A stretch of DNA of 64,000 nt from Phorcus lineatus (Eukaryota > Mollusca > Gastropoda > Trochida > Trochidae): NCBI GenBank assembly GCA_921293015.1, contig OV121097.1:27377429-27441428 (forward strand). The letters are read 5' to 3'. The position numbers and the translations under genes are program-made. This document shows, one piece after another, positions 1-64,000 of the stretch; the first letter of the stretch is position 1; each line of letters starts with the position of its first letter. Below the pieces are notes generated by a model. That model made no database searches. It was not told the DNA's origin and saw only the letters and a list, made by a program, of their open reading frames with translations.

Positions 1-362
1 TTTCAAAACATAAAAACAAATTCAATTTGTCATAACAAAATACAGACACAGTTTCTATATGTTATCTTTTCCAATGTGGCGCTTCACAACGAAAAGCCAT
101 TATTTTGTTTATTAATTGCAGTTTTCAGATAGCGTTGACTTAATGACACATAAATGCCATCAAGGACTACAAAATGTTTTGCAATAAGAAAACAGGATCA
201 ACGCGAAGTTACATAAAACTGACGTCAAGGTGCTAAATGTGCATTCTGATAAGTCAGCATTTTGTTTCTAGCACCAGCAGGAGTGTAGATTAAGTCGATA
301 ATAATTTGTCTGGTTAGTTAAAGCCTTGCTTTAGGCTCCTTGAGAACTCTAAAAATGTAGAT
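1..362. other. No gene seen
   Basis: AT-rich unique-looking sequence. I see no reading frame, RNA gene or clear repeat before the SINE that starts near 363. Confidence 0.5.
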
Positions 363-596
363 GAGTTGAGGTGATTTGGGCTTTAACACTACTTTCAAGA
401 GTACTTCACTTATATCACGGCCGCTAGTATTATTGAAAGCAGAAAGCCGGCAACACTTTTGAGGCTATGCATTTTTGTGAAACCTGTGAGCATCGGCTGC
501 AACTAGTGAAAAAACTGCGCTGAAATTCAGTGAATTCCAACCTTAATGCATGTAGAACAGTTCTCTACCGCATACAAAGTTGATGACCCCCCCAGC
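363..596 (-). repeat. SINE copy 1 (main family), diverged, head missing
   Basis: This is a minus-strand copy of the main SINE family. On the plus strand it reads from the family tail (gaggtga, then a decayed form of the usual tttaacgccgc block) through cacttatatc, ctgctagtattattg-like, gctatgcat and agcatcggctg blocks to gtagaacagttctcta. It ends in a C run where the tRNA-like head should be. Many mismatches mark it as old, and no target-site duplication is evident. Confidence 0.8.
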
Positions 597-2603
597 AAAA
601 TTGATTATAAAATTTAGAAAAAGGCTGTTATACATCTAAATTAATAATTTACCCTTATTATTAAAGCTTGTTAATCTTTTCATGCATCATCAACTGTACT
701 CGTCTATGAGTAGTTTAATTGGGTACCTAGTTTGGAATCTGTAAGACATTTAAAGCTATGATATAGCTTTCTTATATATAATATGATAATAATAAGATAT
801 AAGATTTTTTAAAAATATTTTTCATTGATTTACTTAAAAGTTTATAAAAAAGCACTATTTTGTTTAACTGTTTTAGATAAAGTCTTTTTAACATTATCAA
901 ACTCCCTAAAACTAACAAAATAATTTTTTTTTTTATAGGATTGGCCCCTGATACATTGTGTTGTCATCTCAGAAGTCTATTTCAACATGTGTGGGGTCTG
1001 TGGTGAAATACAAATCTGACACGTTGTTTTGAAAATAATATGTCAAACAATATTTGTTTAGAAATATCAGCTTTTAAAGAGAGGTTTCCATTTCTCTTAA
1101 AGACATTATTTTGACACCCTAAACCCTTCATAACCGATAGGCTTACTGTCAATCACTTCAGAATTTAGTTGTTCATGTGATTAAGTTTTAAAAGTTTTCA
1201 TTTAATCATAAAGCACCATGACATGACAATCTATAATTCCAAAATATTATTTTGTGTAATAAGATATTTGTACAATATAAAATATATATTATCAATGTCA
1301 ACATTTTGAACAATAATTTTAACAAAACACTTTCTTTATTCCTCTTTATTATTATCTATAAAGCTTTAGCATGACTATACCTGCCTTTCAGGCACATATA
1401 TTATCTTATATATATATGCACATGCAGCTTTAAAGTAATACCATGACTAATGCATACAATAACAGCAACTTTATTTTAGTAATTATTAGGCCTACCTAAG
1501 AAATTGGGGTAAATGAAGTAAGATCAAGGATCCATAATTACAAAATGATTTTGTCACACTTATTTCAGCTTTTCTAATTGAGAGCTCTCAAAAACATGAA
1601 TGACTAATCAGAAAAAAATGCATATTCATACCATGTGCATTCATACTGTGCATTCATACCATGTGCATTCATATCTTGGATTTACAACTTTATTGCAAGA
1701 GTGCCCTGAAATTGTTTGTTAAGTTACCGTAATTATTTTCGTAAAAAATATCTAAAAATAACATCCAAATTAATTCCAACACATTTTTCACATGAAAAAA
1801 AACATTGTAAATCATTTGAAAGAAATAAAAGATAACCGCAATTCCATTTGAACAACATTTTTTGGACAGGAATGACGGAAAAGGGAACTACCTGAATTCC
1901 TGGAAGGAGTGAAGGATTAGGAAAAAATGGAAGAATAACAGAAAAGAAATTGCACACTTTAAGACATGTAACTACTCAGAAATAACAAATGTAATATGCC
2001 AGTCGGATGTTTAGCGCTTCCTTTGCTTGGCACAAGCTAAGCGTCTATTATGTATGTAAATGACGATGATAGTCTTAAATCATGTCACGTTTCATTTCAA
2101 ATCAGTGCTCTTTTCAGCATTGAGATTTATATCGTCGTTTGAAAATTAGGGCTAATTAGATCTAGGGGATATACATCTAAAAGATTATTTAACCAAAAAT
2201 GTTATCTAGATTGTACTTTCATTATTTTAAGGAGATAAACTAATCTGTTGTCAATTCCGAAAATCAACAATTATTACATTTGAAATAGATAATTTAATTA
2301 ACAATGTTATCCTGAATGTTTATATCTAATTTATTAAACCAAATTTTTTCCTTTTTTATGGAAAAATACTAATTAAATACAAAATTGATATAAGTTTTAC
2401 CTTTCAATGACAGCTGCAACTTTTTCCAATTAAAACTAAAATGATTGACTTTTGAGTTTATCACTGGTTTTAAGACTACCATTTCACTACCAACACAGAA
2501 GTATTATAACAGGAAGAATAGATGAAGCACCATTGAGATTGCAAGTTAATGAGAAACCTACAACCATTTGCTTGAACTCATTGTACCAATAAATCTTTGA
2601 GTA
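597..2603. other. AT-rich non-coding stretch
   Basis: No supported gene. A strong acceptor-like site (long T run then atag) lies at about 918-940 and is followed by an open frame of only 26 codons (from GATTGGCCC), too little to call. A short direct repeat of cattcataccatgtg lies at 1625-1675. The 74-codon minus frame at 1733-1957 has no exon-like composition. Confidence 0.4.
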
Positions 2604-2605
2604 CA

Positions 2606-2621
2606 GGGGGGGGGGGGGGAA
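2606..2621 (+). repeat. Poly-G tract
   Basis: An uninterrupted run of G followed by further G-rich sequence to about 2631. Similar runs occur near 7288 and 56575, and a C run near 41033. Confidence 0.9.
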
Positions 2622-2639
2622 GGGAGGGGGAAGCATTTG

Positions 2640-3691
2640 AAATAATCACTCCATTAAACAGTAGTTAGTTATGATGGTAATGGGTTTGTTTCATGAAAAG
2701 TTTCAATGAACTTTGACCCCACCAGATGACAGATCCAGTATTTCCAGGACGATGGCGCCAAACATCTGCCCATACCATCTGGACAATGCTGATGTACACA
2801 TGGAACCACACACTCTCATAAAAAACTTACAAAAAACAGACTTTCTCACTCAAAATCTCACTCTCGGATTTCAAGTTCATTAAAACTACTGGCCCAAGAC
2901 GCCACGTGCCATTCTAACCCTGATGAACACACCATCAACTTGATGCAAATCATCAAAGTCACTGTCAGTTCAAACCACAATTGAATTAGCCAGCCTTTTT
3001 TTCTCATACCTTAGCTGCAAGATATTGAATAGACTTTCTCAAAGACTTCTGACATATTTTCCTCAAAAAATTTAATCTTTGACTAAATAAAAAAAAAAGT
3101 ATTTTTTCTTGGACTTCGGCGCATAACTTTTATATGTGCACATAATAGCTTTTTCTTGTCATTTAGAAAAATATGTTTGGAATTATTTACCTGACTACTG
3201 ATCAACCAAGTCATGCATCCATTTGTCAACCAAAATTAAAGATTGATTGAAATTACCAATATCCCGTTGTGTAAGGCTGTCAATACTTTTAAATCTTATT
3301 TTGGATGATAACAATAAAATGTTTTCCTCTCACATCAATATTTGTTCCATTTTTTTAAAAAGTACCACAGCCTTGTTAACTTTTACAAAAAATGTGCCCA
3401 AGAACTTTTTTATTATTCATATGCAGTCTTTTATTTTAAGAATATTTATTTTCTGATGGAAATTGGCTTTTCTGACATCAAATAAGCCCAAAAGGCATAA
3501 CATGGGCTTCTCTTAATAACTAATTCAAGCCTCGCTCCATTCCTTGAAGTTTTTTTAGGGCTTTAGCCAGTAGCAACTGGGTACAGCTCTAAAACAATTA
3601 AACCTTTGGAACACTGCAGTAAGGCTTGAATAAGCCAGTGATGAAGACTAGCAACCTATACCTTGCTAGGGATACTTTTCTTATATCAGGA
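2640..3691. other. Non-coding stretch
   Basis: The part at 2700-2960 is of higher complexity than its surroundings. A 38-codon minus frame (start MRVCGSM) covers about 2700-2823, but it lacks a convincing acceptor, donor or domain signature, so no gene is called. Confidence 0.35.
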
Positions 3692-3825
3692 TATAGGATG
3701 GTGGGCTGTTTGACTTCTGATCAGAGAGTTTGGGTTTGAATCCGAAAAGGGGTTGTCTTCTTGTAAGTATTCTACTGCAGTAAGCTTTGGTGGAACACTA
3801 CACTGAAATACAGTCCTATGCCACC
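3692..3825 (+). repeat. SINE copy 2, degenerate 5' part
   Basis: A plus-strand, heavily mutated copy. A tRNA-like head (tggtgggctgttt...ctgatcagagagtttgggttt, with the B-box remnant gggtttgaatcc) is followed by the family body blocks tctactgcagtaagctttgg and acactacactgaaat. The 3' half is missing. Confidence 0.5.
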
Positions 3826-4734
3826 AAAATGATTTAATGTTCGTAACTTCACTTCAAGTTTTCAAAGCAATTCAGCCAAACAGTGAAGGTCATCTACCTT
3901 TAAATCTATTCCAGAAGAACCTGACAAAGTCTACAATCACAGAACTACTCCCATATTGAACTAGGGTAACTTTTCAGTAAGTCAGGTAGACAAATGCAAT
4001 AGAGTATTGTAAAAGGCTTCTGCTCCTTCAAAGTTTCTAGCTCTGTTAGTATCATCAATGGTAAATGTTTTAACGCTAACAAAAACTCTTGAAGACTCGG
4101 CTGTTTTTTCTCCGGAGAGGGTACAATTACTAATGGTTAACTAGTTACCCTCCATAGTTTTCTGCCTCCTCTACGAGATTTATGACTCACAGACAGGCTG
4201 AGTAGCTATCATTATCATTATCTTTATGATTTATGATAACTCTGCAAACATTCAAAGGACATTGTGAGTGTAACTGGTGAGTGGTTTGTCTCCTATTAAG
4301 ATAAACAATTTTGGTAAAAGTAAACATTATCATTATTCAGTTGATAATAATTCACAAAAGCTTTACCAATGGTTTTTAGTTAATGCTTATCTTTAGATCC
4401 TGTTCAGTTTTGAAGATTTTACAGTTTGACATAAAGATAGAGATGAATCATTCAATCATATCATTACATAGAATAAACCTATGAATATCTTGTTGGGTGG
4501 ACAGGGGAGATAACTCTAATCGAAGATCAACTTACCACCACGGTTGATAAATCCTACCATTTTTAAAAATTTGTTATGTTAGTTACCTTCTTACATTGAG
4601 TAAACAGACAACAGCACTAAGATGAAATTTTTTTGGATAATATTTTATCAAACACTCCTTTCATCATTAACATATTGATATTGTGATCTGACAGACTATC
4701 TTATTAGCAGATATGGTAAGGAGAATCAGGTGCT
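3826..4734. other. No gene seen
   Basis: Unique-looking AT-rich sequence leading into the satellite array. No open frame or structured repeat is supported. Confidence 0.4.
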
Positions 4735-6033
4735 GTAAACTAATCTCAACACCTTGAAGATAAGTTTTAAATTATCCTGATGTTTTGATGAAAAGCTCTA
4801 AACATATGTTGATTCCTTGAAGAAGTGTTCTAAACTTATCCTGACGTCTTGAAGAAAATTTAGTTAAGTTCTAAACATATCTTGATACCCTGAAGAAATT
4901 ATCTAAACATATCCTGATGTCTTGAAGAAAAGTTCTGTACATACCTTTATACCTTAAAATTGTTATAATATTTCCTTGAAAAAGTTCTAAACTTATCCTG
5001 ATGTCTTGAAGAAAATTTAAGTTCTAAACATATCTTGATACCCTGAAGAAATGGTCTAAACATATCCTGATGTCTTAGAAAAAGGTTCTGAACATACTTT
5101 TATACATTAAAATTGTTATAAAATTACCTTGAAAAAGTTATAAACCTACCTTGGCTTCTTGCAGAAATGTTTTAAATATACCTCAATACATACCTTAGAA
5201 AATGTTTCTTAACATACCTACATTAACACCTCAAATATAAGTTCTAAACATATCTTGATACCATGAAGAAACGTTCCTAAGATACTTAGACATATCTAAG
5301 AAACTAAGTTCTAACATACCTCTAGACACCTCAAAGAAGATCAAGTTCTAAACATACCTATAGACACCTCAAAGAAGATGGAGTTCTAAATATACCTCTA
5401 GACACCTCACAGAAGATCAACTTCTAAACATACCTAGACACCTAAAAGAAGATTGAGTTCTAAACATACCTTGACACCTCAAAGAAGATCAAGTTCTAAA
5501 CATACCTATAGACACCTCAAAGAAGATGGAGTTCTAAATATACCTCTAGACACCTCAAAGAGGTGAGGTGAGTTGTTGTTTAACGCCGCTTTCAAGATTA
5601 TTTCACTTATATCGCGGCTGCTAGTATTATTGCAAGGAGAAAGCCCGCAACACCATTGAGGCTATGCATTGCGGTGAAACCTGCTAGCATCGGCTGGAAC
5701 TAGCGAACCATGGGTGGTACTGCGCTCACCTCAAAGAAGATCAAGTTCTAAACATACCTATAGACACCTAAATGAAGATCAAGTTCTAAACATACCTTGA
5801 CACCTCAAAGAAGATCAACTTCTAAACATACCTAGACACCTCAAAGAAGATTGAGTTCTAAACATTCCTGCATACCATGAAGAAATGTTCTAAAGATACC
5901 TAGACATATCTAAGAAAATCAAGTTCTAAACATACCTATAGACACCTCAAAGAAGATTTAGTTCTAAACATACCTAGACACCTTGAGCAGTGTAGAGTTA
6001 TCTCAAAGTTTGACTAATTGAAGAAATTTCTAA
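4735..6033 (-). repeat. Junction-derived satellite array, 36-39 bp monomers
   Basis: A tandem array whose recent part (about 5310-5990) repeats every 36-38 bp; on the plus strand the core reads aagttctaaacatacct followed by agacacctcaaagaagat. The older part (4800-5160) has a higher-order period of 153-157 bp made of four monomers (taaacttatcctg at 4831 and 4988, taaacctacc at 5141). On the minus strand each monomer carries GTCTAG followed by GTATGTTTAGAA, which is a splice-donor consensus. The array stops exactly at the donor of the candidate exon at 6040-6172, whose own junction reads GTCGAG|GTATGTTTAGAA. I infer that the array grew from that exon-intron junction. A SINE interrupts it at 5561-5726. 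Confidence 0.9.
5561..5726 (-). repeat. SINE copy 3, 5'-truncated, inside satellite
   Basis: The main SINE family in minus orientation, from its ggtgaggtgag tail to the tactgcgct block; the tRNA-like head is absent. It is flanked on both sides by CACCTCAAAG (5551-5560 and 5727-5736). This is either a 10-bp target-site duplication or simply the satellite monomer repeating, and the two cannot be told apart here. Confidence 0.9.
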
Positions 6034-6039
6034 ACATAC

Positions 6040-6172
6040 CTCGACTCCCCCATACTGGTGGAAGTTTGGCAGGTACTCCAACATGCCGAGAGCCTCCAAC
6101 CATGTTGAGACCGCTATATGCTTATGTCCGGCCATCCGAACCCGATGTTTGGACTCCCGCTCCAACACCAGT
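6040..6172 (-). CDS. Candidate internal exon, start of a SAM-like domain
   Basis: On the minus strand a strong acceptor (cctttttctgttgcag) precedes 133 bp that stay open and end at a consensus donor, GAG|GTATGT. The exon starts after a phase-2 intron (one base completes a codon) and ends in phase 0, giving 44 codons. The peptide has a charged stretch (LERESKHRVRMAGHKH) and then VSTWLEALGMLEYLPNF. The pattern W-L-x-x-L-G-M-x-x-Y-L-x-x-F is what helices 1-2 of a SAM domain look like; the rest of the domain should lie in the next exon, which I do not find in the lower 6 kb. Base composition is clearly GC-richer than the surroundings. SAM domains mediate protein-protein or RNA binding, but I cannot assign a specific protein. 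The plus-strand frame over the same bases is a shadow. Confidence 0.6.
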
Positions 6173-6179
6173 CTGCAAC

Positions 6180-7280
6180 AGAAAAAGGTCATTTAGATGA
6201 TAAATCTGAATATATATAGTTATACTTAGTCACTGGAACAAATATTTCCCTGACATAAGGTAATGATCATTAGAAACCTATACTTGTTGAATTATCTAGT
6301 GTCAAATCAATCATGTGTGACATACATTGTGTTTCATGAAATATTGGATTGGATTATTGTGGGGTGGTAACAGCATATATCAAAAGACGAAAGTGAGCAC
6401 AGCTTACATAAGCCAACCTCAGTTTGTCCATTACTGTAGTGTAATAATTTTTCCATTATTCTGAAATCTTGTATTCTGAAAAGTTTCACATTGTGAACAC
6501 CTAATGAGAAATCCTATATTAAAATTGATATGATTTAAGAAATGAAAATAGGACAAACATATGATAAAAGTCCACTGACTAAACTTAATATGCCTATACA
6601 CACCTACACTTGAAAGAGAAATGAAAGCAAAAAGACAGGACAATTATCTGATAAAAGGATTTAAAAAACACAATTGAAAAAATGCCTGGTTATCATGCAT
6701 CAACCAAGTGATTCTATGTTTAATGACGCATAATTAAAATATCTAAAATACAGATATTAACAAAAGTGCTAATGAAAAAATATTTCGAAAATATCATATA
6801 AACCATTACATCTATAAAACAAAGTACAAACAAAAATGAAGAGATATACAAACTTTGAGAGAGAATCAGTCATATTCACGCCCAAAGTATTACTGACTGC
6901 ATGAAATATACATGCATGTTCCGAAACTAAAAGGTCAATGTGATGTTAAATCTGATGATGACAGATCATGGTGACTATGATTACAGTGATGATGTGATGA
7001 TAATTGTTGATGATGTGATATATTTTGTATAAACGTGTTTTATCTACCATCTGATATTTGTTATTATGCATAAATCTGTTTGATGTCACACGAACTGAAC
7101 TTTATATAGTTGATGCAATTCAAGCTTTGTGACTCAAATACTGTGAATGCAAATACAGGTTCTTTAGGTAGGCCAAATTCAGTTTAACGTTTAAATATAT
7201 GTTTGTTGTGCCATATAGCAGATACATGTATGAAACATTGGTGGATATGTTGGTTTTAAAAGGGTGAGGGGGGTTAATCT
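6180..7280. other. Non-coding stretch, probable intron
   Basis: AT-rich, with no supported frame. If the exon at 6040-6172 is real, this is the intron upstream of it on the minus strand. A gatgatgtgatg-rich patch lies at about 6950-7020. Confidence 0.4.
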
Positions 7281-7340
7281 TATGAAAAGGGGGGGGGGGG
7301 GGGGGGTTAACCTAATTATGAAAAGGGGGTGGGGGTGCAC
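7264..7340 (+). repeat. Poly-G tract with duplicated flank
   Basis: A long G run at about 7288-7306 lies between two copies of a short ttatgaaaaggggg / ggttaa context. It looks like slippage or local duplication around a homopolymer. The 62-codon frame through it is an artefact of the G run. Confidence 0.7.
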
Positions 7341-8298
7341 TTGGGTTCACCCTGAGGTATCGCCCATTTTACAAGTCGACATTTTAAAAAATTCCCAAAG
7401 GAATGGATCATGTGAAAAGATGCATTTAATTTTTTCAGGTATTTACATTTGAAGAAATATATAAAATGAAAGCAGAATAATTTTTTGAAAAAAAAATATT
7501 AAAAAACAACATTAGAGTTTCAAATAATCAAAATGACAAAATGATAGTTCAAATGACACATATTTAAAGGACATATTGAATGTCATATCTTTCATTGTAA
7601 GTTACATGAAACTTACAAAAAAATTCACCCTTTTTTCATGTAACTTATCTATAACCATTTTTAAAAGTTAAGGAGGATTGAAGCCAAAGATCCCTTAAAT
7701 AAATTCCCCTAGTTTCACCACTGTCAATATCCTAATCAAATACTATATTAAAATGATTTAAAACTGTTCCAAAAGTGTCTTCTATATTAAGAGCATTTAA
7801 AAGCTTGCAATGAGAATTGCAAATCACACACATTCCCATCTGTTCATTATTTTGAAAGGTCAGCAACTTGCACGGCTCGTTTTCAAGTTCAAATGGTCAA
7901 TTGTCTGAGCAGAACTCTTCAGTGAAGAGATAGATAATGAGAAACAATCAACCTTCACTTGGTAGTCACACGTCATTACGGTTTGCATTCTCACGGTGAT
8001 AATTAACAATTTTCTCCTGATTACTTTTTTCATTATTTTTTTTATAGGGGACCCCTTAAGATACAAAATTCAACTGACCTCAACTGAACATACTTTTGAA
8101 ATTGTTTTTTAAATTGAAAAAATTCTCTTTGAATGTTGGATATAAAAATGATGAAAAAAATATTAAAATTTAATTGATGATTTTAATACTGTTAAGACGT
8201 GTAATCTTTATTATTCATAAATTATATGAGGCAATTTATAGCTGGATGAACATTATTTTTCAAATTTTACCAACTAAATGAATTCATGGTTTTAGCTT
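7341..8298. other. No gene seen
   Basis: AT-rich, without exon-like composition. The 68-codon minus frame at 7860-8066 has nothing recognisable. Confidence 0.4.
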
Positions 8299-8646
8299 TA
8301 AAGGGGCAGTGCTTTTTAAAAGATTCATCTCTTCAAATTTTCACCAATACACATAGTAAACATGTATTATCATCAGAGGATAAAAGAATCTCATTATTCG
8401 ACCCGATTTTTAGTAGTCATAGTGGAAATGATCACATATCTAGCAAAAATCTCTGTCAGCCATTTTTGTGTGAACACCTTTTAAGCATTTGAGGTATGTA
8501 AACGGATTGCATAGCTTAATCAATCATGGTACTTTCATTTTAAAACTTCTTCTTTTGATCCAAAGACATTGTCTTTCAATTGGAAAAATTTATTTTTATT
8601 TTCATGATTTCACTTAATTTTCTAAAAAAACATGTACTGCTGCTTT
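8299..8646 (+). mobile_element. AGGGGCAG MITE, copy A
   Basis: A non-autonomous element of about 350 bp. Its left end (taaaggggcagtgcttttta) and the inverse of its right end (taaagcagcagtacatgttt) form imperfect terminal inverted repeats, both next to a TTAA. Internal blocks (ttcaaattttcaccaatacaca, tatcatcagagg, agcaaaaatctctg, gaacaccttttaa) recur in copies B and C. The 68-codon frame inside it is not a gene. Confidence 0.7.
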
Positions 8647-8651
8647 AATGA

Positions 8652-9293
8652 GTTGAAAGTGAGATTCATCAGAGATAAAATCATCTTATAAATATCAATT
8701 TTTGTTAGAAAAAAATATTTAAATAATAAGTTCAGATGGTTTGATAAACTGAATTAACAAAAGTTATAAATAGGACTTCATCTTTGTTAAAATTTACTTT
8801 ATATTTTAGATATTTCTAAATATATATTTAGCTTAAAGCTTATAACATGATATTCAGGATATGCTTAGGGACAGCTTTGAGCACTAAATAACCCATAAAA
8901 ATGATTTACGGAGAAAATGTCACCAAAATGTCACTGTGAATATACACTCGCACATAAAATTGGAAATGCAAAGTTCATCTGATGTTAGTGACCTATTGAA
9001 AATTGCTTTCATCAGATCAGCTAAATGAAATTCAATTGATTATTGATTTTTTAATTTTGCAAATAATAAAAACGAAATAAAAAACTTACACATCAAACTT
9101 AAACAGTCTTATGAGATATCTGTACATACATTCTAAATCATGAAGATTGAAATAAAAAATTGACAACAAAGTGATGTAAAACATTTACTTTCCAATACAT
9201 ATTGGTGAAATAGATATTTGAATTACTTTATCTTTGATTTATCATTTACTCAATACCAATACATTTTAAGGTTGTTATATCGCTTTATGGTGC
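8652..9293. other. No gene seen
   Basis: AT-rich unique-looking sequence. Confidence 0.35.
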
Positions 9294-9447
9294 AAAAGTA
9301 ATAAATAGTGGTTTCACCTGCCTTTATAAGATATTGCATTCCAATATATTTCCTGCATTTCAAATTTAATAAAAGTAATAAATAGTGGTTTTACCTGCCT
9401 TTTAAAAATATTGCATTCTAAAATATTTCTTGCATTTCAAATTTATA
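9294..9447 (+). repeat. 77-bp tandem duplication
   Basis: Two copies, starting at 9294 and 9371, of a unit that begins aaaagtaataaatagtggtt, contains acctgcctttta-like sequence and ends near gcatttcaaattta. Confidence 0.85.
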
Positions 9448-10229
9448 GTGAAACCTTCTTTTTTTTTATATTACCATATTTTTAGTACAAGCATGACATA
9501 CATAAAAAGTTTGATATTCTCATACATAAACTGGGCATGCACAGTATGTGTTCACTTATAGTGAAACCTTGGTGTAAGTATGACATAATTTTGAACTTAA
9601 CAGTTGTCATTGAAATATGAAAGTACCACCTTCATAACAATTTTCCACCCAAATTTATTTTGGGTGCCGAGTTTCACTTGAATTTTAATTCAAGTAATGA
9701 ACAGAGTATCTATAATTCTATAAGATGAAGTCAAAGTTTTGCATTTTAATGATTATGAGACACTTTTGATTTTGATTTTAATGACAAAAGGATTACATAA
9801 AATGATATAATTTATAGAAATATGTATCATTCTAATAGCTTAAGCAATCTCACCTCAACAAATCCTGATATGCCTCATCCAGTTTCTTCATTGCCATGGC
9901 GACAAATGAATTTTTCTGTCTACAAATTTCAAAATATGAACCACAAAGTCCAATCCACTTATCCACCTTTATACCAGGAAGACAAAGTTTTGGGGAAATG
10001 CTGTTCAATGCATGTTTATCCTTTGCACATTGTCACACACAGTATTCAAAATTCAACATCCAGCAAGTTGTTTCCACTGTATTCATATTCACCTCAGATA
10101 GATATTAGAATGCTTGCTCACTGATCAAAATGTCATACACATCTGTGCATAAAACAACAGTAATAAATCCAAATAATTGTTTCTGTATTATTTTCGCATG
10201 AGCCACATCATCAAACAATAAAACATGTT
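9448..10229. other. No supported gene
   Basis: Contains a plus-strand frame of 100 codons (9822-10124), the longest in this part. It overlaps another frame, has ordinary AT-rich composition, and leads into a tandem repeat, so I do not call it. Confidence 0.4.
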
Positions 10230-10520
10230 TCGTAAAATTTATTGCAAGATCCAGATCTCCCAATTCTTCAAGTAAGCAAAACACAAATCCTTTTTGTAAT
10301 GAACAACATTTCAACACCAGTTTCATAAAATCCAGTTGCAAGATCCAAATCTTATATTTTCTTAGGTAAGCAATAAACAAATCCTTCAGTAGTGAACATT
10401 ACTTCATCACTAATTATATAAAATCCCTTTGCAATATCCAAATCTCACATTCATTCAAGTATTAACACACAAATCCTTTCTGTAGTGAACATTATTTCTA
10501 AACATCTATTATTTAAATCC
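10230..10520 (+). repeat. ~93-bp degenerate tandem repeat, three units
   Basis: Three successive units begin near 10232, 10326 and 10419. Each has the blocks ttgcaagatccaaatct, caagtaag, cacaaatcctttttgta and tgaacattatttc with substitutions. A fragment of a fourth unit follows (aaatccatttgcatgatc). The 91-codon minus frame here is a product of the repeat. Confidence 0.75.
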
Positions 10521-11139
10521 ATTTGCATGATCAGAATCCCAGGGAAAATTTCTCTATCCCTTTTTCAAATATCATCAGTAACACCTGTTCCTGAACTAGG
10601 AGATGTGACACAATTTCAAGCAGACATGGCGTACACTGTTACACTTCCAATCTTCCAATTAGTATGTATGACAGAGTTTGTAAACACATGTCAAGAATAA
10701 AATAGACTCAACGATCACATGATCATTGCATGGCCTTAGCACTTGAACCTCCACAATGAACTGTGGCAAACAAAATCCATGGATTAGAACACTATGGTTG
10801 CATATCTCCAACCTGTCAAGATACCTGTATATAACCTCTTATTGACGACTTCTACAACACCTGTAAACCTGTGGTTTAGATAGATCCCCAAGTCTACCTT
10901 GAGATAACTTTATAGCCCTGTAACAAACCACTTCCTGAAAAGTTGACATTATAGTCGTGAAGCAATGTATGTTGTGAGGTTCAAAAGGATTTGTCACAAG
11001 CAAGATTTCCTTATGAAAAACATGATTTCCATTTTGACTCGTAACAACAGAGCGTAGAATAATTTCTAAATTTTATGATTTATATTTGACAATAAAATAT
11101 CATCTACTTTTGATTTAAAGATTTACATCACAAACGGCA
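10521..11139. other. No supported gene
   Basis: A 71-codon plus frame (10485-10700) shows no recognisable domain and no flanking splice context. The composition is moderately CA-rich. Confidence 0.35.
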
Positions 11140-12260
11140 ATGCAATCATCAACCACTTATACAATAATATATCAACCACTATGCTTCCACTTCCTAATCA
11201 ATCACGGACATAAAATTCCCATTAAATAAAGCCTAACCAGAGTCTTTTACACAATGACACATTCTATAAACACTTTGAACTTCTATCCGACTCTAGCTTT
11301 AAAGTTTTGCAATGTCACCGAAATCATATATTTCACAATACTGTATACACTCAGGATTTTCATTATGATTCATTATATGTGACACAATATGCAACTGTCA
11401 TGATGAAAACCAACAATTAACATTATCCATGCAAGAATGAAATCACCGTCAACATCTCTAATTCATTCACATATTACCTTCTCACAACATCAAATAACTT
11501 TGACTTTTTCCCTAGCGACACTTAATCAAAGAATCACATCACAGCATATCCAATCACTTTGAGGATGAATTCAGAATTAAATTTTCCCCCTGCAACACTT
11601 TAAAGACCAAAATGTTCCACAGAGCAGTATATTCAAACACCAATGATGTATTCCAATAAGTTTTGCCAGTCACTGTGGTTTTGATATCAACAAAATATCA
11701 CATCAAAGCATATTCAACCACTTTGACAATGAATTCACAAATAAGTCATCAAACAAATCTATATCAGCAATATACTATATCACCATTTCAACCACTTTTA
11801 TGATGAATTCACAATTAGCCTTTTCTCCGGAACGAATCTTGTCAACTCAAAAAAATCACCAGTGAGATCAACAAAATAACACAGTAAAAGAAATTCAACT
11901 TTGATAATGAATTCACAAATCATCAAATGAATCCATATGAACAAAATACCACATCACCAATGAATTCAATATCAAAATTCCCCCTTGAATACTGTTCTCT
12001 TCAACTCAAATCATCTCACAACGTATCCAAATGTTTGAATGATGAATTCATAACCAATTTCTTCTACACCTCAGTTGTTGTGATATAACAAAATATCACA
12101 ACAAAGTATATCAAACCACTTTGACGATGATTTCACAATTAACTTTTCCCATGCCACAGATCCTGTGAGTCCAACATGTATACCAAAGCACAGCATATTC
12201 AACAGCAAACGATCCAATCACATGTAACCTTTTGACTACAACAGGTGAGATAAGCCACAA
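11140..12260 (+). repeat. Degenerate satellite-like array
   Basis: The blocks aaatatcacatcaaagcatat, caaccactttga and gatgaattcacaaa recur irregularly; gaattca-type blocks lie near 11562, 11730, 11801, 11905, 12041 and (mutated) 12123. The spacing varies from about 70 to 170 bp. It is an old, eroded array lying just upstream of the candidate exon at 12303-12454. Confidence 0.6.
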
Positions 12261-12352
12261 ATCATGGCTCAATTTCAAAACAATTATTCGTGATTGTGAC
12301 AGCACATCCTGAACGTATATTCCCACTGCTCGATGTAAACCACAACTCGATT

Positions 12353-12454
12353 ATGAGTGAGCCTTCTCCTATGTTTAACCTGACGAGACTTCTCCCATGT
12401 CAATGTCACCTTCGCCGAGACGAAAAAGATATGGAAAAAGCTCTAAACAAACAG
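12353..12454 (+). CDS. Candidate first coding exon
   Basis: A plus-strand frame of exactly 34 codons from ATG at 12353 to a consensus donor, CAG|GTAAGA, so the following intron would be phase 0. The peptide starts MSEPSPMFNLTRLL, continues PCQCHLRRDEKDM and ends EKALNKQ. A Cys pair followed by a charged helix recalls the lipid-modified N-termini of G-protein alpha subunits in layout, but similarity is not close enough to name it. The frame is open further upstream, and a possible acceptor (gattgtgacag) would make this an internal exon of 12303-12454. CpG-containing, GC-richer sequence sets it apart from its surroundings. No following exon was recognised downstream. Confidence 0.4.
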
Positions 12455-14415
12455 GTAAGAAATTTTTTGATGGATTGACGTTTACGCAAAATATTTGCTA
12501 GGAGACTTGACTCAGTTTACCTTTTAAATTTATCTGTCAATGTAAATAGATGATTTCAGTGTATACAAATAAATCAATTGTTTTTCCATTGAATTTTTCA
12601 TCTTCAAGGGATGATAGTAGCACTCTTAGAATTTGTAAGTACATGTAGTTATATAAATCATATTGAATGTGGTTTGGAATTTGCTAATTTCTATAAATTT
12701 TCATGAAATGTATATTTCAAATACCATGGATATACGAATAACTAATATTTTTCCATGAGATTGACTGTTTTTTTCTCAATAATTTTCCTTTAAAATATAT
12801 TTTGAATTTTATCAATAAAATGTCATATTTTGAATTTTATCAATAAAATATATTTTACAAACAGGTTTTTAGTTAATGATTTTAAATGGCCGGTTTAAAG
12901 TTATTGTATTTTTGGAGATTATATGCTTATATACTGTAAAAAATCTTTCTAGTTGTCACTATTTTCACCTTTAACTAAACATACTGTCACTTCAAACTGT
13001 ATACACAAGGTGGCAATGACATGGCCTATCAAAATTTATAATTTTGCTTTCATAAACATAACATTTACCCGATAGTAATCTTCTTACGTATCTGTATATG
13101 TTTCATGGCACCAAAATACATGTGCCATTTACAGCAGGTAAACAATTACAAATGCACATTTCATTTACAGAGGTTAAAAAATGCACACAGTGACTTTGCA
13201 AGTACATACTAAAGCTTGTCAAACAAAGTAGAAATTAAAGCAAAACAACAGCCAATAAGATTCAGAGACCTTTGAAGGAAAAAAATCCTAAAGAATTTTG
13301 TTCAGAGTAAAATGGAAATCTAAATGTTAAAAGAAAAAAACTTGGAAACCAAATCATTCCTTAAACAGTACAAAAGTAACATCTCTGGAATCTTAATTCA
13401 AGCAATATGGATATAGAGCTGCCCTTTGATTTAATTGTTTAGATTCAGAGTTTCTTACAAGGATCTATATTCTTTTATCAACATGAAAACTTTTACCTCA
13501 ACATTTTGGATGCAATGAGGCTTAACCATTCTGAGTTGCCCATTTATTCTCATGCTATTAACAAAACCAGTAATTAAAAAATGGCTACTTCCATGAGGTT
13601 ACAAAGAGTTAATGTCATACAATTTTATGTTTAAAGATGTCATTTGTGGTGATATTAGTTCACACAGTCTAAACCAAGATAGCAATGCCACATGTCAAAT
13701 ATATGAAAATGTTATATTTTCAATAAGAGGGACCAATTGTATTTCAAAAAGTCAAATAACCATCCAATTTATAATATACAGTGTAGCTAGCTCTGCTCAA
13801 AGTCATTTTGTTCTTTAATGAAAAATCATGACTCTAATCTTTATATTATAACAATATTGAACCGTTAAAAACTATGAAGGCATAAGTAGGTAGCCTACAT
13901 GAAATAGCATCAATGATATTACTTGTCGGTTTTGACTCTATATAATCAACAAACTTGATGTCAGATTAGGATGTGGACTATTCTGACATTGTACATGACC
14001 CTAAAACAAGGTTTCAGACATATACTTTTTATCCAACATAATAATCACTGTATACTGCACATTTTCTAGCAATATTGTTAACTTGAACAGCTCTTCTTTT
14101 CTATCAAACAGACCTCCATACCCCCCTCAAAATCTTTTGAATTAATAATTTGTCACAGATGAAAATTAATTATATTAATTCATTCATTAATCCCTAGCCA
14201 CAACTATTTGACAAATTTTCCAAAATTAATCAATCTTCAGAATAACCAATTCCTCTTCAAGACTTCCAGGAATAAAGGCCAACAGATGCCAACTTCCTGT
14301 TGCCTCAACACATCAGATGTCAGATTATCAGAAGAACGTGTCAACAACGGATGATGCAAATTGTGTCAAATTGTCTTGGAAACAAAGTCACTTCATCAAT
14401 GACAAATGATGCAGA
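12455..14415. other. No gene seen
   Basis: AT-rich, with several T- and A-rich patches. No exon, RNA gene or ordered repeat is supported. The 68-codon frame at 13612-13818 is AT-rich and unremarkable. Confidence 0.4.
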
Positions 14416-14424
14416 TATCCTTGA

Positions 14425-14683
14425 GGTGAGGTGAGTTGGTGCTTAACGCCGCTTTCAAGATTATTTCACTTATATTGCGGCTGCTAGTATTATCGCAAGG
14501 AGAAAGCCCACAACACCATTGTGGCTATACATTGTGGTGAAACCTGTGAGCATCGGCTGGAACTAGCAAACCATGGGTGGTACTGCGCTGAAATTCAGTG
14601 TAGCATTGCACCCAAATCTGACTTCGTGTAGAACAGTTCTCTACTGCAGGCAAAGTTGCCGAGCCCCTGGCGGGATTTGCAAT
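14425..14683 (-). repeat. SINE copy 4, with 9-bp TSD
   Basis: Main SINE family in minus orientation, from the ggtgaggtgag tail to the cggga of the B-box region; the rest of the tRNA-like head is cut off. Perfect TATCCTTGA target-site duplications lie at 14416-14424 and 14684-14692. The 79-codon minus frame over it is an artefact. Confidence 0.95.
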
Positions 14684-15046
14684 TATCCTTGAAGCACAAA
14701 TAGAAAATGTCAATTCTGAGCAAGTAGGATGGGGTATCCTAAAAGAGTGATGAAGTACTGGCATGTTTCATTAATGAAGTTGTAAGTTATCATTTTAACA
14801 AATCATACTGGAAACTTTCTCACCTCCTAAAAGCAACTGAAAGTGATGTATCCTTACTGGGCAAGTGGCAAATACCATCTTTTGAGACAGATAGCTTGTA
14901 ATTGCATCATAGTATTGCTTCAACATCCAATATTAAAGTAAACAGAAATCCCCAATCAAAGTGTTGGTCAGGGAATGTGCACTTCAAACCAACTGATGAG
15001 GATACAACAATTTTGTTTCAGTAAAAGAAAGTGACCCTATATCTTT

Positions 15047-15308
15047 GGGAGTGGGGTAGTGCAGTGTTTGGCATGTTCAGCTTCAGATCAAGAGGTCTGT
15101 GGTTCGGATCCCGCGGGGGACTCGTCAACTTTGTCTGTAGTAGAGAACTGTTCCATATGCAGTAAGGTTTGGGTGCAGATATTACACTGAATTCAGCGCA
15201 TAACCACCCATGGTTCGCTAGTTCCAGGTGATACTCGTAGAATTCACCGCCATGTTGTAAGTGAAATACTCTTAAAAGCGACATTGACCCAAAATCACCT
15301 CACCTCAA
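15047..15308 (+). repeat. SINE copy 5, internally deleted
   Basis: Plus-strand copy with its head (ggggtagtgcagtgtttggc as box A region, gtggttcggatcccgc as box B) and its tail (aatcacctcacctcaa). About 45 bp between the gctcgcagg and ttgtaagtgaaat blocks are missing compared with full copies. No clear target-site duplication. Confidence 0.9.
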
Positions 15309-15309
15309 C

Positions 15310-16536
15310 CTCTACATCATTGATGATAAAGAATGGAGATAAAATCTTGTGACAATTGACCTGCAGCATTTTCCCAAAACAAATTGGCAAAAAAAACAAA
15401 AATGGAAATTTAGTTTTATACATGTACATCTAATTATAGTCTGTCATCCAGACCCTATCGCAAAATATTAAAGGAGCCTTCTTAAGTCTAGAAAATGTTG
15501 GCAAGTCTAGTTGCCTCAGCCACCTGAAATTAAGTATTGTACAGGACTCCTTTTTTTATATTATTTCATACCAAATATTGAACAATACATTTTTAGTGAA
15601 ATCTTTTTTTCAGGGACTATACGTTAGTCTAATCTAATTAAAACAAACTAACCTTGAAACTACATCATCAAAGAGGCAAAAAGCGTATATCCTTTATGTA
15701 TAACAAAGATATTAATTCTGACAACAAAAAAAAGATTACAATTGTGTCACTTCAGCCAATAATTTACTTGTTAGGAAAATGAAGAACATATTTTTCACAA
15801 TTTCATCTATATCTAACAGACCATCATGATAACTGACAAGAAATCCTCATCACAAAAAGGGGAGAAACACATATATCCTTGAGAGCACATCCTTGAAAGC
15901 ACATGAAAACAAACTTCAGTGGGAAGAGCCAGTATTGCCATCACTGAATATTCCAAGAGTAAAAACAACTGTTATCTGTCAAAGTTCCGGTCATCTAAAT
16001 GTCCACTTTGATCGCTCAATGAGCAATCTGGTCTATCATTATCCTGCCAGTGGACAGTTGGATGGCTTTTGGCATTTCTCTCAAAATGACACTGACGATG
16101 ACCACTATTAGCTATATAGATGAGTACAGTTATATGTGAAATGCACAAACATTTTAGCTTGTTAAAACTACCGAAATCTGCACTGGTTTTATTGATGACC
16201 TTTTGCCAGAGACATGTAAAAACATTTGAATAGACCACCATTTTAAAGGCGATAGAAAAATGCTCTTTCAGCAAAAATGTCAGGTTTGGTATGTGTCATT
16301 GAATGTCATTTTTATTCTTGTATGCTTTCTAGTAAAACCCTCTTAAAAGGCATAGACTGGTATCTAATAATGATAAGAACTTTTTACTAGAAAGTACATA
16401 GGATTAAAAATTTAGGATAAAGGTACTAAAATGAACAAAAGAAAGGGAAATGAAGAATACCAAATTTCATTCACTCACCGACACATACCCAAACTGACAT
16501 TTTTGCTGAAACATCAATTTTTGGACCTTGGGCGGT
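15310..16536. other. No supported gene; one higher-complexity patch
   Basis: The patch at 15900-16110 has open frames on both strands (72 codons plus, 100 codons minus) and a near-palindromic core (gctcaatgagc within tgatcgctcaatgagcaatc). I cannot match it to a family; it may be part of an unrecognised interspersed repeat. Confidence 0.3.
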
Positions 16537-16690
16537 GAATCTTCTATGAAAATGTGAATTTTCTATGAAAATGTGAATCTTCTATGAAAATGTGAATTTT
16601 CTATGAAAATGTGAATCTTCTAAAAAAATGTGAATTTTCTATGAAAATGTGAATCTTCTATGAAAATGTGAATCTTCTATGAAAATGTGA
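16537..16690 (+). repeat. 20-bp minisatellite, about 7.5 units
   Basis: The unit is ctatgaaaatgtgaat followed alternately by cttt-type and ttct-type spacers. This gives a weak 40-bp higher-order pattern in the left half and a homogenised run at the right end. One unit has taaaaaaatg in place of tatgaaaatg. Decayed relatives (gaaaatgtgaatg, gagaaagtgaaa) continue to about 16830. Confidence 0.95.
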
Positions 16691-17019
16691 CCTGAGAGAG
16701 TATACATTAGTGAGATTGAAAGATAGCTTGTGAAAGTGTGGAAGGATAAGATGGTCCAATGAAATGTTAATTGAGAAAATGTGAATGTATAAGATATGTA
16801 GGATAACATATTGAGAAAGTGAAAAACATGAAATGTAAAAATACAATGTGTGGAAAGGTGATAAAAATTAAAATCTTAAATATTGAAATGAGAAACAAAG
16901 TATAAAACATGAGAAGCATAAAATGAAAGGTCATTTTGCCAAACAAAAACTGTAAAAAAAATAATTTCACCTTAACAATTAAAATGATTTAACTCACCCT
17001 TTATGAGATGCTTTTCATC
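16691..17019. other. Decayed repeat fringe
   Basis: Purine-rich sequence continuing the minisatellite theme, without clear units. The minus-strand frames here are compositional. Confidence 0.4.
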
Positions 17020-17024
17020 CTTAG

Positions 17025-17102
17025 ATAATTGATAAAAGCTCCTCTACTAAAATAAGGATTCAAACCACATATTCTAGCAAATGCTGAACCATTCAGCTAT
17101 CC
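17025..17102 (-). repeat. tRNA-like fragment, old SINE head
   Basis: On the minus strand, agctggatagctgaatggtt followed by cagcatttgctag and tgtggtttgaatcc resemble the A and B boxes of a tRNA-derived promoter at tRNA-like spacing. No intact acceptor stem is visible, so it is more likely a SINE head than a tRNA gene. Confidence 0.35.
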
Positions 17103-17589
17103 AGCTCTTATACTAATAAATAGCCAGAGCATGATTCAAACACGAGTCAAGTGCCATATATCTAATTCCAGACTTACTGAGTCATAGAATCAAATGTCAT
17201 TTTGAAAAAAAACTTTAATTTATTGGAACAAACATTTTCCTGCTCTTACAGAATGTAAATAAACTTCTCAACATATGAAAGTGTAAGTAAATAAATGACA
17301 TTTTACTTTACAGTCATGTTTGGTTTATGCTCTTCGTAATTGTGCTGACAAATGTAACAATGAAATATTATAGTGTTATGAGTCAGAGAAATGAATGAAA
17401 TCTAAATTGAGCTTTTCCTTATGATTATGTGAGTATACATATACTCATATATATACACATACACATACATTATAACTTCCTGAAACGTGCTCACAATGAA
17501 TCGAGAACAAAGAGCAATCATGAAGTAGTATCATATTAGAGACTACATGGCTGACGTTTCATTTGAACTTCATATGGAACAAAACGCAA

Positions 17590-18030
17590 AACGGAATTCT
17601 TAGTCTTTAACCCTATACAACACAAAGAGTCTTGGACAAGGTGTTTGAAATTTAACCCTAAAGCTATTGTAATGCATTGCTTTGTGGTTTACATTCATAA
17701 GATTTGGACCCGCATTGCTATTGGTAAATAGCAGCTAAAGGGTTAATTTTAAGTTCATAGATGTTATTTTACAATGATTAACTTCTTCTAAATGTATGGC
17801 CGAGTTGGGGACATTTATAAGATATGAACCTGCATGTCCATTGGTAGATGGCAGATAAAGGGTTAATTTTCAAGTACTTCCATGTTTTCCTTTATCAAAA
17901 TTATCTTCTTCTAAAAGCATGGCTGAGTTGGGGACATTCATTAGATATGGACCTGCATGGTCATCGGTAAATGGCAGATAAAGGGTTAATTTCAAAGTAC
18001 TTCGATGTTTATTTTCCCAAATTATCTTCT
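17590..18030 (+). repeat. ~121-bp tandem repeat, about 3.5 units
   Basis: Units are marked by gcagataaagggttaatttt at 17731, 17851 and 17974 (periods 120 and 123), with the internal blocks catggctgagttggggacatt and gatatggacctgcatg. The first unit is the most diverged. Confidence 0.9.
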
Positions 18031-18960
18031 AACAAATAATTTATCATTGAGCAATAAAAGCATATGGTTAAATGAAGTCACATTTTCAATACGACCCTTT
18101 ATCATAAATAAGTACTGAGAGAAAACATAACCTTGCAAGTCAAGATGATCATAAATGACACTTAATATGCTAATATTCATTAAGGATTCGTTTATTCCAT
18201 TACCAATATTGAGAAGAGAAGCATTGAGTTGTTTATTTTGTCTGTATCGTTTATTTACTTTGTCTTCTATATGACAGCTCTACTCGAGAAGTGAATTTTC
18301 AGAAGATAAGAGCCCCATTAGAATATCATGTGATGTCATCTCCGTCTATTAGATTGTCAGAAGTGATTCAGGAGGATCTCATGGTCTCTAATGGTGGAGT
18401 AAGTGGCTGATTTCAACAGCTATGGTCAAGATTCATGTTGATAACCTAAATGGAACAAAGGTTATATAGGTCAGAGGAGATGATTTTGGGTATATCACTT
18501 ATCAGTACACTAGCAAATAATAAGACAACTGTTAAATTGGTGTGCTGACTGTATTTCACTTAATGATCAATTAACTTGGTTTTATGAAAGAGAACAATTT
18601 CCATGAATTTTCGACTTTTAAATGTCTCTCAATGAAGTCCATATGTTTTATGATTGAATGATTTTGATGACCATGCAACGGCGGATCAAAGAGGGGATTG
18701 TCCCCCCTTACAAACTAAAAAAAAACTTGGGTAGCTAGGCAATTCGAGTTTAAGTATTCACCTCTCCCTTTAAGGTCCCTTACAAGCTATAGCCTTTAAA
18801 AATTCGGCAGTTAGTTTGTGTTGTTTTTATAGGAAATAAATGAAAGTGTACTAATAAGTAGATCCAGTTGGGTTTTGGGGTTCAAATTCATATGAATTTC
18901 AGTATAAAAAGAATTCTTTTTTTTAAATCAAAGCTAAATATTTTTGTTGTTCGAAGATAC
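18031..18960. other. No gene seen
   Basis: AT-rich sequence with no supported frame or repeat. Confidence 0.4.
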
Positions 18961-18984
18961 AATGTAGTAAACAAGTATAACTAA

Positions 18985-19860
18985 TACCAGTTCTTAGGAA
19001 AATATGACAAGAAGAAAGCTATAAAAACACAAAAGCAACCATAAACAGATTATTCACTGACACCAAAAAGCAAAAGGGCAGATATACCAATGGTCCGGAA
19101 ATACAAGAAGGAGGGGTAGATTCTTGATTGAAACATATTTTATTCATTAAAGAAATTGATTGGGCACAAGTTATCCAACTTAGAAAAGCCCTCTCCAAAT
19201 TGTAAAGTCGAGGTAGAACACTAATTGGTCTCCAGATGGAACACATTGTTAAAGGATAAACCAATTCTGGTTCCATAGATTCAGAAGCTCCTCCATCAAA
19301 CAAACATAATTCAGTTCCTTGTCATATACTTTTGCCATTAAGGTATGAAAAATGGTTATTACATCAGAAAACTATGTGTGTGTTGGATAGAAATGGAAGC
19401 GAAGCCTGTTTTTGTGGTAAGGACAATGTTATGCATCTGTCTTTGTTCTGGGCACCTTATGTAATGTTGAGGTACTTTTTAAAACTAAATTTGAGGGGAA
19501 ATATCTGTTTGTACACATATCTCATCAATACTATACATGTTTATTTCACAAGTAATTTCAAGCATGTTACTGGGTGTAAAATTTAATTTTTAGATTTTAT
19601 CATTTGACAAGGAATGGCGCAGACTTTCTTTTTAAAGAAAAAGTTTCTCTGAGAGATATTTTGAGACTTGTATGAGCTGGTAGCTTTAAGAAAAGACTGT
19701 CCTTGTGATTAGAAATTTTGTACACTGAATTGGTCTCTTCTGGAGAGAAAAAGTTTTATCAAAAGACATTTAATGCATATTTAAGCACCATTTTGATAAG
19801 CTTTCACCATTTGAAACAAATGATTGGGATTCTCATTAATATCAGTTTTTATATATATTG
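18985..19860 (+). pseudogene. Decayed non-LTR retrotransposon 3' fragment
   Basis: A plus-strand frame at about 19290-19586 reads through PPSNKHNSVPCHILLPLRYE and then CFCGKDNVMHLSLFWAPYVM. The pattern C-x-C-G ... H ... P-x-Y resembles the C-terminal zinc knuckle of LINE reverse transcriptase proteins, but the second expected Cys (usually CP before Y) is Ala here. Frames before and after are broken by stops; a further coding-like stretch (ELVSSGEKKFYQKTFNAYL) appears near 19730-19790. I read this as an inactive LINE relic. The 94-codon minus frame at 19019-19303 is a shadow. Confidence 0.45.
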
Positions 19861-20524
19861 AAATATCCCTTAATTACCTTTAACTTGAATGTCAGAGGAC
19901 AATCAAAGATTCCCAAATCCTGTAAATTAGTCACTCAGAATGGTTAATACATATCTATTTAAGTGTTTGGTTAGAAAAAAATTTCATTCGGAAAAATATG
20001 ACATTATTTTGGATTTATATTTATATTAAACTACATTTTCTATTATGTCATATTGAGTGAAGAATATGTAGATATATTTTGATTTCTTCAATATACATCA
20101 TTTATACTTTTCCCTATCTCAGTTTAAAAGACACATACATTATACTTTTTTATAACAAGTGTTTTCAAGTCAAACACTTATCTAGTGGTATGCACACTCC
20201 AGAACAGCGAGAGTTATCTACCTTTCTGTGAAATTGCCTTTATCTAGCACCTGTATACAACTTCACTGATAAACAACATTGCAACAACTGTCAAACAGTT
20301 TGTCAGGAACTTTTCTTAGACACCTGTTGGTTCTTTCAAATTGGCAAGTGTGGGCAAGATTAGTTAACCATTTTTTTTCTCAATAAAAAAACAAGCTAGG
20401 TAATCATTTTTAGAAAATGCTCTCCAGGAAATGTTTTTTGTGATATCAGCACAAAAACTGTATATCAGCTTTTATCACTGACTCCAAGGACAAAAATAAT
20501 TTAAGGGGAGGTAATAATTTTGGT
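19861..20524. other. No gene seen
   Basis: AT-rich unique-looking sequence. Confidence 0.4.
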
Positions 20525-20655
20525 AAAATTTCTTTTCAAATTTGATATGACATACACATTGGCACCTTTTTTTTTTTTACACTTTTCACACTTTTTTGAT
20601 AAAATTTCTTTTCAAATGTAATATGACATACACAATAGCACCTTTTTTTACACTT
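20525..20655 (+). repeat. ~76-bp tandem duplication
   Basis: aaaatttcttttcaaat followed by atatgacatacaca and gcaccttttttt appears twice, near 20525 and 20601. Each copy ends in T-rich sequence with acacttttt. Confidence 0.85.
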
Positions 20656-21262
20656 TTTTTCAATTAAAGTAGTCATAAACCGGTCATAGTCATTAAATGA
20701 CAAGACATTAATGGCGAAAAATAAAATGATATCACAACAGGACCAAATAAAATGAAAATTATGGCAACCTGACTTTATGTTTCCCCAAAACACAAAACAA
20801 CAGAAAATTTATCACATTAGAGACATGATGTGATCATTACATAAATTTCAACATGGAATTATCATTGTCTACAATGGTTGTGAAAGATTGTCTCCAGACC
20901 TGAAAAAAAACACCCACCTCTTTGCCAGTATTTTTCTGTACTTTGTGTACTGTGCAGATTATCTAATCACAATGTGTTTTATTGGACAAAATGCTTTTCT
21001 CGAATAACCAATTCTATACTCCCTGTTGAAATTTATTATCAAAAGCTTTTAAACTTTCAACTTTAAAGTAATAAATTTACAATTTTGGGTGTGGTTTTTG
21101 GTTCATCTAAATTTTCTAATTTTATTTGTTGTTTGTTCTTGCAAAAACTCACTACTAAAACTTTTCATTTTTTAAAGTTTAGATGTTTTAACATTCATTA
21201 TTTACATGAATAGATAACATGAAGTGAATACAAACAAAATCAGATACAGAACTTCCAAACTT
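20656..21262. other. No gene seen
   Basis: AT-rich; no supported frame. Confidence 0.4.
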
Positions 21263-21480
21263 AATAATAATAATAATAATAACAATAATAATAATAATAA
21301 TAAAAATAATAATAATAGTTTTCTTGTAAAGTGCATATGTCCAAACAGAGCTTTGTCAAAGGGCACAAATTGTTGACTTAAAAGAAGCCTAGTAAGCTGT
21401 CCATAACTTCCCGTTTTCAGGTACCCATTTGTAAAGCTTTGCTAGGTTGAGCCAACATAGATGAAGTGTCTTGCCCAGGG
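21263..21480 (-). repeat. SINE 3' fragment ending in an (ATT)n tail
   Basis: On the minus strand the blocks ccctgggcaagacacttcat, gggtacctga and agtgca lead into an ATT microsatellite (plus-strand AAT repeats at 21263-21318). The same order (cttgggcagggtattttatc, gggtacctgaa, agtgc, then ATT repeats) is found in the more complete copy at 58244-58555. The tRNA-like head is missing. Confidence 0.6.
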
Positions 21481-22005
21481 ATATATATAATGATAGAGAA
21501 AATTTTCAAATAAATTGCATTTGCACCAAAATGACCAGGAGCATTAAGTAAACGTTGTAAGCAAATTCAATTTTTCTAAAATAAATTGTATGAATCTGTT
21601 TAATTTTGATATGCATTTAAGAACTTGTTCTGACAAAGATTTGCTTTGAGAAAATCGAAATATATTGCATCTTGTTTTATGAAGAATTAGATTAATCTTA
21701 TAATAAAATCTATTCTATGTTTCAGATTTTGAGTGAGGTTTCAACTGTATGATACAAACAATGAATTGCATTTAATCATAAAACATCCTATGATATAGTA
21801 GAATTTTATTTCATATGGTGATACTTCAAACATGTGTTTCCATGTGGTCATAAATATATTTCTCCAAAAAATAATACATTTATCATGAACAGAGATATGT
21901 TTTACCTTTATCACCGTCATAAACACTCTTTTGTTTTTTAACAGAACTTCAAAAGAAACATAACTGATTCATAGGTTTTATATTTACAGTTAAATATGTA
22001 CATCT
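21481..22005. other. No gene seen
   Basis: AT-rich; no supported frame. Confidence 0.4.
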
Positions 22006-22009
22006 AATC

Positions 22010-22255
22010 TAAGTTTCTTGTATTGGTTTAGAATGGTATAAAAATTATGCTGCAGCTTTGATAGATCTTGTTTTTGCGTTTTTTAAAAGAAAAAACATTC
22101 ATAAATCATATAGTGAGGTAGATAAAGCCATATCAGTTGTGAAGTTCACATGGTATAGCATTTCTTTACAAGATAGTATAACCCTTGTGTATTGGATAGA
22201 TTTAAAGATATTTGACAATGATAAAGTACTAAAATACACATTTTGTAAAAGATGA
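22010..22255 (+). pseudogene. Possible fragment of a tyrosine-recombinase-like ORF
   Basis: An open plus-strand frame of about 80 codons without a usable start. The stretch YAAALIDLVFAFFKRKN followed by KSYSEVDKAISVVKFTW resembles the N-terminal helical domain of tyrosine recombinases found in DIRS/Crypton-type elements of invertebrates, where a short-repeat region is followed by K-S-Y-S-x-x-x-x-A-I-x-x-V-K-F. There is no catalytic domain downstream. The assignment rests on pattern memory only and could be chance. Confidence 0.25.
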
Positions 22256-22482
22256 TAACTTTTAATAGGTCTTCAAGTATCTAGAAATGGGTGTGGTTCT
22301 CCACAGCTGTCAAGAAGTACATTATTTTATTAAAGATTTCTATAGATAGAATAAAAAATGTTTTAGATTTGAAACATAATTCAATGTTCAAGTTCTTGTA
22401 TACTTAGTCATCTGATATACATAATATGAGCTTACGACATAGAGAGAAACATATATCATCTACAACACTCCGTCACACATTA

Positions 22483-22596
22483 CTGGGCCTGTATTTTAGA
22501 AGCTCTCTTAATGCTAAGATAGTCGTAGGTACCATACATTAACATTGGCCTACGACTATCTTAGCACTAAGAGAGCTTCGAAAATCTGGTACCTGG
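22483..22596 (+). mobile_element. Palindromic foldback element, copy 1
   Basis: The arms (starting ttttagaagctctcttaatg and ending ctaagagagcttcgaaaa) are long inverted repeats that include gctaagatagtcgtagg and its complement. A loop of about 20 bp separates them. A sister copy lies at 51962-52055. There is no coding capacity, so it is a MITE-like element. Confidence 0.85.
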
Positions 22597-23310
22597 TTTT
22601 TAACTAAGAATTAAGACTGGAGACTCGTTAAAGTTTGGCTTCATTTGTAACCAACAAAGGCAGTGCTGATATCTCCTTAATGATAAGGGATATCGACACA
22701 ACTGTCATTTTATAACATTAATGTATCTATTTCTGTCAAAATGTACCACCCAGTCCCCAGAACAATGTATTTCTTTTCCAAGACTGTGTAAAATTTGAAG
22801 TCTGATTTCATGTACATGTACCACAAAAATAAGTAAATAAAAAAAATATAAAAAAAGAATTAAGACTGAATTAATAAATTTAATGTTGCTACCTTTTAGT
22901 CAGTTAATACTAAAACAGGGTAAAATCAAATAGCATTATACACTATCAAAAATGATAAAAAGTTGGTAAATGATAGTAATATATGTGTACTCTCTTCAAC
23001 AGTACTCTATAATCAGGATGGTTTGACTTAAACAAAATTCATCACATTAAATTCTCAAATTTAATATCATTTGTATCTACAAAGGTAAAAAGGACGATTA
23101 TGGTTATTATATATTATAATCATAGTTGAAAAGATGTAAGGATTTTTTTTCACTTTATCGATTACTTTTTATGGGTGTTTTAACCGCATTCATTCTTGCA
23201 AACATTATTCTTTGATTAGTATATATCAGCTTAATGGTTTCAACATATTTTACTCTCTTGGATAAGAATTTGGAAAAAGTAATCTAACTTAAACTAGGCA
23301 CTTCTTCCAC
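22597..23310. other. No gene seen
   Basis: AT-rich; no supported frame. Confidence 0.4.
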
Positions 23311-23450
23311 TGTACAAAATTCATTTACAAATGATATCAGTACAAAATTTATTTACAAATGATATCAGTACAAAATTTATTTACAAATGATATCAGTACA
23401 AAATTTATTTACAAATGATATCAGTACAAAATTTATTTACAAATGATATC
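23311..23450 (+). repeat. 28-bp minisatellite, five units
   Basis: Exactly five 28-bp units; the last four are identical and the first differs at three positions. The unit starts agtacaaaatttatttacaa and ends atgatatc. The near-identity indicates recent expansion. Confidence 0.98.
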
Positions 23451-23910
23451 AAAGGCAGAATGACAGTGAGTGAACAAGAACAAATTAATGAAAGATTAAG
23501 ACAGAGAGATTAACATCAATATGCTGATAAAATCGTTAAATTTCACTGATAAAATTTGCAAATAATGCATAACTTCATTACATTAAATTCAAGAATTAGT
23601 TGTAATTGTTTTTTTAGATAAAAATGTTTTCACCTTCACCACGGAAGAATCATCAACTATTACACCTCCGAACAGATGACGTGTCAATTTCTCTGCCAAA
23701 ATAGATCCAATTGAGCTAAGGTTTCAAAGGAAACATAAGAAACTGATGAGAACTAAATTACCAATTCTTACACAACTAAAAAAGTTAAATAAACATTTCC
23801 TCCCCTGGAAGCTGTTAAAGTGTGAGATAGGTAGCCCGCTTAAGTCTCCTTTGTCATTAAATATCTTCATTTTAGCCGGAAAAAATATGATTATCTGAAA
23901 ATTTACAATT
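23451..23910. other. No gene seen
   Basis: AT-rich; the 83-codon minus frame at 23724-23975 runs into the MITE and is not supported. Confidence 0.4.
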
Positions 23911-24584
23911 ACAGGGGCAGTAGCATGTTTTTTCAAATCCCCTTCCTCCAAATTTTCTCCAATTAATATGTGCATGTTTATACCAAATGCATTATGTTCA
24001 GAGGGTCAAACACTGCATGATAAACACCACTTATTTATAGCAGTGGAGGAAAGTACCTAGTATCAAGCAAGAACTACTGACAGCCAAATTGTTTGAACAC
24101 CTTTTAATCATTTAAGGTAAGGAAATTGAGGTGAGTTAGTGTTTAACGCCGCTTTCAAAATTATTTCACTTATATCGCGGCTGCTAGTATTAGTGCAGGG
24201 AGAAAGCCCGCAACACCATTGTGGATATGCATTGCGGTGAAACCTGCGAGCATCGGCTGGAACTAGCGAACCATGGGTGGTACTGCGCTGAATTTCAGTG
24301 AAGCATTGCACCCAAACCTGACTGCGTGTAGAACAGTTCTCTACTGCAGACAAAGTTGCCGAGCCCCTGGCAGGATTCGAACGACGGACCTCCTGATCCG
24401 AAGCCGAACGCGCTAACCACTGCGCTATCCCGCCCCCAGGTAAGGAAATTGATTTGCATAACTGAACATAATACAAATTTTTTTGCTTCTTTGATTAAAC
24501 AAGATTTTCTTTCAATTGGTAAAATTAACAGGAATCATAATTTGTCAAAATATCAAATGATACAAAATTGGCCTCTTGCTTAAA
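23911..24584 (+). mobile_element. AGGGGCAG MITE, copy B, split by a SINE
   Basis: The left end is acaggggcagtagcatgttt. Shared internal blocks include ttcagagggtcaaac, catcaagcaa-like sequence and gaacaccttttaatcattta. SINE copy 6 sits at 24130-24437; after it the MITE resumes (gatttgcataactgaa, tctttcaattgg), as in copy A. The right end near 24584 is only roughly placed. Confidence 0.6.
24130..24437 (-). repeat. SINE copy 6, full length with 15-bp TSD
   Basis: The best complete copy: 308 bp in minus orientation. Read on its own strand it starts with gggggcgggatagcgcagtg and ttagcgcgttcgg (box A region), has B box ggttcgatt-like sequence (ggtccgtcgttcgaatcctg), then the body ending in gcggcgttaaacactaactc and acc. 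Perfect AGGTAAGGAAATTGA duplications flank it at 24115-24129 and 24438-24452. Frames through it on both strands are artefacts. Confidence 0.98.
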
Positions 24585-24590
24585 GTAAGT

Positions 24591-26611
24591 TATCAAGAAA
24601 ATCGATCTAGCTTCACAGATATAAGGTAATTAAAGTAACACAGAGTATGTTTCATGATTTTGTATTTGGCTTTAATAAGATCCAAAATACCTTATGACAT
24701 GATTTAAGTTCAAATCGCTTCCCTAAGCTTGCATCTTTATCTTTAAAATGTCAAATTAATGATATTTTCTTGTTTTCACTGATATTCAGGAAAACAGGCC
24801 TATAAATGTTAAAAATTAAAAAATATGTGTCCAATTAACTTTAATGACCTACTGAACACTATCAACCATTATTTTTTGTTTGTGTCTGCAGTAAAGAAGT
24901 TTACAAAATTATGTTTGAATCATTGGCGCGAGCCACTGTCCAGTTTTCGATCATAAAATCAAGACATTAACCCATTTATTGTCACTATTCTGAACTGATA
25001 AGCATAAGGATTCAGATTTTTTTATTGATAAAATAACACCATTTATCAAGTTTGACATATTTGACTCCAACAAAAAACTCTGTATCCCTTTAAGTCTATA
25101 TTTGAAATTTAAGTAAATTCTGAACAAAAAAATTCCAAATGTGGACTTTTCATGATTATCAAAATCTTCTTTCGAAGAATTTTTTTTCTCCAAAAGCTGG
25201 CTGTCAGTCTCAAGATAGTGGCAAGGTTATGTTTCCGATAAGACGTCACTTTTCCCAGGTAAAATTCTTCAGCCAGGTTGCTTTTAAAGTTAATTGCTTT
25301 GTGTAAGGTATCTTATATTGTTCTGTCCTGGTTCTTCACCGTAAAGGGTTTGAATTTCCCTGTTAACAAGGCAAGCAATCAATCAATACTAAAAAAACTG
25401 CAGATTTCCTTGTTTCGAAAATAGTTGCAATCTTCTGGCACTTTGAACCTTTGAAATAACAATTTTCCATAGGGTTCTTTTGCCCGTTTTATCTTATCTT
25501 GTTTGTAAGATAACTTCATGTTACAATGCTTTTGTTGCCTACGATGCATTTAATAAAATCTTCTGATAATATTTGAAATATTTTAAAACTTAAAAAGCAT
25601 CTATTGGATTTCAATGATTTTGATGAAAATGAGTCAAACTTATCCAGATTACAGAACTATTGATTAAGAGGACAGTCGTAAAGAAATCTTGTCAGAATCA
25701 ATAGATTATGGACTTACAGCAGTTTTTTGTAGTTGGTCACAAAACTTGGCCTGAAAGTCAAGCCACTTTGGTTATTCAAAATGTACAAAAAGAGGTATAT
25801 GGTAAACAAGTGACCTGGGACTTATAGATAATTTTTTTTAACTCAGGGGTATTTCATTCCTCAAAATAAAAATTGAAGAGTAAAAATACATCATGAAAGG
25901 GACCCGGAGTATTTCAAGGTTTATTGTTATCAGATCCTCATTCCAATTTAGCATCTTTTTCGATGTTAGGAGTTGATTACATTTTCCACTCGTTTAATCT
26001 GTAAATAAACGAATGATGTCTCTTTGAAGGTACATAAACTCATACAGTTTGGCATCAAGTTGGCTACCGTTCCAAATGTAAAGAACAAACATGTAGAAAT
26101 GAAACTTTATTTTGATAAGTGACGATCACTCCTGTAAACAGACTCGTATTCTGGAAATTTTTTGCGTATCTGTCACTCATTAATTTCATTTTTAATGCGT
26201 ATATATGATTTACCCGTGCATATTTTATCTGGGGCCCTGTAGATCTTTTTTCTCTACAAAATAAGAAATCAAAGATATGTCACATAAGATAAGAGATATG
26301 TAGAACAAGTCACAATTAAAAAAAAGATGTTAAAAACAGAAAAGATTGCCACAACATGAGGCAAGACAATCAATAACTGAAGCTTTAGAACAATTAATAA
26401 TGGTCAAAGATGAACATGATGTCATAGTTATTTTCACCTTCGTTAGCTCAAGACACACGACAATCGTGACTCATCAATTGATAACCAGCCAGAAAACTGA
26501 TTAGGGGAAAACAAGTCTTTGTTTAGGAACAGAGTGACATTCACATTTCTTCTTTAAGGGCATTTTAGAAGCTGGATCAATGAAGAAGAACAAAAATTAA
26601 CTTCTTATGGA
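24591..26611. other. No supported gene
   Basis: A long AT-rich stretch. The 80-codon minus frame at 24951-25193 is AT-rich with no recognisable motif. I see no ordered repeat. Confidence 0.4.
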
Positions 26612-26821
26612 TAGTCATCTTCTTTATTGCACCAAATGCAAAGTTTTGGTTTAGATACTAAGACCATTATCAATCAAGTGATACAAATAATTTCAAATGA
26701 CTAACAAAGGTTATTAAGCAAGTGATACAAATTGATATCATTTGTATCACTTGCTTGATAGTGGTGTTAATTTTACATCTACACCAAATCATCGCATCTT
26801 GTGCAATAAAGAAGTTGGCTA
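26612..26821 (+). mobile_element. Foldback MITE with perfect central hairpin
   Basis: About 210 bp. The outer arms share cttctttattgcac and its inverse (gtgcaataaagaag), then ttggt-tagat blocks, then tatcaa-caagtgatacaaat. The centre is a hairpin at 26716-26756 with 16-bp perfect arms starting aagcaagtgatacaaa. No ORF. Confidence 0.8.
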
Positions 26822-27700
26822 TATATACATAAGAACTTGTTCTTCCTTGACTTTCATGTTGTTTGGAATTAGTTATGTATTGATAAAAGCAAATTAGTAC
26901 TCAGATTACACCTTCTTGTCTTAGGTGATACTTAATTGTATACTGTGACACCAGGTATACACTTTTTAGTGACGTTTAGAATTTGCTGATTATTTGCAAC
27001 AAGAAAGTTAACCTAGCTACTGGAGAAATTGGTTTTCATAAAAAATGCTGTATACAACTCAATCATATCAAAATAATATTTATTGTTGAAAAATCTGTAA
27101 CTTATTCTTATCTATAAGTTTGTTAAGTTAGGAGTAACTGGACTAAATACCTTCAATCTGAGGTAAAAGTTAATTAATGCCATCATTCAATATTATATCA
27201 GGGCTGCCTTTGTGTTACCTTTGTGCAATGGGACCCTGGAACAACTTTCACAAAGCTTTCTTAGATTAAGGGTTAATGACTACAAGAAAATTAATATTTA
27301 TCTCATCACTTTTTTCAATAATGTTTACTAACTTTAAAGGGAGGACATCGATTTTAAATCAATCTATCTATAAACATGACACACCATAATAAAATAATCA
27401 TAAAATAAAAAATCATACCAATAAAATAAAAAATTAATAACAATCAGATTATAATGTAAGTAATATGTTTAAGACAAAAATTTAAAAAGACAATTCATAA
27501 ATTATTACAGAATATGAAATTTAACCTACTCATAAAACAAATATCATTATCAACAAATCTTAGATACAACTCAAACATTATCTGTAACTTGAACATTTTA
27601 AAAGAATTATTCATATTTTTTAATTTTCCAAGAGCCAAGGCCCTTCCAACGACATCCCAATCATCATATTTAACATGTAATCATAAATATTGACACAAAA
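26822..27700. other. No gene seen
   Basis: AT-rich with A-rich patches; no supported frame. Confidence 0.4.
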
Positions 27701-27718
27701 CACGTACAATATGCTTAC

Positions 27719-27940
27719 CAGGCCGGGATGGGAACAACCAACCACACAGCAAGTATGCGACCTTTCACGTAACTCTCTAAAGAAGAAGACAGAAAAATCT
27801 TCGCACACATGCTTCTATGCCTCTCGTCTGTCTTTCTGATTCACCACAACATGCACAGCGCCATTTTCACAACCAGTGCCTTTTTTTCTCTCACCAATTT
27901 CGACCCTGACAAATGGCATAGGAAACGGCACACACCTACA
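27719..27940 (-). other. Candidate 5' exon on the minus strand
   Basis: A GC-richer patch ending at a good minus-strand donor (CTG|GTAAGC). An ATG at 27810 opens 30 codons (MCAKIFLSSSLESYV...) up to the donor, in a hydrophobic, signal-like stretch. Another upstream ATG opens only MALCMLW. Together with the TATA-like box at 27954-27963 this could be a first exon or 5' UTR. I could not connect it in frame to the exon at 6040-6172: joining them directly would create a stop. Confidence 0.3.
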
Positions 27941-27953
27941 GCCGATAACTACT

Positions 27954-27963
27954 CTATATATAG
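27954..27963 (-). promoter_or_regulatory. TATA-like box CTATATATAG
   Basis: A perfect palindromic TATA-type motif in a GC-richer context, about 235 bp upstream of a minus-strand donor. Because it is palindromic the direction cannot be read from the box itself. Confidence 0.3.
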
Positions 27964-27965
27964 AT

Positions 27966-29449
27966 CAGCTCCACAACCCTCCTCCCATCATCAGATGGTC
28001 TGAGATAGCACTTAAAACTCCTCTCAAATTTTTTATAAGCACTTAGACTCTGTCACATTTTTTTTCAACTTCCGTAACATCTCCCAAAGCTGTCAATGTT
28101 ATTCAAATTAGAACCACAATTGTCCTTTACAAAAGCCTGTTTCTAATTGGATATAAACATATTTTTCCAAATTTTTTTTTCATTTGATTATTATTTTCAT
28201 CTTATTAGTATATTTCTTACAAATCATTTATTAATAAAGTCATAGTTTTAGTCATCAATGTAAATATTAAGTTGTATTAAACATATTTCCTTTCACTTTC
28301 TAAATTTAATCTTGTAATAGTTTATAGATTTCTTTCATCTTTAAATATCACTTTATCTAGATATGTAATATGCAATCTAATACCTATCATAGCCATGATG
28401 GTAAAGGATGTTGCCATTTACATTTCCTACACTACTTCTGATAAAGTCGTTTATTTCTCTGATACGGGATCACTTGCTGTGATAATAAATTTGAGTGATC
28501 TGTTTACCATAGCCCTCATATGGTACCCAAGAGGGTTCCTAGATGTTCAATATGGCTGTAGATATCTTTATGAAGACATTTTTTCTGATAATTCAGATAA
28601 AATGTCTTAGGAGAAAATCAGAATTAAATCAGAATTAAAAGAAGTTGAACAACATTCACAATTAAAAGGACTTTGTAAGTTGTGAAAAATTGTTTTGGTT
28701 CATGAAATAATTTTTTTTATAAAGAATTACATATTTGTGGGTTTTTTCTGGCATAACTTTGGAAAGATGTTTCTGATATATTTACATAAGAAATTGATTA
28801 TAAACATCTATATTATCAAATATATATACCAAAACAGCTTTATGAAAGATGTAATTGTTTGAATGCTCATTTTTAAAAATTATCATAATTTGTATTCTAA
28901 AGAAATCATAAATATTTAAGCATTCATGTTTATCAGTGATAACTTTCACATAAACAAAACAGAAACACAAAAAATGCTGTGAAATCATCAACAAGGGGAT
29001 CGTTATTGCTAAAACATTTCGCTATGTCATAAAGCTGTCAAAATGTTTTAAGATATCTCCCAAGAAAAAGAATATTTATTTTATTTACAAAAACCTGTTG
29101 AACTTCCTGTTTTTACGGCCAAACCAATTCTGCTTTATCTCCAACTACAACTGCCAATACAGAGACTTATAAAAAAATTATCTTCCAAAGCTTTTTTGAT
29201 CTGAGCTCCAAGAAGAAGGATGGTCTTGCTTGCATGATAACGAGGCAAAGGATAGAGAGAGACTTTTATGAAGCTACACTCAAATATGAGACATAGAATA
29301 ACAGAATTATGATATGATTTTTCAAAAGGTGTCTCAGGTGTCTTCACTTGAAGGTGGAAAGAAAAATTCCTGAGGCAAAGAAAATTTAACAGATTCTACA
29401 GACACTTAAAATAACTTATTATCCACATTTTGCAAATACCAAAGACGGA
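27966..29449. other. No supported gene
   Basis: AT-rich. A 71-codon plus frame at 28395-28610 starts with a reasonable ATG context (agccATGATGG) but has no recognisable domain, no homologous neighbour and no splice context. Confidence 0.35.
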
Positions 29450-29460
29450 CTGAATAAGAG

Positions 29461-29766
29461 GTTGGCGGGATAGCGCAGTGGTTAGCGCATTCGGCTTCGG
29501 ATCAAGAGGTCTGTGGTTCGTGGCTCGGCAACTTTGTCTGCAGTAGAGAACTGTTCTACACGTAGTCAGGTTTGGGTGCAATGCTACACTGAATTTCAGC
29601 GTAGTACCACCCATGGTTTGCTAGTTCCAGCCGATGCTCGCAGGTTTCACCGCAATACATAGCCACAATGGTGTTGCGGGCTTTCTCCCTGCAATAACAC
29701 TAGCAGCCGTGATATAAGTGAAATAATCTTGAAAGCGACGTTAAACACCAACTCACCTCACTTCAC
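29461..29766 (+). repeat. SINE copy 7, with 11-bp TSD, B box deleted
   Basis: Nearly complete 306-bp plus-strand copy: ggcgggatagcgcagtggtt head, tail ending aactcacctcacttcac. Perfect CTGAATAAGAG duplications lie at 29450-29460 and 29767-29777. About 15 bp of the usual aatcccgccagggg segment are absent, so the copy lacks half of its internal promoter B box. Confidence 0.97.
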
Positions 29767-29777
29767 CTGAATAAGAG

Positions 29778-31331
29778 AATTCATTGTAAAAATTTATATA
29801 ATTTTTCTAACGGAAGAAAGACCATCTACCTTGCTGAATATATCTAATGCAAATGATGATGTGTATATCTGGTCTCAAGAAAAGCATTCTGTTCTCATAT
29901 ATGTCAGATACTAATACAAATATCGGGAGCGCCAAAAACCATCTTAAAGGCTTTGGTGTACCTAAAAGAAATTTTGCTTGAAAAACAAATAATCATAGAT
30001 TTAGAGTGATGCCATCTTGTTTGCAAAACAAATGGTGGAAAAAACACTGATGAACCTAAATACCATTTTATCAGAAGCGCCAGATTCTGGAAGGGATTGG
30101 CGCTACATACATTCGGTTTTAATGAAACAGCCTGTGATATCATAACACTAGCGGCTTGTTGTAAGTCAGGAAGGTGATATCATTTGATAACGTTGGATAA
30201 ATGGAGCTTAATTCTATGATAAATATAAGTTGTTTGTTTTGTAAATAAAACGTGAAGAAGATTCACATTTGCTGAAGGTTGGTGTCTCTTTCTATAAAGT
30301 TTATCGTGTCTAGTTTTTGGTTTTGAAAATAAACATTGTAATGTGCTTCCTGTGGATTTTGGTTTGATGTTGGTATAGTTTCATCCTTTATTCTTTGTGA
30401 ATTAATCATCCTTATTTTGATTAAAATGACTCATAGAAATATCAAGATTCTTAGACAAATTTTTTTTTCAATTTTATCATAAATTTTACTAAATTATAAA
30501 AAAGTTCTAACAACTGAATGTCAAATGTATTGATAAAGTGTCATGCATCAATTTAAAAAATTCTTTTGATAAACTTACATAACAAAATCTATTATGAAGG
30601 ATAAGATTATTGTCTGATATCTGATATGATATGTATCTATATGTATCTAATATAACTTAATTAAAATGAATTTCAACATGGCAAACATAAAAATTATTGT
30701 TAGTGAAAACCAAACCAAATTGCTAACAAATTCATAGACTTAAATTTTAAAAGTTGTCGTAACAAGTATCTAACTCCATAAATATATTTCAAAGAATTAC
30801 ATTTGGTCTGTTGTTTGTAATACCTCTCTTTAACAGAAATCTAGATCATCAATTTCGGAAACGAAAAAGTGGAACCATTCTTTGAAGACAAGATACAACA
30901 GTAAATCATCAGATAAGTATATTATATAAGATACCAGCTAATCTTTATACAATATAGCAAAAAAAGCTGAAGATAGTCACTATAAGCACATCCAAGGTAT
31001 CTTCATTATTCATAAGATAAGATTCCATAACAAAAAAAGGTATTGTATACTGGTATACAGATATAATATGTTTTTCTATCTATCTGTCATTTGTCATTGG
31101 TGGAATAATTATTTCCTTTGTTTATCTAAGAAAGAATTTATACTTCCTCTTGGCTGGTGTCCTATATATAAAGACAAGGACTTAATTGTAAGAATGTGTT
31201 ATCTGTTGTAAGTATAGATCTTGTACAGATTGCCAGAGGTGCAGGAACCTTAGGAAAGATAGAATGGACTTCAAAGTAAGATTTACTATGAGTATCTTAA
31301 CTTATTGAAATAAATATGAATAATTCATTTT
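29778..31331. other. No supported gene
   Basis: AT-rich; the 79-codon minus frame at 29904-30143 is unremarkable. Confidence 0.4.
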
Positions 31332-31487
31332 AAGGGGCAGCGCCTTTTTTTACTTGATATTTTCTCCGACGACTTCGCAAGCTTGGGATGAGTCGTAAAA
31401 TTTTTGACCCTCTGAATGTCAAGTCATTGGCATAAACATTGACGCATTTTGAAATAATTTTTTTTAAATGAGCTACTAGCCCCTTTT
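31332..31487 (-). mobile_element. AGGGGCAG MITE, copy D, short and complete
   Basis: The left end is aaggggcagcgcctttttt, and the inverse of the right end is aaaggggctagtagctca, giving terminal inverted repeats about 155 bp apart. Internally tttttgaccctctgaatgtc is the reverse complement of the ttcagagggtcaaa block in copies B and C, so its internal part runs in minus orientation. Confidence 0.65.
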
Positions 31488-32279
31488 TGATGAAGAAAAT
31501 TAAGTTGTTTCAAAAAGTTGAAAATTAAGTTTCATAGGTTTTTTCTTTTTCAAATTTATCTTTTTACATTTATTTTGAGAGATATTTGATTTTGTACCAT
31601 TCTATGGAATTGCTGTTATACCTATTGTACTTATATAATATAGATAAAATACAGAGTGGCATGTAAACACATTTGAGGTATTGAACCAGGTGTGACATGT
31701 CTCTGTCATACTTACCATATACATACATCAAAGTAGGTATCTTTGCAATGTGCATGTCATGACTCCCTAGTGACAAATGCAAGATAACATTTGTCTTTAT
31801 AATTGTGACACTCAAAAAAACTCATCCATAACAGAAATCTACTACAGTTTACAGCTGCTGAAAAAAAGTTTGATACAACCTTCATGATTTTCTATGTAAA
31901 TTCATTATTTTTAGAAAGTGTCATAAATTTCAACAAAACAATTTCCCGACCATACTTTTGGATCAATACGTTGAGGGTTAATCTACACTACATACAAAAG
32001 GTACATATATGTGGTAAGGCATGAGTTAAAAATGAAAAAATTCAGATTTTCATATCTGTACCATAAAATGATATTTAAACTCATTTCCAGCAAAAGTCTG
32101 ACAAACACATTATTATATTACTTTATTTATAAAAAATAATTTGAAATAGAGATTTTCATGTTTCTTCATTTCCTCAAATATGGATACTTTTTGGCAGAAA
32201 GATGATTATATGAGTCGAACTTGAGTATTATAACAAACTTTTATTTAGTAGCTTTAGTTAACACTCACATCATCCAGAC
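31488..32279. other. No supported gene
   Basis: AT-rich; the 81-codon minus frame at 31570-31815 shows no motif. Confidence 0.4.
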
Positions 32280-33090
32280 ATTGTTCATAAATTGTCATAG
32301 ATGACAACCATACACAAAGTGATAAATGGCTTGTGTCTGCATGACCACCATATTCCAAGTGAGAAATGGATTGTATCTACATCATCTGCCACATGACATA
32401 CATGACAGCCATGACAATTAATGTGAAGAATGGTTTGTGAATGGTATCTGACAGAACACATTAATATCACCTAAAGGTTCGTTGTCTCCAGAGTTTCATC
32501 TGTTCAGGTGTATACTTAAGTATACACCTGAGACAGTGAGGATTACTTACTTCATGAAATATGTCACATCCATAAGGAAAAACAGCTTTGGCTTATTTCA
32601 TCATCATATGATATGTGGGGATTGTTTGTGACTAAATTCTGAAGATGATAAATATAGCATTTTAAACTATCTAGACACCAGTAGGACACAATATGATGAA
32701 GGGCTTGTGAACGATTCCTGAAAAAACACATAACCATTGCCTGACAGAATGGTTTTCTCACCTGATAAGGTGTATAATTATGGCATGAAATTTACAATGC
32801 TCATAAGACACTACTTGTCTTGGTTTGTCATCAGACTCGTATTCACATTTTCACCTGTTCATTTACTCCATGAAATTTATGATATCCAGAACACAATTTG
32901 CTATGGCTTATTTTGTCATATGATATGCATGTAATAGTTTGTGTCTACACTGCGTAGATGATGAATGAAACATATCAAAACTCTGGACAACCTTTATGAA
33001 TAATGTACGGAATGGTTTGTGAATTTTACCTGGCAGAACAGATATCTAAACAACACCTGTTATGCTTTTTGTTTCCAGTTTTACCTGTTC
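32280..33090 (+). repeat. Degenerate ~280-310-bp tandem repeat
   Basis: The block ggaatggtttgtgaattttacctggcagaaca-like recurs near 32420, 32698 and 33008. Other blocks recur in step (cttattttgtcatatgatatg; ttcacctgttca). About three eroded units are visible, and a related stretch (ttcacctgtccaggtgtata) appears at about 33945. Confidence 0.6.
32504..32531. repeat. 28-bp perfect palindrome
   Basis: Perfect self-complementary sequence centred between 32517 and 32518, with arm tcaggtgtatactt. It lies inside the 280-310-bp repeat; the relative at 33945 has only one arm. Confidence 0.95.
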
Positions 33091-33096
33091 AAGTGA

Positions 33097-33209
33097 GGTG
33101 AGGTGCTTTCAAGAATATTTCACTTGCCGAGCCCCTGGTGGAATTCAAACCACAGACCTAGAAATCGAAAGCCGAATGTGCAAACCACTGCTTTCCATCC
33201 CCCCCCCCT
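33097..33209 (-). repeat. SINE copy 8, large internal deletion
   Basis: Only the tail (ggtgaggtgctttcaag...atttcac) and the head (ttgccgagcccctgg...ccactgctttccatcc) remain, fused directly. TTCAAGTGA lies on both sides (33088-33096 and 33210-33218). Its right flank is repeated after copy 9. Confidence 0.9.
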
Positions 33210-33236
33210 TTCAAGTGAATAATTATTGCTTTAAGT

Positions 33237-33551
33237 GAGGTGAGGTGACATGGGGTTTAACACCGCTTACAAGAGTATTTCACTTATATCGCAGCTGCTA
33301 GTATTATTGCAGGGAGAAAGCCTACAACACCATTGTGGCTGTGCATTGCAGTGAAACCTGCAAGCATTGGCTGGAACTAGCGAACCATGGGTGGTACCGC
33401 GCTGAAATTCAGTGTAGCAATGCACCCAAACCTTACTGCCTGTAGAACAGTTCTCTACTGCAGACAAAGTTGCCGAGCCCCTAGCGTGATTCGAACCACT
33501 GACCAATTAATCCAAAGCCGAATGTGCAAACCACTGCTTTCCATCCTCCCC
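33237..33551 (-). repeat. SINE copy 9
   Basis: Near-complete minus copy. Its right flank (ttcaagtgaataataattgc then tttaa) matches the right flank of copy 8 almost exactly, so copies 8 and 9 are products of a tandem duplication rather than two insertions. The overlapping frames on both strands are artefacts. Confidence 0.92.
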
Positions 33552-33577
33552 TTTCAAGTGAATAATAATTGCTTTAA

Positions 33578-34851
33578 ACCTGATACCTATGGAGGTAATT
33601 CAGCAGATCAAAGAAACATAAGACCAAGCTTCATGATAATTTTTGATTATCCTAGAATTTACATACTACATATGCTCTGAGATCTTTCAAAAAGGTTAGA
33701 ATAGTTAACTCATTTTCAAACATGTCATACATTTTCAAAACTCATTTAATATAGTCGACACATTCTTAAAAATTTCATATCTGAAAATATGATCATGCTT
33801 TCCTTTTCAATTTCAATTCAAGAAAAAAACCCATCAAAATAAACAAAAATAAGGAAATTCAATTGAAAGACTGAGAACAGCAGAAAATTCATTTTCATTA
33901 CTGAAGTTAATATCAAACTCAAGATGTGACATCTTGAACAACCATTTTCACCTGTCCAGGTGTATACTTATTGCTGTTGCTGATCTTATGGAAATGATTC
34001 AGCAAGTCAAAGAGACAGTTAGAACAAGATTTAAGAGCTTCTTATTAATCTTAGATTATACAATTGTTTACTCATTATTAACAGATAAAAAAATTTTTTA
34101 AATTTTCACTGAAAATATCATCATGCTAAACCTTTTTAATTGCATTCTTACCTTTTTCATATTTAAGTCTTCATACATGATGAAAACCAATTAGAAAGAC
34201 AGAGTGCCTATAGAAAATTCACCTTCATTACTGAAGTCATTAATTAGCCTGAGATGGTACATCTTGAAAAACCATTTTATCAATCTCAAGATTCCCATTT
34301 CATTTAAGACCCTAATAATCCCTCTTAAGATTTTAATGATCTTTCCAAGGAGAGTTGGTTTAAACCATGTCGCCAGGAGCATCAGTTAAATACCTTTCCA
34401 TCCTTAACAAACGGTTATCAAGACCAAAATCTGCTTTCACTCTAATTTTTAATATATACAAACCAACACTGCCAAAGCTTAAGATTATTTTGACAAGTTA
34501 ACTCAGCTTCAAAGAATTGGCAAATCTGCAGCATTTCCTGTCTTCAACTACCATTTAGCAACCATTGGCGCCAACCAGAAACACTTTGGTAAATATTTAT
34601 AAGAGGCCAGATGAATTAGCCCAAATGAAAACACACCTGGTAATGCTTTTGGATTGAGACAAAGAAAGGGTAAAGTTGTTTTAAAAGACCTAACACTAGA
34701 AATTGATTTTATTGTTACTAGAAATGTTGAACTGGTAATGTTCCTCTGTATAAGCAATTATGGTTAGTGAAATTGTTTACATAGGATTTGTGACTCCAGA
34801 TTAACTTAAAGAAGTTTTATCTTTCTTTGTATATTTGATGTGATTGATGAC
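33578..34851. other. No supported gene
   Basis: AT-rich with local repeats (attcattttcattactgaagtt-like blocks near 33890 and 34220, about 330 bp apart) that suggest another eroded duplication. No exon is supported. Confidence 0.4.
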
Positions 34852-35120
34852 GGTGAAGTAATTAGGGTTTAACGCCACTTAGTATTTCACTTATATCCCA
34901 GCTGCTAGTATGATATTACTATTATTACTATGCATTGAGTTGAAGCCTGCTGGAAATGGCTATAACTAACGAACCATTGGTGGTACTTGGCTGAAATTTA
35001 GTGTAGCTCTACACCCTCACCGTACTGCAAGTAGAACAGTTCTATACTACAAAGTTGCCAGACTCACAAAACCTCTGGATTCAAAGCCAAAATTGCTTAC
35101 CACTGTGTTTCTTGCCCCTA
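34852..35120 (-). repeat. SINE copy 10, old
   Basis: All main body blocks are recognisable but heavily mutated (gggtttaacgccacttagta, cacttatatcccagctgcta, agaacagttctatactac), with a small insertion of tactattattac. No clear duplication at the ends. Confidence 0.85.
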
Positions 35121-35750
35121 TGTGCTTGATGAAATTGTCGTAATGTGATTGTCACACAATAAATTGGTTTGTTGTTGTAAATGCTTGACTGATGAAATTC
35201 TTCAGTATTTGGTACAGACTGGTAAGAATCAAGAGGTGACTTTAATCAATGAAATCAATAAAGGGTACATAAAGGTACAACTATCTTAATTAGGATTGTA
35301 ACATCTATATGAAGTCATTTCATTTTAAAGATAATGTCAATTAGGAGATTGAAGGAAAATTTCTTTTAGAAAATATATTTTCATTTGAACAATATATTTT
35401 TTTAAGCATTTCACAATCTCTTTGTCAGTACAGTAATCAAAACAGAATGCCATTTTCCTCCTTATATTTTTGCAATGACTGCACACAAACATATGCCTCT
35501 AATTGACCCCTAAAGTCAAGAGGAAATGCCTCCAGTTATACAAGTGGTAAAAACATGGAGATCCAATAAACCAATTACATGTAGTTGCAGCTAGGTTCTG
35601 GAATGTTCCAGTAGCCAGTAGCTATTCCATTATTATCACTGTAAATAAAGATGCTATTCCTGTAAAATGGCCCCCTGAATGGTCAGACACTTTTACATAT
35701 CAATTGACTTACTCATCTATTCCCAAATGCCACCTCTTAACTTTAAACAT
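35121..35750. other. No gene seen
   Basis: AT-rich; no supported frame. Confidence 0.4.
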
Positions 35751-35762
35751 ATATTTCATATA

Positions 35763-35820
35763 ACGCCGCTAATTGCTGTAATATTGCCCAGGCGGCGATA
35801 TAAACAACAACTCACTCACT
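35763..35820 (+). repeat. 58-bp SINE tail copy with 12-bp TSD
   Basis: A very short element (acgccgctaattgctgtaat ... aacaactcactcact) flanked by perfect ATATTTCATATA at 35751-35762 and 35821-35832. Its end resembles the tail of SINEs I associate with abalone-type gastropods. It belongs to a different family from the main one, whose tail is CTCACCTCACC. Confidence 0.85.
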
Positions 35821-35832
35821 ATATTTCATATA

Positions 35833-37198
35833 TGTAAAACTATGACAAATTCACATCAAATTTCAAAACAAAAAGTGATGAGTTTTGAAAAACTACAATG
35901 ATGATTTGTTTATTTTATATGCCTTCTGCCAAGCCATGCTTGCGGTTTAAGACTCTACTTAAATATTTCTTATGCCTGGTAAGTTTCACATCATTGAAAA
36001 TTCACATATTTAAGCCATAACCATGGATCATTTGAAGAGGAAGACAGCATAAATGATTTCCAGAAAGGTAAAGTGAGACATCGTACAATTTAAAAAGATT
36101 GGCTTTACTAGTTAACCCTTTCACCCATGACACAAATACATTTACGAGAAAGGGTTTAAAGGTAATACTGTGAAAGATAAAGCAAGAATCATCTTTAGAT
36201 AATATGAAATTGTATATACCAACATTTTGCAAAAAAATGGAATATCGTTACACATCAGTGAAAGAATTATGCATCATTTTATGCATAAAAGTCTTTGAAA
36301 TAATTCTTCAAGCAAGTCTTTTTGTTACGTTTAATAATTCAAATAATCATGTGTATATGTATAAAAAATTTTACTCCTCATTAAATCTTAATTTCAGCAA
36401 ATATTTTTGAGATTAGTTTTACATTATCCAAAATCTCTTTAATGATTTTCATGGGTTGAAAAATCTATCATATTCACATCTTTATTCAAGCGAAAATTAT
36501 ACTGCTTGATTTATCAAAACCGATGACAATGTTTATCTCGTTTAATGAAGAAATCTCGATAACGTAGATACTTTGGTAAGTTTGTTACCCAAAAACAATG
36601 GTTGTTACTGAACTTACTTTTGAAATACCTACTAAATGACATCTGGAAGATATAGAGTCATCTTATTCTAAACCTCCAGGTGTCCAAAAACGTCTTGAAT
36701 GATCCATGAAATGAGTTGTCTATTTCTGAGATCATCAAATTGATATCTTACTTCAGTTGCCAATAAATCTTTGTAGATGCAACTATTTTGCCAAGAGAAT
36801 ATTTCTAAATATTTTTAAAGAGTTAAAGGTTCTATACCATATTTAAAAATAAAGTACTCAAGCAAAAACTGATTCAAATGTAACCTATTGCAAATCAATC
36901 ATATCTAATTAAAATAATGATTTATTATATGAACCTACAAAGTTGGGTTAAGTTATGCAAATCCATTAACCTCACTAAAAGGTGTTCACACTTAGATGGC
37001 TGAAAGCAGTTTTAATTTGATATATGTCACTTTCTACTACAAAAATAGAAAACATGTTTGGGTGTTTGACGCTCTGAAGGGGAATAATATTTAACATAAA
37101 CTTATAACTATGATGGAGAAAATAGTATCAAATTTGCAAAAAACTTTTCACACTGTTGTTAATGATAAGCATAAATTTGTCATTATGCAATATATATT

Positions 37199-37200
<2 letters not shown>
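35833..37200. other. No supported gene
   Basis: AT-rich; the frames at 36002-36232 and 36204-36410 are unremarkable. Confidence 0.4.

Positions 37201-37201
<1 letters not shown>

Positions 37202-37257
<56 letters not shown>
37202..37257 (+). repeat. (TA)n microsatellite
   Basis: About 28 TA dinucleotides, left of the hammerhead-like segment. Confidence 0.98.
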
Positions 37258-37259
<2 letters not shown>

Positions 37260-37290
37260 TAAAAAACAAAAGTCTGGAAATGATTTCAAT

Positions 37291-37329
37291 CCACGACCGG
37301 TTTCACACTATTCAGTGATCATCATGGGG
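37291..37329 (-). ncRNA. Degenerate hammerhead-ribozyme-like motif
   Basis: On the minus strand: stem I strand CCCC, then aTGATGA (the core CTGATGA with C3 changed to A), stem II CACT-GAAT-AGTG, GAA, a self-complementary helix III (ACCGGT), C as the cleavage residue, and GTGG as the partial return strand of stem I. The layout matches a minimal type I hammerhead, but the core C3 change and a T-T pair at the base of stem II suggest it is inactive. TA microsatellites lie on both sides. Confidence 0.5.
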
Positions 37330-37381
37330 TCTTTATGACGTTGCCATGCTATGACGTCACAGAACAAGGGGCACATAACGA

Positions 37382-37409
37382 TTATATATATATATATATA
37401 TATATATAA
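37382..37409 (+). repeat. (TA)n microsatellite
   Basis: TA tract on the other side of the hammerhead-like segment. Confidence 0.97.
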
Positions 37410-37467
37410 CAGATGTTGAGCCAATCATAACAGATTTATGAGAGACTATTAACCCTTAAGATGCGGG

Positions 37468-37485
37468 TCCCGGAATATTCCGGGA
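37468..37485. repeat. 18-bp perfect palindrome in left subterminal region
   Basis: TCCCGGAATATTCCGGGA lies 15 bp inside the left end of the piggyBac-like element and could form a subterminal hairpin. A second small hairpin (cccgc...gcggg) follows at about 37500. Confidence 0.95.
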
Positions 37486-37789
37486 TGAAATTAGCTTTGC
37501 CCGCAAGTCCCCTTAGCGGGATGCGAGTAGCACACTCTATTTTTCTCACGCTAACTAATTATGACCGCGGGTCTCGGCAGCGGAGCCCGGAAATTTATTG
37601 CCTAGCAGTAGTCTCAGTTCAACGCTTGTATTTTCGTTCCGGCTGTCGCTAAGCAACCGTGTTTTATTTCGTTGGTGTTCTAAATAATGCGCGAACATGC
37701 TCCGAAAATTATGCGAACATTGATAATGTTTATCGTACCGAAAATAAGCGTTAAAATCACTCAATTTTCCCCCACTCCCCGCCGCACGT

Positions 37790-39257
37790 GCTAATAGCCT
37801 GTGGGCACTTTCTCCCCGCTCGTACGAGCTTACCGTCCTGCGCGTGCTATCGTTTGCTTACAAGCCTGCACTCACACCAAACGTACAACCTTATATCGCA
37901 CGCCCTATGCTCTGAACATTTGGGCGGATTTCAATACCGGTTGGATCATTTGAAAGAGCAGAAAATTGTCTTCAATTCAATATAAAATACATAACTACAC
38001 TACCTGAATTAAAGATACAGCATGTGCCGCAAAAAAGGTGATTTTTACATATTTTTAGTTTTACACCATTTTGTCACACCAATTTTTACATGATGTGCTC
38101 AACGTATTTTGACAATTTTTATATCATAAGACAGAGAGAAAGATTGTCTTTCTTTCCATGTAAAATGTGTACATGCGCAAAAATAAATAAAGACACAGCA
38201 AGCGCCGCACAAAAAGCTAATTTCTCGATTCAAATCATGTAAACTGAACGGCGATTTTGACATGTGCCTTTCTTTCCCTCATATCTTCTCAACAGCTAGG
38301 CGTATTTTGAAATTGATTACCTCATGATAAAGAAGGAATAATTGTCTTCGATTTGATATAACAAAATTATATACACCATATAGAATAAAGATACAGCAAG
38401 TTCCGCAAAATTGTGACTTTTGTTTATTCTTTACGTTTTTACAATTTTCTCGCACTTTATATCACATAAAGTTCTCGGTAAATTTTGCAATTTCATATAT
38501 CAAAATATAGAGAAAAGGATGATCTTTATTACAATATAAAATTGGTATGTACAAGAAAATCAGAAAGGACCCGGCGCGCATCGCACATGCACAAACAGGC
38601 AATTTCCCTATTCATATTTTGTTGACCGAGAAGCGATTTATTTTCAACTGCTTTTTACACTTCCTATTCATTTAACGGTAGAGCGCATTATCAACATTTT
38701 TATATCACAATAAAGAGGAAACGATCGTCTTCAATTCTATATAAAATTTGCAAATTACAATTAGACAATAAAGGAGCGGTTAGTGATGTCGCAATTATCA
38801 AAATCTGTTCTAAAATACCCGAGGGTACCATCTTTGCAAACTTTATATATTCCAAACCAAGTGGTACATATTTATTATTTTCATATCATCGTAAAGCAGA
38901 AATAAATACCTTCATTTTCATGTGTAAGTTGCCCATATTTGCATCAAAATAAAACGTGTGGAAACGATGCGACATATGTTGCGGTAAGGCGATTATCAAA
39001 GACTTTATTAGTAGCTATACCCACGTTTCGTTGGTAATAACTTCTAATTACAGTGCAAAAGATTGTTATGGTTTATTTCTTCGTAAAGTAGAATAAATTG
39101 CCTTCAATTCCATATATAATTTGCATGTATACAAAGCGAATAACATGATTTATAAAGTTTGAAATAAAGACAATTTATATTGTGTGTGAGTGTATGTTTC
39201 AACGGGGATACCCCGCCTGCACGCGCTGAGCGCGTGCGTTTGCCCGGGGCTATTAGC
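37790..39257. repeat. Inner inverted repeat GCTAATAGCC / GGCTATTAGC
   Basis: Perfect 10-bp inverted repeats at 37790-37799 and 39248-39257, each followed inward by a further GGGCA match. Next to them lie GC-rich hairpins: gctcgtacgagc at 37818-37829 and a 9-bp-stem hairpin at 39219-39237. This may mark an element nested inside the piggyBac-like element, or subterminal repeats of it. Confidence 0.6.
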
Positions 39258-39560
39258 TTAGTAATATTACTGTGGGGGTCAGAACGTTATCGGGATGTAT
39301 CACTAATTTAATATCTTTCGTTTAGGATGGCGTATCGTAATAAAATTTATCGTGAAATATAGAGCAAGAAATTAGCTTCAATTCCGTATATAATTTGCAT
39401 GTGTGCACTCAGTGATTAAATGATTTTATAATGTTTGAAATAAAGACAATTTTTAAAATTTTGTAAAATTCGTTCTAGACATATTATAAAAATAATTTTT
39501 ATATCGATGTGAAGAGGAACTATTCATCTTTAGTTTCGTTTTGATTTCGTGCATGCGCTC
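37950..39560 (+). repeat. Internal ~185-bp degenerate array
   Basis: The block attgtcttcaattcaatata, followed by aaaatttgcatgtatac-like sequence, recurs near 37966, 38143, 38341, 38519, 38726, 38904, 39096, 39373 and 39523; the spacing is mostly 175-210 bp. A companion block (aataaagatacagcaagtgc then cgcaaaa) follows in several units. Low-copy arrays inside non-autonomous transposons are known in bivalves (pearl/CvE-type elements). Confidence 0.65.
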
Positions 39561-39955
39561 TTGAAATTTATTGAGTTATGGCGCCCGAATTGAAAACAAG
39601 TTTACTTCAGTTGTAGAAACCGTTCCAGGGGTGATAGAAATTTCATTCAAAGTGTCAAGTAAGTATCATCCATTTGTAACACGGGATTCGCAGACTAGCG
39701 TTGTATAAAACAACGATAATGTCCGTATTTCGCTATGTAAATACGCCATATGTTGTTAAAACGGTCGCATCTGGCGGCGCTGGAAAATTCGGCCACAGGG
39801 GCTAATTGCGCTATAACGGTAGCGAGGCGAGTGCTGGAAAATTCAGCCACGGGGGCAAAACTGGTCAAAATAATATTCAGCAACGTAAGGGTTAATGATT
39901 AAAAAATATGAAAATAAAATAAATGAAGAACATCCACTATCATGGCCATCTTTAC

Positions 39956-40080
39956 CTCGCCGAGTTTTAACGTAATTTCAAAGACGAGGACCCCAATTGG
40001 TTGTCTGCCATGGTTCAATTATTTCAATCAAACGCACATCAGCAGTTTCTCTTCTGTTTTCCAGCATATGTTTTCACTAT
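39956..40080 (-). other. Weak candidate 5' exon on the minus strand
   Basis: A GC-richer patch ending at a donor-like GGCGAG|GTAAAG. A well-placed ATG (accATGGCAGAC) opens only 14 codons before a stop. Another frame stays open for 19 codons to the donor (HGRQPIGVLVFEITLKLGE). It could be 5' UTR or chance. Confidence 0.2.
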
Positions 40081-40090
40081 CAACAGAGCT

Positions 40091-41349
40091 GAGAAGAATG
40101 GAGTGAGAAAATTTTTTTTCTCGTTTCTTATGTTTTTTTCATTCTCATGGTTTTTTTAAGAGTCTGGTTTTCTGGAAGACAATTTGACTCATCGTCAATG
40201 GTAAAGTCAGATGACTTGCTCAGATCTTGAGATTAAATATGGAAAAAATATACTAAACCCTCTCTGCCATCTGTCAATTGTTTACATAGATTATAATTTT
40301 TTATCAAAAAAGAAACACATATGAACATTTATCATTGCAAAAAAACAAGAAGAACGACTCCGAATAATATGTGCTACAAATCCTCCTTCTTCAGAATCTT
40401 TTTTATCAGTCAGTAAGGTACATGCATACAATATCTCCAAAATAGATTTGTAATAATTCATCGTTGAAACCCTGTATTGAATTAACAAGGTGTATGTAAA
40501 TCTGAAGAGGTTGGATTGGTTTAACTTTTGATTTTTCTTACTTTGCTTATTTTATTATTTTTAAAATTTTATTCCACTTTTTTAAATTACAGAAAATCAT
40601 ACAATATCTTTCTCATCATATCCTTTTCTCTTATACAGTTGCACGAGCCACTATAGTACAGTTAGTATGGGATGGTCATGGAATAGGTTGTAACTAGACC
40701 AGATTTTTACAAATTTATTATAGCTACATTTTGAAAAGGCTATTGCTTGTCATAATGCAGTTTGTGCAACTGATAACGTCCTTTTGTAAGGTATCTTACT
40801 GTGCTTTTGTCAAAGTTGGACATTAAATTTACAAAATAACCCTAACCGGGGACTCGTACCTTTAAAATTAATTAATATGCTGTAAAGCAACCTTTCAAAA
40901 AAATTTAATATTGCAGAATTTTCGAGAATAGTTTCTTTCTACAGATTCAGAAACCTACATCTAGTTCAATCATTTTATAACCAGACAAAAATCTTCAAGG
41001 TTACCAAAGATCATCCAAGATCCAAGGTCACCCCCCCCCCCCCCTTCTCCCCCCTCTCTGGCATCACACAAAAACTTACAATTTTGTACGGAAGCGCATA
41101 ATGAGAATGGTTAATGGAACAATCAACTGCACATAAATGACTTCAACAACATCTTTCCTTGCCATCAGTTCTGGTCTAGATGATGTAACAGCATTGAGTA
41201 TTATTCTCTCGCTTTTACATTCAACACATGACTAATTGAACAATGGAAGACCCATCTGGGTTAAATCAATGAAAATAAACATGCATATATTTGGGTGTAT
41301 AGAGAGGAATCCTTATTCATAGTTATTTAGTTTATTTGGTTTTAGCATA
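40091..41349. other. No supported gene; poly-C at 41033-41044
   Basis: AT-rich with a C run (ending ccccttctcccccctctctg). No exon is supported. Confidence 0.4.
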
Positions 41350-41600
41350 ATGGGCAGTAGCATTTTTTTTTAAAATATTCATTTCTTCAAATTTTCACTA
41401 ATAAACATTAGTTTATTCTGAATGTATTATCTTCAGAGGGTCAAACATCTCATTTCTCAAACAAATGAGCCTTCGGATCAGGATAAATTATTAATCATCA
41501 AGCAAAAATCCCCGGCAACATTTGCGTGACTACCATTTAATCCTTTAAGGTAGGGAAATAGAGCCTTATAGCTTAACCATTGCAATCATAGTACTTTGGA
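41350..41600 (+). mobile_element. AGGGGCAG MITE, copy C
   Basis: The left end is atgggcagtagcattttttt. Internal blocks are shared with copies A and B: tcatttcttcaaattttcac, ttcagagggtcaaac, catcaagcaaaaatccccgg, ctttaaggtagggaaat. The right terminal repeat is not recognisable. Confidence 0.65.
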
Positions 41601-42302
41601 TTTTTTAAAAATTGTCTTGCAAATAGAAACATGGACTTTCATTTTCCCCTTCATAACTGAGATCCTTCTGTGATATGGTTTAAACATATTTTTATTTCCA
41701 AAAATGAAACAAAGATTGGCGAACAAGCTAAAATAGCTTATTTTAACGCCGCTCTTTTACATGATACATAAAGCTGGAACAAACACAAGAAAATATAAAA
41801 CATCAAAAGCAAAGAAACAATGTGTAATGTTGTTACGTAATAGGATTTGAAATATTGCCTGGTATATGCCTAGTATTGAAATCCTGTGAAATCCTTCTGT
41901 GATATGTCATCCGTCCTAATGTCTTTTTCAATAAACGACTGTTTCCCCTGAACTATGATAGTTAAAGCACAAGGCAGAAAGCCAAGTAGTTCAATGTCAC
42001 AATAGTTTAAGGCAAAACTGTACTAATTGCTAAACACAAGTGGGCTAGAAAAAGTTTCTGAAGTAAGGCATATCTGCCAGTTTGAAAGCCTTTTTGGATA
42101 GGCTTTTACTTTTTTTAAAAAATTTTCTGCAATTTGACAGTCATACTTTTAGGATAGGAACTTGTCATGCTTATTTCAAACACTGTGATAAAGATATCCA
42201 GACAAATTGTTTCTAAAAGTTTTTATAAAACATGACATTGTTATATTTTGGATCACACTTTTTGCAATAGTACAAATTCTTGTACTTTTTCTGGTCAAGT
42301 CA
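41601..42302. other. No gene seen
   Basis: AT-rich; a short ttttaacgccgctcttttac at about 41742 recalls SINE tails but is too short to call. Confidence 0.35.
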
Positions 42303-42390
42303 ATTGCGGGATTCGAACCCAGACCCTCAGAGTCAGGCACTACCGTCAGTATTGATTGTTAAAGTAGCTTACCAACTAGCCTTGACTTTT
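42303..42390 (-). repeat. tRNA-like SINE head
   Basis: On the minus strand gtcaaggctagttggtaagc (box A region) and gtctgggttcgaatcccgc (box B) lie at tRNA-like spacing, with an anticodon-arm-like middle. There is no matching acceptor stem. It looks like the head of a tRNA-derived SINE distinct from the main family; a tRNA pseudogene is the alternative. Confidence 0.5.
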
Positions 42391-43722
42391 ATGAAATTGT
42401 CTGTCTTCTCTTGGTAACAATAATTTGATGTCCTTTTTCTTAAAGGGACGTATATAAATCAAAGGATTAACTCCAGAATAATGTTTCAAAATTTGATGTC
42501 AATTGGTTTAACTTTGTGTTTCTCTACTAAAATGTTCAGATCTTGATAACTTGATAAATGGCAAGAAAAAACGTCCCTTGTCTTTATCTCCACTTTGTTT
42601 CAAACACTTCATGCTTCTGTTGCAGGCATTACATTTTTATTTCAGTACACCTCATGATCTGTACAATGACTGATAAGTTTCTGTTGCAATTGCAAACACT
42701 GCTTACATATCAATCACAGAAGCAATTGACATGCAAAGCACATGCCAATCATCGTAAAGATTAACAAGGTTTTATAATGAGTTATATTTCAACTACAGGA
42801 TACACGGGTACTGATCATATCCTGTTCTGGTATTGTCTGAATTGTGTCTTATTTAGGGATATATATTTCAATATTTTAATATTTCAATTTCATCATGAAT
42901 AAAAGTCAAGAAATTAATTTTTGATCATTATTATATCTATTATTATATAGTTTCTGGTTAACTTGTTTTAAGTTGTTTTGAAATAAAAGTCACTGTCAGA
43001 TTCCAGTTTAATATTCTAAAACATTGTATTTTCTTGTATACCAGGAGGTCAATCCTGATTTGGTATTTACATGCATGTCCCTAGTTCTGATATTTTTAAC
43101 AGTTAATTCTTCTCGCTCAAAATAATCTTGGGTATTTGTTTTTTACCATCTTAAATTTTTCTCAAATCATTCAATTTTAGATATTGATACAATGTATCTA
43201 TTATTAACCTTTTCTGAAGCTTTTTCCACTAAATTCTCCATTTACCAGAATCCTGAAGGTTTGTTTCTTGGAGCAAGAATTCTTCTTGCCAGGAGCAAGA
43301 TTTCTTCTCCCGTGGTTTAGCAATTCATGCCAGTGAGATTATGACTTCTTTTATCAGGAGCTAACAAGCTATAAAGGAATCTGTTGTTTCGCTCAGACAT
43401 TATTAAAAAGAAAATTGCAATGCTCAGCTGAAACAACGCTTCAGTGCTAAAGGTTTTTCTCAGGTTAATTTACCTGTATAGCACAGGTAAAGCTACCTTA
43501 ATTACAGGTGTTGCAAACTACTCTATCTTGGCGAAAGCACAAAAGAAACCTAGCAACCATAAACTTAACACAGTTCTCCTGAACAGATGGTATGAAATTG
43601 TGTTTAAAGGGTGAAGAGTAGTTTTCAATGAGTAATTTCTCTCGTTACTCTGTTTGTTATTGTTAACGTAATCTTGGCCTCATGCAGTGCTTCCTCTTAA
43701 TTGGTACACTGTGACATTACCG
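42391..43722. other. No supported gene
   Basis: AT-rich; the 68-codon frame at 42558-42764 shows no motif. Confidence 0.4.
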
Positions 43723-43785
43723 GTAGAGGTGAGCTGAAGTTGGGATTTAAACACATTCAAGACTATTTAACTTATATATGACAGT
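43723..43785 (-). repeat. SINE tail fragment, degenerate
   Basis: gtagaggtgagctgaagttg, tttaaac, attcaagactatttaactta and tatat are recognisable as a mutated tail of the main family; the rest is lost. Confidence 0.4.
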
Positions 43786-44100
43786 GCATGGTGATCCAGG
43801 AATTTGAAAAAGTTGGCATGGGTTGAGTTCTGTATTGAAAAGGGGTTGGAGCTGAACCCTGTGAACACCATGATCCCAGAACCACCAAACATTTCCAATA
43901 TGAACATTACTGATGTATATCCATGGCATGTTCCAAGTTTCAGAGAGATTGAGTAAAAACTTTGGGACAAGTTGATTTTACAAAACAGGCATTTATTTTC
44001 AGATGAAAAATTAACGGATGACAAAAAAGATTGAATGTCAAATATCAGATTTTACTCAATTTTAATTTTTTTTAATAGCCTCCTTCTGTTATTGATTTGC
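43786..44100. other. Unidentified segment with open frames on both strands
   Basis: Minus frames of 60 and 85 codons overlap here, and the plus strand reads NTMIPEPPNISNMNITDV then YPWHVPSFREIE before a stop. It may be an eroded interspersed repeat. I do not recognise a protein family. Confidence 0.25.
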
Positions 44101-44474
44101 CAATAGGGGGTTAAAATTCATTGAAATTCAAATCAGGGCAAAGCCTGGTGCCTAATTAAGACTTTTTAGGACTTAAAGACTGCAAACATAAAAGTTTTAA
44201 TGATATGAAATAAATGATATGAAACATCTAACTTTTGTAAAGATTCTAAACAGAGTGTAAAATGACAAATGGTCTTTATTCTATTACCAATTTTCAGAAG
44301 AAAGCTATTTTTTGTTAAAATGCCAGATGGAAATTGATTGTGAATCTTTGCTATTCATCTCTGAAAACACCAATCCGTCATTCAAGCCTCCTTCTGCTTC
44401 AGAATGACACTGAAATTACCTCCCTCAACAAAAGTAGGCGCTGTTCTGGCATCGGCGTGAAATAAGTGCAGAAA

Positions 44475-44950
44475 GTCAGGTGAAATCAGATGCCTCTCAC
44501 CTGTGTCTTTCTAATCAGCAGTAATAGAAATGGTTGTAATACATCCCCCTGTCTACCCCCAAATTAGCTTGAATTCACATGCACATGTGCATAAATGTCT
44601 GCAAAATATTGCTTCAGGGTTGATATCTTCTCAGAGAGTTTCAAATATCAGCAAATCATATCATGTTGTCTAGAATCATTCAGAAAAAAATTAAAACATT
44701 TTACGTCCAAAGGATAAAGTTTCCTATTTTGGTGGATTTAAATCTAAAAACAAACATACAAATATATTTTAGAATGTAAAACATTTATGCAAATGTTACA
44801 GGTGAAAAGAGACACCCTCAGCTGTTTCTTTGCAAACAAGCAGAAAAGATATGGAGATAATCTATCTCCCTGCTATACACCTAACTAACCTCAAACTGCT
44901 GCTTCATGTTACACTGTGCAACCGGTCAGAGGTAAACATATATCATTCTT
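44475..44950 (+). repeat. ~320-bp degenerate duplication
   Basis: The order aggtgaaa-caga, ctc-cctgtgtctttct-like, atc-ccctg-cta-acc and aaa-tagcttgaa occurs near 44480 and again near 44800. The spacing is about 320 bp, with many mismatches. Confidence 0.4.
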
Positions 44951-46152
44951 ACTTAAAGGTATACCAAAATTCATTAAATTTAGCCTACTGATTTAATATA
45001 CTTTCTGATTTGACATTCTAGGTCACAGACTGAAAGAAAAATGTCTTATCATTTTCTTCATAAATGTTCTTTCAAATATATTCCGTGATTATGTTTACAT
45101 TTTGAGTTATACCACAATGATTCAAATACTATATTTATGTTTCTTTTAACCTAAATTTGTAAGAAGGTCAGGGAAAAAAATCTATTGGCTCTTTAGCCCA
45201 ATCCGCTCTGTAGTTTTATATATCAATGGTTTATGATAAAGTATTTAACAAAATAAAACCTTCTCAAAATATTTCTACAATCGAATTCACTATTCTGGTG
45301 ATTTTCATTTATTAGAAAATCAGAAATAAGAAGTTTCACAAAGTGATCACTCAATTGAGGACCAAACCAATTTCAAAAAAACTTTTTGCACAACCTTTGA
45401 ACTGACATCAATTAAATGAGATATCAAGATCTGAAATGCTATAATTTGCAAATAATCTCTTAATCCAGATTTTAACTCTTTAGGCAGTGACATCAAACAA
45501 AAAATATAAACAAGATCAGACCAACCATTCCATAAAAAAAAACTTTTAGAAAAAAATTCACCTGCACATGATTATACAGGAAGATAAAGATCACAACGCA
45601 CATAATTTGTTGCTAATCCTTTAATCTGATTTGAGATTATGTTCTCTTTCATTTCGGTGAAATACAAACCGAACTTGAACTTTACCCTTTCAACACTAGT
45701 CCATGACCTGAAGGGTCATCGCAGTTGATTAGACATGAAATTCAATGAACATGCATGAAAGCATTGGAATTTTTGTCTTGTTGTAAATCACATGTGATAT
45801 GACATGTCACTGACATTGTGTCCCTCATCAAAGGGAGATAAATCTTCCAATCATCATTCTTCTGATGTCAAGAGGGACCAGTGTCCATCTCCCACAACAA
45901 ATGATTATTTTCTTTCCCCATTTTTTTTAAATATAACAAACTTAAGAATTTCATTTTTACACTTTGACTGTTAAGTGGAAAAAACTCTTCCACCCCTAAG
46001 AAACCAGACACATGCATTTACAAGCTTGATTTCATGCCTGTAGAAGTAAAAGAGTAAATGATAAAGAAATTACCATCCATTCCAAGATTCATCCTCAAAG
46101 CTAATGCATGTATGTATAACCTATATGGACCATGGTACAATTTTATACACAG
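44951..46152. other. No gene seen
   Basis: AT-rich; no exon is supported. Confidence 0.4.
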
Positions 46153-46251
46153 TCATGGAGAAGGACTATGTAGAACTTGTATCACAGACTCAACACCAAG
46201 GCATTAAGGGTAACATTATGGAGCATGATGGCTACAGAGATGACACTATCG
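46153..46251 (+). CDS. Low-confidence candidate exon, 99 bp
   Basis: Bounded by tacacag and by ATCG|GTAAGA. It is 99 bp long, stays open and is symmetric in phase (two bases, 32 codons, one base). The peptide starts MEKDYVELVSQTQHQGIKG and continues with EHDGYRDDTI. It is hydrophilic and of more coding-like composition than its surroundings, but the acceptor has a weak pyrimidine tract and no domain is recognised. Confidence 0.28.
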
Positions 46252-47340
46252 GTAAGACAACACATCATTATGATAAAGTGTTATGTATTTTGGTGAGGAA
46301 CGGTCTCTGTCACAGTCTTATCCAGACCTGATAGATAACCAACTTCCAATTACAAACCTAAGGAAGAACTCAATGATAGATGCGCACGCTAAACCATCCT
46401 CGCATGATGGCAACTTGCAACAAGATTAATGACTTTTTTTGCCATGGTGTGAACTCATTTATTTTCACCAGGCTTCTGGTGCAAATTCATTTAGTTGAAA
46501 GAAGTAAATTTGATTTGACATTTTGGATTACATGTAAATTGATTTTTAATCCTCTGTAAAGGAAATATATTTGGTTATGAGAGACACTATTAAAGACAAA
46601 TTACATTTTATTTTTTAAACATTTTATAAATGGGTTGCTGATTAGAAGGAAAACCATAAAAAAAATTATGTAACTCTGATGTAATAAGCAGATTAGATCT
46701 TAAACATTTAAATTTGACAACAAACAGATGTTATTGAAGTCTTCAAAAACAAATTCTAAAAGCATATATCAGAAGTCACATACAAAATTAAAATTAACAA
46801 AAATTATTTGCATGACACATTTTCTTGGACTTTGTATCCTATCAATATTATGTTAAACCCTAATTATAAGGATGGAATTGTAATTCTTTTATCTAATCAT
46901 CAGTAATAAACATTTCCTCAGTAATAAGGCCAAGAGATTGATTCTTAAACTTGCCTCAAAAATTACAAAAAATATCAAAAGTTTCCGAAACAAAGGTTCT
47001 ACAAACTATATTTTTAAAACTCCAAAGGCATAGAAAAAATAGCACACATAAAAAGAAAAAAAAATCCCATATAAAGGTTTAAAAGCTTTTCACAAACAGT
47101 ACAAAAAAACATTAAACACAACTGAAGATGTGATATAGTATAATATTAATAAAACCTTCCCTTATCAATTTGAGAAACTGCTTAAAAACCTTAAAAAGAG
47201 CAGGTTATGAAACTTAATACACCAGATTCTATGTGAAACATTGCATGCAGCACTCTGTAAACTCATCTTCTTGACTTGAAGACCCCACGAAAGTAAGATA
47301 AACTACACGATAAACACCCCAAGCTCTTTTATTTTTTCAG
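46252..47340. other. No gene seen
   Basis: AT-rich, A-rich around 46960-47120. No exon is supported. Confidence 0.4.
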
Positions 47341-47429
47341 AAAACGAGTATGTAAACATCCAGGTGTAATATGACACACCTGCCTGTGTATTCTTATTGT
47401 CATTGAGGTCAAGAGGTCAGAGGAGGCAG
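47341..47429 (+). ncRNA. Candidate non-coding or UTR exon, 89 bp
   Basis: An excellent acceptor (agctcttttattttttcag) and an excellent donor (GGCAG|GTAAGTCA) bound 89 bp. All three plus-strand frames contain stops, so if this is spliced it is a UTR or lncRNA exon. It contains a perfect nuclear-receptor half-site pair (separate entry). The 82-codon minus frame over it has no motif. Confidence 0.35.
47406..47419 (+). promoter_or_regulatory. Perfect DR2 nuclear-receptor motif
   Basis: AGGTCA-AG-AGGTCA, two consensus half-sites in direct orientation with a 2-bp spacer. DR2 elements are bound by RXR heterodimers and related receptors. A chance match in 64 kb is unlikely but possible, and function cannot be seen. 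Confidence 0.4.
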
Positions 47430-47744
47430 GTAAGTCACGATACGATGTTCCTTCCGAGGTTACAGGGATTTGTGAAAATACGAACTGTTTGTGTGTTGAC
47501 GCTTGAACTGTTGTGATAACATTTTGAAATAAAATAATGGAATTATTTTCATGATTTAATAACTTTAGACGATACATGTTTATATTTTACCTGGAAAGTT
47601 GTAAGCATCATAATTGCTACATAATGTCAGTTTTTGAACATGACATATTTATTTTCCTCTTAATTAATAGTTTTTCTAAAAAAATATTTCGTAAGATTTC
47701 AGGTAAAATCAAGGAGCATCAAGAATGGAGGACTAGATTTGGTG

Positions 47745-47930
47745 AGTCGAGGTAATAAGGGGTTTAATGCCGCTTCCAAGACTTCTATCACTTATATCCC
47801 AGCTGCTAGTATTATTGCAGGGAGAAAACCCGCAATACCTTTGGGGCTATGCATTGCAGTGAAACCTACAAGCATCGGCTGGAACTAGCGAAACATAGGT
47901 GGAACTAAAATTCAGTGTAGCGACTAGAAA
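47745..47930 (-). repeat. SINE copy 12, 5'-truncated
   Basis: Minus orientation, from gtcgaggtaataaggggttt to attcagtgtagc; the head is missing. Moderately diverged. No clear duplication. Confidence 0.9.
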
Positions 47931-48185
47931 ATATAAACATGGTTCCTCATCCAGGTTAGATGATCCCAAGAATTAATTGCAAATTTTTTAAATATGTGAT
48001 CGTAACAATCTATATTTTTAGAATGATTATAATTGTATACTCTATTAAAATATATCTTTTAACACAAAAAGTCAATCTAAAATCAAAGAGTTACTTTCTT
48101 CAATGTTTCATTTTGCTTCCAAGAATCAGTTAAACGATTTTACACAAACAACACATCAAAACCAGTCTCCCTTTTCAATCCCTCT

Positions 48186-48400
48186 CCAGGTTTACAACAG
48201 GTGAGTTGAAACCTGCCATGTTCCTCAGGTAATTACAGGTAATTACACACCAGGTGAGGGAGATTCAGGTAGTGAATGCAGGTATATCCCGACGAGTGCA
48301 TCGTTTGATCTAATATTGGAGTATCCAAGGCAGGTCCAGAGGTTATAAAAGCCTGATAAGAACTCACTGGTGCGTGAATGGAAGCTGGTATCCAGAATTG
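48186..48400 (+). promoter_or_regulatory. Candidate TATA promoter with CAGGTA/CAGGTG cluster
   Basis: TATAAAAG at 48344-48351 is followed 20-30 bp later by an initiator-like aactcactgg. In the 150 bp upstream CAGGT occurs eight times (acaggtgag, tcaggtaattac, caggtaattac, ccaggtgag, tcaggtag, gcaggtat, ggcaggtcc, tccaggttt). A 10-bp unit (caggtaatta) is doubled at about 48228-48247. ATG at 48378 opens a 34-codon frame (MEAGIQNCVYLLSQD...) with a possible hydrophobic end. CAGGTG/CAGGTA sites bind Snail/Zeb-type and related factors; TAATTA binds homeodomains. Direction and use are inferred. Confidence 0.4.
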
Positions 48401-49288
48401 TGTTTACCTTTTATCACAGGATATTAATTTATGGTTTCTTTTCTGTTTATCATTTTGTAACCATCACACCAAATATGATTGAATTGATAAGTACAAAAAC
48501 ATATGAAAGCACAAACAAATAAATAGACATAACAATCTAAAAAAAATAAACAACAAGGTAAACAACAAAAGATACCAACTAAGAAATGTTTTTGTTATGT
48601 CATCCACTATTTGCAATATACATTTCATTTGTCACTGAATTTATGTATGAATATACTTTTTAGAAATTCATTGTAATCATACCTTATTGAACCAAATATT
48701 GTCAAATCCTAAATTTTTCATCCATGAAATTACTGTGAATACTTAGGCGACATCCAACATACTGAATGCAAATACATTGTATTTTTACATGAATTTCACC
48801 TGCAATTTTACCTGTAATTATTGTCTTTAAAATACATGCACATGTCAACATCGCTTTCTGACATCCATGACTGGTTTATATAACAACCATAAAAGCTTAA
48901 TGCTTCCTTTCCATAGCTGTAATAGTTGCATGTGCCTGTTAAGGCTTTATATTTGATGTAATTTTCTTTTTTACCTGTAATTATATGCATTACAATATCA
49001 TCTGTGGCTGTTCATGTAGCAGCACTGTCTAGACATATGTTACCTGCATGATTTGCACTTATTAAAGGGACAGTTACACAAAGATAACATTATGGAGAAA
49101 AACAGAACGATATATACCTCTGTTTTGTGTAACAATGGCAAGTTTGGTACTATCAATTATTGATATGAGCCATTCATCTGAATTTCATTTGCACAATGAG
49201 CACAGAAAGACTATTATCTTATGATTATTTATCTGTATTTGTTTATTCCTTTAATCAAGATATGACATCCTTGTATCTATTGTAAAAT
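48401..49288. other. No supported gene
   Basis: AT-rich; no exon is supported. Confidence 0.4.
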
Positions 49289-49312
49289 TAGTAAGTAAGT
49301 AAGTAAGTAAAG
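49289..49312 (+). repeat. (AGTA)n microsatellite
   Basis: About five to six tandem copies of agta. Confidence 0.95.
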
Positions 49313-51961
49313 CCAAAAAAAACAAAAAACAAAATGGCAGCCTGAAAGTCAACAACATTTTATCTTTAAATGAAAGACATTATCCCCTTGATACACCTAT
49401 TTTTTATGAAGGGGACAAAAAACTCTGAGCCAACCATTGATAACTATTTTAAGTTATGTGAACAGCTTTTTGATAGAAATGAGGGCAACTTCTTCTGAAG
49501 TGAAATTGATATCAACGTTGATACAAATAATGATGTGCTCTAACTATTGAAAATTTGAAGTGGGTGGCAACTTAATTCTAACTCAGTGGCTCATATTAAG
49601 TGGGTGGCAGTTATCTATGAAGTATATGTGGCAACTTATTTTTAAAAACAGCAACAGTCTCTTTGAATTTCGATCCAATTAGGAGATACGTCTATCTAAA
49701 GTAAAAAGCATGAAACTATCGTTTTTTTCACAATGTTTAATGTACTCTGTTTTTAATGTCTTAGGCATGTCTTCACAGGATAGTTTATAACATTGTGTCA
49801 ATTAGGGAGGTTTTTTATCTTAAAGGTTGTATTTCAACTTCCTTTTATTTTTTGTTTAGAAGTGTTTATTTTGCCTCAAAGAAAATTTCCCTTAGGACAA
49901 ATGATACAGAAAGGGAGTTAACATTTTATGTTTTTAAGTTTATATTTTTATATATAAGTACACATTCTTAGATTTTCTTTTCATTTCTTGCTTACCAGGA
50001 TGTCACTTTGTCTAATTTTTTAGCTTTGTTTGATAAATTTATCTTGACAAATAATTCAAACAAAAAACACTGCAAATATTTATTGTAGAAGTTTTGAAAA
50101 ATGTTAGCACATTAAGTTGAATACAAAGTAAAGGGGGGGAGTACTGTCAAAACACAGAGATGAAATTCGTTTTGAATACAACATTTAATTGTAACGTTTC
50201 GGGGGCCGTTGGACACAAGTTTGCATACATAAATTTAATTCTCTACTTTCACATTTGATTGCACCAATCGTTTTTAATCAGACTTTTCCCGATGATATGA
50301 AAAAAACATAGCTTATACTTATACTTGAAGGAATAGGTAGTATTTTGAGGGAATATATGTCTCCCAGCATGAGCAGTTTTAGTTATCATCACAATAGTAA
50401 TCAAAAATATAGAAAAAAGAAGATCCTTATGTCTCTTTTGTTTACATTAAATCTATCATAATCATGTTGCTCATATTTCCAATCTTTTTCACATAAAAAA
50501 CCCCCCATCTCAAAATCATCATTGTGTCAGCCACAGAGGCCATAAAGAAATTAGAACATTATATTCTAGGAAATAAATGGGTATGCAATTTATCTTGAAA
50601 CTAAACTTCCTTAAAAGCCATCCAGCTTCACACTGTTGCAGTAACACAGTATATTATCGTAGAAAATAAAGATGAGCTACATCAATAGAATCAAAAGTCT
50701 GCTCCTAAACTTAGAATTTTTAAAAATAAATCTTCAATTTTAAACATCCATTTCAAATCAACTACACAAAGTCGAAATATTCCTCATAGATACAGAAGCA
50801 ATACTTACACAAATGCTAGAAATCCAAGGAAATACTCCTCAACTCCATGCAGGGTAGAAATCCCCTCCCAAATGGCTAATCCTTTATACAAATACAGAGC
50901 GAAGCACTGCTAGGAGCTTTCTGAAGCTGTCAAGCCTAAACCAAACAATAAGCATGTTTAACACTGGTCAGGGGTTTACTTACAATATAAACTAGAGGTG
51001 AAATATGGACACTGTCCAGACACTATTTGTATACCTCCCTCGTTATAACACCATTACTCGTATTCATGTTTAAGTCCATAGAAAGTTAAATATTTAATAT
51101 CGTACATGACGACAAATTGTTTGTTGTCAAATGTATTTTTCTGCATAATGGTAAAAATGGAACTCTTTTATTTGAAATGTTCAGATTGTGTTATACTGGA
51201 TCTTCCGGACCTCTATAATTGGGAGTGATATGCTGAAAATTCTCATTATTTTTCTGTCTAATTAATTCAAGGATTTTCTGGTATGAGTGTTGTTAAGACC
51301 ACCAACATTGTCAAGATGAAAGGGGCAATCATCATGTGTTTACTTTGAATAACATATCTTATGCAACCTTGTTTTTGTAGATTGAGCTAAGAAAAGGTAA
51401 GCCTGTAATCAAAATCATGAGATTATATTGTTTAATCATTTTGACTAACTTTAAATCTTTTTGATAAAAAACATCAAAACACAAAAACAAAGTTCAAAAT
51501 GCTTATCAAAATATTTTTATCAATTTCATATTCATATCATATCATTAATACTTCTGATGAAAATTATTTAATTGAGAGTAAAAGAGACCCATAAAACCCA
51601 AAGAAAGTTTAACCATCATGCTCGTTTTAGAGATCACATAAATCGTACCTCAAATTAGTGGTAAATATATGGTTTAATAATTCAACACAGCAGTTTCAAA
51701 TGCTGTATTTCAACAAAGTTAAGGACTAATCATACAACACATTTCTCAAAGACACCATTATGTTTAAAACCATCATAGATCTGATAAATCCTACAGAGAA
51801 ATATCTTCTAATTACTTGCCTCATTAGTGGTATGCATGGTTTATCTCTGGTCAATTATCTCCCTTGCTGACAGACAGCTAACAGGTCATGTGGATAAGTA
51901 GACTGACAATGAGTCTTTTTAAATTAATTTTGTAAAATTAATGGAAAGAAATATGAACCTG
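49313..51961. other. No supported gene
   Basis: AT-rich with no exon-like patch except short CpG-bearing sequence near 50195-50215. No ordered repeat was seen. Confidence 0.4.
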
Positions 51962-52055
51962 GGCCTAGATTTTCAAAGCTCTCTTAGCCCTAAGATAGTC
52001 GTAATTACCAAACATTGACTTACAACTAACTTAGCTTCGAAAATCTAGTCCCTGG
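51962..52055 (+). mobile_element. Palindromic foldback element, copy 2
   Basis: gggcctagattttcaaagct, ctcttagccctaagatagtcgt and the right arm ending agcttcgaaaatctagtccc are the same family as 22483-22596. The right arm has lost about 20 bp. SINE copy 13 is inserted at its right edge. Confidence 0.85.
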
Positions 52056-52058
52056 AAA

Positions 52059-52373
52059 ATAAGGGTCTGGATAGCACAGTTGTTATAATGGTTATATCTT
52101 CGGATCAAGACATCTGGGATTCAAATCATGTTGTGGTTCGAATCCCGCCAGGGACGCGGCAACTTTGCAGAAGAGAACTGTTCTACAAGAGGTAAAGTTT
52201 GGATGAAATGCTACACTGAATTTCAGCGCAGTACCAATCATGGTTCGCTACTTACAGTCGATGCTCACAGGTTTCACCGCATTGCATAGTCACAATGTTT
52301 TGGGCTTTCTCCCTGCAGTAAAACTAGCAGTAGAGATATAAGTGAAATACTCTTGAAAGCGGCGTTAAACTGA
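52059..52373 (+). repeat. SINE copy 13, nearly complete, 8-bp TSD
   Basis: Plus-strand copy from ggtctggatagcacagttgt to ggcggcgttaaactga. CCTGGAAA duplications lie at 52051-52058 and 52374-52381. The B-box region is expanded: a mutated ctgggattcaaatc precedes an intact gtggttcgaatcccgcc. Confidence 0.93.
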
Positions 52374-52484
52374 CCTGGAAACTACACATGCATACATGAG
52401 ACAGTAATAAATCAGGTCATGGCTAAGAAAATAATTATTCAAAATTTGCATGACAGGTCCAAGATTTAAACATAACTTTTATGT

Positions 52485-53230
52485 AGGATGCTTACAAAGA
52501 GAAAGAAAAATAATGATACAGGGAATAAAAACAGTCTAGATGTTAAAGAAGATAAGATTTGCTGGATAAAAACTTTGTTAATGTGAAATTCACGATGTTT
52601 CTGATGATGGTGATGAAGGAGTAAGCATATTATGTGCGACATCGTGAATTTTACTATAAAGAGGTTGTTGTCCACAAGATCTTGTCTTCCTTATGTATTT
52701 TACTTTAAGATATGCCCATCAAAGACTTGAGGCTGGATGATGAATGGCGTGTTAAGGTTCAAGAAGTTCTAGATTATACACAAATGTCACTGTTCTGTAA
52801 AAACATTTTGCTGCTAAACTCCTGGTTAAAGATGTTTACTTCATGCTTATAATATGGTACCAAAGGTCAAAGTGGATACAAAAGAAATATTCATTCGGGT
52901 TCAGTGATAAAATCTAGATTAAGCACTAAATTAACATAATCGTCAACAAATATTAGATACAAATACTTTTCATTATGGTTCCAAAGTCAAAGTGAATAGA
53001 AGGACAAAAATGTATTAGGGACAATAACAGTCTAGTTGCCACAATGAATGTAACTTTATGCATTGTAAACAAAAATGCCACAAAACACACTTGTTTTTTG
53101 TCAAAGTACCAAAGTCAAAAGTGAATGGTAAGGAATTAAATTTAGTGATTCAGATAAAGTCTAGATGCTGCACCAACTGCACTGCATTGTAAACGCTTTG
53201 GCTGCTACTAAACGACAGGTTTCGAGGCCT
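52485..53230 (+). repeat. ~125-bp degenerate tandem array
   Basis: ggtaccaaaggtcaaagtgg-like blocks lie near 52857, 52977 and 53104 (periods about 120 and 127). A companion block (gtctagatgctgca-like, then gcattgtaaac and gctgctactaaac) is in step with them. Older units are suggested back to about 52490. Confidence 0.7.
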
Positions 53231-53340
53231 GTACATCGTGTATGCACGTTTCTGACAGGAGGGCAGATGCACTATCTACGTGTGCGCCATAGTTACATAT
53301 ATCAGGGTCTACAACACAGAAGCATTCAGCGTACAGGTTG
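53225..53340. other. High-complexity patch, possible exon, strand unclear
   Basis: A CpG-bearing island between tandem array and AT-rich DNA. On the plus strand it is bounded by gacag and ACAG|GTTGAT, with an open frame (VSRPVHRVCTFLTGGQMHYL...). On the minus strand a good acceptor (tgcttctgtgttgtag) precedes PDICNYGAHVDSASALLSET and a stop 14 codons later. Neither peptide is recognised. It could equally be a conserved non-coding element. Confidence 0.25.
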
Positions 53341-53345
53341 ATCAT

Positions 53346-54982
53346 AAAATACATACTTACATATGAAAGCTACTTGATACAATGGGGTTCAGTGTTTCTC
53401 AAAGAAGGACATTTTTAAATCTTCAAAAGGGAAGATAAATTTGTCTTAATTACTTTAATGATATTCAAAGGGAGACTTTAATTCCAGTTTATAAAGATTT
53501 AAAACAGAAAGAAGAAACTTGCAGGTGGTATGATAGAACATTGCAACTTTTAGAAACCCATTACAAAATTTATTTTAAAATGAAAATGAATAATTTCTTC
53601 TATTTGACTTATGCAATTACAAGAAAACTCCACACAATAAAAAACAAGTTGACATTTGTCTCCACTGTTAAAACATTTCTTCCAGCCTAATATGCTCTTT
53701 TAAAGTAATATACTGTAAGATCATATAAAGATGATCAGACAGCGATGGCCAGGGTTTCAGAATTTAAGAAATAATGATAATGGTCTATTTTCTATATTTT
53801 AGTGCAATGTAAGGGTGCTACTAAGACTGACTTAATGCTAAGGCTGTTTCTAGAAGAAGAGCCTAGATACCTCTACATCGATCACCTTCAGTCTTTACGA
53901 TTGTAACTCAATGTTATAATGTGGACCAACAGCCTTTTAGAACAATGAGACTTAGTACAAAGATGCCAAACAGCTTCTGATACCACATCAATAGATAATT
54001 CCGAAAATTATCAATCCTTTGATACATTTGGCAAATTTACTCACATTATAAGCATGCACTTATACAAGAAGCTTGTGATCTGAAGAAGCAGATATCTTGT
54101 TATTCTTTGCTGAGAGTGTGCACTGGATGTCTACCGATAATATCAAAATATTTATCAGGTCCTGGTTTGGTTTATAACACATTTCCGAAGCATAAATACT
54201 AACTGCTATTTGTTTAGATGATGAACAAAAAGGTTTTTACATGCAAAGTAAACAGTTATTCAACAGGATAGGTGCCAAAATGATATATTTGTCCTTACTT
54301 TATAAAGTTGAAATTCCTCTTCAATCTATTACTTTTCGAAATTATACCTCATGTTTTTTATGATTGCAATTAAAATAATGTTCACACTTCTTTAATATTA
54401 GTTTCATATTGTGCATAGAACTATGAAGACACAATAACTAACATCCAATCCATGAATGTTTGAATGAAACATTACTTGTATTTTATACAACACCTTAATC
54501 ATTATAACTTTTTATGCATTCATTACTGAAATATAAACATAAGTTTATAAATATAAACTATAAAAATCCTGACCTATAGAATGCTCTGTATACCATGTAG
54601 TGTTGTTTAATTGAATATGAATAAAATAGGATCCTTTAATACAGTCTAGGACATCAATGCAAACTATGAAATTGAACGCCTGAGGAAATAAATCATTTAT
54701 ATAAAGGTAAGTAAATATGAAAATATATTAGTTTATGTGTCATGGTCCTTGTTGCCTTTTGTAAATTTCTAAGTAGTAAGTGTTGTTGTTTTTCTAATTC
54801 TAAAGATTTACTGATCATTAGAAGTTTAATGAACTTTATAATTGTAAGATAGTTTTGTTCATTTTCGAACAATTCAAAAATATTAGGTACATAGTAAAAT
54901 GAAGTATTGCTTCAGTGAACATGGATAAACAAAATAGCCAAACATTGAGCTTTTAACAGACGGCAATTTCACAACAAGGGAG
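53346..54982. other. No supported gene
   Basis: AT-rich; no exon is supported. Confidence 0.4.
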
Positions 54983-55335
54983 CATATCACATCACAACGA
55001 TTCACATCCCGTAACTTTAAACAAAAAGTTATCATAAATAATGAAAATCTGCACATACATCACATATTTCACACATCAGATTACCAATATTTATTATATG
55101 TAGATATATAGAGCAAGCATATATATATATCTCAGAACAGCTAGTAGAAGAGCATTACACATCACAACAATTCTCAAGACATAATTCATAATTCTGTATG
55201 AAATGTGAAAATAAATTATGAAATCCTGCACATATATCAACCAATTTACACATCAGATTACATACACTTATCCTTGCCAATGTAGGTATATAGAGCAAGC
55301 ATAGACATATAAATATATCAGAACAGCAGCTCATA
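54983..55335 (+). repeat. 170-bp tandem duplication
   Basis: Two units begin at 54983 and 55153 (gcatatcacatcacaac and gcattacacatcacaac). Both carry catcagatta and tatagagcaagcata blocks in the same order, 171 bp apart. Confidence 0.85.
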
Positions 55336-55897
55336 TATCAACCCTAATCTTGTCTAAGTGAAGTGCCAACTTGCTAGGTGGAACTGACTTGGCTTGTATA
55401 GGCGTATATCTACACGAAGTATATAAACATCCTGTATCAAGAGTAATTTGATTACATGTTCTTGACCAGCACTACATTATAATTCTTTAGTCTTATCAAA
55501 TTGGTCAAGACACTGTCTGAAAAGAGTTTTTTTTATCACCAAAAAAAGTTTATCTATAAGATTTATTCATAGTGGTTGAAGTTAAAGAGATAAGTAATTT
55601 TGAAAAAAATCTTACAAAAAAAGGGTATAGGCTTTATCACAATTTCAGTGTACATTAAACAAAGATTATTCAATGATGATGAGTTGCAATGTATTTAACA
55701 AGGAGTAGTAATGGTTCTTGAGAGCTTCAATAATTGGTTTAGAAAACCCCTGGAAAAGATGAACTGGAACTCAAACAGTTATAATCAAAGAACCCAATTC
55801 GGACATTTTTTTTAAAAGGGGTGCTTATTTAAGCTGATTACCATAGAATTCATTCATTATGAAAAGCAAAGAAGTAAAGGATGCAAAGAATAGAATA
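55336..55897. other. No gene seen
   Basis: AT-rich; no exon is supported. Confidence 0.4.
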
Positions 55898-55925
55898 CAT
55901 ACATATATATATATACATATATATT
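55898..55925 (+). repeat. TA-rich microsatellite
   Basis: A catacatatatatatatacatatatat tract, left of the hammerhead motif. A second short (TA)n lies right of it at 56052-56066. Confidence 0.9.
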
Positions 55926-55999
55926 AAAATAGTAAAAAGAATGTTCAAACTCTATGGTAGTAAATATTAAAAAGAAGAAGATGAAGTTGAATTACATTT

Positions 56000-56043
56000 G
56001 GCAAACGTTTTCAGCAGGTACGAATTACCTGCTTCATCAGGCC
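56000..56043 (-). ncRNA. Minimal type I hammerhead ribozyme
   Basis: Read 5'-3' on the minus strand: GGC (stem I), CTGATGA (core 3-9, intact), AGCAGGT / loop AATTCGT / ACCTGCT (perfect 7-bp stem II), GAA (core 12-14, intact), the self-complementary AACGTT as minimal helix III, T at the cleavage position (giving a NUH site), and GCC closing stem I. All invariant core residues are present. A loopless palindromic helix III is typical of hammerheads in Penelope-like retroelements and retrozymes, which are thought to cleave as dimers. No reverse-transcriptase frame lies nearby, so this would be a solitary terminal repeat or a non-autonomous element. Not known from sequence alone: whether it is transcribed or active. 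Confidence 0.75.
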
Positions 56044-56071
56044 GTTTAATGCATATATATATATGATATAA

Positions 56072-56181
56072 GTTACAACATTCCGTCAAGGGTGGCATAG
56101 GGATATATTATTCCCGCGAAAAGTTTTAAGCAAGGAGTGGAATAATTTATCCCTATGTCACCCTTGACAGAATGTTATAAC
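56072..56181. mobile_element. Snapback element, ~110 bp
   Basis: The left arm starts gttacaacattccgtcaagg and the right arm ends cccttgacagaatgttataac; arms of about 42 bp pair almost perfectly around a loop of about 25 bp. It lies 28 bp from the hammerhead motif, separated by TA-rich sequence, and may belong to the same insertion. Confidence 0.85.
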
Positions 56182-57394
56182 AAATTAAAGTTACTGAATG
56201 TCTTTAAGTATTATTAAAAAGACAAACAGAAATGAACAACACCTATGACCTAATCACGTGATTTTGATTGATTGACGTGTGAAGGACGCTTTACTTATGT
56301 AGCGGGGTATAAGGGATTTATCATCCATTTGTTTTGGGTCAAGTGGACCAATGAGAAATCGGCATTCTTACATGAGGTAGAATAAGCCCATTCATAATTG
56401 TTTCTTGGCACCATACAGAATAAAAAGACAGTCGCATAAATGCAAGAGGTATTCTTGATGCAAAGCTTCTTGATGAATTGCAGATTGAACAAGAATCTAA
56501 CCATGTTTAAGTAAAACCCTCTAGATTTATCACAAAGGAAAAGTTATGAGACGGATGCTAATTCTTACGGGTTTGGGGGGGGGGGGGGGGAATGTCTATA
56601 TGGAAATGGCACTTATTGCATCATATATGATATTCAAATATTGCCAAGGATATTAACAAATTATGTTGAAAGTGAAAGGAAATCTGTAGATATGTGTGCT
56701 TCAGAGTGCATGGTAAATGGGAGCACATCAATTTAATGCCAAGCAAGAACTCAGAACCCAAAATGCAGAAAATTATATCTTCAAGTTTGTAAATATTAGT
56801 CTGAATACCGGCAAGTAAATGTTAAATGCAATTAATGAACCTACTCTTATGAATGTTAAATGTCTTTCTCATATTTTGCTCTGAACCTAAAATATGAATA
56901 AAATGAATTTTAGTCACTCTTGTCAAGTATTCATTATTTGCAATTTATGGAATGAAACAATGAAATGAAGAGAAACATGTTATCATAAAAATTACTCCCT
57001 AAAATCAAGCTCTTGTTACCAGCATATGTATACAAAGTCAGATATATTTGGTGTACATTTTATTTTCTAATAGAAAATTCGGTTCTTACAAACTTTGCAT
57101 GTATTTTCAACTCTGACAAAATGTCAACCCTAAAATTTAAGTATCATATTTCATTACCCTTGCTAATCAAAATATATATCACATCTTATTAGCATAAATC
57201 ACAAAATCCAAAAATTCCAATCTCTATCTAATCCTCATCTCACTTGTTAACCCTTTCCCATAGTCTACCACCCTCACATGGTTTATCCCAATCGACCCCC
57301 AAACTCTCAGGTGTAAATAAACCAGTCCATCTGTTGACACCTGACCTGGAGTTAATCCCCTCACCTCGCACCTCTCTCAGGTAAACTCTTAGGT
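56182..57394. other. No supported gene; poly-G at 56575-56590
   Basis: AT-rich apart from a CpG-bearing patch at 56230-56310. The 69-codon minus frame at 56295-56504 has no motif. Confidence 0.4.
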
Positions 57395-57965
57395 ATCAAA
57401 CACCATGCTACTTTACTGACCACTACACACCTTTAACAAATATAATGCTGTTTTCCTAAAAACTATGGATCTTTCTTAAACATACGCTACTTCAGTGCCA
57501 GCTTGCACACCTTAACCAAACAAGACACTGTTTTCTCACACATTACAAATGTTTCCTAAACAAAGTACTGTTTTACTGACCACTTGATACATTCATACAT
57601 CTGTGGCTGTGTTCCTAAATTTCACATTTGATATTTTGCTTGCATATTTAGCCAAATGGTTACCAAATTATAAGGTATTAATATGTTAGTAAAGGGATGC
57701 TTCTTTATAATGATAATGAAATTATCTATATGCCAAAACACTACTTTCCTTAAAGCTACTTTTATTTGTTTCTTGGAAAATGGTAAAAATATGAATGGTG
57801 TAAGATTTCTAGACAACTTAACTTCCTCTTTGTCTGTTATAAGACATCTTTGCCTCAAACTACAGATCTTTCACAAATACCATACTACTTAACTGACCAC
57901 TTAGCATCTTAATCAACATCATGCTGTTTCCCTGATAACTAATGTCATGACCTCTGGTGATTATG
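57395..57965 (+). repeat. ~80-bp degenerate array
   Basis: tactttactgaccact-like blocks near 57410, 57486, 57566 and 57884 alternate with atgctgttttcctaaaaact-like blocks near 57445, 57525, 57602 and 57922. About 230 bp in the middle (57640-57870) fit poorly. Eroded relatives continue at 58740-59040. Confidence 0.65.
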
Positions 57966-58243
57966 ATAAGGTATTTACACTAAAGAATTTGATGATAAAA
58001 GTGAGTACCTAATTTATCTGAATCTATTTGCATGTAATTGAAATTTCTTCAGTGAAATCAATGAAGAAATTCCAGTCTTCAAGACATGCTTTGAAAAAAA
58101 GATCAGGTTTAATTTTTTAAATGTAAAATATTATGAAATTAAATCTTGAGTCAGACTACCCACCAATAAAAGATAAGTATGATGTTGAGGAATGGTGCTA
58201 AGGTTTGCTTAGCCTAGTGATTGTTGAATACAGAGGCAATGAT
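57966..58243. other. No gene seen
   Basis: AT-rich sequence up to the next SINE. Confidence 0.4.
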
Positions 58244-58555
58244 CAACCATGGGGTGTAGTGGTTAGTGCACTGGCCTCTCTAGCTAATGGCCCGAGTTTG
58301 AATCCAGGTAGAGACACGAAAAATTCTTGACCTGGGCCTTACACTGTATTGTGTCCTTGGGCAGGGTATTTTATCTACATTGGACCAGTGCAACCAGCTG
58401 TACAATTGGGTACCTGAATACGGGATAAATGGACCTAAATGGTCACGCGAAGTGCTAAATAGCTACCTCGAAAGTGCAATTCCCTCAGGTTGATAATGTA
58501 TTTTCTATCGCCACTTAGCAGTCCTGGACTGGATATCAGGCGTTAAAATTGTAAT
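58244..58555 (+). repeat. tRNA-derived SINE of a second family
   Basis: Head ggggtgtagtggttagtgca (box A) and cgagtttgaatccagg (box B, one substitution). The body has ttgggcagggtattttatct, acattggaccagtgcaacca, gggtacctga and aagtgc blocks. It ends in the ATT microsatellite, so ATT repeats are its natural tail. The element at 21263-21480 is a relative. Confidence 0.8.
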
Positions 58556-58622
58556 TATTATTATCATTTATTATTATTATTATCATTTATTATCATTATT
58601 ATCATTATTATTATTAATACCA

Positions 58623-58698
<76 letters not shown>

Positions 58699-58700
58699 TA
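58556..58700 (+). repeat. (ATT)n microsatellite, SINE tail
   Basis: A long ATT/ATC tract with a few interruptions, continuous with the SINE 3' end; the last part is about 26 uninterrupted units. Confidence 0.97.
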
Positions 58701-58739
58701 ATCACTTGCTTTTGGACTCCTTTCACAAAGAAACTTTAA

Positions 58740-59040
58740 CTCATCTTAAACATTAAGATTACCCTAATGATTAACTGTACATCACCACTATACTTCTTAG
58801 AGATGTAAATGTCTTAAAAACCACTTTAACAAACACTTAACAAAATAAACAGAAGAATTTAACAAAATTCAAATTACCTAAGTACAAAACCAAACCTTCC
58901 TGAATATTATCTTTGTAAATCCAACAGCAAACAAAATATCTTAATCATCATTAACCACAAGCCTTTTCCTCAATAAACATTTTGGAAACTACTTAAACGC
59001 TATTTCCCTAACCACAAAATAACAAGGTAAATACATACTA
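58740..59040 (+). repeat. Eroded relatives of the ~80-bp array
   Basis: A C/A-rich strand with ttaaacattaag, ttaccctaatgatt and ccactttaacaaacac blocks recalling the array at 57395-57965. Units are hard to delimit. Confidence 0.35.
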
Positions 59041-59045
59041 CTTAC

Positions 59046-59300
59046 CTAATCACTAACAGCAATTGTTTACACTTCCAACTTGACTTTTCGCTCGGCAAAT
59101 ATTATCACTGGCATTAGTCCAACTATTCCGAGGCATGGGAGTGATTATTAAGATCGCGAGATAAGAAATGCGAAATTAATCCCAAAGTCATAATAATAGA
59201 AGGGCACGTGGTATACTATCAGGGTATATATTAGATTACAGGTACTGTTTGAGTTAGGATCGGACGTTGTTATCTTTGACAGAGGGCTACCTGATTTCTA
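59046..59300 (-). other. Candidate 5' exon on the minus strand
   Basis: High-complexity, CpG-bearing sequence that ends at a consensus donor on the minus strand (GATTAG|GTAAGTAG). Frames with ATG (start MPRNSWTNASDN) stop before the donor, so it would be a 5' UTR exon. A TATA-like ctaatatatacc lies at about 59223-59236 on that strand. Position and role are inferred. Confidence 0.3.
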
Positions 59301-59390
59301 TGGACAATCAAGTAGATACACATTGTGAATCTTAGTGCTTATCTTGAATTGGGCACGGTAAGCACCCGTTGAAAGGCATTCTTATCTAAA
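59100..59390. promoter_or_regulatory. GATA-motif cluster with E-box
   Basis: AGATAAG at 59159-59165, CTTATCT at 59338-59344 and 59381-59387, TTATCT at 59270-59275, plus CACGTG at 59205-59210, in a GC-richer island within AT-rich DNA. The density suggests an enhancer or promoter. Function cannot be shown from sequence. Confidence 0.4.
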
Positions 59391-59450
59391 CTATGTTGTA
59401 AAGTTGGTTGTGTCGGCTCTTGAACTAAGATGCCAGACCTCAGGAACTAT

Positions 59451-61440
59451 CTTCCTCAAGACAATTTTAAAACAAAGGAGCTAAAAATGAAATTATGAAT
59501 ATCAGCAATATAATAGTTTCATCATATTAGATTTCTATTCAAGCTTTTCATGATTTCAAGTTTTTGATTTTGTATGGTTTCTTTTTATTGATTTAATAAA
59601 TTTCAGATTGTCAGCCTGTAAATTTTAGTAACATTTATATTGACAAAATATCCATATTTTGTTACAGTGGTTTCAAGGTGTTCAGAACACTATTTAGAAT
59701 ACATAGATAAAATACATGAATAAAATACATACATTAAATACATATCTAAGTTCATAAAATCAACTATTAGTACTAATGCAATTCGAAATTATTATTGATT
59801 TCAATTCACGATATATAATCAGGTACATCAATTAACACATATGCAAATAATTCATCCGCATACAATATAAACAAGTTTGGGTAATAAAACATAATCTTTT
59901 TTACATTTAGATAACTTATTTACAATTAGCCTTGTGTTCAGTTACACATCCTTCTTTTAACAACGAGTGTTCGCGAACGCTCACAAACATGCCAGGGAAA
60001 TTCTGTGTTACTAAACATGGGCAGGTTTTCATAAATTAAATAATACAAACTAAAATCCTCCTGGTTTAACTACAAATTGGTACTGACTTTGATTTGATAC
60101 ACAAATTTTACCTTGACGACACAAACACTATCTTTTCTGAAAGAAAACAGTCTTTGCAATGATATAACAACATATACACATATACTTACAATATACACAA
60201 ATTCAAGTATTCCCTCCAATATCACAAAGACACAATATGTCTGACTTTGTTTGCAGCCGTTTACAGAGAGCAGGTGATAGCACAAAACGTGGGGGTATCT
60301 TTTGAAATCAGTCACGGTGTTAATAGCAGTCCTCACAAAAGCATTGTGGCAACAGTTGGAGCTGCATGTGGCTTGGATACATTAGCTACACAAAGATTGA
60401 AATGTCCGATTTGAGGGAAAAGCTTTAAAAAGTTTTTTTCTGAATATATTTTTATTGATTTTTGATGGAAATGAAATTTCGAAAGTCAATATTTCAAACT
60501 TAAAAATGATACATTGCTTTTTCCTCTATATATTTCTTAAAAAATCTTTATGGCATCTTTATATTCTCATGTTCTGAAAACATTGGGCTTGGATACGACA
60601 AGGAATTAGATATTTTCTGTTTTGAGTGTGATATCATTTATTCTTGTTGGGGGAAAAGGTGACATTGTCTCAAGTGGCTTAACCCAATTACTAAATGAGG
60701 TATATTAGTGATATCACACTGAAAAAAATCTCTTAAATATTTATGTCCCGGCCGAAATCTGCTGATACATAAAAGAACTGCTTCACTTAGGGTAATATTT
60801 GATGTCATACCATAGGTCCTTAGTAATCTTGCATTGATGTCAAATGATATCATCACCTCTGTGATTTTCACTGTGATGAAAAAGTGATATCAAACTGCAG
60901 TGATGATATCACATTTCTCAAAATAATCCTAAACATGGAAGTTGGTTTGAGAGATTGAAGACCTGATACAACCCTTTCTTTAATTGTAGTCTCAGAAATG
61001 GTTAATTATTATATAGTAATTAAATCTTGGTTATCTTCTCATATTTTTGGTGAGTCTGAAGTATAAAGAACAAGATAACCTTGATCAATTAGAGGACATT
61101 ATGTAATACAAGTATTTAAATATATACTTAATGAGGTGTAAAGATATGTTGGATCCTTTCCAAAAGCATGTATGCATAAGAAGTTGATGAAGTAATTTAT
61201 CACTGTCATAAATCTTATAGGAATGTAATTGACTATAACCATCATTAATATTATCTTCCTTTTTTATTTGTCAATTTAATTCATAAGCTTTTTCATTATT
61301 AAAGGCATAAGGAGCAACATATCTGATTACAAGTTATGCAAATCAGCTACTTCAAAATTAATAAATTGCAATTTTTTTATAAGAATGTTCTTTAACATAT
61401 AAATTTATATACAGATTTTACACATTTCATAAAAAAAGGG
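59451..61440. other. No supported gene; dyads at 60620-60930
   Basis: AT-rich. At 60184-60360 a minus frame (ending EGILEFVYI) meets a donor-like ATT|GTAAGT, but it lacks an ATG and an acceptor. At 60620-60930 TGATATCA occurs five times, partly as the inverted pair gtgtgatatca / tgatatcacac, perhaps a decayed foldback element. Confidence 0.35.
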
Positions 61441-61450
61441 CAATATGGAT

Positions 61451-61505
61451 GGGGATGAGGGGGAGGGCTAGGGGGTGAGGGGAGGGTTAATGAGGGGTAG
61501 GGAAG
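61451..61505 (+). repeat. G-run cluster, G-quadruplex-type
   Basis: At least five runs of three or more G with loops of one to seven bases (gggg atga ggggg a ggg cta ggggg tga gggg). It fits the usual G-quadruplex pattern on the plus strand. Confidence 0.6.
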
Positions 61506-61510
61506 TGGAG

Positions 61511-61799
61511 GGATTGTGTGATTTGGCGTGCAGAACCCAGACCTTGTTATTCTACTAAAAGTCACAGTTTCATACTAAGAAAAATTCTGTTACAAAGAGA
61601 CTTGAAATCAGTCTACATTCCAAGGAACTTTTCATAATCAAGAAATTTTGTCAAACCTTTTGAAAACAAGTTATGGATTATAAGTAAACATTTGGAGGAA
61701 TGGACTGAACAGGAAAACATTTGTGAAATGCTTAGACATGTTAATTCCTTAATATTTGACAATTCTTTCTTAACAGTTAATCCTTCAGATTAAATGGCG
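61511..61799. other. No gene seen
   Basis: AT-rich sequence up to the next array. Confidence 0.4.
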
Positions 61800-62980
61800 C
61801 CAGTTGAAGATAATGAAAAAACATCTTGGCATCAATATGCTACATTCTTGAAAACTGCTTATGACAATTTAAAATTTCATAGAGCAATGACTACTATGAT
61901 CTATTTCAAAGGATGTTTAAGCATAAAATTGCTTAGGTATGAATTCACCCTTCAAAATGTGCCCAAATTGATATACATATAGGTAACAATCAAACCTGAA
62001 TTGATATACTATATACTTGAAAACTACATAATATTATGTTTATCCTCCTATTTCAAGGTCATATGTTATAACTATGTTTGCACTGATGAAAAAAAAATTT
62101 CATAATAATTGATTCAACTAATGAGAAAAGTATGATTTGTAATAATTTCATATATAATTAAGTCAATTTCAATATAAAAAAAATAAATTAAAACTTCCTC
62201 ACACCATCTTAATCTCCGAATACCATAGCAGATATGAATTATAAATATGCTCATGCAAGAGAGGTTATTAAAACCAAGGCATTACCCATCTAAGATATTC
62301 TAGAAAAAAAAATGAAACATTTAAGAACCAATATAACAAAAGTCCAATTTCCAACCTTCTTCAGCCATCGTGATTTTTACAAGACCTTTTTTGGAGGATA
62401 TGTTAACTTGATATCACATTCCCAATATAACATTAGTTTACAAACTTATATAATCCTTAGACTCAGTTCTTGAAAAGTTTATATGATTAAATTGAATCTC
62501 CAAATGAAATGGCAAAGACATATATTGTAAGTTCTCGTATGTAAAAGATTAAAACCTATACCAAATCATTACCTATAGAACCATGTTAACCAAAATACAC
62601 AAGTGAGAATCATTATACTACATTCTTGAAAACTAATTAAACACCTCAAAAACTCAAGCCAAGTAGTTTCAGATATCTGATTGAAACCACATTTGATACC
62701 AACAAAATAAGTTTTGGATCCCAAAACCAAACAAGTTAGAATCAACATACTACATTCTTAAAAACTACTTCACATAATCTAAAACTCGTACAAAATCGTA
62801 AATATTGTCAAAACACTTATGTCAGAGATTGAAAACGACATAATTATAAATAAATCAAATTTCAGATCGGAAAATCAAACAAGTAAGAATCAATACACTA
62901 TATTCTTGAAAACTACTCCCAACCTCTTCAACTGAAAAATCCAGTACAGGTATAAGTTCTATAAATATTGTTGAATTGTA
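61800..62980 (+). repeat. ~130-150-bp degenerate array
   Basis: The block atactacattcttgaaaact recurs near 61838, 62009, 62618, 62748 and 62900, often preceded by aaacaagtaagaatcaa and followed by aaat-c-aaaa blocks. The spacing of the last three is 130 and 152 bp; the earlier ones are more eroded. Confidence 0.65.
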
Positions 62981-64000
62981 GAAGACGAAACTTACGTCAC
63001 ATGGCCATGTCATAATTAGTGTCAAAGGGTCAAGTAATTGGGTATTTAGGTTCAAGACGTAAACGAGGTGAGCCGTGTTTACACACTGTAGTCCTTAACA
63101 TGACCCTGTTATTTACTTTACACAAAAATAATTCAAGTAACAACTCAACCTGGGAAGGTAAATAGAAACATTTTGTCTGGTTTAGTCTGAAAAATTGGAA
63201 ACTTGTAAAATATTGTCTGCTTCATTTCTTCCCCAAATCATTTTGCAAATTGAAATAATATGTCTTGTTTGGTCTTGGAACAAATGGGCGAACTAATCAA
63301 AACCTTTTTCTGGTTTGGTATAAATATATATATAAATATATATATTTTGTCTTTGAATATATACAACTGTATACTTGTGAACTCTTTTTCAAATATTGTC
63401 CACATATATATACATATATATAGCTTTAAGGATTCAAATGAAAATGTTGTAAAATTAAATTTCATATAAAATACTTAGTAGATTTCCGAGCTTAATTTTT
63501 TTTATCACTAGGAAGAAATTAAGTGACATCTTATCTGAAACAGAGCATAACATAATTCAGGAAGAGTTTCAATCAAAACCTTGAAATGTATATTATCATA
63601 ATTTAATCTACAGGTTGGTAGAGGAAGTTGGGAGATTAAATATGACATTATATACAACAGGTTGATATTTCTAACAGTTTCATAATTATTCATTTCCTTT
63701 GAAAATGGTGAATATTTAATTATGATTCTCACAGCTGAAATTGATAATTCACTTTAGTTTGAGATTAAAATAGGAGTTAGAAATGAGGTTCTTAAGAAAT
63801 AAAAGAGCAATAATGCTTTACATAACCTGTTTTGAGGGACTATTTAACAAACTCAGTGAAGAATAAGTTTGAGAACAAATTGTAAAATGATTTCAGAAAA
63901 CAGAAATAAATACTAAAATATAAATTGAAAATAATACGACATCAGACAAGACATATCTATAATAGTTATGTCATTTTATATAATCCAAAAATAATTCTTT
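62981..64000. other. No supported gene
   Basis: AT-rich with TA-rich patches at 63320-63345 and 63405-63422. Frames of 66-75 codons here are compositional. Confidence 0.4.

Follow-up and report, generated by a model that had tools for sequence, protein, structure and literature searches.

A minimal hammerhead motif on the minus strand

The window, by which we mean the whole stretch of 64,000 nucleotides that was analysed, carries a minimal hammerhead ribozyme motif on the minus strand at 56000..56043, recognised from the sequence and by a structural scan. Read from 56043 down to 56000, it consists of the 5' strand of stem I (GGC, 56041..56043), the core CTGATGA (C3-A9, 56034..56040), the 5' strand of stem II (AGCAGGTA, 56026..56033), loop II (ATTCG, 56021..56025), the 3' strand of stem II (TACCTGCT, 56013..56020), the core GAA (G12-A14, 56010..56012), the palindrome AACGTT of helix III (56004..56009, self-duplex -3.5 kcal/mol), a T at the position of U17 (H17, 56003) and the 3' strand of stem I (GCC, 56000..56002); stem II and its loop were delimited from sequence and scan together, the remaining parts from the sequence. 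An earlier note on this DNA had claimed a complete minimal hammerhead on this strand with a 7-bp stem II and a 3-bp stem I, and direct reading of the sequence confirms it: the full set of hammerhead residues (core CUGANGA, GAA, H17 and the stems) is present, stem I has 3 bp, and stem II has 7 bp, or 8 when an extra A-T pair is counted. The note's loopless, palindromic helix III of Penelope type agrees with the sequence as well, and since AACGTT has no loop, the 6-bp helix III is possible only between two copies. Cleavage would be predicted between 56003 and 56002, the position at which the note had also placed it. In L039 and many other copies stem II reaches 9 bp, the window copy lacking one base at the border between stem and loop. 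The hammerheads at L052, L072, L100, L110, L118 and L119 carry additional partial copies of stem II (GCAGGTACGAAT or similar) ahead of the normal stem, as though copying had doubled back at the hairpin.

The structural scan, which covered core, stems and cleavage site, found this single site in the window, and 200 dinucleotide shuffles gave 0.015 matches per window under a loose rule and 0 under a strict one (stem II of at least 7 and a stem III of 3). In Rfam no family attained its cut-off over the whole window, hammerhead models were absent from 55700-56400 (701 bases) even at E<=10, and no hammerhead appeared at E<=5 in 20 other loci, though 18 of the 20 carry an intact copy in which the core, GAA, AACGTT and GCC are all present. 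The models may not cover loopless hammerhead variants. The covariance-model support for which the earlier note had looked was thus not provided by Rfam for the window, its neighbourhood or the 20 loci; other genomic copies that retain the core, for which it had also looked, were found, both in the 18 intact loci and among hundreds of family copies. We claim the hammerhead form from the core and from covariation, not from Rfam membership. Single-strand folding of the motif stretch gave z = -2.15, and in the minimum-energy fold of the window RNA stems I and II form while core bases pair with the helix III strand. In the minimum-energy folds of the window, L039 and L018 the core bases are paired in monomer and dimer alike, and the dimer of L016, from a third repeat described below, was the only predicted dimer to show the palindromic helix III. 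Since none of the dimers predicted for the window, L039 or L018 is a hammerhead, dimer folding was not counted as support.

The window copy and its host element

Blastn and own-genome matches place the motif in the 3' part (pseudo-LTR) of a Penelope-like element (PLE), of which the window holds a 5'-truncated copy at 55917..56053 on the minus strand. When a long copy of the element (L040) was compared with the window by blastn, it gave one match, 55917-56053, at 96.4% over 138 columns. At its 3' end the copy meets a TA-rich tract (55895..55916, minus strand), at the point where most copies read merge into (TA)n, and at its 5' break, at -13 from C3, it meets further TA-rich sequence (56054..56066, minus strand). 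The best tblastn match of the element protein in the window was 13 aa long, with an E of 5.8. Given one 137-bp match and no credible protein match, the window copy is an end fragment and not an independent element, a dead piece of 137 bp that carries no ORF. This bears out the earlier note's remark that no RT gene lies nearby, in that neither blastn nor tblastn found RT sequence of the hammerhead's element in the window; the small, undescribed non-autonomous element that it proposed as host gives way to the truncated end of an autonomous PLE with RT and GIY-YIG. Next to the copy, 56072-56181 forms a near-perfect, MITE-like inverted repeat whose 43-nt arms are 91% complementary and are separated by 24 nt, and 56067-56200 matches several other places in the genome, mostly at 85-88%. 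Sub-threshold Rfam matches near the motif include miRNA models on this hairpin and on TA tracts. Elsewhere in the window, 4753-5983 holds diverged minisatellite arrays with 32-38 bp units around AAGTTCTAAACATA.

The species' own genome was searched (957.8 Mb, 74 contigs), the region searches scoring the best 40 candidates each time, so that their counts are lower bounds. For a 23-base marker immediately 3' of the ribozyme the genome has 342 matches at <=1 mismatch, against 0 for the reversed control. The copies of this family (family 1) agree in their 3' part, which passes into (TA)n in most of those read, and begin at different points, and so form a nested series of 5' truncations; the longest members reach a frame that has RT motifs together with a GIY-YIG domain. 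L039 holds a 554-aa open frame containing both. The GIY-YIG domain scored 34.6 bits against a Pfam cut-off of 22.6, and RVT_1 stayed below its cut-off (21.8 and 20.2 against 29.6; E 1.7e-4), the RT assignment resting partly on what we take to be PLE motifs. A search of the genome with the RT region gave at least 47 matches, from the best 40 of 495 candidates, and the RT-EN frame had no match among PDB sequences. Beside the PLE copy at L047, positions 15-1212 (oriented) contain long open frames that resemble the RT of another retrotransposon (YADDIVLIAEN).

How the hammerhead is placed relative to the coding part could be followed at both ends of the frame. In family 1, 107 nt separate the stop codon from the hammerhead core. 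A genome search with the N-terminal region gave 10 matches, and the stretches for three of them were examined (L131, L132 and L133). L132 contains a tandem junction in which endonuclease sequence, hammerhead and 3' tail are directly followed by the start of the next ORF, whose ATG lies 132 nt after the hammerhead core; it is the one complete pseudo-LTR/ORF tandem junction seen. In L131 the pseudo-LTR is truncated inside the hammerhead and is then followed by the ORF, and in L133 the truncation lies inside the ORF. The unit assembled from several copies runs from an N-terminal part through RT and GIY-YIG to the stop, and on through 107 nt, the hammerhead and a stretch of ~115 nt that has two alternative 3' ends. 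The junctions in L132 and L131 place the hammerhead in the pseudo-LTR, which is the PLE arrangement (PMC11167929, and the accessible part of PMC3846280).

Two further hammerhead-bearing repeats

A second PLE family with a hammerhead of its own was found at L054 (5229-5765) and on the minus strand of L018 (2063 and 1399). Its endonuclease is 68% identical to that of family 1 over 96 aa, and its ribozyme, which lies 115 nt after the family 2 stop, reads ATGGC CTGAAGA GGCTC GTT GAGCT GAA AGCGCT A GCCAT. The two families have the core and the stem I GGC/GCC in common, whereas stem II, loop and palindrome have changed in sequence yet retain their pairing. The family 2 pattern has 516 genome matches, against 0 for the reversed-pattern control. 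A third repeat, at L016 (1986) and L073, carries the order ATCC CTGATGA GTCAAT ACT ATTGAC GAA ATACTAGTAT C GGAT, with a 10-nt palindromic helix III, and ends in TA-rich sequence; no coding sequence was seen at L016 and L073. Across three repeats the stems change, while the core, GAA, H17 and a helix III that is palindromic are kept. That core and pairing persist although the stems differ argues strongly for function, and it is the best evidence that we have for selection on the hammerhead fold.

5' and 3' ends of the copies

Our census of 5' ends drew on the 100 listed of the 342 marker places, all of them exact matches, of which 92 were retained as distinct copies by a filter that required a distinct context and no fewer than 90 nt of upstream sequence; because the marker matches are exact, the census leans to young copies. 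Just upstream of the ribozyme, at -20..-10 from C3, lie the 5' ends of 24 of the 92 copies, the per-base hazard of 5' breaks being 0.058 there against 0.010-0.0135 within the ribozyme. From -130 to -21, 6 of 26 copies break, or ~0.0024 per base, in a recount in which copies that reach the limit of the retrieved sequence were not scored as breaks. The outer edge of the pile-up is sharp at -20, within TCAGTT (-21..-16), and two TGACGTCA sites lie upstream of TCAGTT. TCAGTT resembles an initiator. Among the 43 hammerheads of family 2, a break falls between -34 and -9 in 18 copies; of the other 25, 10 break between -120 and -35. The rates, ~0.021 and 0.006 per base respectively, point in the same direction as in family 1, the effect being weaker and broader.

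From the copy ends and the initiator-like sequence we infer a putative transcript start near -20. The pile-up could instead mark a stop of the RT or a joining hotspot, because inverted element sequence lies no more than 150 nt from the break in 33 of the 72 copies whose 5' break is visible, and because the effect in family 2 is weaker and broader. These inverted neighbours form head-to-head pairs like those reported for rotifer Penelope in the accessible part of PMC3846280. Extension of both strands of the target, which the Anolis protein carries out in vitro (PMC11167929), could yield such pairs.

At the other end of the copies there are two 3' ends ~36 bp apart, one after CTTTTTAATATA (~+79) and one after CTATTTTAAT (~+115), both of which enter TA-rich sequence, and coverage drops at +81 from 62 to 49 aligned copies. 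Since the template in L132 continues differently past the 3' ends of the copies, reverse transcription probably starts inside the RNA, as has been demonstrated in vitro for the Anolis element (PMC11167929). The two 3' ends match the optional 30-40 bp 'tail' between the two RT start sites of that element.

Does cleavage leave a mark on the copies?

Copies would be expected to start at G39 if the template were usually cut RNA. Only 3 of the 92 copies start at +39, two of these being units of one locus (L103), and 5 of the 92 start at +37..+39. A 5'-end pile-up as a strong signal of cleavage was consequently rejected, the three copies at +39 coming from two loci. Junction patterns searched across the whole genome, each requiring two non-matching bases ahead of the junction, matched 7 times at +39, compared with 3 (+36), 4 (+38), 1 (+40) and 2 (+42). 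Of the 4 at +38, L046 represents an internal deletion, and the others may be +39 starts with a chance T. After correction for flank composition the values were 14.2 at +39 against 4.4 (+36), 8.1 (+38), 1.8 (+40) and 2.7 (+42). The excess at +39 has P = 0.0067 with +36, +40 and +42 as controls, or 0.014 with all four, and is small and post hoc, the +39 test having been chosen after L103 had been seen.

Two loci bear on the same question. In L103 (C7:13777937-13778300) two units stand in tandem, each of them starting at G39, the predicted cut site, and they are joined at CTTTTTA; L088 (C5:15741744-15742200) consists of two direct units that start at -20 and are also joined at CTTTTTA. Together with the excess at +39, these loci hint that cleavage occurs occasionally in vivo, the main template apparently being uncut RNA. 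A further reading, which we hold to be possible but rather doubtful, is that the copy ends record the 5' ends of the copied RNAs, so that -20..-10 would correspond to the transcript start, +39, as a minor class, to a fossil footprint of cleavage in vivo, and L103 and L088 to jumps of the RT between RNAs at these ends.

Alternative explanations and proposed working of the element

That the motif arose by chance in AT-rich DNA might be thought from the lack of a match to the Rfam models, but the rate of 0.015 per window in shuffles speaks against it, and hundreds of copies against 0 in reversed-pattern controls already refute it; we regard its probability as negligible. A conserved pseudo-LTR hairpin with another role (protein binding or priming), which folds in this way incidentally and does not cleave, would likewise account for the Rfam result, for core bases that are paired in the minimum-energy folds and for 5' ends that are only weakly in excess at the cut site. 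It would also fit the Anolis element, whose ribozyme is not needed for insertion in vitro, cleavage there being dispensable and requiring protein (PMC11167929). Such a hairpin leaves the retention of core, GAA, H17 and palindrome in three repeats with different stems without a reason, and has the same low chance rate against it, and we consider it unlikely.

The earlier note had described the palindrome as typical of Penelope-like elements and of retrozymes; the Penelope part stands, and the retrozyme part falls with a nested series that reaches coding sequence. An independent non-autonomous retrozyme of ~160 nt that multiplies via circular RNA and depends on PLE proteins for its mobility would agree with the many short copies that begin just 5' of the hammerhead and with the direct tandem units at L103 and L088, and animal hammerhead retrozymes of 170-400 nt do exist according to the accessible part of PMC7229834. 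The metazoan retrozymes described there resemble our repeat in their type I hammerhead and small repeats, but they are non-coding tandem repeats, whereas the unit here is the end of a coding element. Short and long copies form one nested series with common sequence and 3' ends, 5' ends are spread and not fixed at the cleavage site, and among the fetched loci direct tandem units of the ribozyme end (neighbouring cores <300 bp) occur only at L103 and L088. We give this reading very little weight, and an assignment to the retrozymes (non-coding tandem repeats of 170-400 nt) was rejected, as the copies run into the RT-EN ORF.

The best explanation, which we hold with high confidence when the working proposed here is taken as one with it, is a hammerhead in the pseudo-LTR of an autonomous PLE. 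Transcription would start in the pseudo-LTR ~19 nt upstream of the core, or would read through from an upstream unit. The ribozyme, dimeric through its palindromic helix III, would separate the units of the RNA by cleavage or cut off its leader, and most inserted copies would derive from uncut RNA. The element protein would nick TA-rich DNA, and reverse transcription would begin inside the RNA, at either of two AU-rich sites (~+79 or ~+115) that precede the ORF; short copies like that of the window would come from priming in the 5' pseudo-LTR, long ones from priming in the 3' pseudo-LTR.

Comparison with known systems

Minimal type I hammerheads that lack a normal helix III occur in the pseudo-LTRs of PLEs, with the same form and the same pseudo-LTR location as here. 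Cervera and De la Pena (2014) reportedly described these minimal type I hammerheads of Penelope-like elements, and Lunse, Weinberg and Breaker (2017) are said, going by their title, to have treated the dimeric cleavage of PLE hammerheads. The first pair of stem II is A-T here, against the G-C that we take to be usual in PLE hammerheads, and the palindrome is AACGTT. Hammerhead-bearing PLEs are already known in animals, and the element described here adds a new member.

The Poseidon element PAc of Anolis carolinensis likewise combines RT and GIY-YIG in one ORF with a hammerhead in the pseudo-LTR, an AT-rich target, an internal RT start and an optional 30-40 bp tail. The two elements differ in that PAc is cut 26 bp inside the ORF, whereas the core here lies 132 nt before the ATG, and in that the RT of PAc starts 111-118 bp into the ORF, whereas the 3' ends here lie before it, at AU-rich sequence resembling the (TA)n target (PMC11167929). 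As far as the accessible part of PMC3846280 goes, the Penelope families of the rotifer Adineta vaga have, as here, pseudo-LTRs, head-to-head inverted copies with palindromes at their joints, and 5' truncation. They are described there as low in copy number, with target duplications of 8-10 bp or none, whereas the element here has hundreds of copies, most of them at TA-rich sites.

According to the accessible part of PMC7761336, neither the in vivo activity nor the role of PLE hammerheads is known. A genome in which at least three hammerhead-bearing repeats are present in hundreds of copies makes it possible to ask statistically whether inserts begin at the ribozyme cut, and the same count of ends could be applied to any assembled animal genome. 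Most inserts here do not begin at the cut, in line with the in vitro result for Anolis (PMC11167929), and a small excess does.
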